64,000 nt of DNA from Arthrobacter alpinus. Its GTDB lineage: Bacteria; Actinomycetota; Actinomycetes; Actinomycetales; Micrococcaceae. The translations under genes were made by a program, and so were the position numbers. Below the pieces are notes generated by a model. It saw only the letters and a list, made by a program, of their open reading frames with translations. It was not told the DNA's origin and did not search any database. The stretch spans positions 1,984,001 to 2,048,000 of the forward strand of contig NZ_CP012677.1 in the NCBI RefSeq assembly GCF_001294625.1, written 5' to 3'. Below are positions 1 through 64,000 of this stretch, piece after piece (positions within the stretch are counted from its first letter, which is position 1; each line of letters starts with the position of its first letter).

Positions 1-308
1 GGCTATGGGGCGGTAGGAGCTTGTTTAACCTGGCTGCTGTGGACGAACCAGTTCATACGCACGAAGATTGCGTGGATGAGCTCACGGGTGGGCTTCTGAC
101 CCGGCTTTGTCCAAGATTGAGGGGCGTTGCTGGCCACGGTCAGCTGGCGATGACATCCCTGCAAACGGATTCGGGGGGCGAGGCCTGACGGAGGAACGTT
201 CATGGCCTCGCGGGCACTAGTTCTGGACCGAGCTCTGCCAGGTCGTTCACCCAAATGCCGCCCGTGCCGCTCCCCCTCCACAGTGTCCGGGCCGTTTCGG
301 GGCCATAT
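1..308. other. Left-edge region without a supportable gene
   Basis: I see no coding region I can defend in this stretch. A 92-codon minus-strand reading exists, but it has no recognisable motif, no convincing ribosome-binding site and no family resemblance. It could be the decayed end of a gene that begins outside the window. Confidence 0.4.
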
Positions 309-337
309 TTAACTACCTATACCCCCTAGGGTATAGT
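309..337 (+). promoter_or_regulatory. Thioredoxin promoter with CsoR-like palindromic operator
   Basis: A perfect 8-bp inverted repeat, CTATACCC-CCTA-GGGTATAG, occupies 317-336. Its A/T flanks and C-tract/G-tract core are the layout of operators bound by the CsoR/RcnR/CstR repressor family. It lies between a -35-like TTAACT (309-314) and a -10-like TATAGT (332-337) with 17 bp spacing, so a bound repressor would block the promoter. The expected transcript start (about 344-346) coincides with the ATG at 346, so the mRNA is probably leaderless. No CsoR-family gene is in the window. The identity of the regulator is inferred from the site only. Confidence 0.6.
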
Positions 338-345
338 ATTGAATT

Positions 346-711
346 ATGACGACCCTTGATATTTCCGAAAAAGACTTCGATGCCACCATCACCAGCAACG
401 ACCTTGTGCTGATCGACTTTTGGGCCGCGTGGTGCGGACCTTGCCGAACGTTTGCGCCCGTCTTTGGCAAGGCCTCGCAGGCCCACCCGGACGTCGTGTT
501 CGCAAAGGTCGACACCGAAGCCGAGCCGGGCCTCGCCACCGCAGCCGGGATCACCTCCATTCCCACCCTCATGGCATTCCGAGACGGGATCCTCGTCTTC
601 TCCCAGCCTGGGGCCATGAACGAGAACGGACTCGAACAGCTCATTACCGGCATCAGGGAACTTGATATGCAGGAGGTTAGGGAAGCAATCGCAGCAGCAC
701 CGACCCAGTAA
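346..711 (+). CDS. trxA: Thioredoxin
   Basis: A 121-residue cytosolic thioredoxin-fold protein with the redox-active WCGPC at residues 29-33, preceded by the usual IDFWA strand and followed by the cis-proline loop (SIPT, near residue 71). It should reduce protein disulfides using electrons from thioredoxin reductase. The length is slightly above the usual 105-110 because of a short C-terminal extension. There is no ribosome-binding site and the promoter abuts the ATG, which suggests leaderless translation. The palindrome upstream suggests control by a CsoR-like copper or persulfide sensor, so this is probably a stress-dedicated thioredoxin rather than the main housekeeping copy. The gene stands alone. 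Confidence 0.93.
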   Translation: MTTLDISEKDFDATITSNDLVLIDFWAAWCGPCRTFAPVFGKASQAHPDVVFAKVDTEAEPGLATAAGITSIPTLMAFRDGILVFSQPGAMNENGLEQLITGIRELDMQEVREAIAAAPTQ

Positions 712-907
712 TCCCCACCACTCGAATTTTCCTCATCGTCTGAGGCTGGCCGCTGGGGTTCATGCTGAGTCGACGGGGCCCTGAGCGCTGCGCAGTGACG
801 GAGCGCCGGTCACTTGCCACCTAGAGATCCATCGTCAGGAATCGCGCGAACGGCCAGGGACGGCGTAGATGATTAACGGCAGCCATAGCAGCACTGAGGA
901 GTAGAGC

Positions 908-1504
908 ATGGACAAGGACACCCAGATAGGCGAAGAGGACTTCAGCTCCAGAGCAACGGCCCACACCTGGAAATGGTCTCTAGAGCAAAACTGGCGTCTG
1001 CTGCGGCGCTGGCGGTGGCCCAGAGTCAGCGTGGCAGGCGTGGCAGCAATCACCATCGCTGCCGCTGTCATCTCGATGAACGGCATGATGACAGCATCCG
1101 AAACGCCATGGTGGAATATCGCGGCAGTCGCCATTGGTTCGCTTCTCGCCGGACTGGTGGTTGGTAGCTACGTCGGTGCACCAATCGGAGCACAAGCCAC
1201 GGTTTGCGATACCCGATGGCCTATTCTGGGCATCGCGGGCTTGGTGCTGGCAACGCCATCTGCACCGGCAAACCTTTCCACCCACCTACTTTTCGGAACA
1301 TCACCGACAGTGCTGGCCGGGTCAGTCCAGGCCGTCATTGCGATCCTATCCCTGGCCTTGCTGATGTGGGCTGTTGGTGAGCGCTTCGAACTGGAGCGGA
1401 AGGCCGTATCGCCGTCTACCTCGATGGAGTCAGGAGAGTCGTGCGCGAGCTGTGGTCCACTTTTCCCGGGCAAGCTCGGCGCCCCACGCGGCCCTGGCCG
1501 CTGA
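908..1504 (+). CDS. Hypothetical membrane protein, four predicted TM segments
   Basis: A 198-residue protein not recognised as a member of a named family. It has a hydrophilic N-terminus of about 40 residues, then four hydrophobic stretches (about 42-59, 70-90, 106-124 and 140-160), and a polar C-terminal tail with two cysteines (CASC near residue 179). A clear ribosome-binding site (GAGGAG) lies just before the ATG. It sits between the thioredoxin gene and a convergent SulP transporter gene. Coding bias is typical of the genome. The function is unknown. Confidence 0.6.
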   Translation: MDKDTQIGEEDFSSRATAHTWKWSLEQNWRLLRRWRWPRVSVAGVAAITIAAAVISMNGMMTASETPWWNIAAVAIGSLLAGLVVGSYVGAPIGAQATVCDTRWPILGIAGLVLATPSAPANLSTHLLFGTSPTVLAGSVQAVIAILSLALLMWAVGERFELERKAVSPSTSMESGESCASCGPLFPGKLGAPRGPGR

Positions 1505-1609
1505 CCTCTTTAGCAACTCCCCAGAGGGCTGCAAAGTCAGACCTTGCTTGGTAAAAATTGTGGTGGTTCATCGCTACAATCCGTGGCTTCAGCCACTAGG
1601 CGTGAAGGT

Positions 1610-3133
1610 CTAGTGTCCGACGCCGAGTTTCCCGCCAAGGCGTTCGCGCATGAGGGCGCTGGCCTCGTTGAGGCCGACGATTTTAACCTCCGTGCCGTGA
1701 CGGTGATATTTATCCGTGACCGCATCTAGGGCCGCGATAGTGGATGCATCCCAGAGGTGCGAGGCATGCATGTCAATGACGACGTGTGCGGGGTCCAGGG
1801 CATACTCGAATTGCATGTACAGGTCGTTGGAGGAGGCGAAGAACAACTCGCCGTCCACAACATAGGTGGCAGTCTCCTGCCCGTCACTGGTTGTCATTGT
1901 TCGTTCGACAGTAACCAGATGGGCCACACGCTGGGCGAAAAGAACCATGGCCACGAGCACGCCGACACCAACGCCGATGGCAAGGTTGTGGGTTGAAACG
2001 ACAACGACCACGGTGGCGACCATGACGATGGTTTCGCTCTTCGGCATTCGTTTCAGGGTGCTGGGACGGATACTGTGCCAGTCGAAGGTGGCGATGGACA
2101 CGAAGATCATTACCGCCACCAAGGCGGCCATCGGGATTGCCGAGACGACGTCTCCGAGCGCCACGACGAGGATGAGCAGGAACACTCCTGCCAGGAATGT
2201 GGAGATCCGGGTGCGGGCACCTGATACTTTGACGTTGATCATGGTCTGACCAATCATGGCGCACCCGCCCATGCCACCGAAGAATCCGGTGACGATATTG
2301 GCCACGCCCTGGCCCCAAGACTCGCGGGTCTTGTTAGAGCGGGTGTCGGTGACGTCATCGACGAGCTTGGCCGTCATTAGCGACTCCAGCAGGCCCACGA
2401 AGGCAACGGCAAGAGCGAAGGGGAAAATGACTTGCAATGTTTCTAGGCTGAACGGAACATTCGGGATGAACAGGGACGGGAGCGAGTCGGGCAACTCCCC
2501 TTTGTCCCCGACCGTCGGTACTTCGATGGAGGTCAGGACGACGATCAGTGTCAGCACAACGATGGCAACCAGAGGGGCCGGAACAGCCTTGGTCAACCTC
2601 GGGAGGCCGAAGATGATCAGCAAGCCGACGGCGGCCAACGGGTAAACCATCCATGGCACGCCCAGCAGCTCGGGGACTTGAGAAATGAAGATCAAGATGG
2701 CCAAGGCGTTGACGAAACCGACCATGACCGAGCGCGGAATGAAGCGCATCAGCTTCGCAACCCCCGAAACGCCCAGGATGACTTGGAAGATTCCGGCGAG
2801 GATGACAGCTGCGATGAAGTAGTCAATTCCGTGGGATTTCACCAATGGGGCGATGACCAACGCCACGGCCCCGGTAGCTGCCGAAATCATGGCGGGCCGG
2901 CCGCCGACAAAGGAAATCGTCACTGCCATCGTAAATGCCGCGAACAAACCGATCCGCGGATCAACCCCTGCAATGATGGAGAACGCTATGGCTTCCGGGA
3001 TCAGGGCTAGAGCGACGACGAGGCCGGCGAGGACTTCGGTCTTGAGCCGGCGCGGGGATCTGAGGGTGCCGCGCACGGATTGGAGCTGTTCCGGGGTAAG
3101 CGAGGGGCTATCCTGGGCTGTTTTGACGGCCAA
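1610..3133 (-). CDS. SulP family anion transporter with C-terminal STAS domain
   Basis: A 507-residue inner-membrane permease. Residues about 30-390 form the multi-TM SulP core (IPEAIAFSIIAG near the N-terminus, SFVGGRPAMISAATGA in the next helices). The last 100 or so residues form a soluble STAS domain (VVIDMHASHLWDAST). SulP members carry bicarbonate, sulfate or other anions as symporters or exchangers, and the substrate cannot be told from sequence. There is no adjacent carbonic anhydrase or cys gene to decide it. Translation most likely starts at TTG (3131-3133), with GGAG six bases upstream. It is transcribed divergently from a MerR gene 180 bp away, which may control it. Confidence 0.88.
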   Translation of the reverse strand: MAVKTAQDSPSLTPEQLQSVRGTLRSPRRLKTEVLAGLVVALALIPEAIAFSIIAGVDPRIGLFAAFTMAVTISFVGGRPAMISAATGAVALVIAPLVKSHGIDYFIAAVILAGIFQVILGVSGVAKLMRFIPRSVMVGFVNALAILIFISQVPELLGVPWMVYPLAAVGLLIIFGLPRLTKAVPAPLVAIVVLTLIVVLTSIEVPTVGDKGELPDSLPSLFIPNVPFSLETLQVIFPFALAVAFVGLLESLMTAKLVDDVTDTRSNKTRESWGQGVANIVTGFFGGMGGCAMIGQTMINVKVSGARTRISTFLAGVFLLILVVALGDVVSAIPMAALVAVMIFVSIATFDWHSIRPSTLKRMPKSETIVMVATVVVVVSTHNLAIGVGVGVLVAMVLFAQRVAHLVTVERTMTTSDGQETATYVVDGELFFASSNDLYMQFEYALDPAHVVIDMHASHLWDASTIAALDAVTDKYHRHGTEVKIVGLNEASALMRERLGGKLGVGH

Positions 3134-3256
3134 TACTGGCTCCGTTCATAGTTATGTAGACAACAGAGCGGCGTCTTCGCTTATTCGAAGAATGAGGGGG
3201 CGCGGCACCGCGCCGGTGGGAGGGGAATCAGCCAATCAGGTTTCACCGCTCACCAG

Positions 3257-3286
3257 AAACTCTACCCTAACGTGATGGTAGGGTTT
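3257..3286 (+). promoter_or_regulatory. Inverted-repeat operator upstream of the MerR gene
   Basis: AAACTCTACC (3257-3266) and GGTAGGGTTT (3277-3286) form a 10-bp inverted repeat with one mismatch and a 10-bp spacer. It lies in the 180-bp gap between the divergent SulP and MerR genes. This is the size and placement expected for a MerR dimer operator between promoter elements. Upstream GTG and ATG codons in frame with the MerR gene (3272 and 3275) lie inside this repeat, which argues against their use as starts. Confidence 0.55.
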
Positions 3287-3313
3287 GAATCAGATACGGA
3301 ATGGAGGCCCCTG

Positions 3314-3697
3314 ATGTCGACAAGACCTAGCAACACCACTATGCACATCGGTGAACTGGCGGAACGGACGAGCCTGTCGCTACGGACCATCCGTCACTAC
3401 GACGAAGTAGGCCTCCTCCCTGCCACAGCACGGACCGAAGGAGGATTCCGGGTGTATTCGGAAGATGACTTCGAACGCCTCACGGTCATTAAAGCAATGA
3501 AGCCCCTGGGTTTCTCGCTGGAAGAAATGGCCGAAATCCTCAGCATCCTGCGCTCACATGAAGGCGCGGTAGCGGGTACTGAAGCGGCGGGCAGACGTGA
3601 CGATATTCTCGAGCGGGCCATCCATCAACGTGCGAAGATGGCTCGCAACCTAGCCCAGGCAGACGAGTTCATTCAAACACTCAGCCGCTCCACCTGA
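3314..3697 (+). CDS. MerR family transcriptional regulator
   Basis: A 127-residue protein. The winged helix-turn-helix is at residues 10-80, with the family hallmark TIRHYDEVGLLPA followed by a GFRVYSEDD wing and the GFSLEEMAEIL helix. A short C-terminal dimerisation helix follows. There is no cysteine or large ligand domain, so it is a minimal MerR that does not show metal-binding residues. The start is placed at ATG 3314 because GGAATGGAGG lies just ahead of it and earlier in-frame codons lie in the operator. It is divergent from the SulP transporter, so control of that transporter and of itself is a reasonable inference. Confidence 0.88.
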   Translation: MSTRPSNTTMHIGELAERTSLSLRTIRHYDEVGLLPATARTEGGFRVYSEDDFERLTVIKAMKPLGFSLEEMAEILSILRSHEGAVAGTEAAGRRDDILERAIHQRAKMARNLAQADEFIQTLSRST

Positions 3698-4189
3698 GGC
3701 ACGTGCAACACGAACAAATTCTGAATTGGGTCCGCTGATCCTGCTATGTTACGGCACCCCAGTCGGCCTCCACAGAGCGCCCGGCTTCTTCTGTGTCTTT
3801 CTCAGTTCACCCGGGCGCCTTTCCCCCGCTGACAGCTTGGCCACAGTCGGTTTTAGTACAGTGGTCTTGACTGTGGCTGGCGCACCCTCGATACCTCTGC
3901 GACTCGGGCTCTGAGCTCCCCGAGCGGCTCCGCAGGCTGACCTTGGGTCTACGTGGGTCCGATTGCCGGAGCGCCTTTGTGGTGCCAAACAAAAGCAAGT
4001 CTCAGGATGGAAACCCAGTGCCGCTAACCAGTCGTGGCCAGAACCCCGGCAGCACCCGGGCGGCAAGCAGGTTTGTGGTGCCGAACACGGCCGGGAAACC
4101 TAGCGCGTTGACAGGGAGGACAGCCCGGCCTGTGCCAAGGCGATCTCGTGTATTTGGCGCGCGTTGAAGAACTAAAGTGGCCTTCATCG
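3698..4189. other. Non-coding gap of about 490 bp
   Basis: No gene is supportable here. The only structure seen is a 16-bp direct repeat with one mismatch (TTTGTGGTGCCRAACA at 3976-3991 and 4072-4087, 96 bp apart). The right-hand part probably also contains the eroded 3' end of the permease pseudogene that follows. Confidence 0.4.
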
Positions 4190-4840
4190 CGGAGGTCGCT
4201 GACCAACATTTGAGCGCCTATCGTCACGGTGACACACACGACCGTGACGATAGCCCCGACAGGTAGAGTGCCCTCGGCAGCGTCCAGCGCAGCCTCTCGA
4301 GGCCGACGTAGTCATAGGAAAGCAGCTCGAACCCTTCGTAGGCGACGAAAATCGAGGCCGAGGCAACAATGACTCCCGCTGTGCCTTTGTCGGCCAACGG
4401 AGCAAGCCGCTCCGGGGAGGAGTGTGCAAAACCGATGGCCGCAATCAGTGCCAAGATCGCTACCTTGATCGGGACAACGAGGTCCTCACTGACTGCCGAG
4501 GCTCCCACGTCTCGCAGGTTAATCCCCACAAACACAAGGAGGATCAGGATCGCGAATCCGTTTACGAATGCTTCTGGCAGACCAAACAAGTGTGCAGCGT
4601 AGCGGCCGAAGGTGTACCCATATGCTGCCAACGTAATCAGATAACCAAACGTGAGCAGCCATGCGATATAGGAACCTGTGCGGGGTAGCCGGCATTGTGC
4701 AGATTGCGGAAAAGGCCGCCTGAGCGTCCGGCGCGAGCGGAGAGAGCGGCGAAGGAGTGCACCGTGACCATGGCGATAGCGCCACCGGGTCACGCAGGCG
4801 GAGCATACCCATCCCCTTGTTCCGGCCCGCGGTTGTCCGC
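4190..4840 (-). pseudogene. Broken APC-family amino acid permease
   Basis: Reading leftwards on the minus strand, a permease-like start (GMLRLRDPVAL) runs into a second frame (AMVTVHSFAALSA) and then into a third that carries clear transmembrane sequence (YIAWLLTFGYLITLAAYGYTFG, cut here into halves of one run, and PIKVAILALIAAIGF). The homology then moves to another frame once more (VTVTIGAQMLVSD) before fading near 4190. At least three frame changes, and a total length far below the usual 450-500 residues, show a dead gene with internal deletions. No mobile element was seen next to it. Confidence 0.65.
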
Positions 4841-5008
4841 GGATGGAGCGGCGTTTTCGGGGTCGAGGATCCGCCAGTCATATGGGGCGTCCAATCATTC
4901 CGCCAGCGCCGACAGGCTTGCCTACGTACGCCATCCCTAGCACTAACACCGACGTATGCAAGGCCAGGGGTCTAGGATGTTTGTAAAAGCGGTTGAAAGG
5001 GAAAACCA

Positions 5009-5473
5009 ATGACCAGTAGTAGCAGCACGTTCGTGATTGTAGTTGGATTTGATGGTTCCGAACACTCCCAGGTAGCCCTGAAATGGGCGGTGGAGGAGGC
5101 TCGCCAGCGCGAAGGGGAACTCCGTCTGGTTACGGCGTGGAGCAACCTTCCCTTGTCCTGGTATCCAGCGGTATTGGAAACGGCGATCGGTGGGATCGCT
5201 GTACCTGAAGATTCACCGGAGCAAATTGCGGGGGCGCTTCAGGCTGCGGCACTGAAGGTGGCGGCCGCTGAGGGACTTGCCGCCACCGGGCAGGTCGTTC
5301 ACCATCATTCCCCAGCGTCAGCGATACTCGCTGCTGCCCAGGACGCGAATCTCATCGTCGTCGGCTCCCGCGGGCATGGCGGATTCTCTGATCTCCATCT
5401 CGGCTCAGTCTCCAGCCAGGTCATCCACCACGCACCATGTTCAGTCCTGGTGACCCGGCCTAAAACCCCCTAA
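5009..5473 (+). CDS. Universal stress protein (UspA domain)
   Basis: A 154-residue single UspA domain. The N-terminal strand [10 protein letters not shown] opens the Rossmann-like fold. The ATP-binding signature G-2X-G-9X-G-S is present near residues 118-135 (VGSRGHGGF, then LGSVS), which places it in the nucleotide-binding subclass. AAAGGGAAAACC precedes the ATG. It faces a second Usp gene downstream on the opposite strand. Its role in stress or dormancy is inferred from the family only. Confidence 0.88.
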
Positions 5474-5586
5474 GGAATCAACCCCGCCAACTACGGCAAG
5501 GATGGCAGTCCCGGAAGCCCGGCCCCGCGGTAACGACCGTGACACCGCCCAATCAGCCGGAGCGGGGCTGCCCTGGCGCCTCGGGA

Positions 5587-6021
5587 TCAGAAGGCGCTTG
5601 GGTGGCGGACGATCAGTACCGGGCAGGAGGCATGGTGGGCGACTTGGGTGGACACCGATCCGAGCAACAGTCCGGCGAAGCCACCATGTCCACGGGATCC
5701 AACGATGAGGATATCCGCCTCTTTTGAGGCTTCGAGCAGAGCGGTTGCGGGGTAATCCCGAACGAGTGTCCCTGAGATGTCCACGCCGTCACTCGCTACG
5801 GCTTTCAGTGCCTCGGCCTGGAAACGTTCCGCGGTGTGAAAGGAGTCGTTGATTGGGCTGTCTTCTATCGACGACGGCACAGGAGGATAGTGCCAGGCTG
5901 TAATGACCCGCACCTTTCCGCGGCGCAGCCGCGCCTCATCAACCGCCCAGCGGAGTGCGGCCAGCGAGGGCTCTGAACCGTCAAAACCAACCACAATCAG
6001 GAAAGCACCGGTACTGCTCAT
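5587..6021 (-). CDS. Universal stress protein (UspA domain)
   Basis: A 144-residue UspA domain, paralogous to the convergent gene at 5009-5473. It has the [10 protein letters not shown] opening and the nucleotide-binding signature [18 protein letters not shown] near the C-terminus. The start at 6021 is preferred over an upstream in-frame ATG because AAAGGAG lies seven bases ahead of it. The two Usp genes face each other and have about 110 bp between their stops. Confidence 0.87.
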   Translation of the reverse strand: MSSTGAFLIVVGFDGSEPSLAALRWAVDEARLRRGKVRVITAWHYPPVPSSIEDSPINDSFHTAERFQAEALKAVASDGVDISGTLVRDYPATALLEASKEADILIVGSRGHGGFAGLLLGSVSTQVAHHASCPVLIVRHPSAF

Positions 6022-6048
6022 ACTTGGCTCCTTTCGTGGGCTTGGCAC

Positions 6049-6393
6049 AGTGACAGTCTGCTCTTAGTACGGTCCGGCGGTCAAGGGCACGAAGAGACTC
6101 TGGCCGCTGGGAATCAAGCGTGCCTTGTATCCGGCTTGTCCGCCATGACAGATCGGCATCGCGTCACTGGTGCTGGTCTCCTTTGACGTTGTTGAAGATC
6201 CCGAGGGGTCAACAGCCGTCGCGGTCGCTAGGGTAAGCCATGGTTCCAGCTTCGATAGGATGGCCGAACGGACCCGTGACAGCCTCACCGCGTGCGACGG
6301 ACCGGGCAATCCTTCCCGCAATTGCTCCTCCTGATCGAGATTGCAGGCGTGGATCGGTGTCACGGTCACCGGAACTTTGGTCCCCAAAAGGGC
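6049..6393. other. Gap before the PadR operon, no gene supported
   Basis: Open frames cross this stretch on both strands but none shows a family motif or a good ribosome-binding site. I see nothing else in it until the PadR promoter. Confidence 0.35.
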
Positions 6394-6441
6394 TTGTAGC
6401 CTCACTACTAAGTGCTACTATGTAGTGGTAGTTAGTACCAC
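6394..6441 (+). promoter_or_regulatory. PadR operon promoter and nested inverted repeats
   Basis: A -35-like TTGTAG (6394-6399) and a -10-like TACTAT (6416-6421) are 16 bp apart. Overlapping them are two inverted repeats: CACTAC (6403-6408) with GTAGTG (6422-6427), and GTGGTA (6425-6430) with TACCAC (6436-6441, 5-bp spacer). The repeats cover the -10 and the expected transcript start, as in autorepressed PadR promoters. Confidence 0.55.
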
Positions 6442-6464
6442 CGAGTAGCCGAGGGAGGTGTTCC

Positions 6465-6794
6465 ATGGGCAGGCAAATGACGGAGATGCTCAAAGGCACG
6501 CTGGAAGGCATCGTGCTGGCGATCCTGTCCGCGCGGCCCGCCTACGGCTACGAAATCACCACGCAGTTACGTGAGCAGGGCTTCGCCGACATCGCAGAGG
6601 GCACCGTCTACGCGATTCTTGTACGGATCGAGCGCAACGGGCTCGTCGACGTGGAAAAAGTCCCGTCCGAGAAGGGTCCGCCACGCAAGGTGTACTCCCT
6701 CAACGGACAAGGCCATGAATATCTGGACGAGTTTTTCAGGACCTGGAGCTTCCTGAATGAACGGCTGGAACAGCTCCACCAAGGAGGCAGGTAG
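6465..6794 (+). CDS. PadR family transcriptional regulator
   Basis: A 109-residue PadR repressor of the short (PadR-s1) type. It has the N-terminal winged helix (LKGTLEGIVLAILSARPAYG, then YEITTQLREQGF), the GTVYAILVRIERNGL recognition helix and wing, and a C-terminal dimerisation helix ending in SFLNERLEQL. GAGGGAGG precedes the ATG. It is the first gene of a PadR-DUF1048-ABC operon, the usual setting in actinobacteria, where PadR represses the transporter until a toxic ligand binds. The inverted repeats over the promoter support autorepression. Confidence 0.93.
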   Translation: MGRQMTEMLKGTLEGIVLAILSARPAYGYEITTQLREQGFADIAEGTVYAILVRIERNGLVDVEKVPSEKGPPRKVYSLNGQGHEYLDEFFRTWSFLNERLEQLHQGGR

Positions 6795-6796
6795 AA

Positions 6797-7168
6797 ATGG
6801 TCGCAAAGTGGATCGGGCTGGTCACGGGATCGCTTGAACAAAAGAAGCAGTACAAGCAATATAACGTCCGCATGGACGCGCTGCCCGAGCCCTACGGCAC
6901 CGCCGCCAAGGCGCTGCAGCGGTACTTCATGTATAACGGCGGCGTGGTTGACGGCCAGACCTTGCTGAAGATGATGAGCGACTTCGTGGAGCTTTGGGAG
7001 CGGGCCGCAGTCGACGGGACACCCGTGCGGGTCATCGTCGGGGCCGATCCGGTCGATTTCGCCGACACCTTCACCGCCGCCTATGCCGGCAAGCAGTGGA
7101 TCGACAAGGAACGCGAGCGCCTGACCCGGGCCATCAACGAGCTCGCGGACAACGAACCGCAACCCTAG
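6797..7168 (+). CDS. DUF1048 family protein
   Basis: A 123-residue helical protein of the DUF1048 family, recognised by its tryptophan/lysine-rich start (AKWIGLVTGSLEQKKQYKQY) and the ALQRYFMYNGG stretch. It begins two bases after the PadR stop, so translation is coupled. The family is often found between padR and an ABC-2 exporter but its biochemical role is not established. It may act as an accessory to PadR or the transporter. No signal peptide or membrane segment is seen. Confidence 0.8.
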   Translation: MVAKWIGLVTGSLEQKKQYKQYNVRMDALPEPYGTAAKALQRYFMYNGGVVDGQTLLKMMSDFVELWERAAVDGTPVRVIVGADPVDFADTFTAAYAGKQWIDKERERLTRAINELADNEPQP

Positions 7169-7186
7169 AAGATGTAGGAGAAGCAC

Positions 7187-7999
7187 ATGACACCCCAGCA
7201 AGTCCAGGAGCCTGCCATCCACGTGCAGGACCTGGCCAAGTCATACAAGCAGCTTCACGTGCTGCGCGGAGTCAGCTTTGACGTCGCAAAGGGCAGTATT
7301 TTTGCCCTACTGGGCTCCAACGGAGCCGGCAAAACCACCGTGGTGAACATCCTGGCCACGCTCTTGAGGTCCGACGCCGGCGCTGCCGCCGTCAACGGCT
7401 TTGATGTCACCACCGAGGCGGCGGCGGTACGCGCGTGCATCAGCCTCACCGGACAGTTCGCCGCCGTCGACGAAATTCTCAACGGCCGCGAAAACCTGGT
7501 GCTCGTGGCCCGGCTGCGGCACCAGAAAAGCCCGGGATCGATCGCCGACGGACTGCTGGAACGCTTCTCGCTCAGCGACACGGCCACCCGGAAAGTGGCC
7601 GAATACTCCGGTGGCATGCGCCGCCGCCTGGACATTGCGATGAGCCTGATCGGGTGCCCGGAGGTCATCTTCCTTGACGAGCCCACCACCGGGCTGGATC
7701 CCCAAGCACGCAACGAGCTGTGGGCGGCCGTGAAAGACCTCGCCGCGCATGGCACAACCGTGCTGCTGACCACCCAACATCTGGACGAGGCCGAACAACT
7801 CGCCGACAGGATCGGCATCCTTCATGAAGGCCGGATCATCGTCAACGGCACCCTGCCCGAGCTCAAGGAACTGCTGGCGCCGGCCAAGGTGGAATACGTT
7901 CAAAAGCAGCCCACCCTCGAGGACGTCTTCTTCGCCATCGTCGGTGACAACGGACTAGACAACGACGCAGCGGGGCTGCGTGACGCCACAAACGAGTAA
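7187..7999 (+). CDS. ABC transporter ATP-binding protein (DrrA-like)
   Basis: A 270-residue nucleotide-binding subunit. Walker A is GSNGAGKTT (about residues 43-51), the Q-loop lies around TGQFAAVDE, the signature is YSGGMRRRLDIA, Walker B is VIFLDEPTTGLDP, and the switch histidine is in TTQHLDEAEQ. The C-terminus after about residue 220 is short compared with the 310-330 residues of typical DrrA proteins but ends in the expected TLEDVFF motif. Together with the following permease it should export a hydrophobic compound or antibiotic under PadR control. Confidence 0.92.
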   Translation: MTPQQVQEPAIHVQDLAKSYKQLHVLRGVSFDVAKGSIFALLGSNGAGKTTVVNILATLLRSDAGAAAVNGFDVTTEAAAVRACISLTGQFAAVDEILNGRENLVLVARLRHQKSPGSIADGLLERFSLSDTATRKVAEYSGGMRRRLDIAMSLIGCPEVIFLDEPTTGLDPQARNELWAAVKDLAAHGTTVLLTTQHLDEAEQLADRIGILHEGRIIVNGTLPELKELLAPAKVEYVQKQPTLEDVFFAIVGDNGLDNDAAGLRDATNE

Positions 8000-8008
8000 G
8001 GAAGGGCC

Positions 8009-8770
8009 ATGACCACGCACTTCTTTGGCGACACCACCGTCCTTACGGGCCGCTCACTGCGCCATATCCTGCGCAGCCCGGACACCATCATCACCACAAC
8101 TGTCATGCCAATCGCGTTCTTGCTGCTGTTTGTCTATGTGTTCGGCGGCGCCATCAACACGGGCACCGACTACTATGTGAGCTATCTACTGCCGGGCATT
8201 TTGCTCATCACAATCGCCTCCGGCATCTCCTACACCGCCTACCGGCTCTTCCTGGATCTCAAGAGCGGCATCTTCGAACGGTTCCAGTCCATGCCAATCG
8301 CCCGGTCCTCAGTCCTCTGGGCGCACGTGCTGACCTCGCTGTTCGCCAACCTGGTCTCGTTGACCGTCGTCGTGCTCGTAGCCCTGCTCATGGGTTTCCG
8401 GACGGGCGCCGGGGTGATGCCCTGGCTCGCCGTGGCCGGCATCCTTGCCCTGTTCACGCTTGCCCTGACATGGCTGGCCGTGATTGCGGGGTTGTCTGCG
8501 AAGACGGTCGACGGCGCAAGCGCGTTCTCCTACCCGCTGATCTTCCTGCCGTTCATCAGTTCGGCGTTCGTGCCCACGGACACCATGCCGGGGCCGGTCC
8601 GTGCGTTCGCACAGAACCAGCCGGTCACCTCCATCGTGGACACGATCCGGAACCTGCTGACCCAACAGCCTGTTGGCAGCGAAATCTGGATTGCACTTGC
8701 CTGGTGCCTGGGCATCTTGGCGCTGGCCTATGCCCTTGCCATGACAGCGTACCGGCGCAAGATTTCCTAG
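8009..8770 (+). CDS. ABC-2 type transporter permease (DrrB-like)
   Basis: A 253-residue inner-membrane permease with six hydrophobic segments and the ABC-2 hallmark stretch FLDLKSGIFERFQSMPIARS. The C-terminal third holds the LIFLPFISSAFVP and QPVTSIVDTIRNLL motifs common to daunorubicin-type exporters. It follows the ATPase gene by nine bases with AAGGAAGG as ribosome-binding site and closes the operon. It ends three bases from the convergent mtnN stop, with no visible terminator between. Confidence 0.92.
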   Translation: MTTHFFGDTTVLTGRSLRHILRSPDTIITTTVMPIAFLLLFVYVFGGAINTGTDYYVSYLLPGILLITIASGISYTAYRLFLDLKSGIFERFQSMPIARSSVLWAHVLTSLFANLVSLTVVVLVALLMGFRTGAGVMPWLAVAGILALFTLALTWLAVIAGLSAKTVDGASAFSYPLIFLPFISSAFVPTDTMPGPVRAFAQNQPVTSIVDTIRNLLTQQPVGSEIWIALAWCLGILALAYALAMTAYRRKIS

Positions 8771-8773
8771 CGT

Positions 8774-9532
8774 TTAGAACGCGTTGGCAGCACTTCGCAG
8801 GGAAGCGATCAAGGGCTTGAACAATACTGTTGCAATCTCAGCGGAGCGCTCGGCGGCGTCGTCGACATGGGTGAGGAAGTCCTCATCCGAGGCCGGGCCG
8901 CAGAGATCGGATACGCCGCGAACAGCGAGAAACGCGGCGTTGTGCACATAGCATGTCTGTGCGATTGCTGAAGATTCCATGTCTGTTGCCAAGACGTGGG
9001 CAAACTGGCTAGTAATGCGCTCGGCCCGGTCCCTGCCAACGAATGAGTAGCTGGAGACGATCAGGCCCTGGTGCACGGTTTGGCCTAGGCGATGGGCAGG
9101 CGGTGCCACCGCGCTCGCTTGCACCAGTGACGGTGCCACCGGGTAGCATGCGGGCATGCCCGGAACCTGTCCAAGGACGTAGCCGAAGGCACGGGCGTCA
9201 GCGTCGATATTGATGTGTTCGGTGCCAATCACCACGTCACCGACCCTTACCCCGGCCCCCAGTCCCCCCGCTGTGCCGGCGCTGATCACCAGGGGCGGGA
9301 GGGTGCGCTCCCGGTCACTTTTTGCCACCAGAATCGACGACGTGGCTGCGCCGGCGGCATTGACCAGTCCAATCCCGCCCTGGACCAGCAGTACGGAGAA
9401 ACCGTTGATGACAGCGGTGCGGTGGGTGGCATTCCCGACGCCTTCCGGATCACCCACCAGGGATGCCCTGTCCAGAAACGGGGTCATCTCTTCGGCCATG
9501 GCAGTAATCACGACGATCTCGATGGCGCTCAC
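8774..9532 (-). CDS. mtnN: 5'-methylthioadenosine/S-adenosylhomocysteine nucleosidase
   Basis: A 252-residue cytosolic nucleosidase of the PNP/UDP family that cleaves adenine from MTA and S-adenosylhomocysteine. Family features are [15 protein letters not shown] at the start, the GTAGGLG loop, and the catalytic-acid region [10 protein letters not shown] near residue 200, with the [10 protein letters not shown] substrate motif before it. Translation starts at GTG 9530-9532, which overlaps the luxS stop as GTGA, so the two are translationally coupled. S-ribosylhomocysteine made here is the direct substrate of LuxS upstream. Confidence 0.9.
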
Positions 9533-9996
9533 GCGAAGATCTGCTCCCAAACGGCCCGCTGTGCAAGGAATCCGCGGGCGGCGTCCTGGGCGGCCTCAAG
9601 ACTATGGTTTTGACCCCAACCGCATTGCACCTCGTTGGCTGCCGGGACCTGCGTAGCGCTCAGGATATCCTTCAGGGAAACCTCAATGAGCTGCAGGACC
9701 TCGGCGAAGTCCGGTTGGCCTTCAAGGATGAGGTAAAAACCTGTCTGGCATCCCATCGGCGAAAAATCGATGACCGCAGCCGAGTGGTTTCGCGAATATT
9801 CTGCGAAAAGATGCTCAAGGGAATGGACCGCCCTCATCTGAAGGTGCCCTGTGTTCGGTTGCGTGAATCTCACGTCATATTTGGTGATGACATCACCATG
9901 CGGGAGCGTCTTGCGGTCGGCGACGCGCACATACGGTGCCGCGACCAGGCGGTGGTCAAGGTTGAAGGACTCTACGTTCATGCGCGACGGGGTCAT
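9529..9996 (-). CDS. luxS: S-ribosylhomocysteine lyase (LuxS)
   Basis: A 155-residue LuxS metalloenzyme that splits S-ribosylhomocysteine into homocysteine and DPD, the precursor of autoinducer-2. Metal ligands are visible: HSLEH (His58 and His62) and the later Cys in [19 protein letters not shown] carries the conserved catalytic cysteine. The length is normal for the family. It is the first gene of a two-gene operon with mtnN, and together they complete detoxification of S-adenosylhomocysteine. Whether AI-2 is used as a signal cannot be told. Confidence 0.94.
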
Positions 9997-10175
9997 GGCT
10001 CTGGCTTTCTTGCGGCGGGGTTCGGGGCTAGGTTGCGTCGGGGCTGGTGCTGGCGTATTTCATCCTAGCGGGGGTGGCCCAGACCCAGAAGGCGTGCGTC
10101 ACAATGCGGCCTGAGCCAACTAGGGGACACAACGGCCTCGGCCCGCCGTCTGCAAAGACTCGCGCAGGGTAACTA

Positions 10176-10415
10176 CTAAAGTTCCGGTACCCAGAGCGGG
10201 GCAACCACCCCGGCGCCGGTGAGGCTGTCGCACCGAACCAGCTGCCGCTCAATCCGCCGCAGCGGACATTGCGGCCAGACGGCTTCTTGGGTGTTTTGGA
10301 GCGGCTCGCCGCCCACGTCCAGTCATGCCATGGCAGGGGTCGGGACAGCGACGGCCAGCAACAGGGCCGCACTGGCCGCGCCGACCCAGCGGCGCCCATG
10401 ATGTGAAACGTTCAT
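10176..10415 (-). pseudogene. Remnant of a secreted protein, signal peptide followed by a stop
   Basis: AAGGAG sits before an ATG at 10415 that opens a textbook signal peptide (MNVSHHGRRW, then AALLLAVAVPTPAMA). A TGA at 10323-10325 ends it exactly at the cleavage region, but the same frame stays open for 48 more codons, including WPQCPLRRIERQLVRCDSLT, up to a TAG at 10176. This mature start resembles that of secreted TAP-type alpha/beta hydrolases, an uncertain impression. It was probably a longer secreted protein, now with a nonsense mutation and truncation. Confidence 0.45.
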
Positions 10416-10519
10416 GATTCTGCTCTCCTTGATGTGTTGTTCTGATATCTTCACTGTGCTACTTGGACCCTCCGCCCGGCATCCGCAGGCAGCCCTGAGA
10501 AATACCGATTCCATCCGCA

Positions 10520-13087
10520 GATTCCCGGACACCGCAGAGCAAGAGCTCGTTGGGCGGTCAAGGGAACTGACTGCCCTCAGGTCTCTTCTGTAGGCAGCGG
10601 CCGCGGGATCTGCTGACTCTCTTGTCATCTCTGGCGCCGCCCTGCCCCTCGCGTCGATGACTGTTCCTTTCCTTTCGCTACGGGCCGCCTTCCGCAATGC
10701 GCCAGGAATCGACGGCGTGCACACCCCGCGAGTATCATCTCCGGCCATGCACACCCCGACGTCCCTGTCATCATTGACCTCTGGCTTGATGAATTGTGCT
10801 CAATCCGTCCTGTGGTGCTTGTCATCGACGATCTACAGTGGGCGGACCTGAGCACCTTGGACGTGCTGATGTACCTCATCGCTGGCCCACCTGACAGGCG
10901 ACTGGATGGAACTGGGCCCCTGGACAGGATCAACATCGGGACCCAGCTGTTGGGCATATTAGGTGCCCCGCCACACCAAAGCTTGGTTCAAGACGTCTAC
11001 ACCCATACCGACGGGAACGCCCACCTCAACCGCTTGGTGGCCGAAGGGATCAGCGCAGATGCCCGGACCCTGCCAACTCATCTACCGGCTGACCTCAAGT
11101 CAGCCGTCCTGCGGTCGTGGCTTGCCTTGTCCCCCGGAGCACAGCTGCTCACCCAGCTCATATGGCCGTCGGCGTCGGCCCCATCAGCGCACAGGAGCTG
11201 GAGGCCCTGCTCCCTGCTGTGCAAACTGGGGCGCATCCGTCCCAGGAAGCCTTGGTGCTGTTGCACGAATGCGCAGCGGCCAACATCGTGGACTGTGGGC
11301 CCGACACGAAACAGTGGTGGTTCCACCATCCAATGATTGCCGAGGCCCTGCTGCAGGTTCAGGACGGTGACGAGCGCAGGCGCAGGCACGGCGCTTTTGC
11401 CCGGCACTATCAGGAGCAGTTGGCGGTAGCGCCGGAACCTGACTTCCAGCAGCTGGCGGCCCTTGCCGACCACCACCACGCGGCCGGCCATGCCGCGGAG
11501 GCGTTCCATTGGTCGTTGCGTGCCTCCACCGCATCCGGGAAGGTGGGTGGGTGTGCGGAAATGATCCGACTGCTGCGACGTGCACTCACACTGCGCAGCA
11601 GCGTACCCGGCGCCCAAGCGAGCCTTGGGGCGCTGTGGTCCCGGCGGAGGGCCGCCGCTGAGGAGACCGGTTCGTTGGAGGATGAACTTGAGGCCGTGGA
11701 GGCGCTTCTAGCCGGGCTCGACGGCGGTTCCCGGCCTTTGGACGAAGCCGAACTGTTGGTGCGGCGTATGCACCTGCGATTTTCTACCGGCAAAGCCTTT
11801 CTCAATGTCAAAGACGCCAGTCAGGCTGTCGTGCTGGCCGCCGTTGCGCCGGACAGCTGGCAGCGTGCCCTCGCGCTTACCGAACTCGCCCATACCGGAC
11901 TCTGTCACGGGGCCGGCCTCTGGCAGGAGGTTCCCGCTGCCGCCGCCGGGCCGGGGCTCGCTGGGCCTTCGTCCACGCCACGATATGGCTGGCCAACGCC
12001 ACAGATCCTTGGACGACTCTTGCCTATGCCGACCTCATGCGTGCGGGCAGGCAGCATCTGGTGGACCTTGGCGCCCCGCATACCTACATTGCCAAGCTCC
12101 CAGCTAATGAGGCCGGCAGTTTTTTGGCCACCGGCCGGTGGCGGGAGTGCGCACACGCTCTTCGCAGTGCCCTTGGCACGAACCCCGGGGTCATGGCCGA
12201 CGTCGACACCCGCCTTGTGGCGGCCCGGCTCGCCGCCTGGCAGGGCCGGCAGGCCGAGGCAGAAGCCCACCTGGGGTGCGCCGAGGAGATGTTTGCCGTT
12301 GCTGAGGCATTTTTGAACCCCAGCTTTGACGCCGTCCGCGCCGAGGACCACCTTGCCGCGGGGAATCCGGAAGCCGCCTATGCGGCGGCCATGAACGGTG
12401 CGTGCACGGAAGGAGCGCCCCCGACCATGTGCGAGTGGTTGCTCCCTCTGGGCGGCCCGCTCCCTGGCGGACCGCATCCGACGGGTGGTCGACACGGGGA
12501 ATCCCCCGGCCGAACTCCATGACTTGCTCGAAGATCTGCTCAACCGGTTCCCGCAGGTCATTTCGGATAGCGGCTACAATTCAGCGCTCTACCAAAATCT
12601 GGTGGCTGTCTTCAACCTCTTGTACGCTGCCGAACTTGGCCGCGCACGGGACGAGGGCAACAATGCCCGGCAGTGGATGGCAGCGGCCACCGCCCTCCAA
12701 ACGGTCTCCTTCCTTTGGGAGGAGACCTACGCCTGCTGGCGAGGCGCGGAGTCTTTCCTCCTCCATGGGCACAGCCAAGGCACGCCGGCCGCGTCGTTGC
12801 TGCGTCGCGGGCTTAATCTTGCCCGTGACCTTCAAGCCACACCCCTGCAGGAGCAATTCCTCGATCTCGCCGCCCAGGCCCGGATCGACACCACTGATCC
12901 GGGTGCCGCAGCAGCACAGGAAGCCCATAAACAGTTGCCCGGGCTGACGTATGGGGAAATTGCTCAGGAACTGGTGATCAGTGAGAAAACAGTCAGCTCG
13001 CACATCTCGAACCTGCTGCGAAAGGCTGCGACCGCCAACCGCTTGGACCTTTCCCGGCTGGCAACCCGCAGGGCTTCCGGAAGCTAA
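10520..13087 (+). pseudogene. Decayed LuxR-family ATPase (LAL-type) regulator
   Basis: Pieces of one large regulator are strung together in changing frames. They are: the N-terminal ELVGRSRELTALRSLL followed by TAG at 10591; a region where Walker A should be but is missing; Walker B VVLVIDDLQWAD near 10805; a tetratricopeptide-like helical middle that changes frame near 11160, 11950 and 12448; and a C-terminal LuxR helix-turn-helix (TYGEIAQELVISEKTVSSH) whose first helix is deleted near 12935. An intact homologue would be about 900 residues. Five or more lesions make function impossible, though the final in-frame piece (12398-13087) might still be read. Confidence 0.75.
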
Positions 13088-13251
13088 GGCCCCGCCGGCC
13101 CCATCACGGGAACCTGCGCTACAGACAAAAGCCAATACATCTGGGGCTAAAAGGTATAAAATTCGCTGTGTGGCCGAAACCACCTTCGGCGAACCTAAAG
13201 CAACCAGTGACGTCCCGCTTCACAACGGATTGCCACCCCCAGGGGGCAACG

Positions 13252-13977
13252 ATGCAGGTAGTTGACATAACCATGATCAGCCTTCCTTTGCCCGAGGTCC
13301 GGATCTTTGCCCCATCGCCAGCCGCCGATCCCCCCACCACGCCAGCGGCGGTGGTCCCCGATGCCCTGTCGGGGCCAACGCTCCTGTGGGCTCTGGTGAT
13401 CGTCGCCGTCGTGGTGCTGATTGTCTCGATCTTTGTGCTCTGGGCCCGGCTGGGTGCCACCAAGGCTGCGCATGCTTCCAGCGACAGCATGATCCGCAGC
13501 TGGGTGGCCGCGATTTTGGTGGTGGGTCTGCTTCTTTTGACGGTGCTCTCTTTTGGACTACGGGACAGCACTCTTCGAAGCGCCCTGGTCGGCGGGATCA
13601 CGGCGTCCGTCGGTGTAGCCATTGCCTTCTACTTCTCCGCCAAGTCCGCCGACGCAGCCCGACAGGACGTCTTGAAGGCCGCTGCGGGAACAGCATTGGT
13701 CCCGGATCTGGTCGGGTGCACCTGGGAGGAGGCCAACACCAAACTGGGCACAACGGTCTTTAAGCTCGCGGCGGCCACGCCCTCCCACACGTCCAGCGAA
13801 TCCAGGCGAAAAGAACTCAAGGAAGCGAACCAGCGACCCGCAGGGACCGTCGCCTCCGCGGCCACGGCCGTGGGCACGGGCCCGAACGAGGCCCCTACCC
13901 AGAGGGTCGTCGCCCAGGACCCTACGCCGAACAGCAACGCCCTGAAGGGATCCAACGTGACCGTCTACTTCGACTAG
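13252..13977 (+). CDS. Membrane protein with a PASTA-like domain
   Basis: A 241-residue protein. Two hydrophobic segments follow a Pro-rich N-terminus (about 38-63 and 84-104), with a third near 115-135. Then comes a soluble region that begins VPDLVGCTWEEANTKLG and ends VVAQDPTPNSNALKGSNVTVYFD, the start and end of a single PASTA fold. PASTA domains usually bind peptidoglycan fragments. Here no kinase or penicillin-binding domain is attached. The start at 13252 is chosen because AGGGGG lies ahead of it. That site falls inside a small hairpin (see findings). It ends on a CTAG shared with the convergent permease gene. Confidence 0.7.
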   Translation: MQVVDITMISLPLPEVRIFAPSPAADPPTTPAAVVPDALSGPTLLWALVIVAVVVLIVSIFVLWARLGATKAAHASSDSMIRSWVAAILVVGLLLLTVLSFGLRDSTLRSALVGGITASVGVAIAFYFSAKSADAARQDVLKAAAGTALVPDLVGCTWEEANTKLGTTVFKLAAATPSHTSSESRRKELKEANQRPAGTVASAATAVGTGPNEAPTQRVVAQDPTPNSNALKGSNVTVYFD

Positions 13978-15245
13978 CCCGCCACGCCGGACCGGGCATC
14001 GCGGCCCAGACGTGCCAGGCGGACCACGATGCCCACGGCAAAGACCGCGGCCCCCCAAGCTATCGACTCGCCGGGCAGCGTGGCCACCAGCACGGCACAG
14101 CCCAGCACCCCCAGCAGCTGCAGGGCCCTGGGGTACCGGCGGTCAGCGGGCGGCTGGGTCAGGGCTGACAGGTTAGCCACCAGGTAGTAGACCAGCACAC
14201 CAAAGGAGGAGAAGCCAATCATGCCCCGCAGGTCCGCCACGGCAATCACGGCGCAAATGACCACGGCCACGGCAACCTCGGCCCGGTGCGGGACACGGTA
14301 CCGCGGGTGAACCGCCGCCAAATACGACGGCAGGTCGCGTTCACGGGCCATGGCCAGGCTGGTCCGGCCAAGCCCCGCTATCAAGCCCAGCAACGCCCCC
14401 AAGGCGGCAATCGCCGCCCCCACTTGGACCACAGGAACGGCCCACAGCCACGGCCCGGACGCCACGGCGTCGGCCAGCGGCGTAGCTGACGCCGCAACGC
14501 CGTCGGCCCCCAGAACGGCCAGCAGTGTCACCGCCACCACGGCGTAGATGACCACAATCAAGGACAGCGCCACCACAATGGCCCGGGGTATGGTCCGCCG
14601 CGGATCCCGGACCTCCTCGCCCATCGTGGCAATCCGGGCATATCCGGCAAAGGCAAAGAACAGCAGGCCCGCCGATTGCAGGATCCCGTACCAGCCGTGA
14701 GCCAAGAGCCCGCTCCCGGTCACGGCGCCCAACCCCGCACCGCGGCCACCCCAGCTGGCCGCCACAGCCACGGCCAGCACCAGCAGGACCACGGTGACCA
14801 GGGTTCGGGTCAGGGCCGCCGTCTTGGTAACCCCGTGATAGTTGACGGCGACCAAAAAGATGACCGCTGCCATTGCCACGGGCCGCTGCCACCCGGCGGG
14901 AACGGCGTAGGCGGCAAAGGTCATGGCCATGGCCGCCGCACTGGCGGTCTTGCCCACCACGAATCCCCACCCGGCCACATACCCAGCCCACGGGCCCAGG
15001 CGCTCCCGGCCGTACAAGTAGGTGCCGCCGGAGGAGGGATAGGCGGCGGCAAGCTGTGCCGAGGACGTGGCGTTGCAAAAAGCCACCACCGCAGCCAGGG
15101 CGAGCCCGATGAGCAACCCGGCACCCGCAGCCGCCGCAGCCGGTGTGAACGCGACAAAGATGCCGGCCCCCAGCATGGAGCCCAGCCCGATCGTGACGGC
15201 GTCGAAGGTACCCAGGCGGCGGGCCAGCGGGGCCGGTGCGGTCAT
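13974..15245 (-). CDS. APC family amino acid permease
   Basis: A 423-residue inner-membrane transporter with about 12 hydrophobic segments. The family hallmarks are the first-helix glycine motif TIGLGSMLGAGIFVAF, SSGGTYLYGRERLGPWAGYVAGW in segments 2-3 (quoted in part), and GEEVRDPRRTIPRAI after helix 6. Substrate is probably an amino acid or amine, not specified further. The length is slightly short (usual 450-480). Its stop codon overlaps that of the convergent PASTA gene as CTAG. Confidence 0.88.
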   Translation of the reverse strand: MTAPAPLARRLGTFDAVTIGLGSMLGAGIFVAFTPAAAAAGAGLLIGLALAAVVAFCNATSSAQLAAAYPSSGGTYLYGRERLGPWAGYVAGWGFVVGKTASAAAMAMTFAAYAVPAGWQRPVAMAAVIFLVAVNYHGVTKTAALTRTLVTVVLLVLAVAVAASWGGRGAGLGAVTGSGLLAHGWYGILQSAGLLFFAFAGYARIATMGEEVRDPRRTIPRAIVVALSLIVVIYAVVAVTLLAVLGADGVAASATPLADAVASGPWLWAVPVVQVGAAIAALGALLGLIAGLGRTSLAMARERDLPSYLAAVHPRYRVPHRAEVAVAVVICAVIAVADLRGMIGFSSFGVLVYYLVANLSALTQPPADRRYPRALQLLGVLGCAVLVATLPGESIAWGAAVFAVGIVVRLARLGRDARSGVAG

Positions 15246-15328
15246 GAAAGGTACTCCTCGTTAGTGTGTGCACTCACCGCACCACATCATGGCGCGGTGC
15301 CGGTCCACTGACCATTATGGCTGTTGGA

Positions 15329-16610
15329 TCAGCCGCAGGCGGCCACTTCACCGCTGCTGCCCACGTCTGCGGAGCACACGCCGGTCTCCGGTAGCTGCAG
15401 TTCGAGCTTTGCGGCGGTTTCGTGGTTGCCTGCGAGCGCGGCGGCGATGGAGCGCACCTGCTCATAGCCTGTGGCCATGAGGAAGGTGGGGGCGCGTCCA
15501 TAGGATTTCATGCCCACCACGTAGAAGTCCTTCTCGGGGTGGGCCAGAACCGCGGCCCCGTGGGCAGGGACTGTGCCGCAGGAGTGAAATTCGGGGTCGA
15601 TGAGCGGGCCCAGCGCCCGCGGTGCTTCCACTGCCGGGTCCAGGTCCAGACGGAGTTCAGCGAGCATGCCCATGTCGTGGCTCAAACCCGTGGCGGGAAT
15701 GACGACGTCGGCCTGGATGGTCGCCTCCCCGGCAGGTGTGAGCCCGTGGATGCCCAGGACGGGGCCGGGGGTGAATCCGGTGATGGTGAAGGAGGTGTGC
15801 AGCGCCACGGTGCCCGATTCAACCAGTCTGCGCAGCCTGGTGCTGAGCATGCCGCGGGCAGGCAGCCCGTCCAGGTCCCCGCCCCCATAGAGACCGGCCA
15901 TGGAGTCGCCGCGCACCAGCCAGGTGACACTGGTGTGTGGGTGTTGCCTAGCAAGGTCCCCCAGGGCCAGCAGGGTGTTGGCAGCGGAGTGCCCGGCCCC
16001 CACCACCACTACGTGCTTGCCGGCGAGGCGCTCGCGGTCCGTTCCCAGCACATCGGGCAGGGGCCGGTAATGGCGGCAGCGGCGTCGGACTCCCCCGGGG
16101 CTGGCAGCCCCGCCTGCCCCAACGGGTTGGTTGTGGCCCAGGTACCTGAGGCATCAATGACGGCCCGCGCCAGAAGGTCTTCACTGTCCCCGTTGCTGTG
16201 GCGGACCCGGACCAGGAAGGCAGCGTGTTCCCTGTTGGCTGAACGGGTCATATCCATCCCGAGGCGGCTGACGGCCGTCACGGAGTGGCCGAGCCGGAGG
16301 GTGGGTGCCAGCTGGGGTGTGCCGGCCAAGGGCATCAGGTAGTCCTGGACCAGTGAGCGGCCTGTGGGCAGGGAAGTCCCGCGCGGGGATTCCCACCCGG
16401 CGGCGGTGAGCAGGCGTGCCGAGGCGGGATCCACGTTGTACTGCCAGGGTGAGAACAACTTGATATGGCCCAGGCGGTGACGGCCGCCCCCACGGACTCC
16501 CCGGCCTCCAGGACCAGCGGGGTGAGGCCGTTTTCCAGCACATGGGCGGCGGCGGCCAGGCCCAGGGGTCCGGCGCCAATGACGATGACGGGCAGTTTGG
16601 GGGGGGTCAT
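15329..16610 (-). pseudogene. ArsO-like flavin monooxygenase, two one-base frameshifts
   Basis: An FAD/NAD(P)-binding monooxygenase of the type found in ars operons. The N-terminal FAD loop (VIVIGAGPLGLAAAAHV) is in one frame. The middle (HIKLFSPWQYNVDPAS) is in a second, and the NADP loop (HVVVVGAGHSAANTLLALG) plus C-terminus are in a third. Each change needs one missing base: a G near 16468-16471, where W-G-H is expected, and a C near 16060-16064, both in homopolymer runs. With these restored it would be a normal protein of about 427 residues. It is therefore either recently inactivated or mis-sequenced. It follows arsC on the same strand as the last gene of the ars operon. Confidence 0.72.
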
Positions 16611-16622
16611 GGTGCGGGCTTT

Positions 16623-17036
16623 CTAGGGTAGGAGGCTGGCGATGAGTGCTTGGACGCGGGATTTGATGTCGTCTCGGATGGGGCGGAGGGCGTCGACGCC
16701 CTGGCCTGCGGGATCTTCAAGGTCCCAGTCCTCATACCGCTTGCCGGGGAAGATCGGGCAGGTATCCCCGCAGCCCATGGTGATGACGACGTCGGACCCC
16801 TGCACTGCCGCAGTGGTCAGGACCTTGGGGGTTTGCTCGGACATGTCGATGCCCTCCTCCGCCATGGCGGCCACGGCGGCCGGGTTGACCGAATCGGCGG
16901 GCGCGGAGCCGGCCGACCGCACCTCGATGGCGCCGCCTGCGAGCGCGGACAGGTAGGCGGCCGCCATCTGGGAACGTCCGGCGTTGTGGACGCAAACAAA
17001 GAGGACGGAGGGCAACTTGCCAGTTGTTTCAGGCAT
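16623..17036 (-). CDS. arsC: Arsenate reductase, low-molecular-weight phosphatase type
   Basis: A 137-residue enzyme that reduces arsenate to arsenite. The catalytic loop is CVHNAGRSQM (Cys near residue 16, the CX5R motif of the LMW tyrosine phosphatase fold), and TMGCGDTCPIFPGKRYEDW carries the later conserved cysteines and the acid loop. Actinobacterial members commonly use mycothiol/mycoredoxin. The start at 17036 follows the acr3 stop by four bases with AAGGAG in the acr3 end, so the two are coupled. An in-frame extension upstream lies inside acr3 and is not used. Confidence 0.92.
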   Translation of the reverse strand: MPETTGKLPSVLFVCVHNAGRSQMAAAYLSALAGGAIEVRSAGSAPADSVNPAAVAAMAEEGIDMSEQTPKVLTTAAVQGSDVVITMGCGDTCPIFPGKRYEDWDLEDPAGQGVDALRPIRDDIKSRVQALIASLLP

Positions 17037-17040
17037 GGGA

Positions 17041-18135
17041 TCAGGCTCCTTGTGCTGGGGTGGGAAAGTAGCGGTTCCTGGACCAGAGGGCTGCGTAGAC
17101 CAGCGCCACCAGCACGGGCACCTCAATGAGGGGACCCACGACGCCGGCCAGGGCCTGTCCGCTTGTCACCCCGAAGGTGCCAATAGCCACGGCGATGGCC
17201 AGCTCAAAGTTGTTGCCGGCGGCGGTGAAAGCCAGGGTGACGGTTTTAGCGTAGCCCAGCCGCATTACCTTGCCGATCACCATTCCGGCGCCGAACACCA
17301 GGACAAAGTACACGAGCAGGGGCAGGGCGATCCGTGCCACGTCCTGCGGGCGGGAGGTGATGCTCTCACCCTGCAGGGAAAAGAGCAGCATGATGGTGAA
17401 CAGCAGGCCGTAGAGGGCCCAAGGCCCCAGTTTGGGCAGGAACGTGCCCTCGTACCAGCTGCGACCCTTGGCCTTTTCAGCAACCGTGCGGGTCAGGAAG
17501 CCCGCTAGTAAGGGGAGGCCGAGGAAGACCAGCACGCTCAGGGTGATGGTCCAGAAGGAGAAGTCCGCACTCGCCACGGGCAGGCCCAGCCAGGCGGGCA
17601 GGATCTGGAGGTAGAACCAGCCCATGGCGCCGAAGGCGATGACCTGGAACACCGAGTTCAGCAGGACCAGCACCGTGGCGGCTTCCCTGTCACCGCAGGC
17701 CAGCTCATTCCAGATCATCACCATGGCGATGCAGCGGGCCAGGCCCACAATGATCAGCCCGCTGCGGTACTCGGGCAAGTCCGGAACAAAGAGCCAGGCC
17801 AGGGCAAACATGAGTGCCGGGGCCAGCAGCCAGTTCAGGACCAAGGAGGTCACGAGCAGTTTCCTGTCCGCCAGCACCGGGCCCGTCTCGTCGTACCTGA
17901 CCTTGGCCAGCACCGGGAACATCATAACCAGCAGGCCGATGGCGATCGGCAACGAAATAGAGCCGAGCTTGACCGCCTCCAACGCCGTGTTGAGGCCGGG
18001 AACAAGACGCCCCAGCGCCAGGCCCAGGGCCATGGCGGCGATGATCCAGAGCGGTAGGAAGCGGTCCAGGGAGGAAAGCCGTCCCGCGGCAGCAGCCCGG
18101 GTGCCCTTCGGAGGGGATTCAATGCTGGTACTCAC
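17041..18135 (-). CDS. acr3: ACR3 family arsenite efflux transporter
   Basis: A 364-residue inner-membrane arsenite exporter with ten hydrophobic segments. ACR3 hallmarks are MMFPVLAKVRYDE in the first third, a conserved cysteine in the helix WNELACGDREAATVLVLLNS, and a late helix with AAGNNFELAIAVAIGTFG. Translation is placed at GTG 18133-18135. Longer in-frame readings would run through the arsR operator and into arsR. First gene of the acr3-arsC-arsO-like operon, divergent from arsR, and expelling the arsenite produced by ArsC. Confidence 0.93.
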   Translation of the reverse strand: MSTSIESPPKGTRAAAAGRLSSLDRFLPLWIIAAMALGLALGRLVPGLNTALEAVKLGSISLPIAIGLLVMMFPVLAKVRYDETGPVLADRKLLVTSLVLNWLLAPALMFALAWLFVPDLPEYRSGLIIVGLARCIAMVMIWNELACGDREAATVLVLLNSVFQVIAFGAMGWFYLQILPAWLGLPVASADFSFWTITLSVLVFLGLPLLAGFLTRTVAEKAKGRSWYEGTFLPKLGPWALYGLLFTIMLLFSLQGESITSRPQDVARIALPLLVYFVLVFGAGMVIGKVMRLGYAKTVTLAFTAAGNNFELAIAVAIGTFGVTSGQALAGVVGPLIEVPVLVALVYAALWSRNRYFPTPAQGA

Positions 18136-18170
18136 AGGACTTCTGGGCCTCTTCAAAGGAGATTGATGAA

Positions 18171-18205
18171 TGTCGATATACGAAGTATTGAACGCTATAT
18201 CGACA
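18171..18205. promoter_or_regulatory. ArsR operator between acr3 and arsR
   Basis: A perfect 10-bp inverted repeat, TGTCGATATA (18171-18180) and TATATCGACA (18196-18205), with a 15-bp spacer, lies in the gap between the divergent arsR and acr3 genes. Its size, A/T-rich core and place fit an operator at which ArsR represses both transcription units and from which arsenite releases it. Confidence 0.75.
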
Positions 18206-18233
18206 GTTGTCAATCTAAGGGCATAATGGTTAC

Positions 18234-18584
18234 ATGACCACCGCACCCGCCCTTGAGGACAGCACGGAGCAGGACTGCTGCACGCCCGCCGTCACGTCCG
18301 TGCTCGACGCGCAGACGGCACATCAGAGGGCCCGCACCTTCAAGGCGCTCGCGGACCCGAACCGCCTGCGCCTGCTCTCCATCGTGAAGGCCGGCAGCCT
18401 CAACGGAACGTGCGTGTGCGATCTGACGGAGCCCTTGGAACTGGGCCAGCCCACTGTCTCCCACCACCTGAAGATCCTGGTCGACGCCGGATTCCTGGCA
18501 CGCGAAAAACGTGGCACCTGGGCTTTCTACTCGATGGTTCCCGGGGCACTTGATGCCGTCACAGAGACGTTGCTCGGCCTGTAA
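18234..18584 (+). CDS. arsR: ArsR family arsenite-responsive repressor
   Basis: A 116-residue winged-helix repressor. The core runs from RARTFKALADPNRLRLLSIV through the recognition helix (QPTVSHHLKILVDAGFL) to the wing (REKRGTWAFYS). Candidate As(III) ligands are a Cys15-Cys16 pair at the N-terminus, as in corynebacterial ArsR, and Cys60/Cys62 in GTCVCDL. It should repress itself and acr3-arsC through the palindrome at 18171-18205. The retron RNA begins 28 bases after its stop with no terminator seen between. Confidence 0.93.
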   Translation: MTTAPALEDSTEQDCCTPAVTSVLDAQTAHQRARTFKALADPNRLRLLSIVKAGSLNGTCVCDLTEPLELGQPTVSHHLKILVDAGFLAREKRGTWAFYSMVPGALDAVTETLLGL

Positions 18585-18612
18585 GAGCGACCCATCGGCT
18601 AGGGTGGCAGCA

Positions 18613-18777
18613 TGCGACGGCCAATGGATGAGGCGGGAGAAACACTTTGTGTTCATCCCTCTCCGGGGTTACCCCGGGGTACGCAGTATTGCCTGGACCA
18701 TGCACCGCTGGTGCCTCACTGCGCTGCGCGCAGCCGGGCACCAGCACAGACAGCCAAGTCATCCGTTAGCCGTCGCA
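18613..18777 (+). ncRNA. Retron msr-msd non-coding RNA
   Basis: The element is bounded by a 19-nt inverted repeat: a1 TGCGACGGCCAATGGATGA (18613-18631) and a2 TCATCCGTTAGCCGTCGCA (18759-18777). They pair with 17 Watson-Crick pairs, one G-U and one mismatch. Inside are the stem-loops expected of msr: AACAC-TTT-GTGTT (18641-18653) and CCGGGG-TTA-CCCCGG (18663-18677). A long msd-type hairpin follows, with outer arms GCTGGTGCC (18708-18716) and GGCACCAGC (18737-18745) and an inner CTGCGC-TGC-GCGCAG stem. The repeat ends four bases before the reverse transcriptase ATG. A TAGGGT (18600-18605) could be the -10, putting the transcript start at the a1 boundary. The branching guanosine probably lies just after a1 but cannot be fixed by eye. 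Confidence 0.82.
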
Positions 18778-18781
18778 GCCC

Positions 18782-20146
18782 ATGATTGACAAGGGATCAG
18801 CCGTGCTGGCAAGGACACCGCACCCCTCGCCAGAGGCGGTGTCCACGGCCCTAGCTGATGCCTTCCTGGCAGCGGAGCAGTGGAACGCCGAGGCACTAGC
18901 GCGCGCCGGCAACCACACCTGTGGATCACCACGGCGCTGGATCACCACGCTTGCCGCGCACATCGTTGCCAGCTACCCCCGTCCACCCGTGGATGCACCT
19001 CGCGAGCTCGCCGCCGTGGTGCGCCAGAGCAAGCCCTTCACCCGGGCGCTGGCCCGGGCCTCCCGCACGGGCAAGCCGCTGCCATTGAAGCATTACACCC
19101 TGGATCCGGCCGTGGCGCGCCACTCACCCCTGGACGTCCCCGACATTGGCAACCTGAGTGAACTGGCCCGGCTCCTGGGCATCACCCCGGGCGAGCTGGA
19201 GTGGTTTGCGGACCCCAAACACCTCAACCGCAACGCCGCCCCCATCCTGGCGCACTACCGCTACGTATGGCACACACGCCCGGGCCGCGTGCCCCGGCTC
19301 CTGGAGGTTCCGGCTCCCCGCCTGCGCGCCCTGCAACGCGTGGTTCTTTCGCAGCTGCTCTGTCCCATCCCGCCGCACCCGGCCGCCCACGGCTTTGTGC
19401 CCGGCCGCAGTGCTGTAACTGGAGCCGGCGCACATACCGGAAAGCTGGTGGTGGTCAACCTTGACCTCGCCACCTTCTTTGCCAAGGTGACCGCCGGTAG
19501 GGTCTTTGGCGTGATGCGCCAGGCCGGCTATGCGGAGGCGGTGGCGCACAGGCTCACCGGGCTGTGCACACACCGGGTTCCGGCCCGGGTCCTCTCACAG
19601 ATGCCGCCCGGCGGGGATCCTGCCGACCGTTTTGCCCTGCGGCAGGCCCTGGCGCTTCCACACCTGCCGCAGGGCGCCCCCACCTCGCCCATGCTGGCCA
19701 ACCTGGCGGTGCGGCGGATGGATTCCCGGCTGGCTGGCTGGGCCCGGAGGTTCGACGCCGGATACACCCGCTACGCCGACGACCTCGCCTTCAGCGGCGG
19801 CAGGGACCTAGCCAGGGGCGCCGATGCCTTCATTGCCGGGGTGGGCCGGATTGTGGCGGACGAGGGCCACCGCCTCAACCACCGCAAAACCCGGGTGCGC
19901 GGGGCCAGCGCACGCCAAAGCGTCACAGGGGTGGTGGTCAACGCCCACCCCAACGTGCGCCGCACCGACATTGACCGGCTCAAGGCGATCCTGCACAACT
20001 GCGCAACCTACGGGCCGTCCTCGCAAAACCTGGAGGGCCACGCCGAATTCCAGGCCCAGCTGCTGGGGCGCATCGCCTGGGTTGCCGGCGTCAACCCGCA
20101 CCGCGGGGCCCAGCTGCGCGCAGTTTATCGGCGAATCAGCTGGTAG
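18782..20146 (+). CDS. Retron reverse transcriptase
   Basis: A 454-residue RNA-directed DNA polymerase. Residues 1-120 are an extension without a motif I can name. The retron-type core starts at NLSELARLLGITPGELEWF. Fingers and palm follow: AAHGFVPGRSAVTGAGAH (the NAxxH region, with the first Asn not conserved), motif A NLDLATFF with catalytic Asp228, LPQGAPTSPMLANL (295-308), and YADD (331-334) with the other two catalytic aspartates. The retron-type VTG is at 381-383 in the thumb. The protein should copy the adjacent msd RNA into multicopy single-stranded DNA. No intron domain X or endonuclease domain is present, so it is not a group II intron protein. No known effector gene follows. Confidence 0.9.
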   Translation: MIDKGSAVLARTPHPSPEAVSTALADAFLAAEQWNAEALARAGNHTCGSPRRWITTLAAHIVASYPRPPVDAPRELAAVVRQSKPFTRALARASRTGKPLPLKHYTLDPAVARHSPLDVPDIGNLSELARLLGITPGELEWFADPKHLNRNAAPILAHYRYVWHTRPGRVPRLLEVPAPRLRALQRVVLSQLLCPIPPHPAAHGFVPGRSAVTGAGAHTGKLVVVNLDLATFFAKVTAGRVFGVMRQAGYAEAVAHRLTGLCTHRVPARVLSQMPPGGDPADRFALRQALALPHLPQGAPTSPMLANLAVRRMDSRLAGWARRFDAGYTRYADDLAFSGGRDLARGADAFIAGVGRIVADEGHRLNHRKTRVRGASARQSVTGVVVNAHPNVRRTDIDRLKAILHNCATYGPSSQNLEGHAEFQAQLLGRIAWVAGVNPHRGAQLRAVYRRISW

Positions 20147-20309
20147 CAGCCGGCCCAGGGGGCCACGGCGAAAACGTGGCCGACTACCTCCTGTAGTGCG
20201 CCACGCCCGACGCAACGGCGATGCACGAAAAGACAAGCCATGGTCTCCGGGTGATTCTGGGCGGAAGATGGTCTGTAGGCTCACAAAACCGGGACGGCAG
20301 GCGTTGAGC

Positions 20310-21404
20310 ATGAGCGATGAACTAGTTCTTGTCACGGGAGGCTCCGGCTTTCTCGGCGCCCACTGCATCGCCGCACTGTTGTCCGGCGGCTACCGGGTGC
20401 GCGGCACGCTGCGCTCCCTGGACCGGGCTCAGGAAGTTATCACCCTACTGGCCCATGCCGGGGTGTCGGCAGAGGGCCGGCTCAGCTTCGCGCAGGCCAA
20501 CCTGATGGACGACGTCGGCTGGCAGGACGCCGTCGACGGCGCCAGTTACGTCCTTCACACGGCCTCGCCCTTCCCACCCACCCAGCCCAAAGATCAGGAC
20601 GAGCTGCTGGTCCCGGCACGCTACGGGACGCTGCGGGTCCTGCGGGCTGCTCGTCAGGTAGACGTGAAGCAGGTGGTGGTGACTTCCTCCTTTGCCGCCA
20701 TCGGCTACGGCGGGCCTGTCCTAGAACGCCCTTACACCGAGGAAGACTGGACCGACCCGGAGGAGCATCTGAGCCCCTATGTGAGGTCCAAGACGCTGGC
20801 GGAAAAGGCGGCTTGGGATTTCATGGCAGGTCTGGGAGACGGACAAGAAGGGATGGGGCTGGCTGTGGTCAACCCCGTGGGGATCTTTGGCCCGATCCTG
20901 GGGCCCAGGTTGTCCACTTCGGTGCAAATTGTGCAGCGGCTCATGTCAGGGGTGCTGCCGGGCCTGCCCAAGGTTTCCTCGGGGGTGGTGGATGTCCGCG
21001 ACGTTGCCGCCTTACACGTGCTGGCCATGACGCACCCCTCCGCACGGGGCCAGCGGTTCCTGGCTTCCGGCGGGGATGCAATGTCCTTGCCGGAGATCTC
21101 ACGCGTGCTCCATGCAAGGCTGGGCGACGGGGCGTCCCGGGTGCCCACCCGCGTGTTGCCGGACCTCCTTGTCCGGCTGGCTGCACTCTTTGACAAGGAC
21201 CTGGCCGGGGAGGTGGTGCCGCGCCTGGGCAAGGTCAAGCACCTTTCCAACGACAAGGCCCGCTCGGTCCTGGGTTGGGCGCCGCCGGGTAGGACCCTCC
21301 CCCGCGGCAGGGGCCCGTTTCCGGGGCGGCCTTGTCCGTTGCGGTATTGGCGAAACTGGCTGGCTTTCTTAGTCAGTGACCGCCAGCTTGGGGCTTTAGG
21401 CTAG
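20310..21404 (+). CDS. NAD-dependent epimerase/reductase (extended SDR)
   Basis: A 364-residue extended short-chain dehydrogenase of the dihydroflavonol reductase-like group. The Rossmann motif is VTGGSGFLGAHC at residues 8-19. HTASPFPPTQP and the catalytic YVRSK (Tyr-x-x-x-Lys) follow, then VVNPVGIFGPILG. The substrate is unknown. The normal sequence seems to end around ARSVLGWAP; the last 45 residues are Arg/Pro-rich and another frame looks more natural, so the 3' end may be frameshifted. The open frame continues far upstream into the reverse transcriptase gene, but ATG 20310 is the start that opens the fold. It shares a CTAG stop overlap with the convergent DUF3817 gene. Confidence 0.8.
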   Translation: MSDELVLVTGGSGFLGAHCIAALLSGGYRVRGTLRSLDRAQEVITLLAHAGVSAEGRLSFAQANLMDDVGWQDAVDGASYVLHTASPFPPTQPKDQDELLVPARYGTLRVLRAARQVDVKQVVVTSSFAAIGYGGPVLERPYTEEDWTDPEEHLSPYVRSKTLAEKAAWDFMAGLGDGQEGMGLAVVNPVGIFGPILGPRLSTSVQIVQRLMSGVLPGLPKVSSGVVDVRDVAALHVLAMTHPSARGQRFLASGGDAMSLPEISRVLHARLGDGASRVPTRVLPDLLVRLAALFDKDLAGEVVPRLGKVKHLSNDKARSVLGWAPPGRTLPRGRGPFPGRPCPLRYWRNWLAFLVSDRQLGALG

Positions 21405-21862
21405 GACCGGCCACCGGGAGGGCCAATAAACAACATGGTGGACATGATGGCGCCCAGCAGCACCACAAAGCCCACACCAAAGAGTACGGGACGGTTCAGC
21501 AGCCAGCGCATCACCACGTTGGTGAACCCGTGGTCCCCCGGGTGATCTGTGGCGGTGGTGCGCCATTCGCCGTCGAGCATGCCACGCTTCTCCAGACGCC
21601 TGTCGAAGGGAATGGTCAGGTATGGCACGAAAGCGGTGGCCATGGCGCCCACAATCTGCCGCGTGCGCCAGCGCTGGTTCACGCCCACCAAGACGGCGGT
21701 CATGGCGTAGCCAATGAACACCATTCCATGAGCGAAGCCGCCGATGGTGACGGGCCAGTCCCCCACCTTGAACACATATTTGAGGATCATGGCCGATATC
21801 AACAACGTCCAGGTCACGGTTTCGGCGATGGCGAAGGCACGGTAGAACAGACGAGGTGTCAT
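21401..21862 (-). CDS. DUF3817 family membrane protein
   Basis: A 153-residue small membrane protein typical of actinobacteria. The DUF3817 core covers about residues 5-95, with three or four helices including AIAETVTWTLLISAMILKYV and the GGFAHGMVFIGYAM segment. A polar loop and a further C-terminal helix (LFGVGFVVLLGAIMSTMLFI) follow. The function is not established. Its stop overlaps that of the SDR gene. Confidence 0.82.
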   Translation of the reverse strand: MTPRLFYRAFAIAETVTWTLLISAMILKYVFKVGDWPVTIGGFAHGMVFIGYAMTAVLVGVNQRWRTRQIVGAMATAFVPYLTIPFDRRLEKRGMLDGEWRTTATDHPGDHGFTNVVMRWLLNRPVLFGVGFVVLLGAIMSTMLFIGPPGGRS

Positions 21863-21903
21863 GGGGCGGGCGGTCCTTGAGTGGGAAACGTCGAAAATCT
21901 AGC

Positions 21904-22827
21904 TTATCCGGCTTTCCTGAGCGAATCCTCCAACCCGAGCCGGCTTCTGCGTGCGCGGGCGGAGCGTTCGCTAGGCCCGATCTTTCCCAGCCCGAGATGG
22001 ACGACGGCGAGCACCAGTTTTGCGCCCTGGCGTATCGGCAGCGAGAACGGGCCCCAGCGCGGCGTGTGCAGCCTGAGCAGTGCCCGGTATTCGGCTGGCA
22101 ACGTGTCCACGGCCGCGGCAAAAAGGATCTTGTACCCCCCCTTCTGCGAGCGCGGCAGGGGCGGGTTGCGCAGGAATGCCACGGTGTCCACCACGCGCTG
22201 GTCGTAACGCAGCTCCGGGGTGAACGTGTCAAGTTGCTCATACAGCTGCGCCTCCGTCACAGGCGGGTTGTCCACGCCCATCAGCTCCCCCGCAACAGCC
22301 CAGTCGGCCACGTACGCGTTCGGGCCACCGGGGAAAGCGGCACCCAGGGACTTGTGGGAGGCCAGGAACGCTTCCGTGAAGGCAAGGTGAACCCATCGCA
22401 GGAGGTCCGGATCGTTGGCGGTGTAGGGAACCTCATCCCCGTTGTTCCTCTGGTATGTGCCTGTGATGAAGTTGTGGATGGAGCGCACCTTATTCGACGT
22501 CTCCCGGGCCGCCGAGGTGTCCCCATAAGTGACGGTGTAGATCCAGCGGATGGTCCCGGCAAGGCGGGCCAGCGGGTCGCTCTTATAGTCAGAGTGGTCG
22601 TGGACCCCTGCCATGGCTCCCGGGTGGAGTGCCTGCAGGAGGAGGGCGTGGATGCCGGCCACCAGTGTCGTCATGGACCCGTGCACGGCCCACGCTGCCG
22701 AGTCGGGCGCAAAGTACCCTCCGTCGTCGCCCTTTTCAAGGTCCAGTTCCCATTGCGGGACGGTGGCGGAATTGGCGCTGAAGGTGCCTCGTAGTTCACG
22801 GCGCCAGCGGGCAAGAATGTTCTCCAT
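21904..22827 (-). CDS. MpaB-like oxygenase family (DUF2236)
   Basis: A 307-residue protein of the DUF2236 family (related to the rubber oxygenase Lcp and MpaB). Signatures are the helix with LQALHPGAMAGVHDHSDY, then RWIYTVTYGD and VRSIHNFITGTY, which hold the histidines expected to contact heme or metal, and a later LLRWVHLAFTEAFL. A haem-dependent oxygenase role is a family-level inference; the substrate is unknown. It is followed closely by a co-oriented DUF3817 gene. Confidence 0.82.
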   Translation of the reverse strand: MENILARWRRELRGTFSANSATVPQWELDLEKGDDGGYFAPDSAAWAVHGSMTTLVAGIHALLLQALHPGAMAGVHDHSDYKSDPLARLAGTIRWIYTVTYGDTSAARETSNKVRSIHNFITGTYQRNNGDEVPYTANDPDLLRWVHLAFTEAFLASHKSLGAAFPGGPNAYVADWAVAGELMGVDNPPVTEAQLYEQLDTFTPELRYDQRVVDTVAFLRNPPLPRSQKGGYKILFAAAVDTLPAEYRALLRLHTPRWGPFSLPIRQGAKLVLAVVHLGLGKIGPSERSARARRSRLGLEDSLRKAG

Positions 22828-22844
22828 GCTCCCAGTCTGGACCC

Positions 22845-23735
22845 TTATTCCGGCGGATGCACACCCGCTGACGCGCTTCCTTCTGCCAGCGGCGGGACGG
22901 CGTTTCCGAAAGGGCTCCCGTCCACAGGGGTGGGAAAGGGACGTTTGGCATGGAAGCCTTCACTGCGGGAGCGATTCTTCACACCCCCCAACACCCAAGG
23001 CATGAAGTACTCGCGCGCCCAGCCGAGGTCGCCGGCGCGGGCCTGCCGCCAGCTTTGGGGCGGTGCTGGTCTAAGCTCCCAGGGGACCAATGTGTGTTCA
23101 ACGTTCAAGGTGTCCAGGACCATGATGGCCACCGTCTGGTAGCCCACAGCCGAGGGGTGGAGCCGGTCCGGGCCCCACATTCGGGGGTCATGCAGCTCGC
23201 TCAGCCTCCAGAGGTCGGCGATGACCGCGTTCTGCCGGGCGGCAATGCTGCGCAAGTTTTCATTGAAGATGGCAATCTTGGTGCGGAACTGGCCCATGAT
23301 GGTGGATTTACCCGAATCCGGGCCCACAAACAACAACACCGTGGCACCGATGGCCCGCAGTTCCAGCACGGAGCGTTCGATAACGCCCGCCAGCTTGTCC
23401 GGGTCCGCGCCCGTGTGTATGAGATCGTTGCCACCTGCCTGGATGGACACGAGATCGGGTCGTAGGTCGATGGCCGTGGCGAGCTGACTGTCGATGACCT
23501 CACGCAGCAGCTGGCCTCTGACCGCCAGGTTGGCGTAGGCGAAGTCGCCATGACCCCGGCTCAATTCCTCGGCCACCCTATCGGCCCAGCCTCGAAATTC
23601 ACCCGGGCGCCGCGGTTCCGGGTCCCCCACCCCCTCGGTAAAGGAATCGCCCATGGCCACAAACCGGTGCCACGGGTGCGGCCCCGCATGGCCGGGCGGC
23701 CCTATGCCGCCGTTCACGCTCTGCTCGAAGCTCAT
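22845..23735 (-). CDS. SGNH/GDSL family hydrolase
   Basis: A 296-residue lipase/esterase-type hydrolase. Block I has GDSFTEGVGD (catalytic Ser near residue 31), block III has GGNDLIH, and block V has DRLHPSAVGY (catalytic Asp/His). There is no clear signal peptide, so it is probably cytoplasmic. The C-terminal 70 residues are basic and proline-rich and lie outside the domain. It could be an acyl-esterase, but substrate cannot be read from sequence. Transcribed in the same direction as the MpaB-like gene 17 bp downstream. Confidence 0.85.
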   Translation of the reverse strand: MSFEQSVNGGIGPPGHAGPHPWHRFVAMGDSFTEGVGDPEPRRPGEFRGWADRVAEELSRGHGDFAYANLAVRGQLLREVIDSQLATAIDLRPDLVSIQAGGNDLIHTGADPDKLAGVIERSVLELRAIGATVLLFVGPDSGKSTIMGQFRTKIAIFNENLRSIAARQNAVIADLWRLSELHDPRMWGPDRLHPSAVGYQTVAIMVLDTLNVEHTLVPWELRPAPPQSWRQARAGDLGWAREYFMPWVLGGVKNRSRSEGFHAKRPFPTPVDGSPFGNAVPPLAEGSASAGVHPPE

Positions 23736-23843
23736 GCCTCCATCCTCCTCCCGGCGCGGCTGTTTGCGACGGGTCCGGGCCTTATTTGTTGAAGGAAGCC
23801 ATCCGAGACCAGGCGTGCCCCGGCCTTGCCGTGCAACACGTTC

Positions 23844-25211
23844 CTAGTGGTGGAAGGCCACCCGGGCCTGCTGCTGCCCGGACAGCCGGGCCACCGACTT
23901 GGCCAGATCCGCCAGGAACATTTCAGCTAGGTCAAAAGTGAAGCCGTTCCGCACCACCACACGTAGCACGTCGACGTCGGCCATGCCCTTGGGCATGGGG
24001 TAGGCGGGCACGATCCAGCCGAAGCTGCGCAGCTCGTGCGAGAGGTCGTACACGTCCCAACCATCCGGCGTCGTCAGCTTGAAGGCCAGGACAGGCAGTT
24101 CCTCCCCACGGCTCAGGAGGGTGAAGGGGCCCAGCTTTTCAACACCCTGGGCAATGGTTGTGGCAATGTCGCGCGCACGTTGCTGGATGCGCTGGTAGCC
24201 GTCGAAGCCGTAGCGGACCAGCGTGTAGTACTGGGCAATGACCTGGGAGGCGGGTCGGGAGAAGTTCAGGGCAAAGGTGGGCATGGAACCGCCCAGGTAA
24301 TCGACGCTGAAGATCAGCTCCCGGGGTAAGTCATCCGAGCTGCGCCACACCACCCAACCAACCCCGGGGTACACCAATCCGTACTTGTGTCCGGAGGCGT
24401 TGATGGACTTCACCCGGTCGAGCCGGAAGTCCCACAGGAGCTCCTGGTCCAGGAAGGGGGCGATGAATCCGCCCGAGGCCGCATCCACGTGCAGGGGAAT
24501 GTCAAGGCCCGTGCTGGCCTGCAGTGCGTCCAGGGCGGCAGCAATTTCCGCCACCGGTTCATAGGAGCCATCAAAGGTTGAGCCGAGCACCGCCACAACA
24601 GCGATGGTGTTCTCATCGCACGCGGCCGCGGCTTGGTCAGCTGTCAGGTGGGTGGCGCCGTCGAGCGGGACGAGCCTGGCCTCAACATCCCAATAGCGGG
24701 CAAATTTTTCCCAACAGACCTGCACGTTGGCGCCCATCACCAGGTTGGGTTTGCTGGCATTGGCGCCGGCTTCTTCCCGGCGTGCTCGCCACCGCCATTT
24801 CAGCGCCATCCCGGCCAACATAGCGGCCTCGGATGACCCCGTCGTGGAACACCCGATGGCGTCTTCTCCCCCGGCGGGAGTCGAAGCGTTCCACAGGTTC
24901 GCCAGGATGTTCACGCAACGACGTTCGATCTCTGCCGACCGCGGGTACTCATCCTTGTCGATGATGTTCTTTTCCAGCGACGCCTGGATCAGTGTTGCCG
25001 CCTGCGGTTCCATCCACGTGGTGACGAACGTTGCCAGGTTTTGGCGTGCGTTGCCGTCCAGCATCAGCTCGTCCTGAACAAAACGCAAAGCGGCGTCCGC
25101 GTCCTGGGTGTGCCGCGGCAAACGGTGCCGGGGGATGGACCCCACCCCGCCGTCGAAGGCTGAATCAGTGATCTTTTCCTCATGCTGGGGATGGTGCTTG
25201 TGCAGGCTCAT
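23844..25211 (-). CDS. gadB: Glutamate decarboxylase
   Basis: A 455-residue PLP-dependent decarboxylase that turns glutamate into GABA and consumes a proton, supporting acid tolerance. The PLP lysine is in INASGHKYGLVYPG, preceded by the VDAASGGFIAPFL pocket motif. The N-terminus has the GadB-type ATFVTTWMEPQA segment. The length matches the family (450-470). No GABA antiporter (gadC) is adjacent, so the APC permease at 13974-15245 is too far to be assigned that role. Confidence 0.92.
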   Translation of the reverse strand: MSLHKHHPQHEEKITDSAFDGGVGSIPRHRLPRHTQDADAALRFVQDELMLDGNARQNLATFVTTWMEPQAATLIQASLEKNIIDKDEYPRSAEIERRCVNILANLWNASTPAGGEDAIGCSTTGSSEAAMLAGMALKWRWRARREEAGANASKPNLVMGANVQVCWEKFARYWDVEARLVPLDGATHLTADQAAAACDENTIAVVAVLGSTFDGSYEPVAEIAAALDALQASTGLDIPLHVDAASGGFIAPFLDQELLWDFRLDRVKSINASGHKYGLVYPGVGWVVWRSSDDLPRELIFSVDYLGGSMPTFALNFSRPASQVIAQYYTLVRYGFDGYQRIQQRARDIATTIAQGVEKLGPFTLLSRGEELPVLAFKLTTPDGWDVYDLSHELRSFGWIVPAYPMPKGMADVDVLRVVVRNGFTFDLAEMFLADLAKSVARLSGQQQARVAFHH

Positions 25212-25253
25212 GGGCTACTCCCTTGGATGCGCGTCGTACTCCGTAATAACAGG

Positions 25254-26117
25254 CTAGCCACTTTCGCGGGGTTTATGTACAGTCGCCGCGAGGGACGGTC
25301 CACACCCCGTGACCACTGTGCCGTCCAGGTCCTCGCTGTGGGCGATGGTGACGGAAAAACCGTGCGCCACCATGATCCCGGCGCTCGCAGCCGCCTGCCG
25401 TGTGCTGGTCTCCATGAGCAAGGAACCTCCGGGGCGCAACCAAGCGGGGGCCTGTGCGGCAATTCTGCCTTGAATCTCAAGCCCGTCGACTCCGCCGTTC
25501 AGCGCCGCATCGGGTTCATGCAGCCTGGCTTCCGCCGGCATGAAAGCGATTTCAGCTGTAGGCACGTAGGGCGCATTTGCCACGATGACATCCACTTTTC
25601 CCCTGAGTCTTGAAGGGATGGCGAGAAATAAGTCACCACAATGGGCGTGCCCCTTGAGTGCTTTGAGGTTGCGTGCAGCACACGCCACCGCAGCGGGGTC
25701 AATGTCGGCAGCGTGCAGTTCCAACGCGCCTCTCTCATGAACCAGGGCTGCGCCGACGGCGCCGCTGCCGCAGCACAGGTCCAAGACAATGGGCAGGCGT
25801 GGCGGCGAACTGCCAGGAGCGCGGTCCCCGGAGCGCAAGACGGCCACGGCCCGCTCCACCAGGAACTCGGTTCGGCGCCTGGGCACAAAAACGCCCGCAG
25901 CTACCGCGATCCGCAGCCCGCGGAACCCCGCCCAGCCCACGATGCATTCCAGTGGAAACCCGGCCACGCGGTGTGCCAGCATCCGGGCCAGTTCCTCCGA
26001 GGTCCCGGCCGCCTCACACAAGATGGCGGCTTCATCCTCCGGGTAGACGCAGCCAGCAGCACGCAAGGCGGCAACAACACTGTCCTCGGCCAAAAACCCA
26101 AGTAGCTCCATGGACAT
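25254..26117 (-). CDS. PrmC/HemK-like N5-glutamine methyltransferase
   Basis: A 287-residue SAM-dependent methyltransferase related to PrmC. The SAM motif I is VLDLCCGSGAVGAAL, and the acceptor motif is NAPYVPT, where PrmC itself has NPPY, so this is the paralogue usually annotated as a putative protein glutamine methyltransferase. An N-terminal helical part carries PLECIVGWAGF, the PrmC-type substrate-docking region. It lies downstream of map on the same strand but is separated from it by a large inverted repeat. Confidence 0.8.
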   Translation of the reverse strand: MSMELLGFLAEDSVVAALRAAGCVYPEDEAAILCEAAGTSEELARMLAHRVAGFPLECIVGWAGFRGLRIAVAAGVFVPRRRTEFLVERAVAVLRSGDRAPGSSPPRLPIVLDLCCGSGAVGAALVHERGALELHAADIDPAAVACAARNLKALKGHAHCGDLFLAIPSRLRGKVDVIVANAPYVPTAEIAFMPAEARLHEPDAALNGGVDGLEIQGRIAAQAPAWLRPGGSLLMETSTRQAAASAGIMVAHGFSVTIAHSEDLDGTVVTGCGPSLAATVHKPRESG

Positions 26118-26150
26118 CAGATTCTAGCGCCCAGACCTGAGCAAGAACCC

Positions 26151-26270
26151 CGCCCGGGGGCCGTTGTGGACAAGAGCTCGCCGCCCGGGGGCCGTTGTGG
26201 TGATGCGAGGCTGGCCGGCCACCCCCGCATCACCACAACGGCCCCCCGGGTCTCGACAGGCTCGACCACC
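26151..26270. repeat. Compound intergenic repeat with long hairpin
   Basis: Between the map stop and the methyltransferase start are three parts. A 19-bp direct repeat (CGCCCGGGGGCCGTTGTGG) sits at 26151-26169 and 26182-26200. A 24/25-bp inverted repeat has arms at 26184-26207 and 26226-26250. Next to it is GGTCTCGACAGGCTCGACC (26249-26267), a sequence I recognise as a common intergenic repeat of Micrococcales. The hairpin could also end map transcription, although no T-run follows. Confidence 0.65.
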
Positions 26271-26286
26271 GGGGAGTGATCGCCAG

Positions 26287-27054
26287 CTAGGGCAGCGTCA
26301 GGATCACGGGCCCGTCGGCGGTGATAGCAATGGTGTGCTCGCTGTGGGCTGCCCGCCTGCCCTTGAGGGAGCGCAGGGTCCAGCCGTCGGCGTCGTGCTG
26401 GTAGTCGTCGTTACCGCCGGCAATCAGCATCGGCTCAATGGCGATGACCAGCCCCTCCACCAGCTTCATGCCCCTGCCGGGCCGCCCCTCGTTGGGGACG
26501 GGCGGCTCCTCGTGCATGGCCCGGCCTATGCCGTGGCCGCCGTGGTCGGCCAACAGTCCGTAGCCGGCGCTGCGGGCCTGCTTCTCAATGGCGTACCCGA
26601 TGTGCCCCATCGTGTTGCCGATCCTGGCCGCGTCGATGCCCCGGGCCAGCGCGGCGTCGGTGGCGGCGATGAGTGCCAGGTCCGCGGCACTTCCCTCCCC
26701 GACGGTGAAGCTGATGGCGGAGTCCCCGCACCAGCCGTCCAGGAAGGCTCCGGCGTCAATGCTGACCAGGTCGCCGTCGGCCAACTTGTACCCGTTGGGG
26801 ATGCCGTGGACGACGGCGTCGTTGACACTGGCGCAGATCACCCCCGGGAAGGGGAGGGGCGCCCAGCGCGGCTGGTAGTTCAAGAAGGCCGGGACAGCGC
26901 CGGCGTCGGCGAAGACGGTGGCGGCAACGGTGTCGAGCTCCCGCAAGCTCACACCGACCGCAGCATGGTTCCTGACGGCCGCCAGCGCCTGCGCCACTAC
27001 CCGCCCGGCTTGGCGCATCACGGCGATTTCGCTTGCTGTCTTGATCTTGCCCAT
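26287..27054 (-). CDS. map: Type I methionine aminopeptidase
   Basis: A 255-residue metalloprotease that removes N-terminal methionine from nascent proteins. Metal ligands are visible: the first Asp in SIDAGAFLDGWCGDSA and the second Asp downstream in it, His in DHGGHGIGRAMHEEP, and the later Glu in AIEPMLIAGG. Length is normal. Deformylase, which acts just before it, is at 36112-36684. Transcribed divergently from the alkylation repair gene 63 bp away. Confidence 0.93.
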   Translation of the reverse strand: MGKIKTASEIAVMRQAGRVVAQALAAVRNHAAVGVSLRELDTVAATVFADAGAVPAFLNYQPRWAPLPFPGVICASVNDAVVHGIPNGYKLADGDLVSIDAGAFLDGWCGDSAISFTVGEGSAADLALIAATDAALARGIDAARIGNTMGHIGYAIEKQARSAGYGLLADHGGHGIGRAMHEEPPVPNEGRPGRGMKLVEGLVIAIEPMLIAGGNDDYQHDADGWTLRSLKGRRAAHSEHTIAITADGPVILTLP

Positions 27055-27116
27055 GGAGGTCCCTTGCTGCCTTGAAGTGTTCCCTCCACAGTACCCAAGG
27101 CCGCTACGCTGTGAAA

Positions 27117-27818
27117 ATGAGGAACGACGCCGTTACCCCCAACCGCTTGTTCCTCGCCGCCCTGCGCCCAACCCTCTCCGAGGTGGCCCTTCCGCAGGAG
27201 GCTGCGGCAATGGCCGCGTACATGAAGTCGTCCATGCCCTTTCTTGGGGTGTCCTGCCCCACGGTGCGCAAAAGTGTCCGGGCCCTGGCCAAGGAGCACC
27301 CTTTTACCGGAGTAGAGCAGCTAGGTGCCACGGTGGTCCAGCTGTGGGCCGGCGCCGAATTTCGGGAAGAGCGCTATGCGGCCATCATGCTCACCGACTC
27401 CCGACTGGCACGGGGCCAGATGCGGCTTCTGCCCTTTTACGCCGGGGTGGTGGAGACCGGGCAATGGTGGGACTATGTGGATTCGGTGGCACCGCGGCTG
27501 TGCGAACTGTTGCAAGCCCACCGGGACGTCATGGACCCACTGCTGCGCGCGTGGAGCACCCACGCCAACTTTTGGTTCCGCCGGGCAGCGATCATCGCCC
27601 AATTGCCGGCGAAGGAATCAACCGACACCGGGCTGCTGCACCAGGTGATTGCGGCGAATCTGGGTGATACGGAGTTCTTCATTCGCAAGGCAATCGGCTG
27701 GGCGCTGCGCCAATACGCCAAGACGGACCCGGACTGGGTGCGTGATTTTGTGACCCGCCACGGCGGGCAGCTCAGTCCACTGTCACGGCGCGAGGCGCTC
27801 AAACACCTCGACGGATAG
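27117..27818 (+). CDS. DNA alkylation repair protein (AlkD-like)
   Basis: A 233-residue all-helical HEAT-like repeat protein of the AlkC/AlkD family. Recognisable pieces are the MPFLGVSCPTVRK start, the WWDYVDSVAPRL helix with its conserved Trp/Asp, FWFRRAAIIAQL, and FFIRKAIGWALRQYA near the C-terminus. Such enzymes remove N3/N7-alkylated purines without base flipping. The ATG at 27117 is chosen over an upstream one in the divergent map leader. Confidence 0.87.
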   Translation: MRNDAVTPNRLFLAALRPTLSEVALPQEAAAMAAYMKSSMPFLGVSCPTVRKSVRALAKEHPFTGVEQLGATVVQLWAGAEFREERYAAIMLTDSRLARGQMRLLPFYAGVVETGQWWDYVDSVAPRLCELLQAHRDVMDPLLRAWSTHANFWFRRAAIIAQLPAKESTDTGLLHQVIAANLGDTEFFIRKAIGWALRQYAKTDPDWVRDFVTRHGGQLSPLSRREALKHLDG

Positions 27819-27840
27819 ATGAGTTGACGCAGCCGTGCAC

Positions 27841-29433
27841 CTATTGGGCCCTTTCGTGTGGGAGCTGCGCCAGCGCACGGCCAGGCATGAACAGCACCCG
27901 CGTTTTCTTGTCCCAGAACATGATGTAGAACGCACCGATCACCGCCACGCTGATGGCCACGGCACGCACCACACCCACGGGAATACCCTGAAAAATACTC
28001 AGCTGGTCCGTCAGGGCAATCAGTGTGAAGAACGCGCTCAAGTATAGAACGCACCGCAGTTGCAGGCCATCTTTGACCCCTGTCACGGCAAAGAAGGCCA
28101 GCAGCCAGAGCATATACCACGGCTGGATCATGGGGGCGAGCAGGACCACGACAGCGAAAGCCCAGGCCATCCGGCGCTGCACGGCCTGCCCGTATCTGTG
28201 TTCCACGGGCAGATCCGGGCCGAGCCCACCAAAGGGTGGCATCGACACCTTGAAGAACGCCAGCGCCATGACGAGCAGGATCGAGGCGACTTGGCCGATA
28301 CTTTGGATGACGTCTGTGGTGGACGCTCCCGCACCGCCAAACAGGGTCACGGCAAAGCCGACAACGTGCGAGAACAAGCCCACAGGCGCATACCAGATCC
28401 AGACGGTGCCGGGTGTTTGCAGCGCAGCCAACCAGCCGAAGCCCAGCCCGTTGACAACGCCCATCGCCGCCATGACACCGGCGGAAATACCCAAGGTGGC
28501 GGCCCACATACCAAACTTTCGCACCCAGCCGGCCTGCGAGCCAGCCCACAGCAAGCCCACAAAAGGCAAGGCGATCAAGGTGATGGGCTTGATCGCGATC
28601 GATGCTGTCACCAAGAGGATCCCGGCTACGGGGTGCTTGATGGATGCGTAGTAGATTCCGGCCACCACCAGGCCCAGCATCAGGGAGTCATTGTGGACGC
28701 TGGCAATGAAGTTGATCAGCAGCACAGGGTTCAGCACCACCAGCCACAGGGCCCGGTTGGGGTTGAAGCCGTGCAGTTCGGCCAGCCTGGGGACGTAGAC
28801 GGCCAGAAGCACCACACCGGCCAGGCTGGCAAGGCGGAACGGAACCAGCGCCAGTTCCGGGCTTCCATTGGCCATCCACACGGCGCCCTGCTCGATCCAC
28901 AGCCACACGGGGCCATAAGGTGTGGGTGCCTCGGTCCAGAGCGTGTCCGGGCCCAACATGAAGTAGTTGCTCAACGCGGAGATGCCGTTGGTGTAAGGGT
29001 CCAGGCCCTGCTGCATGAGCCGGCCCTGGCCAATGTAGGCGTAGGAATCACGGCTAAAAAGTGGAAGGGCCACCATCATCGGCGCAGCCCAGAGCGTCAA
29101 CGCCTTCAGGAGCAGGGGCCGGGAACTCCCGTCCCACTCCCGCAAGTGCTGGGATAGCCGCAACCAGGCACGCAACATCAGCAATGCGCCAACACACAGC
29201 AACACGGTGCACGTGATGACCGCTACTGGTGTGGTTCTGGCCACAATGAAAAGCTGCGTCCGGATCAACGAGGAACTGCTGGCCAGCCAGCCGACCCCAA
29301 AGGATCCGAGCAACAGCATCACGGAACCGGCAAAACCCTGCCAGAGGGCGGAAGTGGCGGTGCCCGCGTGCGCTGGATCCTTGGCTGGCACCTGACTCCT
29401 CAACGCTGGTTCAGCAATACTCCGGCGGCTCAA
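27841..29433 (-). CDS. MptB-type alpha-1,6-mannosyltransferase (GT-C)
   Basis: A 530-residue polytopic membrane glycosyltransferase of the GT-C fold with 12-13 hydrophobic segments. The first extracellular loop has the acidic catalytic motif LFSRDSYAYIGQG, followed by GLDPYTNGISALSNYF and PYGPVWLWI, hallmarks of polyprenol-phosphomannose-dependent MptB enzymes, which extend the mannan core of lipomannan. A second gene of this type lies at 33525-35078, and two GT87-like genes lie between. It is divergent from the first of those. Confidence 0.88.
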   Translation of the reverse strand: MSRRSIAEPALRSQVPAKDPAHAGTATSALWQGFAGSVMLLLGSFGVGWLASSSSLIRTQLFIVARTTPVAVITCTVLLCVGALLMLRAWLRLSQHLREWDGSSRPLLLKALTLWAAPMMVALPLFSRDSYAYIGQGRLMQQGLDPYTNGISALSNYFMLGPDTLWTEAPTPYGPVWLWIEQGAVWMANGSPELALVPFRLASLAGVVLLAVYVPRLAELHGFNPNRALWLVVLNPVLLINFIASVHNDSLMLGLVVAGIYYASIKHPVAGILLVTASIAIKPITLIALPFVGLLWAGSQAGWVRKFGMWAATLGISAGVMAAMGVVNGLGFGWLAALQTPGTVWIWYAPVGLFSHVVGFAVTLFGGAGASTTDVIQSIGQVASILLVMALAFFKVSMPPFGGLGPDLPVEHRYGQAVQRRMAWAFAVVVLLAPMIQPWYMLWLLAFFAVTGVKDGLQLRCVLYLSAFFTLIALTDQLSIFQGIPVGVVRAVAISVAVIGAFYIMFWDKKTRVLFMPGRALAQLPHERAQ

Positions 29434-29599
29434 ACACTCTCTCCTGAACTGTCACTGACCTGTACCATTCGCCGGCCTTTTCAGCACGGGGCGGGTCCAC
29501 GGAACCGTGGATGAAATACCGGCTGCGCTAATATGTATCAAAGCGCGAAGGACACCGCCCTTCGCATTCTACCCAATCACGCTTGAGAAGGATCCAACC

Positions 29600-30973
29600 A
29601 TCTCCACGGACACATTCTTTGCCGCGCTCGCCCGTTTCCGTGACCGGATCCTGCCGGCACCAGCCCAGGCCTGGTTGCGGACCCCGCGAGGACTATGGAG
29701 CGTCTTCGCCGTAGTCCACCTCTTCTTCGTCATCTTTGCAGCGGTTTTGTCGCTGCGCGGCGAGGCCTTTAGCGATACCTTTATCTACCGGGCATGGGCC
29801 GAGGCCGGCTTTGACCCCACCCAGGTCACGGGTCCCAGCCCCTGGGTGTACCCCATCCTGGCGCAGATTCCCATGGCAGTGGCGTACATGTTCGGAAGCG
29901 GTGCGTTCCTGTTCATCTGGGTTTTGATGATCACCATCCTGAACGGCCTGGCCGTGGCAAAGCTGACCAGCTGGGGCAGGAACACCCAGGCCATCCCGGC
30001 CGCACTGTGGTGGATTGGATTCACGGCACTTCTGGGCTGGCTGGGGTTTGCCCGGGTGGACGGTCTCACGGCCCCCATGGTGCTCATCGCACTCTCGATT
30101 GGCGTGGCACAGCCGTTCCTCACATCGGTGATTCTCAGTGTGGCGACCTGGGTCAAGGTCTGGCCCGCCGCCGTCGTGCTGGCGCTTTTGACGGTGGTGA
30201 AGCAACGGGTGCAGGTGATCCTGGCCGGCATGCTGGTCACGGCGTTTGTGGTGGCACTGGCCCTGAGCCTGAACGCGCTGCCCAAGTTGCTGACCTTCCT
30301 GCTGGAACAAGGCGATCGCGGCATGCAACTCGAGGCCACGTTCACCACCCCGTGGCTGTGGATGAGCGTGCTGAACATTGGCGGCGCACGAATGTTCATG
30401 AACCACGACATCAATTCCATGCAGGTCGACGGCCCCGGCACCGAAGTCATGAGCGTGCTGATGCAGCCGCTGCTCGTCCTTGCCGCGTTGGTGGTTGCCG
30501 CACTCATTTTCTGGGCACTGCACACCGGCAAGCGCAAGGGCGGCGCCGACCGTACCGAGCTGTTGCTACTGGGTTCCCTAGCCCTGGCCACCGCCTTTGT
30601 GGTGTTCAACAAGGTGGGTTCACCCCAGTTCATGGTGTGGCTCTCGCCCGCCGTCGCCGTGGGTATGGCATACAACATGAAGGCCTGGCGCGTCCCGGCG
30701 GCAATGCTGATTGGCATCGGGGCCCTCACTTTCCTGGTGTACCCGCTGTTCTACGACGCCCTCTCCCACAACAACCCCGTCATGGCCGCCGTTCTGACGC
30801 TGCGCAACCTGATGCTGGTGCTGCTGTTCATCTGGTCGGTGCGAGCCTTGTTCCTGGCCGGCCGCAAAACAGGCTCCGTTCCCGGGGTTGGGCCAGGAAC
30901 GTCCGCTCAGTCCACGCACGACGGCGCATCCCCCTCCGCGCCCGCCGGCACGGCCACGGGCAAGGAGTCCTAA
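29600..30973 (+). CDS. GT87-like polyprenyl-phosphate mannosyltransferase, probable ATC start
   Basis: A membrane glycosyltransferase of about 457 residues with about ten hydrophobic segments. The first loop carries EAFSDTFIYRAWAEAGF, with the acidic residue expected of GT-C catalysts. Later signatures are SVATWVKVWPAAVV and FNKVGSPQFMVWLSPAVA. It is paralogous to the gene immediately downstream. The first canonical in-frame start is GTG 29507, but it lacks a ribosome-binding site. AGAAGGA is seven bases before an ATC at 29600, where the IST start aligns with the paralogue. I therefore place the start at ATC, as an inference. It probably adds mannose in lipoglycan synthesis. Confidence 0.8.
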   Translation: MSTDTFFAALARFRDRILPAPAQAWLRTPRGLWSVFAVVHLFFVIFAAVLSLRGEAFSDTFIYRAWAEAGFDPTQVTGPSPWVYPILAQIPMAVAYMFGSGAFLFIWVLMITILNGLAVAKLTSWGRNTQAIPAALWWIGFTALLGWLGFARVDGLTAPMVLIALSIGVAQPFLTSVILSVATWVKVWPAAVVLALLTVVKQRVQVILAGMLVTAFVVALALSLNALPKLLTFLLEQGDRGMQLEATFTTPWLWMSVLNIGGARMFMNHDINSMQVDGPGTEVMSVLMQPLLVLAALVVAALIFWALHTGKRKGGADRTELLLLGSLALATAFVVFNKVGSPQFMVWLSPAVAVGMAYNMKAWRVPAAMLIGIGALTFLVYPLFYDALSHNNPVMAAVLTLRNLMLVLLFIWSVRALFLAGRKTGSVPGVGPGTSAQSTHDGASPSAPAGTATGKES

Positions 30974-30974
30974 G

Positions 30975-32294
30975 ATTTCAACGCCCCTCTTCGAGCGGAT
31001 CCTCCAACGCGCCGTCATGGTCCGCAACCGCATCCTCTCCCCCAGTGTCCTGGTCTGGTTCCGTACGCCCGCCAGCGTGTGGTGGGGATTCGCCGCCGTC
31101 CACTTGTTCTTCCTGGCCTGGATGATGAGTTTCATTGTCCATGGCAACACTTTTAGCGACACCGAGCAGTACCGGCAATGGGCGCAGCTGGGCTACAACC
31201 CAGGGGATCTGGGCGACATCATCAGCCCCTGGGTCTATCCGGTGCTGGCCCAGATCCCGATCTTTGCCGCCAACGTCTTTGGCCCTGCGCTGTACCTGCT
31301 GGGCTGGACGTTGATCATCATTGTGCTGGACGCCGTCGGCCTCTTTTACCTGACCCGCGGCCCGCGCGCGCAGCGTGGCATTGCCCCCGCATGGTTTTGG
31401 CTGTTCTTCACCATCTTCATGGGGTATCTGAGCTTTGCCCGCGTGGAAGGCATCACCGCTCCCATAGTGCTCATCGCCCTGCTGTTTGCCGCCGACCGTC
31501 CCGTGGTCGCCGCTGTCCTGCTTTCGGTGGCGACCTGGATCAAGGTCTGGCCCGCCGCCGTCGTCGCGCCCCTGCTGATTGCCAGCGCCCAGCGCGTCCG
31601 CGTGTTGCTGGCCGGCGTGGCTGTCAGCGCCGTCGTGGCCGGGGCAACGGTGCTCACCGGGGCGGGGTCGCACCTGTTCGACTTTGCCATCAACCAGGGC
31701 GAGCGCGGCATGCAGCTCGAGGCGAGCTTCTCCACCCCGTGGGTGTGGCTAAGCGTGCTGAGTATTGGTGGCGCGCAGATAGCGGACAACGTGGCGATCA
31801 ATTCCACCGAGGTGTACGGCCCCGGCGCGGATGTGGCAGCCATGCTGATGCAGCCGCTTCTGATCATCGCCACGGTGGCCGGGGCGCTGCTGATGATCTG
31901 GGCTCTGCGACGTGGCGCCGAGCGCGAGGAACTGCTCCTTGAAGGGTCACTGCTTATGGTCACGGCCTTCATCGTTTTCAACAAGGTGGGCTCACCCCAG
32001 TTCATCATCTGGCTGGCACCGGTAGTCGTTGCCGGCCTCACCCACAACTGGGACCGCTGGAAGGTTCCGGCCACACTTCTGATGGGGATCGCGTTCACCA
32101 CCTTCGTGATCTACCCGCTCTTTTACACCCCGCTGATTCATGCGAACCCCATCATGGCCGCGGTGCTCACCATCCGCAACGTGCTGCTGGTGACGCTTCT
32201 GGTGTGGGCTGTGCGGCGAACCATCGAACTGGGCCGTAAGGCATCGCACGAGAAGGACACCCTAGCCCAGCCACAGACACCAACACCGAGGTAG
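30975..32294 (+). CDS. GT87-like polyprenyl-phosphate mannosyltransferase, probable ATT start
   Basis: A membrane glycosyltransferase of about 439 residues, a close paralogue of the gene before it (NTFSDTEQYRQWAQLGY, SVATWIKVWPAAVV, FNKVGSPQFIIWLAPVVV). AAGGAG, at the end of the upstream gene, is seven bases before an ATT at 30975, and the encoded IST matches the paralogue's start. Canonical alternatives are a TTG at 30888, which would overlap the upstream gene by 86 bp, and an ATG at 31017 without a ribosome-binding site. The two genes form a tandem operon between MptB-type genes. The stop codon lies in the left arm of a 12-bp inverted repeat. Confidence 0.8.
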   Translation: MSTPLFERILQRAVMVRNRILSPSVLVWFRTPASVWWGFAAVHLFFLAWMMSFIVHGNTFSDTEQYRQWAQLGYNPGDLGDIISPWVYPVLAQIPIFAANVFGPALYLLGWTLIIIVLDAVGLFYLTRGPRAQRGIAPAWFWLFFTIFMGYLSFARVEGITAPIVLIALLFAADRPVVAAVLLSVATWIKVWPAAVVAPLLIASAQRVRVLLAGVAVSAVVAGATVLTGAGSHLFDFAINQGERGMQLEASFSTPWVWLSVLSIGGAQIADNVAINSTEVYGPGADVAAMLMQPLLIIATVAGALLMIWALRRGAEREELLLEGSLLMVTAFIVFNKVGSPQFIIWLAPVVVAGLTHNWDRWKVPATLLMGIAFTTFVIYPLFYTPLIHANPIMAAVLTIRNVLLVTLLVWAVRRTIELGRKASHEKDTLAQPQTPTPR

Positions 32295-32354
32295 CCGGAC
32301 CACGCCGACACCGCACCAACGCGGGGCGAGTTTCGGCGCTGACCGGCTACCTCG
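32287..32354. terminator. Possible terminator hairpin after the GT87 pair
   Basis: CGAGGTAGCCGG (32287-32298) and CCGGCTACCTCG (32343-32354) are perfect 12-bp arms around a 44-nt loop that has its own smaller CGCCGA/TCGGCG stem. The left arm includes the stop codon of the GT87 gene. There is no T-run, so a terminator role is uncertain. Confidence 0.35.
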
Positions 32355-32437
32355 CCGTCGCGGACCGGCCGCCAGAGTTATCCACAGATTATAAAATGTG
32401 TCTGGCACAGGAGTACAACTGCCCGCAGTCTTGAAGG

Positions 32438-33440
32438 ATGAACACTTCAGCTGGGCCTAGCGAGGCCACGTTCCCATCCACCGTGACTGGCCTGGGTACC
32501 TCGTTGCGGCTGGTTTCCCGCACCAACCCCGGCCAACCCGAAGAACCCCCAGTCTCGTCTGCCGATTCCAGACTGCTTCGCCTGGCAACACACCTGCCGG
32601 AGAACGAGCACGCCTGGCGCACCCGCCAACTCAGGGATTTGGGGCTCAACGCGGATGCCATCAGCCTACTGGTGCACCAGCGCATCCTCATCAGGGCCCG
32701 CATGGGCTGCTATGTCCGGGCCGCCTACTGGGACAGGTTTGATGGGACGGGTCAGGACCGGTTGAGGATACTGCTGCACGCCCACGCAGCCGTCACCTCC
32801 TAGCCATCGTGGTCCATCTACAGCCATACTTCCGCGGCCAGGCTGCACGAACTGCCCCTGTGGCGTGCTGACCCGTTCATCCACCCCACCCGGTCTGCGA
32901 AGAATTCGACGGGCTGCCTGTAACGAACATATTGCGGACCACCGTGGACTGCGCCCTGACAATGAACTATCAACAAGTCCTGATTCTCATGGACTACGCC
33001 TTGCGCGTCGGTATATCCCGGGCGGCCTTGGAACAGGAGGCCGCCGCATTGAACGGGCACCGGGGTATTCGACTTTTCCGGGCTGCCCTTGACTTTGCCT
33101 GCGCCGATTCCGAGTCGGCAGGTGAGTCAATGACGCGTGAGCTCATCCACGTCTGTGCCATCGAAGCACCGCAGTTGCAGTACAAGCTGTCGACCCGGAA
33201 CGGAAGCTACCGCGCCGATTTCGCCCGGCCCCGGTACAAAGTGATCCTGGAATTCGATGCGAGGGAAAGTACTTCAACTACCGGCCAACCCCACAAGTTC
33301 TCAGGGACGAGCGGAAACGCGAAAACGAGCTGATCGAGCAGGGCTGGACGGTGATCAGGATTGGCTGGACGGACCTGTTCCACGAACACCTCTTCAAGAC
33401 GCGGCCGATGGCGGCGCTGCGCAAGGGTGGCATGAAGTGA
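32438..33440 (+). pseudogene. Broken DUF559/AbiEi-like protein
   Basis: Homologous pieces occur in three frames. The first (32438-32803) has HAWRTRQLRDLGLNADAISL and RARMGCYVRA, the N-terminal wing of AbiEi-type proteins. A second frame has AARLHELPLWRADPFIH, and a third (from 32932) has TTVDCALTMNYQQVLILMDY and YRADFARPRYKVILEFD. The last change gives ERKRENELIEQGWTVIRIGW, the DUF559 restriction-endonuclease-like end, up to TGA at 33440. With three frame changes it is not functional. A DnaA-box-like TTATCCACA lies upstream at 32378-32386. Confidence 0.75.
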
Positions 33441-33524
33441 GGGTTTTCCTGGCGAACCTTCTGCGAGTCAGCGGGTCCGCGCCCAGACCGTCCCGGCCGT
33501 GGGTAGGTAATCGGCGCGCACCGG

Positions 33525-35078
33525 CTACTTCAGCGGGAGGGCGTGCGCCAGTTCAAGGCCCTTGGTGAACAACAGCTTCCGGGTGTGGACGTCTATAAGC
33601 AGCAGGTAGCCAACAACGGCGATCGCCACCCAGGAGGAAAGCGCCTTCGTGGCCATGGGCAGGTCAACAAAGTTCCACACAAACAGCTGGTCTTGGGCTC
33701 CGAACACCACAAAGAACCCAATGACCACATAGCAAACCTTGATCTGCCAGTCGTTCTTGATCCCAGTGGCCGCCAGGAACGGCAGGAACCACAAGATGTA
33801 CCAAGGCTGGATGATGGGTGCCAGCATGACGACGGCGGCAAACGCCAGCGCAAGCCGGCGTAACACCTTCTGGGGGTCACCAAAGAGGACCAGCCACCCT
33901 GCGATGCCCACGCTGCCCACTGTCAGCAGGGTGCGGAAGCCGTTTTCAAAGATGCCGCCATCAAGGCCCACCGCGTTGGCCAGCGAACCCACCAACTGCC
34001 CGACGAACCCGGAGGGCGAATACCCCGTGTAACCGGGAATTGAGTCCAGCAACGCCCAGGTCCAGCCAAACCCGAGGTTGTGCGGGATACCCGCAAGCCA
34101 CAGCAAGAACAAGCTGATGGCGCCCGTTGCCCCACAGCCCGCGAACCGCCGGCCCCACCCGGCAGCAGTCCCCGCCCAGAGGAGACCGATGAAGGGAAGG
34201 AGCACGATGGTGATCGGTTTGACCGCGATCGAGGCGGTCACCAGGACGATGGCGAGGAACGGTTTCCTTGTCGCCGCAAGGTATACCCCGCACACGGCCA
34301 GGCCCACCATGAGGGCGTCATTGTGGGCGCTGGCAATGAAGGAGATCAGGAACAGCGGGTTGGCTACGGCAATCCAAAGGGCACGGGCCCCGTTAAAGCC
34401 CCCGAGTTCGGCCAGTTTTGGGAGAAAGATCACGCACAGGGCCACTCCAACGCACGCCAAGAGCCGAAAAAAGAGCACCGAGAGTTCAGGTTGGGCGCCG
34501 GTTATGGCCACGACGCCGCGCGACAGCCACAGGAAAAGCGGGCCGTATGGCGTCCGGTTTTCAGCCCACGACGGGTCGGTTCCCAACATGAACCAGTTGC
34601 TCAGCGCGGAGATGCCAGTGGTGTAGGGGTTCATGCCCTCGGCCATCAACCGGCCCTGGCCTGTATAGGCGAAAACGTCGCGGGAGAAGATCGGCACGGC
34701 CACAAACAGCGGCGCACCCCAGAGCACCACCGCCAGGACCACTTGCTTCAAGGAGCCCGGCCCCCACAGCGAGAGCCGCTGGCCCAGACGCAGCCAGGAA
34801 CGCAGTAAAATCATGGCCCCTAGCGTCAAGGCAATGGTCGAAACCACCACCCCGGACCCGTCGGTGCGCAGCGCAATGACCAGCGAGTTGCGGATCATCG
34901 GGGAGCCATTGGCGATCCAGCCGACACCGAGAGAGCCGGCCAAGATCAGCATGGAACCGAGCATCCCCTGCAACAACGCGATCCAAGGCTGTTGCGCAGC
35001 GGTGCCCAGTTCACCCGATGCGTCACCCGATGCGCGGGGCGAGGCTTTCCTCACGTGTCTCCGGCCGTCAAAAGTCAT
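33525..35078 (-). CDS. MptB-type alpha-1,6-mannosyltransferase (GT-C), second copy
   Basis: A polytopic GT-C enzyme of about 517 residues, clearly paralogous to the gene at 27841-29433. It has the loop motif IFSRDVFAYTGQGRLMAEG, then NPYTTGISALSNWFM, PYGPLFLWLSRG, and IIQPWYILWFLPFLAATG late in the protein. It should transfer mannose from polyprenol-phosphomannose on the outer face of the membrane. The start is uncertain: ATG 35078 has GGGGA too close to it, a GTG at 35054 has GGAGA nearby, and a TTG at 35117 has no ribosome-binding site. It is divergent from orn. Confidence 0.86.
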   Translation of the reverse strand: MTFDGRRHVRKASPRASGDASGELGTAAQQPWIALLQGMLGSMLILAGSLGVGWIANGSPMIRNSLVIALRTDGSGVVVSTIALTLGAMILLRSWLRLGQRLSLWGPGSLKQVVLAVVLWGAPLFVAVPIFSRDVFAYTGQGRLMAEGMNPYTTGISALSNWFMLGTDPSWAENRTPYGPLFLWLSRGVVAITGAQPELSVLFFRLLACVGVALCVIFLPKLAELGGFNGARALWIAVANPLFLISFIASAHNDALMVGLAVCGVYLAATRKPFLAIVLVTASIAVKPITIVLLPFIGLLWAGTAAGWGRRFAGCGATGAISLFLLWLAGIPHNLGFGWTWALLDSIPGYTGYSPSGFVGQLVGSLANAVGLDGGIFENGFRTLLTVGSVGIAGWLVLFGDPQKVLRRLALAFAAVVMLAPIIQPWYILWFLPFLAATGIKNDWQIKVCYVVIGFFVVFGAQDQLFVWNFVDLPMATKALSSWVAIAVVGYLLLIDVHTRKLLFTKGLELAHALPLK

Positions 35079-35166
35079 TTCCCCACACCAAGGTGCTAAC
35101 CGTGCAGGATCTGTCAAAGCAATTTTACCAGCGCGGCACCCCTACGGTTCGCGGTACATTGGAAGG

Positions 35167-35769
35167 GTGCCTATTACTAATGAACGCATTGTATGGATTG
35201 ACTGTGAGATGACAGGCTTGGACGCCGTCAATGACGCATTGATCGAGGTGGCGGTGTTGGTGACCGACTCCGAGCTGAACATTCTTGGCGACGGGGTGGA
35301 TGTTGTCATCAAACCCACGGATGAGGCGCTGGCCCAGATGGGCGATTTTGTCCGTGCCATGCACACCTCCTCGAAGCTCATTGATGAGCTCGCAGGCGGT
35401 ATCACCATGGCCGAAGCCCAGGGGCAGGTTTTGGAGTACATCAAAAAATATGTCCCCCAGCCGAACAAGGCGCCCCTCGCCGGAAACTCCATCGGCACCG
35501 ACAAGGTCTTTTTGTCCCGCGACATGCCCGAGCTGGTGGAGCACCTGCACTATCGCGTCATCGACGTCTCCACGATCAAGGAGCTCTCCCGTCGCTGGTT
35601 TGCTCGTGCGTACTTCCAGTCACCGCCCAAAACCGGTGGACACCGCGCGCTGGGCGACATCCGGGACAGCATCAACGAACTCAAGTACTATCGTGAAGCA
35701 GTGTTTGTGCCTGCACCGGGCCCGGATTCGGCAACAGCTAAAAAAATTGCGGCCAAGCTTTCCCATTAA
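35167..35769 (+). CDS. orn: Oligoribonuclease
   Basis: A 200-residue 3'-5' exonuclease of the DEDDh family that degrades two- to five-nucleotide RNAs and linear pGpG. Catalytic motifs are IVWIDCEMTGLD (Exo I Asp and Glu), PLAGNSIGTDKVFL (Exo II), and HRALGDIRDSINELKYY (Exo III with the His and Asp). GTG 35167 is taken as start because the protein then begins PITNERIVWIDCEMTG, the normal family start. Located just upstream of tRNA-His. Confidence 0.94.
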   Translation: MPITNERIVWIDCEMTGLDAVNDALIEVAVLVTDSELNILGDGVDVVIKPTDEALAQMGDFVRAMHTSSKLIDELAGGITMAEAQGQVLEYIKKYVPQPNKAPLAGNSIGTDKVFLSRDMPELVEHLHYRVIDVSTIKELSRRWFARAYFQSPPKTGGHRALGDIRDSINELKYYREAVFVPAPGPDSATAKKIAAKLSH

Positions 35770-35937
35770 CCGGCGCACAAACTCACCACACCCCGGGTTT
35801 CGGAACGCGATCTAGCTCACTTTTTGGCTGAAATGGACCGTTGTGGTGATGACCTCGCCCGAATACGTGTAAAGTAGTCGTCGTTGCCTAATCCGCAGGG
35901 AGCACCTCACGGTGCGAATGCGGACCGGTAGCGCATG

Positions 35938-36010
35938 GTGGGATTAGCTCAGTTGGCAGAGCGCCTGGTTGTGGTCCAGGAGGTCGCGGGTTCAACCCCC
36001 GTATCTCACC
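35938..36010 (+). tRNA. tRNA-His (anticodon GTG)
   Basis: A cloverleaf can be drawn with acceptor GTGGGAT (35938-35944) pairing with ATCTCAC (36003-36009) through one G-T, D-arm AGCTCAGTTGGCAGAGC, anticodon stem CCTGG/CCAGG around TTGTGGT, and T-arm CGGGTTCAACCCCCG. The anticodon GTG is at 35971-35973. The G at 35937 would be the extra G-1 typical of histidine tRNA. Confidence 0.95.
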
Positions 36011-36036
36011 CCAAGGTGTTTCCACAGGACACACAA

Positions 36037-36067
36037 AACACCCCGGTCAATTGATCGGGGTGTTTTT
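36037..36067 (+). terminator. Rho-independent terminator after tRNA-His
   Basis: AACACCCCG (36037-36045) and CGGGGTGTT (36056-36064) form a perfect 9-bp stem with a short loop, followed by a run of T residues (TGTTTTTC). It is the clearest intrinsic terminator in the window and separates tRNA-His from def. Confidence 0.88.
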
Positions 36068-36111
36068 CATTCCCACCACTGTTTGGCAGTATGTTGACAA
36101 AGGATTTTGTG

Positions 36112-36684
36112 ATGACCATCCACCCCGTAACTATTCTGGGCGAGCCGGTGCTCCACCGCCGTGCCGAGGAAGTCAAAGCCTTTGACGAACCACTGAAGTC
36201 CCTCGTCGCCGACATGTTTGAGACCATGGATGCCGCCCACGGCGTGGGTTTGGCCGCCCCCCAAATCGGTGTGGGCTTGCGCATCTTCACGTACCACATG
36301 GAGAACGTCGACGGCGTCCCGGACAAGGGCGTGCTGGTGAACCCCACGCTGACGGTGGGGAAGATTTCCGGCAACGCCCCGGATCCCGACGACGAGGTGG
36401 AAGGCTGCCTCTCCGTCCCCGGCATCGACTTCCCGCTCAAGCGCGCCGAGTGGGTGCGCGTGCGTGGCTTTGACGCCGACGGAAACCCGCTTGATTTTGA
36501 GGCCACCGGTTGGTTTGCCCGGTGCATGCAGCACGAATACGACCACCTGGACGGCAAGCTGTACGTCGACAGGCTGGACGCACGGTTCGCCAAGAAGGCC
36601 AAGCGGGCCGCCAAAAGCAACGGCTGGGGTGTGCCAGGCCTGACATGGATGCCCGGCGTGGATCCGGACCCGTTCGGCCACTGA
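36112..36684 (+). CDS. def: Peptide deformylase
   Basis: A 190-residue metalloenzyme that removes the formyl group from nascent peptides. The three family motifs are complete: HGVGLAAPQIG (I), EGCLSVPG with the metal-binding Cys (II), and CMQHEYDHLDG with the two His ligands and catalytic Glu (III). The C-terminal tail is longer than in E. coli, as common in actinobacteria. ATG 36112 is preferred because AAGGA lies eight bases ahead; an upstream in-frame ATG at 36091 lacks this. Confidence 0.95.
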   Translation: MTIHPVTILGEPVLHRRAEEVKAFDEPLKSLVADMFETMDAAHGVGLAAPQIGVGLRIFTYHMENVDGVPDKGVLVNPTLTVGKISGNAPDPDDEVEGCLSVPGIDFPLKRAEWVRVRGFDADGNPLDFEATGWFARCMQHEYDHLDGKLYVDRLDARFAKKAKRAAKSNGWGVPGLTWMPGVDPDPFGH

Positions 36685-36790
36685 GCCCGACGCCGTCCCT
36701 GCGAGGAGTATCGTGCATCTTAACCGGGATTCACATTTGAAGGACTGAAACAGGCGGCCCCACTTTTTGGGCCGTTGGCGAGGGGAAACC

Positions 36791-38239
36791 ATGTCCAGTA
36801 TCAACAAAGAGCCGGCAGTCGGCTCCGGGATTCCACGCAAAGTCGTTGGGCTGGCCGTGGCCGGCGCCGTGGGCGGTTTCCTTTTTGGGTTTGATTCATC
36901 CGTTGTCAACGGGGCCGTGGATGCCATCCAGGGCCAGTTCAAGCTTGGCGACGCCCTGACAGGTTTTGCCGTGGCTGTCGCCTTGCTTGGCTGCGCCCTG
37001 GGCGCCTATCTGGCGGGACGGATTGCCGATGCTTGGGGCCGCATCCCGGCCATGAAGATCGGTGCAGCCTTGTTCTTGATCAGTGCCATCGGCACCGGCC
37101 TGGCCTTCAACGTCGTGGACCTTATTTTCTGGCGCCTGGTTGGCGGGCTGGGCATTGGCCTGGCCTCGGTCATCGCCCCTGCGTACATCTCCGAAATTTC
37201 CCCGCGAAAGCACCGCGGACGGCTGGCGTCGTTGCAGCAGCTGGCCATCACCGTGGGTATCTTTGCCGCCCTGCTCTCCGACGCGCTTTTTGCCAATGCG
37301 GCAGGCAGCGCCCTCCAGGAACTTTGGTTCGGTCTGCCGGCGTGGCGTTGGATGTTCCTGGCCGGAACCGTCCCAGCACTCGTTTACGGAGCCATCGCGT
37401 TCGTACTGCCTGAGTCCCCGCGTTTCCTGGTGGTCAAAGGCAGGGACGAGGAAGCCGCCCGCGTCTTTGCCACGATCGCCCCGGATGACGACACCGCCCG
37501 CAGCATCCGCGACATCAAGACCGCCATCGCCGAAGATTCGCGCTCCGCCAAGAAGGGTTCGTTGCGTGGCAAGCGCTTTGGCCTGATGCCCGTGGTCTGG
37601 ATCGGCATCATCCTTTCGGTGCTGCAACAGTTTGTCGGCATCAACGTCATCTTCTACTACTCCACGACGTTGTGGCAGGCAGTCGGCTTTCAGGAGAAGG
37701 ACTCTCTGACCATCTCCGTGGTGACGGCCATCGTGAACATTTTGGTCACCTTGGTGGCCATCGCCCTGGTGGACAGGATCGGCCGGCGCCCCATCTTGCT
37801 CACCGGCTCCATCGGCATGGCTGTTTCCCTGGGCACCATGGCATTGGCGTTTTCCACTGCCAGTGGAACGGGGTCCGAGGTCTCCTTGTCCGGTGCGTGG
37901 GGACCCATAGCACTGGTCGCCGCAAACGTGTTCGTGGTCAGCTTCGGCGCGTCGTGGGGGCCGCTCGTCTGGGTTTTGCTGGGCGAGATCTTCCCCTCAC
38001 GCATCCGCGCCCGCGCCCTCGGACTGGCCGCCGCCGCCCAGTGGATCGCCAACTTCTTGATCACGCTTACCTTCCCGGTCATGGCTGCGGCTTCCCTGCC
38101 GCTGACGTACGGCTTGTACGCGTTGTTCGCGACGGCGTCGTTCTTCTTCGTCATGTTCAAAATCCCGGAAACCAATGGCATGTCCCTTGAACAAGCCGAG
38201 ACATTGTTTGTCAAGAAGCCCAAGCCCAGCAAGAAATAG
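36791..38239 (+). CDS. MFS sugar porter
   Basis: A 482-residue major facilitator transporter of the sugar porter family with 12 hydrophobic segments. Signatures are GGFLFGFDSSVVNGA in helix 1, GRIADAWGRIPAM (loop 2-3), PESPRFLVVKGR at the end of the first half, QQFVGINVIFYYSTTLW (helix 7), DRIGRRPILL (loop 8-9) and PETNGMSLEQ at the C-terminus. It probably takes up a hexose or pentose by proton symport. AGGGG precedes ATG 36791. A short hairpin, CGGCCC/GGGCCG (36755-36774), lies in the leader and could influence expression. Confidence 0.92.
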   Translation: MSSINKEPAVGSGIPRKVVGLAVAGAVGGFLFGFDSSVVNGAVDAIQGQFKLGDALTGFAVAVALLGCALGAYLAGRIADAWGRIPAMKIGAALFLISAIGTGLAFNVVDLIFWRLVGGLGIGLASVIAPAYISEISPRKHRGRLASLQQLAITVGIFAALLSDALFANAAGSALQELWFGLPAWRWMFLAGTVPALVYGAIAFVLPESPRFLVVKGRDEEAARVFATIAPDDDTARSIRDIKTAIAEDSRSAKKGSLRGKRFGLMPVVWIGIILSVLQQFVGINVIFYYSTTLWQAVGFQEKDSLTISVVTAIVNILVTLVAIALVDRIGRRPILLTGSIGMAVSLGTMALAFSTASGTGSEVSLSGAWGPIALVAANVFVVSFGASWGPLVWVLLGEIFPSRIRARALGLAAAAQWIANFLITLTFPVMAAASLPLTYGLYALFATASFFFVMFKIPETNGMSLEQAETLFVKKPKPSKK

Positions 38240-38266
38240 GCGAAGAGAATTCGGTAAGCTGGCTAG

Positions 38267-39127
38267 ATGATCCCGCACACAGCACTGCGTACAGACCTGG
38301 AACTTGACTACCTGGGCATTGCCGACGGGGACCTTCAGGAATGCCAGGCACTGCTTGAGGGGCCCATCAGCCCTGGCGCGGAGGTCGTCCAACAGTACCT
38401 GTCCGCCCGGTTGGGAAGCTCCGATGCGTCAGTTCCTGAGTTGGGCACTGCCGGAGTACCTGTCACAGAGCACGATTGGCTTGAAGCCATGGTCCGTTTT
38501 GTCCCGGCCATCCTGGCGTGGCACGCGGAAAAGGACATCCCTGACGCGATCAGCAAGGATACCTTGGCAGACTTTGGCCGTAACCTGGCCATCAATCGTC
38601 GGGTCCATGGCCGCTTTGGGATGGATACTTACAAGTGGCTGAGCCACGTGTTTGCCGGCCGGATCTTCCAGCTGGGGCGTCTGCAATATCTCATCCACCA
38701 GCCGAGCACACAGATCCCCGGCCTGGCCGACGGCGACTGGGTCCTGGGCGTGCATATCCCCGAAGACGGCGGCCTCAGCACCCACTCGGTCACTGAAAGC
38801 CTGGCGGCGGCGGGGACATTCTTTAGCACCCACTTTCCGGCACAACCGGTCACGATCGCCAATTGCGAGTCGTGGCTTCTTGACCCGTACCTGTGTGCCC
38901 ACATGGACCGGTGGTCAAACATTTTCCGCTTTGCGGCCCTCTTCACCCCGTACGGAACCCCTCGGGATGAACCCACCGACGCCGTATATTTTACGTTCCG
39001 CACACGCAGCATGGAACACCTGGACCAGCTGCCCCGGACGACGGCGTTGCAACGGCTCGTCTTGGACCGCATCGCTGCCGGAGGTGTTTGGCAGGTGGGC
39101 TGGGGGTACCTGGTGCTCCCGCACTAG
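38267..39127 (+). CDS. Acyltransferase-domain protein (DUF5596-like)
   Basis: A 286-residue protein resembling the actinobacterial acyltransferase-domain/DUF5596 group, with two GNAT-like halves. Visible conserved pieces are FGRNLAINRRVHGRFGMDTY and HIPEDGGLSTHSVTES. There is no membrane segment or signal peptide. The biochemical function is not known. It follows the sugar porter by 27 bases and may be co-transcribed with it. Confidence 0.6.
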   Translation: MIPHTALRTDLELDYLGIADGDLQECQALLEGPISPGAEVVQQYLSARLGSSDASVPELGTAGVPVTEHDWLEAMVRFVPAILAWHAEKDIPDAISKDTLADFGRNLAINRRVHGRFGMDTYKWLSHVFAGRIFQLGRLQYLIHQPSTQIPGLADGDWVLGVHIPEDGGLSTHSVTESLAAAGTFFSTHFPAQPVTIANCESWLLDPYLCAHMDRWSNIFRFAALFTPYGTPRDEPTDAVYFTFRTRSMEHLDQLPRTTALQRLVLDRIAAGGVWQVGWGYLVLPH

Positions 39128-39274
39128 CAAGCATGTTGCTGCGTGTGCAGCTGCCGCGGATCAGCAACCCGGCGTCCGGCTGCGCTAAACTTGGGAGTTG
39201 GCGTTTTGCCGTGCACCATTTTCTCCTGCTCCGCCCACGCCACCGAAGTAACCAAAACCCCAGAAAGTAGTCTC

Positions 39275-40882
39275 GTGTCCTCTCCGGCCCAGTCCCCCGC
39301 CCGCGTCACGCCCATCACAGGCCAGGCGGCCCGGCGTCGTACTTTTGCCGTGATCTCCCACCCCGATGCCGGTAAGTCGACGCTGACCGAGGCACTGGCC
39401 CTGCACGCGAAGGTGATTGGCACCGCTGGCGCCACGAATGGCAAGTCCAACCGCAAGGACACCGTCTCCGACTGGCAGCAGATGGAGAAGGACCGCGGCA
39501 TCTCCATCAGCTCCGCGGCCCTGCAGTTCTCCTACCGCGACACCGTCATCAACTTGCTGGACACCCCCGGCCACGCCGACTTCTCCGAGGACACCTACCG
39601 GGTGCTGGCCGCCGTCGACTGCGCCGTCATGCTGGTGGATGCGGGCAAGGGCCTGGAAACACAGACGATGAAACTCTTTGAGGTGTGCCGCCAGCGCAAC
39701 CTTCCCATCATCACCGTCATCAACAAGTGGGACCGCCCGGGCCTGGACCCGCTGGAACTGATGGACGAGATCACCACGCGCACCGGGCTGACCCCCATGC
39801 CGCTGACCTGGGCCATCGGCATTGCCGGAGATTTCCGCGGCGTCTGGGACATCCAGCGCGACGAGTTTGCCAAGTTCGCGCGCAACAGCGCCGGGGCACA
39901 CATCGCCTTGACCGACTATTTGACCCCGGAGGAGGCCGCCGAATCCGAAGGCCTCGCCTGGCAGGAGTCCATTGACGAAGCGTCCCTGGTGGTGGACCCG
40001 GGCGCCCCGCTAGACCTGGAGGCGTTCTACGCCGGAAAGGCCACACCCCTGCTGTTCTCCTCCGCCGCCTTGAACTTCGGGGTGAAACAGATCCTTGACA
40101 CCCTGGTGGACTTCGCACCCCCGCCTGCCCCGCGCCCCGACGTCACCGGCACGCCCCGGCCCATCGAAGCCCCGTTCTCCGGTTTTGTCTTCAAGGTCCA
40201 GGCCGGCATGAACCAGGCCCACCGCGACCACGTGGCCTTCGTCCGCGTCTGCTCGGGCATGTTTGAGCGCGGCATGGTGGTTACCCAGACCCGCACCGGC
40301 AAGTCATTCGCCACCAAGTACGCGCAGCAGGTGTTCGGCCGTGAGCGCGAGGTGATCGACACCGCGTTCCCTGGCGACGTCGTCGGACTTGTCAACGCCT
40401 CGGCGCTGCGCGTTGGCGACAGCTTGTTCGTGGAGGAGCCGGTGGAATACCCTGCCATTCCGCTCTTTGCGCCCGAGCATTTCCAGGTGGCCCGTTCCAA
40501 GGACCCCAGCAAGTACAAGCAGTTCCGCCGCGGGATCGAACAGTTGGAGCACGAAGGTGTCATCCAGGTGCTGCGTTCGGACCTGCGCGGCGATCAGGCC
40601 CCGGTGCTGGCCGCAGTCGGTCCCATGCAGTTCGAGGTGGTCGAGGATCGCATGCACCACGATTTCAACGCCCCCATGCGGTTGGAGCGTCTGTCTTATT
40701 CCCTCGCCAGGCTGACGACGCCGGACGCGGCAGCCACGCTGGCCGCCGTCCATGGTGCCGAGGTGCTGGAACGCAGTGACGGCGAGTTCTTGGCATTGTT
40801 CAACGATATTTGGGCCATGCGCCGGGTCGAAAAGAACTACCCCGAGCTCACGCTGACCGAAATTGGCACCACGATGGCGTAG
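39275..40882 (+). CDS. prfC: Peptide chain release factor 3
   Basis: A 535-residue GTPase that removes RF1/RF2 from the ribosome after termination. The G1 loop is SHPDAGKSTLTEAL, the G2/switch I region includes DRGISISSAALQF, G3 is DTPGHADFSEDTYR, and G4 is NKWDRPG. Domain II and the RF3-type C-terminal domain (EVVEDRMHHDFNAPMRLERL) are complete. GTG 39275 gives the usual family length; longer in-frame readings extend into non-homologous sequence. Confidence 0.95.
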   Translation: MSSPAQSPARVTPITGQAARRRTFAVISHPDAGKSTLTEALALHAKVIGTAGATNGKSNRKDTVSDWQQMEKDRGISISSAALQFSYRDTVINLLDTPGHADFSEDTYRVLAAVDCAVMLVDAGKGLETQTMKLFEVCRQRNLPIITVINKWDRPGLDPLELMDEITTRTGLTPMPLTWAIGIAGDFRGVWDIQRDEFAKFARNSAGAHIALTDYLTPEEAAESEGLAWQESIDEASLVVDPGAPLDLEAFYAGKATPLLFSSAALNFGVKQILDTLVDFAPPPAPRPDVTGTPRPIEAPFSGFVFKVQAGMNQAHRDHVAFVRVCSGMFERGMVVTQTRTGKSFATKYAQQVFGREREVIDTAFPGDVVGLVNASALRVGDSLFVEEPVEYPAIPLFAPEHFQVARSKDPSKYKQFRRGIEQLEHEGVIQVLRSDLRGDQAPVLAAVGPMQFEVVEDRMHHDFNAPMRLERLSYSLARLTTPDAAATLAAVHGAEVLERSDGEFLALFNDIWAMRRVEKNYPELTLTEIGTTMA

Positions 40883-40883
40883 T

Positions 40884-41699
40884 TCAGTGCCGGTACCCTG
40901 ACGGGAGGCTTGTGGTGCCCGGGCACTTCCCCAGCACCCTTTGCATGGCCGCCTTTTCCTGCGGGGTCACCCACAGCCGGTAGGCGGCCTTGACCGATAT
41001 TTGCCTGGCCACATATTGGCAGCGAAACGGCTTGTTGGGCGGCAGCCAAGTGGCGGCGTCGGCGTCTGATTTTTCCTGGTTGGCGGGGCCGTCCACTGCC
41101 AGTAGGTTCAAGGGATCGTTGGCCAGGCTTTGGCGCTGCACCGGTGTCAGCTGTTGCGCCCCTGTCTGCCAGGCGTTGCCCAACGCCACCACGTGGTCGA
41201 TCTGCACGGCGGTACTGGTGTCCGAACCTCGCCGGAACTCGATCCTGCGCCCCGTGTAGGGGTCCGCCAAGGTGCCGGCGGCCACCACGCACAGGGAACC
41301 GTCGCCCAGCGTCGCCGGGCCCAGATCCCGGCGCAGGATGTCGTTGCGGGTGTCGCAGCCGTTGGTGTCGGCGTCTAGCCACGCCTCACCAAAAATGCCC
41401 CGCTCATAGTTGTTCCTGGGTGCCCTGCCCTTGACCGGAAGTGTTTCCAACACGGCCAGGGCTGAGGCCACGCCCACGGAGAGCACCGGTTTCCCCACGC
41501 CGGGGACCGGTGTGCTGACTGCCGGCGTCGGGCCGGCGTCCGGCTCAAACGGCCACCGGCCGCTTGAGTGCAACCAGCCCGCCACCATGACAAGCAGCAA
41601 CACCCCCAGTGCGGCTACTGCCGTGAGTAGGCCCCGCCCGGGGCTCCGGGGCTTCCGGGGGCTGTTGGGGCCTTGAGTCTGGACGGCTTGCCGGGACAC
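40884..41699 (-). CDS. Membrane-anchored HNH endonuclease-family protein (DUF1524)
   Basis: A 271-residue protein. A hydrophobic anchor sits at about residues 23-44, so the rest is probably extracytoplasmic. It is followed by a Pro-rich linker and a DUF1524/GmrSD-type HNH fold: DPYTGRRIEFRRG, the VQIDHVVALGNAW motif carrying the catalytic Asp-His, then NDPLNLLAVDGPANQEKSD. Secreted actinobacterial members are probable nucleases for nutrient or DNA processing. A defence role is not supported because it lacks the DUF262 partner. Its stop lies next to that of prfC. Confidence 0.85.
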   Translation of the reverse strand: MSRQAVQTQGPNSPRKPRSPGRGLLTAVAALGVLLLVMVAGWLHSSGRWPFEPDAGPTPAVSTPVPGVGKPVLSVGVASALAVLETLPVKGRAPRNNYERGIFGEAWLDADTNGCDTRNDILRRDLGPATLGDGSLCVVAAGTLADPYTGRRIEFRRGSDTSTAVQIDHVVALGNAWQTGAQQLTPVQRQSLANDPLNLLAVDGPANQEKSDADAATWLPPNKPFRCQYVARQISVKAAYRLWVTPQEKAAMQRVLGKCPGTTSLPSGYRH

Positions 41700-41851
41700 G
41701 GGGCACCTCAGGCCGTGCCGGGGGTAGCCACACCCTGGGGACGATGTTCCATACCTTCGAGTCTAGGCACAGGCAACGGATCGTGTGGGGAGTTATCCAC
41801 ACCCGGAAAGCACCGGAGGCCTTTGCTGCTACCGGCAGGAGTCTGGCAGGG

Positions 41852-42394
41852 CTAAGCTGCCAGCGCCTTGTACATCAGGTGCAGGCCGACGGGGCCGTGA
41901 ACCGGGTGCTCAAATGCTCCGGGGATGGTGGCCAGAATCTCAAAGCCCAGCGACTGCCACAAACGCACGGCAGCGGCATTTGATTCCACCACGGCGTTAA
42001 ACACCATCGCCTTGTAGCCGTCGGCGAATGCGGCGTTGAGGACGTGGTGGGCCAACAGCCGCCCATACCCCTTGCCTCCATGGTTGGGGTGCACCATGAA
42101 GCTGGCGTTGGCGATGTGCGAGCCGGCGCCGGGGAAATTGGGGTGCAGCTGCGCGGTGGCCACGATCATGGGTGCGGACGTGCCCCCCGTTTCCTCCGTG
42201 AGAACATAGCTGCGGCACACGCGGGCGCAGGCGCCGCCGTCGTGCACCAAGGACTCGGCGGGAAGCCACTGCGACTGCATGAACTCCTCGGAGGAATCGG
42301 TGGCAAAGGTGTAGGTTTCACCGGCGCGGATGATGGGTTCCATGAGGGCCCATATGCCCGGCCAGTCGGTGGCGGTTGCCTGTCGTATCAGCAT
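41852..42394 (-). CDS. GNAT family N-acetyltransferase
   Basis: A 180-residue acetyl-CoA-dependent acetyltransferase. Motif A, which binds the CoA pyrophosphate, is HPNHGGKGYGRLLAHHVL. Motif B follows as FNAVVESNAAAVRLWQSLGF. The start MLIRQATATDWPGIW is the usual first strand, so ATG 42394 is used rather than the longer reading that enters the neighbouring small gene. The substrate is unknown. Confidence 0.9.
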   Translation of the reverse strand: MLIRQATATDWPGIWALMEPIIRAGETYTFATDSSEEFMQSQWLPAESLVHDGGACARVCRSYVLTEETGGTSAPMIVATAQLHPNFPGAGSHIANASFMVHPNHGGKGYGRLLAHHVLNAAFADGYKAMVFNAVVESNAAAVRLWQSLGFEILATIPGAFEHPVHGPVGLHLMYKALAA

Positions 42395-42423
42395 GCTGGC
42401 AAGTGTACGCACTGCACCGGCGG

Positions 42424-42594
42424 TTACTTGTCCACGGCTTTGCGTCGCACCCAGCCGATCGCCGCCGTGGCGACAAAGAGGATGATGGCGATGAATCGCA
42501 GCGAGAGGCTGAACTCGAGGCGGTGAAAAACGGTGAAAGTCAGGAACCACACCGGCTTTCTAACAGAAATGGCGTGCCCATCCCGCGTAAACAC
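42424..42594 (-). CDS. Small one-TM membrane protein, tentative
   Basis: A 56-codon reading from GTG 42594 to TAA at 42424. It has a basic N-terminus, a hydrophobic segment (LRFIAIILFVATAAIGWV), and a basic end (RRKAVDK), consistent with a single-helix inner-membrane protein. It fits neatly between rnpB and the GNAT gene on the same strand. No family is recognised and the ribosome-binding site is weak, so it is tentative. Confidence 0.4.
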   Translation of the reverse strand: MFTRDGHAISVRKPVWFLTFTVFHRLEFSLSLRFIAIILFVATAAIGWVRRKAVDK

Positions 42595-42612
42595 GGGGCA
42601 AACACGCCATTT

Positions 42613-43001
42613 GGTGGATAGGGCGTCCTGTACGCCGGGTTTTGTCGTCCGCCGCAGTTACCCCGCTGCGGAGAGGCAACCATCCATCTACGGACGCCGT
42701 TACCGACGCCCTCTAGCAGCCTACCCAGGCACTCGGGCGAACAGCCCTCAGTCATGCCCTGTCTGGCCTTGCTCCGGGTGGGGTTTACCAAGCTTCCCCA
42801 GTCACCTGGGGAACTGGTGGTCTCTTTACACCACCGTTTCACCCTTACCTGCGCGGCATTGCTGCCGTGCTGGCGGTCTCTTCTCTGTGGCACTTTCCTG
42901 CAGGTTACCCCGAGTGGGTGTTACCCACCACCCTGTTCTGTGGAGCCCGGACGTTCCTCGAGCCACTTGCGTGACGCGCGGTTGCCCAGACGCCCTATCC
43001 A
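42613..43001 (-). ncRNA. rnpB: RNase P RNA, bacterial class A
   Basis: Read on the minus strand, GGATAGGGCGTC near 43000 pairs with GACGCCCTATCC at 42616-42627 as helix P1. Universally conserved sequences follow in order: GAGGAACGTCCGGGCTCCAC, then ACAGGGTGGTGGGTAACACC, GGGTGAAACGGT, and AGATGGATGGTTGCCT near the 3' half. The size (about 390 nt) is as expected. This is the catalytic subunit that matures tRNA 5' ends. Its 5' end lies downstream of gap with a strong terminator between. Confidence 0.95.
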
Positions 43002-43063
43002 GTGAACCAGTCTACCGTCTCGCAAGACACCAGAAAACACGGTAACTGGGCCTCAAAAACTAA

Positions 43064-43111
43064 GGTGCGGTTCCGGCGTCGAACGCTAATGTCCGACGCC
43101 GGAACCGCACC
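43064..43111 (-). terminator. Intrinsic terminator of gap
   Basis: GGTGCGGTTCCGGCGTCG (43064-43081) and CGACGCCGGAACCGCACC (43094-43111) are perfect 18-bp arms around a 12-nt loop. On the minus strand the stem is followed by TTAGTTTTTG. It stops gap transcription before rnpB. Confidence 0.85.
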
Positions 43112-43125
43112 GTACGCGGCCGTCC

Positions 43126-44614
43126 CTAGACTGCGGCGGCGCTGGGCAGACCGGCGGGCACGCTGCCTTCGTCCAGCATGGGGAACGCGCGCGGGTGGAC
43201 GCCGGCCCATTTCCTCCATGACACGGACCACCTGGCAGCTGTAACCAAATTCGTTGTCGTACCAGACGTACAGCACCAAATGCTTATCCGTGCTGATGGT
43301 GGCCAGGCCGTCCACGATGCCTGCACGGCGGGAGCCCACAAAGTCGCTGGAGACCACCTCGGGTGAGTCGATGAAGTCGATCTGCTTGCGCAGCCCCGAG
43401 TTCAGCGACATGTCCCGCAGGTAGCTGTTGACCTCATTTTTGGTGGTACCGTGCTCCAACGTCAGGTTCAGGATTGCCATGGACACGTTGGGTGTGGGGA
43501 CCCGAATGGAATTGCCGCTGAGTTTGCCTTCAAGCTCGGGCAGCGCCTTGGCGACGGCCTTCGCGGCACCAGTTTCGGTCAGGACCATGTTCAGGGCCGC
43601 CGAACGGCCTCGACGGTCGCCCTTGTGGAAGTTGTCGGTCAGGTTCTGGTCATTGGTGAAGGAATGCACCGTCTCGACGTGGCCGTGCACGATTCCGTAC
43701 TTGTCATTGAGCACCTTCAAGACCGGGGTGATGGCGTTGGTGGTGCAGGAGGCGGCCGTGACGATCAAGTCCTCGTCGGTGATGGTGCCATGGTTGATGC
43801 CGTGCACAATGTTCTTTAGCGCTCCCTTGCCCGGGGCGGTCAGCAACACCCGGGACGCGCCCTTGCTGCGCAGGTGGGCGGAGAGGCCTTCCTCGTCGCG
43901 CCAACGGCCAGTGTTGTCCACCACCAGCGCGTCCTGGATGCCGTACGCGGTGTAGTCGATCGTGGCGGGGTTCTCCGAGTAAATCACCTGGATGGCCGTG
44001 CCATTGGCCAAGATGACGTTGTTCTGCTCGTCAACAGTGATGGTGCCGTTGAAGGGGCCGTGGACGGAGTCGCGGCGCAACAGGCTTGCCCGCTTGGTAA
44101 GATCGGCGTCGCCGCCCTTGCGCACCACGATGGCGCGCAGACGCAGGCCGTGGCCGCCGCCGGAGTGTTCAATCAGGATGCGGGCCAGCAGGCGCCCAAT
44201 GCGTCCGAAGCCGTAGAGGACGACGTCGGTGCTGGTGCGTTCGTCTGCGCCGCAACGGTTCACGATGCTTTCCAGTTCGGTGCGCAGGAACGCGTCCAGG
44301 TCTTCCTCACCGGAGGCCTTGAAGCTTGCGTTGAGGCGGGCCAGATCCAGTGAGGCGGCCCCCAGCTGCAAGGTGACCAGGGCCTGGAGCAGCGGCAGCG
44401 TCGCCTCGAGGGGGAGCTCCACATCGTCGATTTGCCGCGCAAAACGGTGAGCCTTCAAGAGGCTGATAACAGACTGGTTGATGAGCGAGCGTCCGTGAAT
44501 GTTGGTGATCACGTTATTTTCGCGGTAGAGGCGGCCGATCAGCGGAATCATTGTCTCCGCCATGGTTTCGCGTTGGATCCATGTCTCCAGCGCGGCGTCA
44601 CTGTTCAGTGTCAC
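43126..44614 (-). CDS. gap: Glyceraldehyde-3-phosphate dehydrogenase, C-terminal frameshift
   Basis: A long-form GAPDH (about 495 residues) with an N-terminal extension of about 125 residues before the NAD fold (VVLYGFGRIGRLLARIL). The catalytic Cys is in VTAASCTTNAITPVL, and the C-terminus has DNEFGYSCQVVRVMEEM. One extra G (run of three near 43206-43208) then shifts the frame. Without it the protein ends normally with VHPRAFPMLDEG up to the stop at 43126. With it, translation runs on 77 unnatural residues to 42995, into rnpB. All catalytic residues lie before the shift. It acts in glycolysis or gluconeogenesis. Confidence 0.88.
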
Positions 44615-44786
44615 GTCAAGTACCTTTTCTAGCCCAAAACACCCTTGGTTGAGGCTAAGACCATTTTAGGCTGCGCGCCTCATCGACCAGCGAGTTCAGT
44701 GACCGTTTTCACTAGACCGGTCTACCTCCCGTCGCGGGTGCTCTCGCATGGACTTTGGCTGACCTGCGAAACGATAGGCTCGAACG

Positions 44787-45552
44787 GTGTTGATTCTGCT
44801 GCCGCCTTCTGAAGGCAAGACCCCCGCCGGCTCCGGCGCCCCCTGTGGACCTGAACGGGCTGCACTTTCCAGAGTTGACTGCGGCCCGGCAGTCGGTGGC
44901 CCAGGCCCTGGCCGCAGTGTCCGCACACGAGGACGCCCTAGCGCGACTAGGGGTGGGCGCGTCGCTGGCCAAGGAAGTCCACCGCAACACTCTGCTGGAT
45001 TTGGAACCAGCAGCACCGGCGCACACCATTTACACCGGAGTCCTCTACGACGCGCTGGGTTACAACACACTGACCCCCACCCAAAAGCGCAAGGCCGACG
45101 ACGCCGTCGTGGTGGTCTCGGGATTGTGGGGCGCCGTGGGATTCGCGGACAGGATCCCGGCATACAGGCTGTCCATGTCGGTGGGGCTGCCGGGCCTGGG
45201 TAAATTGGCCAGTTACTGGAAGCCCCGCCTGGCCGAGGCGCTGGCCGCCCACGCCGCCGGCCACCTGCTGGTGGACTGCCGCTCAAGCACCTACGCGGCC
45301 GCCTGGGTTCCGGATCCCGGGCGCACCGTGGCCGTCAACGTGTTCACCGAGCGCGACGGCACCCGCAAGGTAGTGTCGCACTTCGCCAAGCACACCCGCG
45401 GGGAGCTTGCCCGGCACCTGCTCACCCGCCGCGGCAACGCCCCCCAAACACCCGAGCAACTGGCCACGGCCGCCGGTGAAAAATGGGACGTGGAGCTGGT
45501 GGCCGGGACCGCCCGCAAGGCCCACGCCCTGAACATCATCCTGGCGGGCTGA
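44787..45552 (+). CDS. yaaA: YaaA family peroxide stress protein, one-base frameshift
   Basis: The YaaA/DUF328 start LILLPPSEGKTPAGSGAP is in one frame and the rest, from VDLNGLHFPELTAARQ, is in another. One extra C in the run 44839-44843 explains the break. Restored, the protein has about 254 residues, the normal family length, with YTGVLYDALGY, FADRIPAYRLSM and VDCRSSTYAAAW conserved. E. coli YaaA lowers intracellular iron during peroxide stress. If the extra base is real, only a shorter product from a later start (44845 frame) would be made. Confidence 0.8.
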
Positions 45553-45586
45553 TCCGGCACACGCCGCGTGTTCACCGGCTCAGTGT

Positions 45587-46855
45587 TCACCAGCTCAGTG
45601 GCGGTGCGTCCGTAGGCGCCACCGCCGCACCAATGATCTTAAACAGTTCCAGGGCTTGGTTGGGGACATCGCCGGGACCGTCAAAGGCGGCTTCGGTGTA
45701 GGTCACGGCCACGGCTATGGCGAGCTTCTGCGACGGCAGCGAGGCCTCCACCGCCGAGTAGCCTGCAAACATGGGATTTTGCAGCACCCAGTTGCCGCTG
45801 AGAACCACGCCCAGCCCGTAGCTGAAGCCCACACCCATTTCCGTGCAGTTCGCACATCCGGGAACCTTCGTCGTCTTGCCCCGAAGCGTGGTGGCAATTT
45901 GGGCAGTATGGGATTGTGCAGTAAGGAGCGAGCCGGAACCAATCGCATCGGCCGACGTCGTCATGTCGGTGATGGTGGTGGTTTGCACGGCGCCACGGGC
46001 CAGAGTCCACGACGGGTTCCAAAAGCTACTATCCTCCATGAACCGCGCTGCAGCGGGCACCCCTAGTGCCGCTTTGCGCTCACCCGTGTACGCGTGCAGA
46101 ACAGGCTCCGGAATCTGCGGTGTAGGCGAATTTCGGGTGCCTGTGAGGCCCAGCGGTGTCAGGATTTTTTGTTGTAGGAGCCCATCCAACGGCATCCCGG
46201 CAATCTTTTCCAGGGCCAGCCCCAGCAGGATGTAGTTGGTGTGGGCATAGTTCCAGTTGGTGCCTGGAGTGTAGATCAGCGGCTTGGATGTGCCAAAGGC
46301 CTGCAGCTCATCCGGGGTCCACGCCCGGAAAGGGTCCGCATAGAACTCCTTTTGAAACTGCTCATCCGGCACATAGTCCTCATAACCGGAGGTCATCTGG
46401 ACCAGCTGTTCCAAGGTCACCTTGTCGCTGTTCGGCACGTCCGGCAGCCAGGAGGAGAGCTTGTCCGTCAGGGACACTTTCTTCTCGTCCACCAGTTGCA
46501 GCAGGGCAGTTGCCATGTAGGAGATCGCGACGGCGCCGTTGCGGAAATTCATGTCCGTGGTGGCCGGCACGCCCGGCATGGATTCTCCGAACGCTTCCGT
46601 CAGCACCGGCTCCCCGGCTTTCGTGACCCGTACAATCACCGACCGCAAATGCCTGGTGCCCATCTGCGCTGCGACGATGGCCCGCACCTGCTCGGCCAGT
46701 CCTGCATCCACCAACGTTGATGGTGACGGGGTTTCATCAGTCTTTTCTGCCGTGGGTGTCGAACATCCGGCCAGCGCCAGCACAGTAATAAGAGCGAATG
46801 CAACGCCGCACGTGGCCCGCCGCCCGGCCCCCTCGGCCCGTCTGAAATCTCGCAT
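45587..46855 (-). CDS. Beta-lactamase-family lipoprotein lacking the SxxK motif
   Basis: A 422-residue lipoprotein: signal peptide with lipobox LALAGCS (Cys near residue 31), then a serine beta-lactamase/DD-peptidase fold. The active-site helix, normally GSVTK, reads RNGAVAISYMATALLQL, so the nucleophilic Ser and the Lys are both missing. The second motif is YAHTNY instead of YSNTNY. The rest (WLPDVPNSDKVTLEQLVQMTSGYEDY) is well kept, so this is probably a binding or signalling pseudoenzyme rather than a decaying gene. Intact paralogue at 49471-50778; the two flank a two-component system. Confidence 0.85.
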   Translation of the reverse strand: MRDFRRAEGAGRRATCGVAFALITVLALAGCSTPTAEKTDETPSPSTLVDAGLAEQVRAIVAAQMGTRHLRSVIVRVTKAGEPVLTEAFGESMPGVPATTDMNFRNGAVAISYMATALLQLVDEKKVSLTDKLSSWLPDVPNSDKVTLEQLVQMTSGYEDYVPDEQFQKEFYADPFRAWTPDELQAFGTSKPLIYTPGTNWNYAHTNYILLGLALEKIAGMPLDGLLQQKILTPLGLTGTRNSPTPQIPEPVLHAYTGERKAALGVPAAARFMEDSSFWNPSWTLARGAVQTTTITDMTTSADAIGSGSLLTAQSHTAQIATTLRGKTTKVPGCANCTEMGVGFSYGLGVVLSGNWVLQNPMFAGYSAVEASLPSQKLAIAVAVTYTEAAFDGPGDVPNQALELFKIIGAAVAPTDAPPLSW

Positions 46856-47005
46856 GCGTGTCCTGCCTTCATCGTGGGTTCGTCAGCCGGGGCCGCCCGG
46901 ATCGGCCGTGCCGGCGAACTGCCCCCTCAACGATGCTAATGCGGCAGTGGCGGGCACGGAATGGACCTAGGTCGCCACTGGGCCGGCACGGGCGGGGCCG
47001 CGGTG

Positions 47006-47656
47006 TCAGCTTTCGCTGAGGTAGTGCATGACCGCCAGGACCCTGCGGTGCGAGTCACCGTCCAGAAACAGGTTCAGGGAATCATAAATGCGTGAGGTGT
47101 GCTGCACCACCGCCTTTTCGCTGAGGAACAGCTCGGCGGCGATCCGGGAATTGCTGTGGCCCTCGGCCATCAGGGCCAGCACTTCCTGCTGCCGCGGCGT
47201 CAGCTCGCGGATAGCCCCATTGGACTGTTTGGCGCGTGCCATCATGAGTGCCACGACATCCTGGTCAAGGGCCATGCCGCCGCCGGCGACTTCCCTCAGC
47301 TGGCCCAGAAACGTGTCAACGTCGGCGATGCGCTGCTTGAGCAGGTAGCCCACCTTGCCGTTGGAGGAGGACAAAAGTTCCTTGGCGTAGCGCCTTTGCA
47401 TGTGTTGGGACAGCACCACAACGGCCGTCTCAGGGTATTTTTCCCTGATGCGCAGTGCCGCCAGCAGGCCCTCATCGCTGTGGCTCGGCGGCATGCGAAT
47501 GTCGGTTATGACTAACTCCGGAAGGTGTAAACTCACTGCGAGTTCCAGTTCCACGGCGTCGCCGGCTGCGGCCACCACCTCAAAACCGCCCCCTTCCAGG
47601 ACCAGTTGCAGGCCGTGGCGCAGCAGTGCCTCATCCTCACCAATGACTACGCGCAT
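47006..47656 (-). CDS. NarL/FixJ-type response regulator
   Basis: A 216-residue two-component regulator. The receiver domain (1-120) has the acidic pair in VIGEDEALLRHG and the phospho-acceptor Asp in VITDIRMPP, with Lys in VGYLLKQRI. A LuxR-type helix-turn-helix follows: ELTPRQQEVLALMAEGHSN and AAELFLSEKAVVQHTSRIY. ATG lies inside the end of the kinase gene (10-nt overlap), so both are translated together. Probably controls the flanking envelope genes, an inference from position. Confidence 0.93.
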   Translation of the reverse strand: MRVVIGEDEALLRHGLQLVLEGGGFEVVAAAGDAVELELAVSLHLPELVITDIRMPPSHSDEGLLAALRIREKYPETAVVVLSQHMQRRYAKELLSSSNGKVGYLLKQRIADVDTFLGQLREVAGGGMALDQDVVALMMARAKQSNGAIRELTPRQQEVLALMAEGHSNSRIAAELFLSEKAVVQHTSRIYDSLNLFLDGDSHRRVLAVMHYLSES

Positions 47657-49407
47657 GGCAGCTCCACCTTGATCAGCGTGCCGTCGCCAGGCGTGCTGGC
47701 AAGCTCAAGGAAACCGCCCAGGACGTCCACCCGGTCCGCTATCCCACGCAGCCCCGTGCCTGCGTTGAAATCGGCCCCGCCTTGGCCGTCGTCGTGCACT
47801 TCCAGGCGCAGCCACCCGTCTTTGGCCACCAGCCGCACCTGGATCCGGGAGGCCTTCGCGTGCTTCAGGGCGTTGCTGAGGGCCTCGGCGAGAACAAAGT
47901 AGGCGGTGCGTTCGACGGCGGAGGTGAGAGGGCCGCCGTCGAGGTTGAGTTCCAGCATGGTGGGGATGGGCATCCTGTCGGTCAGGTCCTCTGCCGCCGC
48001 GGCCAGGCCCCGCTCGATGAGGGCCGCGGGCATCACGGCGTGCACCAGCGCCCGCAGCTCCGCCGCAGCGGAATCTATACCCTGCCTCAGGCGTGTGGCC
48101 CGCTGCGCAGCGTCGGCATCAGCACCTGACGACTTGGCCAGGTGCGCAGCTTCCAGGGCAAGCAGGACCAGTTGCATTTGCAGCCCGTCGTGAAGATCCC
48201 GGGCGATCCGCCGGCGCTCCCGGTCCGCGGCGTCCACGAGCCGTTCGCGGGAGCGCTGCAAGGCTCCATAGCTTTCCCGCAACTCCACTGTCAACCGTTC
48301 CCGGTCCACGGCGATGGCCACCACCTGCCCGGCGGCACGGACCAGTGCAGGTTCCTCAACAACAGTCGTATCGTACGCAATGGCCCCCACCTTCCTGCTG
48401 CCCAGGACAATGTCCTCCTGCCCCCGATTGGCCCCCGGGGACAGGAGCGGGGCCGGCGAACCGTCCTCGTTGACGAAGATTCCTTGCCTTGGGAGCCAAA
48501 AGGACAGGGTTGCTGTGGGGTCGCCAAGGGCACGCGCCAGGGCAGCGGCCAAGGCGGACCGGGCTCCCCCGGAGGCGCCCAGCCAGGACCCCAATTCCTC
48601 CAGCTCACCAGTCTTGGCAAATCCACCCCGGAGAATTCCGTGCCCGAAGGCAAGCGGGATTCCACCAATGACTATCAGCTGCAGCGCTGCCCTTACATCC
48701 ATGCTCAGGCCCAGCAGGGGACTCAGCACTTGGGCGACCAGTGGAACAAAGATCACGGCAAAGGTGCCATAGGCGAACAAGGGCAGCAGGACCCGGCGTT
48801 GTCCAGCGTCTGCCTCAACCAGACGACTCATGAGGACCACGGCCGTGGCCAACATGACCACTGCCCCAGCCCATAGCTGCAGCCACCGCGCAAGACCCAC
48901 TATGAGAGGGCTCTCGGCAAGGGCCAGGAAGGGCACATCGCTGTTGGTACGGAAGATATAGCTCGGAACCTGAAGCAGGAGCGAGTTTGTATAGGCGGCG
49001 AGCACGGTGACCTTTGACAGCCGGCCTTTAAGCCGGCCTGAAGGAAAGGCGTGCAGCATATGGACAATGACAGCCAGGATGAGGGTGGAACCGATCGTGG
49101 ACGCGGCCACGAAGACCGGTATGTCGCTGTTGCTCATCCCGTTCAAGAAGACAGCAAATCCACCAAGCAGGATCAGGGCACCCAGCCGGTTTCCCGGGCG
49201 CCGGTGCCACGCCCGCAACCCGGCCAGCAGATAGACCACCGTAACAACAGGAAAGAGCACCATCACATGGCCCATCGGACCAGCTACGGGCAGCAGGAAC
49301 CCTTCCATGGCAGCCAAGGAAAAACCGGCCACAAAGATGACGACGAGGGAACGGTCAAGGGACCTGGCAAGCTTTAATCGCGGTGCCTTCTGGGCCATGG
49401 AATCCAA
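47647..49407 (-). CDS. NarL-type sensor histidine kinase, multi-TM
   Basis: A 586-residue HisKA_3 kinase. Residues 15-270 hold seven or eight hydrophobic segments without a large extracytoplasmic domain, suggesting sensing within the membrane. A GAF-like stretch (about 270-390) precedes the phosphotransfer helix DRERRRIARDLHDGLQMQL (His near 415). The ATP-binding domain has LAEALSNALKHAKA (N box) and HDDGQGGADFNAGTGLRGI (G boxes). Overlaps the response regulator gene by 10 nt. Confidence 0.92.
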   Translation of the reverse strand: MDSMAQKAPRLKLARSLDRSLVVIFVAGFSLAAMEGFLLPVAGPMGHVMVLFPVVTVVYLLAGLRAWHRRPGNRLGALILLGGFAVFLNGMSNSDIPVFVAASTIGSTLILAVIVHMLHAFPSGRLKGRLSKVTVLAAYTNSLLLQVPSYIFRTNSDVPFLALAESPLIVGLARWLQLWAGAVVMLATAVVLMSRLVEADAGQRRVLLPLFAYGTFAVIFVPLVAQVLSPLLGLSMDVRAALQLIVIGGIPLAFGHGILRGGFAKTGELEELGSWLGASGGARSALAAALARALGDPTATLSFWLPRQGIFVNEDGSPAPLLSPGANRGQEDIVLGSRKVGAIAYDTTVVEEPALVRAAGQVVAIAVDRERLTVELRESYGALQRSRERLVDAADRERRRIARDLHDGLQMQLVLLALEAAHLAKSSGADADAAQRATRLRQGIDSAAAELRALVHAVMPAALIERGLAAAAEDLTDRMPIPTMLELNLDGGPLTSAVERTAYFVLAEALSNALKHAKASRIQVRLVAKDGWLRLEVHDDGQGGADFNAGTGLRGIADRVDVLGGFLELASTPGDGTLIKVELPCA

Positions 49408-49470
49408 TCTACCGGCTCGTTGCCGGAGTCACAGGTGTTTGACGGCCGCATGACGCGGTGCGGGCGGGCA

Positions 49471-50778
49471 TCATCGTTTGGGCGGCGGCGTGAACTCGTG
49501 ACCCAAGGCGATGGACACCGCCTTGAAAATACGGGTGGCGGGGTCCATGCACGGAAGTGTCGGTGAGGTCTCAGGAAGCGTTTTTGAATCGGTGCACGAG
49601 CCGGAGGGGATGTCACTATTCGCCGCCACCACGACAGTGGTGTCGGTGTTTGTATCATAGAAAACGGAGGTGTTGTAGCCGGGCAGCTCACCGGTGTGTC
49701 CCACCCAGCCGTCAATGCAGCCCACAGCGAGTCCGTAACCGCCTGTTTCAGGGAAGGACATTAGACGCTGAATTTGACTCTCAGTGCCGAGTAGCCCCTG
49801 CCCGGTTCCCAGTGCTCGCCCGTAGTCCAGGAGGTCCTCCGCCGTGGACACCATCTGACCGGCGGTCCAGGCCCAGGTGGGGTTCCAGCTGGTGGTGTTC
49901 ACCAGCGTTGTGACAGCGTCGGCTGTGCCTTGCAAGGTGAAGCCCTGGGCATGAGGGGCGGGGTAAGGATCGCTGCCGCCGGGCATGGAGGTGCCAGCCA
50001 GGCCCAGCGGCGTCAGGACCAGCTCATCCAAAACCCGTGCAAAAGGTTTGTGTGTCACTTTTTCCACGACTTTGCCCAGCAGGATGAAGTTCGTATTGGA
50101 ATAGTTAAACTTCTCTCCCGGCGCGAACAGCGGTGGCAGGGCAAGGCCGGTAGTGAGCAACTGCTCCGGCGTCCAAGCCTTGGTTGGATCGCTGAACAGT
50201 TCCTGCATGAAGTTCTCATCCCGGGTGTAGCTGGCAAGGCCGCTGGTCATATTCAAGAGCATGCGCACGGTGATGGCCTCTCCGTTGGGCACCTCGGGGG
50301 CGTAGCTGGCAATCGGGTCATCGAGTTTCAGCTGACCGTCCTGCGCCAGCTGTTGAACCACGGTTCCCGTGAAAGTCTTGGTGACAGAGCCGATGCGCTG
50401 GTACGCGTCTTCGCTCATGGGTGTTTTAGCAGCGGGATCTCCGAGCCCGTACGCCTTTTGCCAGGTGCCCTCGGGGCTGCGCACCGCGACAACGGCCCCC
50501 TCGCTAGCGGCGTCGGCAAAGCTCTGGCGGGCGGCATCGTCAAGGGTCTGAACCAGCCCACCGGTGAGTGCCTGACGGGCCGATGGGTCGAGAAGACGCG
50601 CGACGACGGCACCCGGGTCGGCTACACAGGCTGCGGTTGCGCTACTGCTGGCCAACGTCGATTTGCCCCCGGCGGGGGAGGCCTCGCCGGGTGATATTGG
50701 GGTGCCACCGCAGCCAGCGAGCAGCGCAACAGTGGCCAGCAATGCTGCCGTGCGGGTTATGTGGGCGCGATTTTTCAT
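49471..50778 (-). CDS. Serine hydrolase lipoprotein (beta-lactamase family)
   Basis: A 435-residue lipoprotein with lipobox LLAGCG (Cys near 23). The serine beta-lactamase fold has complete active-site motifs: the SxxK in RIGSVTKTFTGTVVQQL, YSNTNFILLG as the Tyr-x-Asn, and the third motif in GWVGHTGELPGYN. It is likely a D-alanyl-D-alanine carboxypeptidase, esterase or related hydrolase on the outer face of the membrane. It lies upstream of the kinase gene on the same strand and is paralogous to the inactive lipoprotein at 45587-46855. Confidence 0.9.
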   Translation of the reverse strand: MKNRAHITRTAALLATVALLAGCGGTPISPGEASPAGGKSTLASSSATAACVADPGAVVARLLDPSARQALTGGLVQTLDDAARQSFADAASEGAVVAVRSPEGTWQKAYGLGDPAAKTPMSEDAYQRIGSVTKTFTGTVVQQLAQDGQLKLDDPIASYAPEVPNGEAITVRMLLNMTSGLASYTRDENFMQELFSDPTKAWTPEQLLTTGLALPPLFAPGEKFNYSNTNFILLGKVVEKVTHKPFARVLDELVLTPLGLAGTSMPGGSDPYPAPHAQGFTLQGTADAVTTLVNTTSWNPTWAWTAGQMVSTAEDLLDYGRALGTGQGLLGTESQIQRLMSFPETGGYGLAVGCIDGWVGHTGELPGYNTSVFYDTNTDTTVVVAANSDIPSGSCTDSKTLPETSPTLPCMDPATRIFKAVSIALGHEFTPPPKR

Positions 50779-50937
50779 GCTGTTCTGCCTTCCGGGCGCC
50801 TTGGTGCCCCAATAAGCCTCGCCTGTACGGCGTCACCGCACCATAGACCCAGGTCCATGCCACGCGCAGGAGCGGCTGCTTGGACCTGGGTCAATCGTGC
50901 TGTCATGGGGCCACTTGTGCTCATTGCTCCGTGGTGC

Positions 50938-52995
50938 CTAGTCCTCAAGTTCGGCGAGGTACTCCTGAAGGACCTGCCATTTCACCTTTCCCAACTTTCC
51001 CTTGAACGCAGATTCTTGGAGCTGGCTCCAACTGGCCGGCACGCTGCAGCCCTTGAGTTTCTCAACATAAGCGCTGATAGTGCGGTCCTCCACGTGAATT
51101 TGGTGGCCGGTGTTCCAGCCGGAGACGAGCTCACCGAATACGTTGTCGGCGGACTCCTCATTCCAGGTGCACTTGTAGCTGAGGCCGCCAGGAACGACGC
51201 CCGCCGCTGCTGGTGGCACGAGCGGTCCCAACGCGTCCCTTTTTTGGTCCGGCTGTTTCACCGGTACTTTGAACGCCCCGCCGGTGGCCCGGTACCAGCT
51301 GTTGCCCTCGCCCAGGAAATACACGTCAGCGGCGTACCGATCGTAGGCCTCTACGTAGTAGAAGGCGCCCGTCGACCACGGCGCAACCTTCGAACTGCCT
51401 TCTTGTTTCACTTCGAACCCGTTCGACATTTCGAAGCCGAACGTTGTTTCCGAACTGATCTCGATGCTGGTCTCTACCTCATTGCCCGCGAAGCCCCCGG
51501 TTGCCTTCGCTTTTGTCTTGACGCCGAACATTTGTTCAAAATTGTTGGTGACTTCTCTGGAAATGGTGAAGCCGTAGTCGAAGTCCATTTCATGGTCGCC
51601 GTTGTTAGTGAGCGACATGGATCCCCCGAGATCCGTCGCCGGGGCCTCGGTGATGCGCTCCACCTTGCCACGGGTGATGAGGCAGCTGCCGTCGGCGCGA
51701 CCACAAGCCTCATTAATTCCGCGCGAATCTGCCTCGACCTGGCCATTCAGCGCATCCACCGAAGCCATCTGCACGACGAAAGTTGTATCGGAAGCCGCAG
51801 CGGAAGTTGGCTTGGTCATTCCGGTCGGCTCGCAGGTGAAAGGTGTGACACCGGCCATCTGCTTTCCTGCGTTGTTGGGGTCTCCGGCATAGATCTCACA
51901 GCTTGCGCTCGGATACCTCCGCGATGTCCACTTGTAGTTCTCGGCGAACCCTTTCAACCAGTAGCCGCTGGAAACGCCGTCGAGCATGATCTCATAGACA
52001 AAATAGGCTTGCCCGTGAGTGTTCGGCTCTGCTTGCTTGTACGGCGAGTTCAGCGTCGATGCGGACCAGGTCAGGGATTCCCCATTAGAAATGGTGGCGT
52101 ATTTCGGGGCCTGCACCGGCACACCCTTGGCGTCGAAGGGGTACCATTCCCTGTTGTTCATGATGATCCGGTGGCTCTGGTTAGCCGTTCCGAAGATCCC
52201 GTTGGCCAGGGATATCCTCGGCGCACTGTCATCGGCATTGCTGACGCGGACGGTCCCGGTGATGTCCGCCCAGGAATTGGGGCCGGCTTCGTTGAGCACC
52301 ACCGCCACCCCGGAGTAGGTCTGGATCGAGCCGCCCGAACAGCTGTAAGGCGACTCCGAATCGAGGTCAATCACGCCGCCCTTGTAGAGGACAGCGCAGT
52401 CGGTGCGCACGGCAATGGAACCGCCTGTGCGGTTCACCTTGGAGGTGTACTTCACCGAATAGTCAGTCAAGGTGCCGGTGTCGATGAGCGCGGCCGTGAC
52501 GACCACAGTGTGGTTGCCGTCTTCCGTCATTTTGTAGTCCCACCGAAGGACGTGCACACCATTGCTAGACAGGTCCAGACCCTGTTTTCCGGGTTTCCCA
52601 TCGTAGCTCAGCTGCGGGTTGGACGGTTGCATGCCCGTGTTGAACTCATAGTGCAGCACCAAGCTGGTTGACTGCGTCGCCACCGCATTGCGTGCGACTG
52701 TTTGCACCGTACGCGGCAGCACCTTCGGTGGGCTGGGCATCCCGTCAGCGGGGTCATCCGGGGCCGGGGCAGGAACCGGAGCCGGCTCGCTCGGAGCCGG
52801 AGCCGGGGTCGGCACTGGCTCGCTCGGGGCCGGGGCCGGCGCGACAATGGAGGGTGCCGGTGACGGTGTGGCCACAACATCCTCGGCAAGGGCCGCGGTG
52901 GGGCTGCCTACTAGCAGCACTACCGCGACGGCCAGGGCGCTAACGGCAGCGGCACACCGGCGGCTGCGGTATCGGAAAGTGTTCGTATCACTCAT
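50938..52995 (-). CDS. Large secreted protein with possible aerolysin-like segment
   Basis: A 685-residue secreted protein. A signal peptide of about 37 residues ends TAALAED. A Pro/Ala repeat linker (APAPAPSEPVPTPAPAP type, about 45-85) follows, then a long beta-rich region. Near residues 485-570 is a run of alternating Ser/Thr/Lys/Glu and hydrophobic residues (REVTNNFEQMFGVKTKAK, NEVETSIEISSETTFGFEM, KVAPWSTGAFYYVEAYDRY). This pattern resembles the membrane-insertion hairpins of aerolysin/ETX-MTX2 pore formers. No LPXTG or repeat anchor is seen. The assignment is by pattern only; it may instead be an adhesin. Confidence 0.6.
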   Translation of the reverse strand: MSDTNTFRYRSRRCAAAVSALAVAVVLLVGSPTAALAEDVVATPSPAPSIVAPAPAPSEPVPTPAPAPSEPAPVPAPAPDDPADGMPSPPKVLPRTVQTVARNAVATQSTSLVLHYEFNTGMQPSNPQLSYDGKPGKQGLDLSSNGVHVLRWDYKMTEDGNHTVVVTAALIDTGTLTDYSVKYTSKVNRTGGSIAVRTDCAVLYKGGVIDLDSESPYSCSGGSIQTYSGVAVVLNEAGPNSWADITGTVRVSNADDSAPRISLANGIFGTANQSHRIIMNNREWYPFDAKGVPVQAPKYATISNGESLTWSASTLNSPYKQAEPNTHGQAYFVYEIMLDGVSSGYWLKGFAENYKWTSRRYPSASCEIYAGDPNNAGKQMAGVTPFTCEPTGMTKPTSAAASDTTFVVQMASVDALNGQVEADSRGINEACGRADGSCLITRGKVERITEAPATDLGGSMSLTNNGDHEMDFDYGFTISREVTNNFEQMFGVKTKAKATGGFAGNEVETSIEISSETTFGFEMSNGFEVKQEGSSKVAPWSTGAFYYVEAYDRYAADVYFLGEGNSWYRATGGAFKVPVKQPDQKRDALGPLVPPAAAGVVPGGLSYKCTWNEESADNVFGELVSGWNTGHQIHVEDRTISAYVEKLKGCSVPASWSQLQESAFKGKLGKVKWQVLQEYLAELED

Positions 52996-53057
52996 AGGGG
53001 GGCTTCCTAGCTGTCATCAGGGGAATGTGCAATTACCAGGCGGATGGGGCGGAAAGC

Positions 53058-53849
53058 CTACGGGGACAGGCTCAGCTGCCAGCTGCGGAAGGCAGCCAGC
53101 TCGCTGTGCAGCTTGGTCACTGCGGCCTCCGCATCGCTCGCGTGGCCATGCAGCACCGCATCATGGACGTCATCTATTGCGTGGAATGCGGGCAGCAGCC
53201 GTTCCAGCACTTCCGGTGCCGAGTCGGCAGATAGCTCGACCTGCGCCGTCAGCGCTACTTCGGCAAGGGCTGCGGCCGTGTCTGCCACAGCCTTGCGGGC
53301 GGCGCCGCGTTCCTGTGCGGCGATTGCCGCGTCAAGCTTTACCAGCGACGCCTCGGCGTCGGCGTAGGGGGCCACGGACAGCGTGGGATCGACAGCTGTG
53401 TCGGCATAGGGGCCCGGCTCCTCCGCGAGCAGCGGCTCAAGGGCGGCCTTCGCGGCCGCCTTGTCACCCTTGGCCACGGCATCTGCGAGTGAAACGACGC
53501 GTTCGAAACGTGGTGCCCAGACCGCATAGTCTGCGGGCTGGTCCGCCGCGGCATCGAGGGCGCGTGCGGCATGCTCCAACGTGCTTGAAACGACGATCCA
53601 AGAATTTTTGAAGTCCTCCTCGAGCCAAGACTCGAGCACGGGCAGTGAGAGCGCGTAGGCCTGTTCTGCGGTCGCCGATGGTCGCAGCTCCGCCAGCGAT
53701 GCGCTCGAGCCGCCCTTGGCAGGCCAATCCACGGCATAGGCCAAGCCGGCGGCTGCACAAACCCCCAGCAGTGAGACCGTGGCAACCGCAGCGACAACTT
53801 TTCCGCGGTTCTTGCGTGGCCGATCAGTCGGCGCAATGTCTTCAATCAT
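53058..53849 (-). CDS. Membrane-anchored helical protein of unknown function
   Basis: A 263-residue protein with a short basic cytoplasmic start, one transmembrane helix (VVAAVATVSLLGVCAAAGLA, about 18-37) and an Ala/Glu-rich extracytoplasmic part that looks almost wholly helical. No family recognised. It ends about 60 bp before the start of the large secreted protein on the same strand, so the two may form an operon and act together at the cell surface. Confidence 0.7.
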   Translation of the reverse strand: MIEDIAPTDRPRKNRGKVVAAVATVSLLGVCAAAGLAYAVDWPAKGGSSASLAELRPSATAEQAYALSLPVLESWLEEDFKNSWIVVSSTLEHAARALDAAADQPADYAVWAPRFERVVSLADAVAKGDKAAAKAALEPLLAEEPGPYADTAVDPTLSVAPYADAEASLVKLDAAIAAQERGAARKAVADTAAALAEVALTAQVELSADSAPEVLERLLPAFHAIDDVHDAVLHGHASDAEAAVTKLHSELAAFRSWQLSLSP

Positions 53850-53965
53850 GGAATTGACACTACGGATTCGCCAGGCACCGAACCATAGACTCAGGTCCCC
53901 ACCGTGGATCCATGTGAATGGGGTGGGTGTTCTAGGCCTTTTGAATACTGCCAGCCTTGTGCGGC

Positions 53966-54364
53966 TTAGACGGCGACGAGCTCAACCTCGAAGCCGTCGG
54001 CATTTTCCATATAGGCGCCGTAGTGCTCCGCGCCGCCAGCGTGGGGATGCTTGTCCACAAACATCAGCGTCCAGCCGTGATGTAGCGCCTCTGCCGCCAA
54101 AGCCTCCACGTTCGACGGCGGACCGGCCACCAGGGCCAGGTGGTTCAGGCCCGCCCGGCGACGTTCGTGCGACCCGGCAACGGCAGGGCCGGCTTCCAGC
54201 ACGATGTACTCACCGGCACCCTGCCAGCTGCCGCCGTGTGCCCACTCAGATTCAAGGACATAGCCGCAACGCTCGAGCAGCCATCCAAGGCTCAGCTTCG
54301 CGCGGGAGTAGTCCTGTACCCAGAGTTCGAGGTGGTGCAGCCGGCCCGTCGGTACTAGCCCCAC
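53966..54364 (-). CDS. VOC family protein (glyoxalase-like)
   Basis: A 132-residue single-subunit vicinal-oxygen-chelate fold. The start RLHHLELWVQDYSRA has the first metal-ligand His; the middle has GLNHLALVAG with a second His, and the end EHYGAYMENADGFEVELVA has the closing Glu. The substrate is unknown. Translation begins at GTG 54364, overlapping the upstream coiled-coil gene by 10 nt. Confidence 0.88.
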   Translation of the reverse strand: MGLVPTGRLHHLELWVQDYSRAKLSLGWLLERCGYVLESEWAHGGSWQGAGEYIVLEAGPAVAGSHERRRAGLNHLALVAGPPSNVEALAAEALHHGWTLMFVDKHPHAGGAEHYGAYMENADGFEVELVAV

Positions 54365-55092
54365 TCGGACGAGCGCACCAAGATGGCACCGGAGTCCGGG
54401 CAGAACACTACATCGTCCTCGGCGGCGTTTTTCAGGTCCGCCAGATCGCCCGGGCTCAATTGCATCCCCGATCCCTCGGAGGTCCCGTGGAACAGGCGGG
54501 CAGCTCCCACACCGTACTTGTTCAGCGTGCGGTCGTAGGCGGCCAGCAACGCCGGGTCGAAGGTGGCGGCCAGTTCGGCACGCTCTTGCGCCGTGGCGTC
54601 GCGCTCCATCCGCAGGGCCCCGAGCTTGCCACGAATCTCTGAAACAACCTCATCCAAAACCGTCTGCATCTGCGCCACTAATGCCTGTTGGGCGGCTTGG
54701 CGGGAGCTGGCCTCATCGGAACTTTCCATCAGCTCCAGTTCCACATCCTCCAGTTCGCCGCGGCGCTTGGTGAGGGATTCAATGTCGCTTTGCAATGCCA
54801 TCAGGTCCTTGGACAGTCCCGTGCCACTGTTGAGCTTGGCCTCATCCTTGGCAATGCGTGCGGCAACCTGGGCGACGTCGTCCTCGGCCTTGGTGAGCTT
54901 GCGGGCGGCATCGCTGACCGCGGTGTCCAGCACCACCAGATCGCTCTTGGCGACCGTGACACCGGCATGAAGGTCCGGAAGCCTGGGATCGTCCTTGAGC
55001 CCCTTGGCCTGGACGTCCAAAGCACGCAGCTTGCTGTCAAGGACTTGAAGGTCCAGGAGACGCATTTGTTCGCTCGGTGCTGCCTTAGCCAT
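54355..55092 (-). CDS. Coiled-coil protein with degenerate C4 zinc ribbon
   Basis: A 245-residue protein of the C4-type zinc-ribbon family. Residues 1-190 form an antiparallel coiled coil rich in Leu, Lys and Glu. The C-terminal module normally has CEGC and CPEC; here they read TSEGSG and VVFCPDSGAILV, leaving one cysteine of four, so zinc binding by this ribbon is probably lost. Family members are linked to ribosome-related processes or nucleic acids but their role is unsettled. It sits between the Nif3-like and VOC genes on the same strand. Confidence 0.85.
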   Translation of the reverse strand: MAKAAPSEQMRLLDLQVLDSKLRALDVQAKGLKDDPRLPDLHAGVTVAKSDLVVLDTAVSDAARKLTKAEDDVAQVAARIAKDEAKLNSGTGLSKDLMALQSDIESLTKRRGELEDVELELMESSDEASSRQAAQQALVAQMQTVLDEVVSEIRGKLGALRMERDATAQERAELAATFDPALLAAYDRTLNKYGVGAARLFHGTSEGSGMQLSPGDLADLKNAAEDDVVFCPDSGAILVRSSEWG

Positions 55093-55152
55093 GTGGTTTC
55101 TCCTGCTGGAATTCGATGATGGACGTGATGAACATGAGTCGCTGATGCCAGC

Positions 55153-56247
55153 CTAGTTGCCGGGCGTCAAAATGAAATCCCAGGGATCGGTGTTGGTTTG
55201 GCTGACAGCCAATTCCGCCACGAAGCCTTGGTCGGCCAAAACGTTACCCAACGCATGGGCGGCCTCCGGCAGCCACAACCATTCACTGGCAAAGTGAGAT
55301 AAATCAATGAGGTACGGACGTCCGTCGAGGCTCGCTTCCCTGGCTTCCAGCGCGGGATGGTGGCGTAAGTCCGCTGTGACATAGACGTCGGCGTCGCTGG
55401 CCCGGACGGCGTCAAACAAGGAGTCGCCCGCGCCTCCACAGACCGCCACCTTGTGAACCAGAGCATCGCGGTCCCCGGCGACGCGCACTCCCCCGGCAAC
55501 TGCCGGAAGCGTCAGGAAGATCCGTGCAGCCAGCTCACCCAGGGTGAGGGCGCCGGCCAGCAGACCCACCCGGCCGATACCTTCCTCGACGAGCCCGTGC
55601 GCGGCTGGCATAAGCGGCATCACCTCTTCCAGGCCTAGTGCGTCCGCCAGCACGTCGGATACGCCGCCCACGGCACTGTCGCCGTTGGTGTGTACCGTCA
55701 GCAAGGCGCAGCCGCCCTCGATCAGGCGGTGCACCGCCTGGCCCTTCCCACTAGTTGCGGCGACGGAGTTCACGCCCTTGAGTAGAAGCGGGTGGTGGGT
55801 GATCAGTAGCTTTGCCCCCCACTCCAGGGCTTCCTCGATAACCTCAAGGGTGGGATCCACGGCGAACATGATCCGCTCAACGTCAGCGTCCGGACGGCCC
55901 ACCACCAGCCCTACCCTGTCCCAGTCCTCGGCGAGCGAGTCCGGCCACAATTCCTCGGCAGCGAGCAGGACCTCTGAAAGCATGGGTGTGTTCAAGTCCT
56001 GGCCTTGCTGCTCCTGCGTAGGCGGATCGGCCAGGCTGAGGGAAGGGGACGACGCCGGTGCAAAAGTTTCCCGAATTTCCTCCGGAGCGTTGGCCAGGTC
56101 ACTATCCAAGGGCCCCTCCTCGGCTACGAGGAACTGCTCTCCCGGCAGTGGCTCATCGGGTGCATTTGCGCTCCCCGCAGCCTCGGGGCCGTGGGCACCT
56201 GCCAGGTGACCGCCGTCGTGCACGGGGTTCATGGGTTCCTTGCTCAT
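55153..56247 (-). CDS. Nif3-like dinuclear metal centre protein
   Basis: A 364-residue protein. The first 88 residues are an acidic, low-complexity extension. The Nif3/YbgI fold then follows: LAEDWDRVGLVVG, LLITHHPLLLKGV with the metal-binding His pair, VHTNGDSAVGGVSDVLADAL, and VYVTADLRHHPALEA plus LIDLSHFASEWLWL towards the end. Members form hexamers with two metal ions; the exact reaction is not settled, with GTP cyclohydrolase-like or hydrolase roles suggested for relatives. First gene of the block with the coiled-coil and VOC genes. Confidence 0.88.
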   Translation of the reverse strand: MSKEPMNPVHDGGHLAGAHGPEAAGSANAPDEPLPGEQFLVAEEGPLDSDLANAPEEIRETFAPASSPSLSLADPPTQEQQGQDLNTPMLSEVLLAAEELWPDSLAEDWDRVGLVVGRPDADVERIMFAVDPTLEVIEEALEWGAKLLITHHPLLLKGVNSVAATSGKGQAVHRLIEGGCALLTVHTNGDSAVGGVSDVLADALGLEEVMPLMPAAHGLVEEGIGRVGLLAGALTLGELAARIFLTLPAVAGGVRVAGDRDALVHKVAVCGGAGDSLFDAVRASDADVYVTADLRHHPALEAREASLDGRPYLIDLSHFASEWLWLPEAAHALGNVLADQGFVAELAVSQTNTDPWDFILTPGN

Positions 56248-56322
56248 ATTTCTAGCTTAGCCGTCGGGCGGGCTGGAGAAGGTGCGGGAATCAACCAGCC
56301 CGTCAATGACTTAGATATAAGT

Positions 56323-56847
56323 ATGAAGACTTTTGTACTGGGTGGCGGTTGTTTCTGGTGTTTGGATGCTGTGTATCAGATGACGAAGGGGGTGCACTCG
56401 GTGGTGTCCGGGTATACGGGCGGCAGGATAGCAAACCCCAGCTACGACGCCATTTGCTCCGGTACCACCGGTCACGCCGAGGTGGTGTCGGTGACATTTG
56501 ACGAGGCCGTGATACCCGAAGACGTCATTTTGGACATGTTCTTCATCCAGCACGACCCCACCACCCTCAACCGGCAGGGCTACGACACCGGAACCCAATA
56601 CAGGTCATCGATGTTCTACAGCAATGTGGACGAGGAGGCGGCGTTCAGGGCCGCGATTGTGCGCAACCAGCCGCTGTGGGCCGACCCCATTGTGACCGAA
56701 GTGGCGCCGCTGGGAGTGATTTATGAGGCAGAGTACTACCACCAAGACTTTTACGCGCAGCGGCCCGAGGTGGGGTATTGCCAGGTCATTATCAACCCCA
56801 AGATTGCCAAAGTGCGAAAACATTACGCTCGGTGGCTTACGGCGTAG
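56323..56847 (+). CDS. msrA: Peptide methionine-(S)-S-oxide reductase
   Basis: A 174-residue repair enzyme that reduces methionine S-sulfoxide in proteins. The catalytic motif GGGCFWCLDAVY at residues 7-18 carries the nucleophilic Cys and nearby resolving Cys. HDPTTLNRQGYDTGTQYRS and VIYEAEYYHQDFY are the substrate-pocket motifs. The ATG at 56323 is immediately preceded by an A/T-rich TTAGATATAAGT without a ribosome-binding site, so a leaderless message is possible. Confidence 0.94.
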   Translation: MKTFVLGGGCFWCLDAVYQMTKGVHSVVSGYTGGRIANPSYDAICSGTTGHAEVVSVTFDEAVIPEDVILDMFFIQHDPTTLNRQGYDTGTQYRSSMFYSNVDEEAAFRAAIVRNQPLWADPIVTEVAPLGVIYEAEYYHQDFYAQRPEVGYCQVIINPKIAKVRKHYARWLTA

Positions 56848-56945
56848 AACCGTTCGGACAAGCTGGTTACGCTGGCGCATAAGTACATCACTGAGGCAAG
56901 GCGCTACGGGGTTCAACCCCACTTATCGTGAGAGCAGGATTATCC

Positions 56946-57881
56946 ATGGGACATATATATGACAACGTCACGCAGCTGGTTGGCGGAACCCCGCTGGTGC
57001 GCCTCAACCGGTTAACGGAAGGCCTCAAAGCCACTGTTGCCGTGAAGCTCGAATTCTACAACCCGGCCAACAGCGTCAAGGACCGCATTGGTGTTGCCAT
57101 CATTGATGCCGCTGAGAAGTCCGGCGAGCTCAAGCCGGGCGGGACCATTGTGGAGGGCACCTCCGGCAATACCGGCATCGCGCTGGCCATGGTGGGCGCT
57201 GCCCGTGGCTACAAGGTCATCTTGACCATGCCGGAAACCATGTCCACTGAACGCCGGGTCATGCTGCGCGCCTATGGGGCCGACATTGTCCTGACCCCCG
57301 GGTCCGAGGGGATGCGTGGCGCCGTGGAGAAGGCCAAGGAGATTGTGGCCACCACGGAGAACGCCATTTGGGCCCAGCAGTTCGCCAACCCGGCCAACTC
57401 GGCCATCCACTACGCAACCACGGGCCAGGAGATCTGGGACGACACCGACGGCGCCGTTGACATCCTGGTCGCCGGGGTGGGAACCGGCGGCACCATCACC
57501 GGCGCCGGCCAGCTTCTGAAGGCGCTCAAGCCCGGCGTGAAGGTTGTGGCTGTGGAGCCCATCGACTCGGCCATTCTCAATGGTGGCGCACCGGGCCCCC
57601 ACAAGATCCAGGGCCTGGGAGCGAACTTCATTCCGGAAATTCTTGACCAGGGAATCTACGACGAAGTCCTTGACGCAACGCTGGAGGATTCGGTGGCGGT
57701 CGCCCGCGCCCTGGGCAACCAGGAAGGCATCCTCGGCGGTATTTCCGCCGGCGCAGCCGTGTGGGCGGCCCTTGAGCTGGCCAAACGTGTTGAGAACGCC
57801 GGTAAGCTGATCGTGGCCGTGGTCCCCGACTTCGGCGAACGCTACATTTCAACTGTCCTTTACGACGACATCCGCGGCTGA
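56946..57881 (+). CDS. cysK: Cysteine synthase A (O-acetylserine sulfhydrylase)
   Basis: A 311-residue PLP enzyme that makes cysteine from O-acetylserine and sulfide. The PLP lysine is in [14 protein letters not shown] (Lys near residue 43), the substrate loop is [12 protein letters not shown], and the phosphate-binding loop is [12 protein letters not shown]. The length is normal. ATG 56946 is chosen since AGGA lies ahead. It is 36 bases before cysE, whose product supplies O-acetylserine and binds CysK in the cysteine synthase complex. The CysE C-terminal Ile, needed for that complex in other bacteria, is present. Confidence 0.95.
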
Positions 57882-57917
57882 CAGCAGCTGCTCGGTTACA
57901 TTTATTGAAGGACGTTA

Positions 57918-58505
57918 GTGCGATTCTTTGCCAGGTTGCGTGAGGACCTTGAAGCCGCCCGGTCGCATGACCCGGCGGCTCGAGGTTCCTTCGAGAACTT
58001 TTTTGTATACTCCGGCCTGCACGCCATCTGGGTGCACCGGCTGACCCACCACCTGTGGGCCAATCCCGGGCTACGCTTCCCCGCCCGGGTACTGTCCCAA
58101 CTGACCCGATTTGCCACCGGCATTGAGATCCACCCCGGAGCCACCATTGGTAGGCGTTTTTTCATTGACCATGGCATGGGTGTTGTTATCGGCGAGACCA
58201 GCGAGATTGGCGACGACGTCATGATCTACCACGGCGTCACCCTGGGCGGGCGTTCCCTCGCCAAGGTCAAGCGCCACCCCACCATCGGCAACCGGGTCAC
58301 TATCGGGGCCGGAGCGAAGGTCCTGGGCCCTATCTACATTGGCGATGATTCCGCGGTGGGAGCCAACGCCGTGGTGGTCAAGGACGCCCCGGCCAAGTCC
58401 ATCCTCACAGGCATCCCGGCCACGATCCGGCACCGGGACGCCCGCAAGGAGATGGCACCGGCAGTGGACCCCGCGGAGTACATCGACCCGGCCATGTGGA
58501 TCTGA
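57918..58505 (+). CDS. cysE: Serine O-acetyltransferase
   Basis: A 195-residue left-handed beta-helix acetyltransferase that makes O-acetylserine from serine and acetyl-CoA. The hexapeptide-repeat core runs from [20 protein letters not shown] (substrate His/Asp) to YHGVTLGG and [20 protein letters not shown]. It ends in Met-Trp-Ile. The N-terminal helical part is short, as in the Bacillus/actinobacterial form. GTG 57918 follows AAGGA. Operon with cysK. Confidence 0.94.
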
Positions 58506-58518
58506 GCGGCTTCTAAAG

Positions 58519-58556
58519 AACTGTGACGCAGTAGATGCATCTACTGCGTCACAGTT
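58519..58556. terminator. Bidirectional terminator between cysE and gnd
   Basis: A perfect 38-bp palindrome with arms AACTGTGACGCAGTAGATG (58519-58537) and CATCTACTGCGTCACAGTT (58538-58556). It is followed by TTTTAA on the plus strand and, on the minus strand, by CTTTAG. It lies between two convergent genes, so it can end both. Confidence 0.85.
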
Positions 58557-58566
58557 TTAAGAACGG

Positions 58567-60018
58567 CTAGTGCGTGTCGACCGCGGAGATCTCGGTCTTG
58601 TCCCCGCTCCACTGCGTGTGGAAGGTGCCCTCAACGTCCACACGGTTGTACGTGTGGGCGCCGAAGAGGTCGCGAAGGCCCTGTGTCAGGGCGGCGGGCA
58701 GGCGCGGCCGGCGCAGTCCGTCGTAGTACGCCAGTGAGGAGGAGAACACCGGAACCGGGATGCCCAGCTGCACAGCAGTGGAGACCACGCGGCGCCATGC
58801 CGGCAGAACCTCGGCGATTTCCGCGGCGAAAGCCGGGGCGAACAGCAGGTTTGCGGGCTTCTCTGCGGCGGCGTAGGCCTTGGTGATGTCCTTGAGCAGC
58901 TCGGCGCGGATGATGCAGCCGCCGCGCCACAGCGAGGCGATCTCATCAAGCTTCAGGTCCCAGTTGTACTCGATAGCTGCGGACTGGAGCATGTCGATGC
59001 CCTGGGCGTAGCTGATGAGCTTGGACGCGTAAAGCGCCTGGCGGACATCTTCAACGAAGTCGGCGCCCAGTTCCACGGCGACCTCGTGGCCGGCCAGGAC
59101 TCCCTGGGCGATGGCACGCTGGTCGCGCTGGCTGGAGAGGCCGCGGGCGAATACGGACTCGGCGATGGCTGAGATGGGCGAACCCAGGTCCAGGCCGGAC
59201 TGGACCGTCCAACGGCCCGTGCCCTTCTGGCCGGCCGAGTCGACAATGACGTCAACGAGCGGCTTGCCGGTCTTGGCATCAACGTGGCCAAGAACTTCAG
59301 CGGTGATTTCGATCAGGAAGGAGGCCAGCTGGCCTTCGTTCCACTTCGCGAAGATCTCCGACTGCGCGGCCGGCTCGATGCCCGCGGCACTGCGCAGCAG
59401 GTCGTAAGCTTCACCAATAACCTGCATGTCGGCGTACTCGATGCCGTTGTGAACCATCTTGACGAAGTGCCCCGCACCGTCGGTGCCAATCCAGGCACAG
59501 CAGGGCGCACCGTCGACCTTGGCAGAAATCTTTTCCAGCAGGGGGCCCAGCGCGTCGTAGGACTCCTTGGAACCGCCGGGCATGATGGACGGGCCCAGCA
59601 GCGCACCTTCTTCGCCACCGGAGACTCCGACGCCGACGAAGTGGAGGTCCTTCTTGGCCAGGTCAGCTTCGCGGCGGCGGGTGTCCTGGAAGTTCGAGTT
59701 GCCGCCGTCGATGATGATGTCGCCGGGTTCCATGAGCGGAACCAGCGCATCGATCACGGAGTCGACCGGGCCGCCGGCCTTGACCATGATGAGCACGCGG
59801 CGCGGCTTCTCCAGAGACTCGACGAGCTCGGCGAGAGTTTCCGTGCGTACGAAGTCGCCTTCGGTGCCGTGGGCATCAAGAAGTGCATCAGTCTTGGCAA
59901 CCGAGCGGTTGTGCAGGGCAACGGTGTATCCGTTGCGGGCCAGGTTGCGGGCCAGGTTGGCGCCCATGACGGCAAGGCCGGTGACACCTATCTGTGCAGA
60001 GCCAATTTGTGCAGACAT
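58567..60018 (-). CDS. gnd: 6-phosphogluconate dehydrogenase (decarboxylating)
   Basis: A 483-residue enzyme of the pentose phosphate pathway that turns 6-phosphogluconate into ribulose 5-phosphate with NADP reduction. The nucleotide motif is GVTGLAVMGANLARNLA, with LHNRSVAKTD after it. The substrate site holds VGVSGGEEGALLGPSIMPGG and the catalytic Lys in HFVKMVHNGIEYADMQ. QKGTGRWTVQSGLDLG is conserved in the C-terminal all-helical domain. Length is normal for the long (gndA) form. Confidence 0.94.
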   Translation of the reverse strand: MSAQIGSAQIGVTGLAVMGANLARNLARNGYTVALHNRSVAKTDALLDAHGTEGDFVRTETLAELVESLEKPRRVLIMVKAGGPVDSVIDALVPLMEPGDIIIDGGNSNFQDTRRREADLAKKDLHFVGVGVSGGEEGALLGPSIMPGGSKESYDALGPLLEKISAKVDGAPCCAWIGTDGAGHFVKMVHNGIEYADMQVIGEAYDLLRSAAGIEPAAQSEIFAKWNEGQLASFLIEITAEVLGHVDAKTGKPLVDVIVDSAGQKGTGRWTVQSGLDLGSPISAIAESVFARGLSSQRDQRAIAQGVLAGHEVAVELGADFVEDVRQALYASKLISYAQGIDMLQSAAIEYNWDLKLDEIASLWRGGCIIRAELLKDITKAYAAAEKPANLLFAPAFAAEIAEVLPAWRRVVSTAVQLGIPVPVFSSSLAYYDGLRRPRLPAALTQGLRDLFGAHTYNRVDVEGTFHTQWSGDKTEISAVDTH

Positions 60019-60121
60019 ACTACCTCCAGAGTGAAATGAACAGTTTCCTACAGCTTATCGGTGATGACGCTAGTTCCCCAGCCGCTTCCATGATTTGGAT
60101 GCAGCGCCGAATACCACACAG

Positions 60122-60590
60122 TCACAATTCATGGCAACCGAATGCCAAAGGGTATCCTTGGACGTCGAAATAGGGTAGAACTTTCCCCGAATCGGCTGAG
60201 TTCCTGGCCTTCTCGAAGGCCACCAAGCCATCGTGGAGTGCATATTCGTGCGTTATGAAAGGGTCCACAAATAATGAGCCGTCAGCAAGTACCGCAATAA
60301 CCTCGACTATTTCATCATTGAAGCGGTAAGAGCCCACCAGCTTAAGTTCCTACTTGACCGCCAAACAGATACAACCGGTTGCTTAATGGCTGGGAGTATC
60401 CCCCCCGTGACCACGCGGCCGCCATGAAGAGCACCGTTGATGACCGATGCCAGACCGAAGTGGTTCCCCGATGACTCAATGACACCATCGGCCCCCGCTG
60501 CGGCAACCGCCTGTTCATCCGGGACGCCCAGCAGCACATCAGCACCGCGCGGCGCATCGATCACCGCGGCGTTCCCTGGCTGCGGCGGGA
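60122..60590 (-). pseudogene. Truncated zinc-type alcohol dehydrogenase (idonate/sorbitol type)
   Basis: Only the C-terminal half of a medium-chain dehydrogenase remains. In one frame are VIDAPRGADVLLG, GADGVIESSGNHFGLASVIN and GGRVVTGGILPAIKQPV. After a frame change near 60340 comes GSYRFNDEIVEVIAVLADG, DPFITHEYALHDGLVAFEKA and a normal end. The first catalytic half and the Rossmann glycine motif are missing. An L-idonate 5-dehydrogenase-like origin fits its place beside gnd and a sugar-acid-type locus. It is not functional. Confidence 0.7.
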
Positions 60591-60841
60591 GGGCACGTCA
60601 TTGTTGGAGTATGGGCGCAACGGAGGCTGGCGTGAGACCCCAGGGCTCCCGCGGATCGGTTCCAGAGCGTCAATCGCCAGCTTCCCCACAGCAGATTGGC
60701 CGCCATGGGGCGCCCCTACGGCGCAGACCGGTGAATCTGACCGTTAGGCAGGCGCCTTGAGGCGATGATGCGGCTTGGATCCTTGCGTACCACTCCTCAC
60801 AACTTTGTAGCTAGGTCTTGTGCGAGGCTTCTCATCGAGTT

Positions 60842-60878
60842 TGTTCAGTATTCTATCCACAATTCAGTATGATGAACA
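60842..60878 (+). promoter_or_regulatory. Possible regulator half-sites before the hydroxyacid dehydrogenase
   Basis: TGTTCA (60842-60847) and TGAACA (60873-60878) face each other 25 bp apart, with a direct repeat TTCAGTAT within. The same half-site core forms a tighter inverted repeat before the IclR gene (63292-63316), which suggests a common regulator. The sites are short, so this is tentative. Confidence 0.35.
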
Positions 60879-61933
60879 TCATGACCCGAAATAATCTCAC
60901 TGTCGCGATTGCCGTCCCGCTCGAGGCCGAGCTCGTTCAAGCCATCAGGGCCGCCAACCCGGCCGTCACCGTCCTGTACGAGTCCGAGCTTTTACCTCCC
61001 GAGCGCTTCCCGGCGGACCACGGCGGGGACCCCTCTTTTCAACGCACCCCGGAGAAGGAGGCCCGCTACTGGGAGATGCTGCGCAACGCGGATATCCTCT
61101 ACGGGTTCCCGAATGAAAGCCCGGCTGGGCTGGCCAGCATTGCATCGAGTGGGAAGCTGCAGTGGATCCAGGCCATGACTGCGGGAGCAGGCGGTACCGT
61201 CAAGGCCGCCAATCTCTCAGCCGACGACCTTGCCCGTATCACGGTCACCAGTTCGGCCGGAATCCATGCCCTGCCGCTGGCTGAATTTGCCATGATGGGC
61301 GCACTGAACGGTCTCAAACGCACCCCCGAGCTGGCCGCCGATCAGGACGCCAGGAACTGGCCCGAGCTCCGCAAGCCCACCCGCCTTGCCAGCGGCTCCC
61401 GCGTTGTCATCACGGGCCTGGGCGAAATCGGCTTGGAAACCGCACGCCTGGCCCGAGCCCTGGGCATGAATGTCAGCGGCACCAAGCGAAAAGTGGAAGC
61501 CATCGAAGGCATCGACACAGTCACCGACACCGCCGGCCTACCGGGCCTTCTGGCAACGGCCGACGTCCTCATCAACACCCTGCCCGGCACCCCCAACACG
61601 GAAAAGATGATCAACGCGGTAGTCTTCAACGCCATGAAGCCCGGCACGATCCTGGTCAACGTGGGCCGTGGCACCGTGGTGGACGAGGACGCCCTGCTGG
61701 AAGCGTTAAACAACGGCCAGCTTTCCTACGCCTGCCTCGACGTCTTCGCAGTGGAGCCGCTGCCGGATACGAGCCCGCTGTGGCAGCACCCGCGGGTCAT
61801 GGTCTCCCCTCACACTTCGGCGCTGAGTGCCACCGAGAACCGCCTCATCGCGGAGCGGTTTATAGAGAATCTCAAGCGGTTCCAGGCGCAGGAGCCCTTG
61901 CTACACACGGTGGATCCGGTCCACTTTTACTAA
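60869..61933 (+). CDS. D-isomer-specific 2-hydroxyacid dehydrogenase
   Basis: A cytosolic NAD(P)-dependent dehydrogenase of about 354 residues. The Rossmann segment is VVITGLGEIGLETARLARAL, followed by LINTLPGTPNTEKMIN, VNVGRGTVVDEDAL, and DVFAVEPLPDTSPLW. The catalytic triad Arg-Glu-His is expected in LVNVGRGT, in EPLP, and in SPHTSA. The substrate is unknown (glyoxylate, phosphoglycerate or a sugar acid). Start chosen among three close ATG codons (60869, 60872, 60881), none with a clear ribosome-binding site. Confidence 0.88.
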   Translation: MMNIMTRNNLTVAIAVPLEAELVQAIRAANPAVTVLYESELLPPERFPADHGGDPSFQRTPEKEARYWEMLRNADILYGFPNESPAGLASIASSGKLQWIQAMTAGAGGTVKAANLSADDLARITVTSSAGIHALPLAEFAMMGALNGLKRTPELAADQDARNWPELRKPTRLASGSRVVITGLGEIGLETARLARALGMNVSGTKRKVEAIEGIDTVTDTAGLPGLLATADVLINTLPGTPNTEKMINAVVFNAMKPGTILVNVGRGTVVDEDALLEALNNGQLSYACLDVFAVEPLPDTSPLWQHPRVMVSPHTSALSATENRLIAERFIENLKRFQAQEPLLHTVDPVHFY

Positions 61934-61943
61934 ACAGACGGCC

Positions 61944-61977
61944 AGAAGGGGAGTCTCCGCGACGGGACTCCCCTTCT
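61944..61977 (+). terminator. Terminator after the hydroxyacid dehydrogenase
   Basis: AGAAGGGGAGTC (61944-61955) and GACTCCCCTTCT (61966-61977) form a perfect 12-bp stem with a 10-nt loop, 10 bases after the stop codon. The T-run is short (CTTCTTCA). Confidence 0.75.
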
Positions 61978-62094
61978 TCATGGGATGCACAGAGTACGAC
62001 GACGGCTGGCAACTCCCACGCGCAAGGCGGCAGGCCGCCGTCGCCCCTCACCCCTTAAACACCAAGCGGTGCATGGAGCCGAAGGCGATGAGCA

Positions 62095-62395
62095 GACCTA
62101 CGCGCCCGAGGAACTTGTCGCCCTCAAACACGCCACAACCAGCCGGTCAAGATCTCTGGATCGGCCAGCCCCAGCACCGCGAGGATGGTGGCGAAGGATG
62201 CGATCACGGCACCGGAGGTACCCAACGGTGCAAAAAAAAACGGCCTAAAGATGAGCGCACTTGCCAGGCCCTAGATGTAGAAATCGTACTATTCGAGCGC
62301 GGAGCCAACGGAGCTGGCCAGGGTGGCCCGGCGAAACTGTTCCGGATCAGCGGGTCCGGGGCCGGGGACAGGCTAAGCCAAAGGGAAAACATCTC
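62095..62395 (-). pseudogene. Remnant of an MHS-family (MFS) metabolite transporter
   Basis: On the minus strand, DPEQFRRATLASSVGSALE is followed by TAG, YDFYI, another TAG, then GLASALIFRPFFFAPLGTSG and AVIASFAT. This is the first-helix region of the metabolite:H+ symporter family, whose normal sequence has EYYDFYIYG, so both stops replace tyrosine codons. A later piece, GLADPEILTGWLWRV, comes after a large internal deletion. The transporter for the neighbouring hydroxyacid or sugar-acid pathway has been lost. Confidence 0.65.
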
Positions 62396-62403
62396 CTACG
62401 TCA

Positions 62404-63207
62404 CTACCCCATGGGATTTCCCAGCATTTTTGTCAGATCGGACAGCTCCTGCACCATGGCTTGGCGCTGCTCCTGGGAGAATGTCGCCTTCAATGCAGTC
62501 ACGGATACGGCCAGGCGTGGGCCATGCGAGCCGCGCGTGGGGACGGCAACACCCAGGCTCACCACCCCCAGGGTTGACTCCTCATCCTCGAAGGCATAGC
62601 CCTTAGCGCGAATCTGCGCAAGTTCGGCCTTGAACTCACGGCCGGTCCTCAGCGACCTGGCAGTCATGACGGGCAGCACTGCCTCATCTGGAAAGAGCTG
62701 TTCAAGGTCATGATCGTGGAGCTGGGCAACCAGTGCCTTCCCTACCGCGCAGAGTGACACCGGCATCTTGTCACCAATATTGGAGGTCAGCGTTACCGCG
62801 GGATGCCCCTCGTAGCGGGCCAAGTAGATGACGTTGTCACCGTCGAGCATGGCAATGCGAACCGTTTCGCCCTTAAGTAAAGGAGCTCGTTCGCAGAAGC
62901 GGTGGAACTCCCGAACCTCATCCCTGCGGCTCAAATAAGCCGCACCCAATTCAACCAGTTTCACACCTAGCGCATAGTCGGAGCCGAGCCGGCTGATCAA
63001 GTCCGCATCCTCAAGTGCCTGCAAAAGGTTTGATGTCGAAGACTTGGGGATACCCAGCTCGCGGGCCAGGTCGCTGAGCGTGAGCCTCCCTGTGACGGAC
63101 GCAGCGAGGGCGTCAAGCACGGCTGCGGCACGGGTCACCGCAGGAGCTGGCGTTGCATTCACCCTCGCGTCACCGCGCTTCTGGGTCTTGAGTTGGATCT
63201 CGCTCAC
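62404..63207 (-). CDS. IclR family transcriptional regulator
   Basis: A 267-residue regulator. The winged helix is at about 20-80 (AAAVLDALAASVTGRLTLSD, then LARELGIPKSSTSNLLQALE). The C-terminal GAF-like effector domain follows (VIYLARYEGHPAVTLTSNIG, SLCAVGKALVAQL, GYAFEDEESTLGVVSLGVAV). GTG 63207 is the likely start because GAGGAAAG stands just ahead. The adjacent hydroxyacid dehydrogenase and two pseudogenes suggest it once controlled a small sugar-acid or hydroxyacid catabolic locus. Confidence 0.9.
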   Translation of the reverse strand: MSEIQLKTQKRGDARVNATPAPAVTRAAAVLDALAASVTGRLTLSDLARELGIPKSSTSNLLQALEDADLISRLGSDYALGVKLVELGAAYLSRRDEVREFHRFCERAPLLKGETVRIAMLDGDNVIYLARYEGHPAVTLTSNIGDKMPVSLCAVGKALVAQLHDHDLEQLFPDEAVLPVMTARSLRTGREFKAELAQIRAKGYAFEDEESTLGVVSLGVAVPTRGSHGPRLAVSVTALKATFSQEQRQAMVQELSDLTKMLGNPMG

Positions 63208-63291
63208 GTACTTTCCTCGACACTGAAGGGCTGCGGCCACGGAATGCCATGAGCCTGGTGTTCCACCGCAAAAAAAACGAGTCCATTGCAG

Positions 63292-63316
63292 TGAACAGTC
63301 TCCATCCTACTGTTCA
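63292..63316. promoter_or_regulatory. Inverted repeat upstream of the IclR gene
   Basis: TGAACAG (63292-63298) and CTGTTCA (63310-63316) are perfect 7-bp arms with an 11-bp spacer, about 85 bp before the IclR start. This is a suitable autoregulation site, and the same TGAACA/TGTTCA core occurs before the hydroxyacid dehydrogenase. Confidence 0.5.
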
Positions 63317-63381
63317 ATCCGTTATGTAGAACGTCCCATGTTGCGGGCAACCTCTTTGGCCGTGTATGTTTAATAACAGAT

Positions 63382-63418
63382 CCTCCGCTGTGACGTCCCC
63401 CAATAGTCACAGCGGAGG
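63382..63418 (+). ncRNA. Hairpin 1 with C-rich conserved loop
   Basis: Perfect 13-bp arms, CCTCCGCTGTGAC (63382-63394) and GTCACAGCGGAGG (63406-63418), enclose the loop GTCCCCCAATA. A second hairpin at 63547-63589 has an identical loop on a different stem. This resembles the C-rich-loop stem-loops of actinobacterial 6C-type RNA, but the spacing differs and the strand is not certain. It could also be a terminator pair. Confidence 0.4.
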
Positions 63419-63440
63419 GTCGTTCACGTTAAGTTAGCTT

Positions 63441-63486
63441 TCAGGTCAAGACCACGCCTCGCATCAGGTCAAGACCACGCCTCGCA
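63441..63486. repeat. Two exact tandem copies of a 23-bp unit
   Basis: The unit beginning TCAGGTCAAGACCACG and ending CTCGCA occurs at 63441-63463 and again, without change, at 63464-63486. It lies between the two C-rich-loop hairpins and probably arose by replication slippage. Confidence 0.8.
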
Positions 63487-63546
63487 TCATGAAATCGGGT
63501 GTGTCAGTTTGCATCTGGTGGCCGCAACGGATATATTTTTATCACT

Positions 63547-63589
63547 GGCTCCTCCCCACAGCGTCCCCCAATAGCTGTGGCGAGGAGCC
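63547..63589 (+). ncRNA. Hairpin 2 with the same C-rich loop
   Basis: Arms GGCTCCTCCCCACAGC (63547-63562) and GCTGTGGCGAGGAGCC (63574-63589) pair at 15 of 16 positions around the same loop GTCCCCCAATA as hairpin 1. It ends eight bases before the stop of the DUF6504 gene on the minus strand, so it may also act as that gene's terminator. Confidence 0.4.
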
Positions 63590-63596
63590 TTCAACT

Positions 63597-63929
63597 TTAT
63601 CTGGACCTTGCTGGGATCATGGGTCCGCCTCCTGAGGCACTCTCCACCCGCAGGCGCCAGCTTCCTTCGGTTGGATCGCGCTCCAGCTCCAAAGTGGCCA
63701 GGTCGCTACGCGAATTCCGCCCAAGCCGGGCCTGCACCCGCCACACCTCAACATCCACACGACCATGGCCCTTGGGCATCCGCGCCGCTTGCCCTTCCCA
63801 CCAGTTGATGCGCTCAAACCAGCGCACCGGCTCTTCCGCAACCAACCACTCCCGCCCGGCCCGTTCCACCACAACTGGCTGGCCTGCCGGCGTCGTACGA
63901 ACCACGACGCGTTCCACTAAAGTCTTCAT
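63597..63929 (-). CDS. DUF6504 family protein
   Basis: A 110-residue basic protein of the DUF6504 family, recognised by WLVAEEPVRWFERINWWEG and VWRVQARLG. In actinobacteria it is often encoded beside the SOS mutagenesis genes (imuB-type polymerase, dnaE2). ATG 63929 is preferred over 63959 because AAGGT lies ahead of it. The upstream gene on the same strand ends at 63960 and continues out of the window. Confidence 0.8.
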   Translation of the reverse strand: MKTLVERVVVRTTPAGQPVVVERAGREWLVAEEPVRWFERINWWEGQAARMPKGHGRVDVEVWRVQARLGRNSRSDLATLELERDPTEGSWRLRVESASGGGPMIPARSR

Positions 63930-63959
63930 GGCCGTTACCTTACGGACAGGCTCCGACAT

Positions 63960-64000
63960 TCAAGCACTGGCATCGCTCAGGGAGTTCTTGAGCAGCACGC
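63960..64000 (-). CDS. 3' end of a gene cut by the window edge
   Basis: The minus-strand frame ending in TGA at 63960-63962 reads VLLKNSLSDASA before the stop. It lies 30 bases before the DUF6504 start. By gene order it might be a polymerase Y or DnaE2 gene, but thirteen codons are too few to identify it. Confidence 0.3.
   Translation of the reverse strand, partial: VLLKNSLSDASA

Follow-up and report, generated by a model that had tools for sequence, protein, structure and literature searches.

The 64,000-nucleotide stretch of the Arthrobacter alpinus genome analyzed here (hereafter, the window) very probably contains a complete retron, that is, an a1-RNA-a2 element with an msr-msd RNA (positions 18613–18777, plus strand) followed by the open reading frame (ORF) of a reverse transcriptase (RT; 18782–20146). 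The retron identity, proposed in an earlier note made from the sequence alone, is supported because the RNA pairs covary among related loci, the RNA and the RT co-occur, and the best sequence and fold matches of the enzyme are retron enzymes. The most likely reading is a two-component retron in which the front domain of the RT would replace a separate effector. The assignment of the DNA to a Micrococcaceae-type genome holds as well: it is Arthrobacter-like, the nearest named relative found being Arthrobacter sp. GMC3. A relative with 79% identity has the same architecture as the window element.

Structure and conservation of the msr-msd RNA

The a1 repeat, which is the 5' arm of the msr-msd RNA (18613–18631, plus strand), and the a2 repeat (18759–18777, plus strand), both assigned from pairing and covariation, form 17 Watson-Crick pairs and one G-U pair with a single C/A mismatch, just as described in the earlier note. 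When the 64-kb window was scanned for 19-nt arms that form 17 or more Watson-Crick pairs at a spacing of 80–200 nt, no other pair of arms came up. The predicted fold contains the elements previously noticed between the repeats, namely, two msr stem-loops and a long hairpin: stem-loop 1 at 18635–18659 (predicted fold and alignment), stem-loop 2, CTCCGGGGTTACCCCGGGG, at 18661–18679 (near-invariant among close relatives), and the msd hairpin, with the arms GCTGGTGCC/GGCACCAGC, at 18707–18745 (all on the plus strand). The proposed folding check was equally favorable: the segment 18605–18785 folds at −98.1 kcal/mol, compared to a mean of −69.0 kcal/mol for shuffled sequences (sd 4.3, z −6.8), and is more stable than all 200 shuffles. 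By analogy with known retrons, the predicted priming (branching) guanosine is 18632 (plus strand), within a GAGG context, and the predicted msDNA template of roughly 60–75 nt spans 18690–18757 (plus strand), with its ends placed by analogy with Ec86. A −10-like box, TAGGGT (18600–18605, plus strand), lies 7 nt upstream of a1. No Rfam family matches the window msr-msd RNA.

We compared 34 related loci by their wide neighborhoods. An RNA with a CCGGGG-loop-CCCCGG stem is located upstream of the RT in 31 of these loci (30 by a strict pattern and L045 by a relaxed one); by both the pattern and the RNA model, it is absent from the other three, which encode an N-terminally truncated RT (L066), an RT remnant of 89 residues (L068), and a distant RT (L069). 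A TA(G/C)NNT box is found shortly upstream of a1 in all 31 related loci scanned, its fixed letters being given by construction because the pattern served as the anchor. The covariation alignment consists of 31 rows, 29 of them distinct, with a named structure of 43 pairs, 24 of which changed on both sides while still pairing; overall, 96.9% of the cells pair, none of 500 shuffles reaches any of these measures, and pairing falls to 41–47% when partner columns are slid out of register. For the a1/a2 helix, where the earlier note suggested looking for covariation, 14 of the 18 pairs changed on both sides among the related loci.

The RNA model derived from the 31 rows produced matches in 16 of 17 further loci (E ≤ 1.3e-6), the matches coming from more distant actinobacteria, from plasmids of Tsukamurella and Dietzia, and from Burkholderia cenocepacia; in the remaining locus, L074, where the RT is split, the match was only weak (E about 0.01). 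A 23-row model alignment (7 old and 16 new rows) contains 32 of 43 pairs changed on both sides, this alignment being fitted to the structure. In all 23 of these diverse rows, the three apical CGC/GCG pairs of the msd hairpin are constant, whereas its outer pairs covary; this suggests that, at the tip of the hairpin, the sequence matters beyond shape alone. The predicted priming G is invariant and occupies the expected place, by the inner end of a1, in all 31 rows of the original alignment, in the context GAGG in 30 rows and GAGA in one; the usual context in retrons is AGC, with variants such as CAGA also known (PMC6868368).

The reverse transcriptase and its N-terminal domain

The ORF at 18782–20146 (plus strand) encodes a retron-type RT of 454 amino acids, as judged by profiles, motifs, and fold, and contains all three motifs listed in the earlier note: LPQGAPTSP (residues 295–303), YADD (331–334), and VTG (381–383). 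The ATG at 18782 gives the longest ORF but is not preceded by an obvious ribosome-binding site in the sequence as read directly; the GTG at 18803, with AAGGGA upstream, may be an alternative start. The protein contains the general RVT_1 domain. Among the PADLOC profiles, the top match of the window protein, for which this ranking was established, is RT_other (PDLC02949; 596 bits, profile positions 58–470 of 481), followed by RT_outgroup (PDLC03740; 554 bits, 6–407 of 407) and RT_XIII (291 bits, residues 113–452). All 71 aligned homologues match RT_other and RT_outgroup at E ≤ 0.001, and other retron RT profiles are matched too. As the earlier note anticipated, both profiles and fold scores place the enzyme with retron RTs and not with group II or DGR RTs; the group II profile TIGR04416 (group_II_RT_mat) yielded 42 bits, short of its cut-off of 300.

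Retron RTs are characterized by the VTG motif in region Y and the NAXXH motif in region X, between RT domains 2 and 3; NAXXH is found in 59% of retron sequences, in which the H is always conserved and the A and N are conserved in 87% and 62% of cases, respectively (PMC4244168). Region X of the window RT, GAGAH, keeps the A and the H, not the N. Among the 71 homologues, YADD is present in 70, and the VTG site is occupied by VTG in 35, LAG in 23, and other variants in 13. The GAGAH in place of NAXXH, the intact VTG in only 35 of 71 homologues, and the AGG rather than AGC priming context are among the points that count against the favored reading, together with the genomic neighborhood and the failure to assign the N-terminal domain to a recognized family, both described below.

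Residues 17–96 of the RT (18830–19069, plus strand) comprise a domain of five predicted helices that produced no match in Pfam, where no recognized catalytic or toxin family was found for it, and no convincing match in the PDB. This domain is kept in the homologues found with the window protein and with a Burkholderia protein; a stand-alone short copy was found once (P0241, 92 amino acids) and is fragment-like.

The conserved unit and its genomic neighborhood

None of the DNA-similarity blocks that cover the retron begins before 18590 or extends past 20165; separate similarity in the flanks occurs on both sides in the nearest relative, on the upstream side in the congeneric genome G021, and in a 139-nt stretch in L049. 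No family of ORFs of at least 100 amino acids, searched about 9 kb to each side (less at contig ends), is represented in more than 11 of the 34 loci; the two most widespread families, with members at 11 and 10 loci, vary in position, and most of the others track groups of loci with common flanks. Because similarity stops at the ends of the unit and there is no common neighbor family, the conserved unit appears to consist of the promoter-like box, the RNA, and the RT. Neither a linked effector gene common to the 34 loci (among ORFs of at least 100 amino acids) nor a recognized effector domain fused to the RT was found, unlike in typical three-part defense retrons; some retrons are known to have no clear proximal effectors (PMC8867640).

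The neighborhood does not look like a defense island, with arsenic-type genes upstream and an NAD-dependent epimerase gene downstream, and a comparison of 13 neighbors to PADLOC yielded no convincing defense gene. The genes at 13974–18584, which look like an arsenic-type cluster, code for an amino-acid permease, a protein whose monooxygenase match falls below the threshold, a phosphatase-type protein of low molecular weight, an SBF-type permease, and an ArsR regulator; in the compared stretch of the nearest relative, no similarity was found to the region between 13979 and 18590. A copy on a Dietzia plasmid (L092) adjoins a mercury reductase gene as the window copy adjoins arsenic-type genes, possibly a coincidence. 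Elsewhere in the window, we noted a bacterial RNase P class A RNA (42615–42997, minus strand; 294 bits) and a tRNA-His (35938–36013).

Distribution, location, and loss

Among 23 congeneric genomes, 18 encode a full-length RT, and the same 18 carry the RNA, in one copy each. RT matches were obtained in 20 genomes, of which G018 has just a remnant and G004 a distant RT; G009, G010, and G020 had no RT match. At E ≤ 1e-40, matches were found in 31 of 295 genomes of the family, 14 of 297 of the order, and 5 of 396 of the phylum; these sets of genomes overlap, and the genome of the window is itself counted in them. A protein database search gave 5978 matches at E ≤ 1e-10 among 7996 candidates scored, not all from the same RT family. 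Among viral contigs, no close relative of the RT was detected: in the best 80 of 359 matches, the top-scoring one had 34% identity, and the highest identity was 37%. One RT from Burkholderia cenocepacia (L090), accompanied by an RNA model match and containing a similar N-terminal extension, is about 50% identical to the window RT over residues 118–454; given this locus, the retron family spans phyla.

The window retron and that of the nearest relative occupy a common site; in G005 and G021, the epimerase gene is more than 1 megabase away from the RT. Nine loci from three genera have other flanking genes in common; the RT is damaged at two of these loci, L066 and L068. Two small groups appear in both the RT tree and an RF3 tree, the latter being otherwise unresolved. 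In L068 (G018), the last 89 residues of the RT remain beside flanking genes that are also found at loci with intact retrons and, because the remnant sits among these common flanks, the arrangement suggests loss of the retron by decay. The RT match is in two pieces in L074 and L075, and L086 has one in-frame TAG within the match.

A possible mechanism and alternative explanations

We envisage that the transcript would begin at or near a1 and fold through the a1/a2 pairing, whereupon the RT would prime from G18632, just inside a1, and reverse-transcribe the msd hairpin, yielding a branched msDNA of roughly 60–75 nt that would stay bound to the RT. Judging by known retrons, production of branched msDNA from this locus is highly probable. 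The output would then come from the RT itself, with the N-terminal five-helix domain acting as a built-in effector or as a dock for a host protein, and a phage that disturbs the msDNA would cause release or switching of this domain. The domain is proposed to be, or to recruit, the output because no separate effector was found; we put forward the assignment of the domain as the output module tentatively, with somewhat less than even confidence. Because no accompanying effector gene was found, a role of RT_other/RT_outgroup-type elements in phage defense is putative, and we consider such a role of the window element only slightly favored. A more far-reaching proposal, which we regard as rather doubtful, is that the domain represents a new class of built-in effector or sensor, that retrons of this seemingly effector-less type are complete one-protein defense systems, and that the CGC/GCG tip is the part of the msDNA being watched, whether for cleavage, methylation, or the binding of a protein, for instance; if true and extending to myxobacterial retrons, this would explain the role of the first retrons discovered.

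Neither a host partner encoded elsewhere nor a function unrelated to phages is the favored reading. Under the first of these, which we deem fairly improbable, the retron is complete, its effector is encoded elsewhere in the genome, and the N-terminal domain merely aids RNA or msDNA binding. The 34 neighborhoods without a common linked gene fit this scenario, as do the retrons without clear proximal effectors noted in a review (PMC8867640); however, transfer would separate the retron from its partner, yet the unit is found at differing chromosomal sites within the genus, as well as in Burkholderia and on plasmids of Tsukamurella and Dietzia. A complete retron kept for a housekeeping or stress function is unlikely in our view, even if compatible with the single copy in 18 of 23 congeners, the flanks common to nine loci of three genera (two with a damaged RT), the identity of at most 37% in the best 80 of 359 viral-contig matches, and the description of myxobacterial retrons as vertically inherited (PMC6868368). 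Against it stand the observed loss and decay (no match in G009, G010, and G020, a remnant in G018) and a patchy distribution resembling that of defense systems (31 of 295 family and 5 of 396 phylum genomes at E ≤ 1e-40).

That the window retron itself is decayed or inactive seems very unlikely: it has one a1/a2 mismatch and there is a remnant in a congener, but the ORF is intact with the catalytic YADD, the RNA is conserved, and the 79% identical relative has the same architecture. It is extremely improbable that the RT is of a non-retron type (from a group II intron, a DGR, or another element) and lies next to a chance hairpin; one could cite for this the general RVT_1 domain and the TIGR04416 score (42 bits, cut-off 300), but it is in effect refuted by the a1/a2 covariation, by the RNA and RT strictly occurring together, and by the retron-best sequence and fold matches. 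The reading that we prefer, a two-component retron with the output in the front domain of the RT, bears on the open problem of retrons without a recognized effector, for which the window family is a clean case: one RNA and one protein, in one copy, in most of the congeners examined. The RNA is conserved enough to be modeled across phyla, and the front domain can be deleted and so is amenable to testing; furthermore, for writing DNA in Gram-positive hosts of high GC content, an actinobacterial retron would be a candidate tool.

Comparison with known systems

This retron is not a new kind, because PADLOC has profiles for its enzyme group, with no function assigned, and a 2019 review already cites predicted actinobacterial retrons (PMC6868368). 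Hence, of the earlier claim that an actinobacterial retron with an intact RNA is notable, the intact RNA stands, and the novelty was overrated. A Rhodococcus gene has been labeled as a retron (PMC6498646), and a survey of 938 cold-adapted genomes reported 83 PADLOC retron RTs, some of which may be of the RT_other/RT_outgroup type (PMC11124354). Judged by titles, a full-text literature search for retron and Arthrobacter returned no paper on the subject, and titles and abstract beginnings among the matches listed included none on an actinobacterial msr-msd RNA. What appears to be new is the detail, namely, a conserved unit limited to the promoter-like box, the RNA, and the RT, and an RT front domain without a Pfam or a convincing PDB match.

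The RT_other and RT_outgroup profiles resemble the window RT over nearly the whole length, including the N-terminal domain, and come with no assigned effector or mechanism, as the window RNA comes with no Rfam family. For the next-best profile, that of the type XIII retron RT, the score is half as high and the match does not reach into the N-terminal domain. Among the myxobacterial retrons, which are not known to have an effector, Mx65 is, by its name, nearer in msDNA size to the prediction for the window retron. Mx162 msDNA is 162 nt long (PMC6868368), compared to the roughly 60–75 nt predicted here. By description, these retrons (Mx162, Mx65, Sa163, and Ne144) are similar to the window retron in having an extended RT N-terminus, and all but one of 28 myxobacterial strains tested contained msDNA (PMC6868368). 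The alignment of Ec86 (Eco1) with the window RT begins at about residue 111 of the latter, so that the N-terminal domain has no equivalent there in Ec86; the effector of Ec86 is a separate one (title of 7v9x), in contrast to the window retron, for which no linked one was found. The priming context is CAGC in Mx162 and Sa163 and GAGC in Mx65 (PMC6868368), whereas in the window retron it is GAGG.
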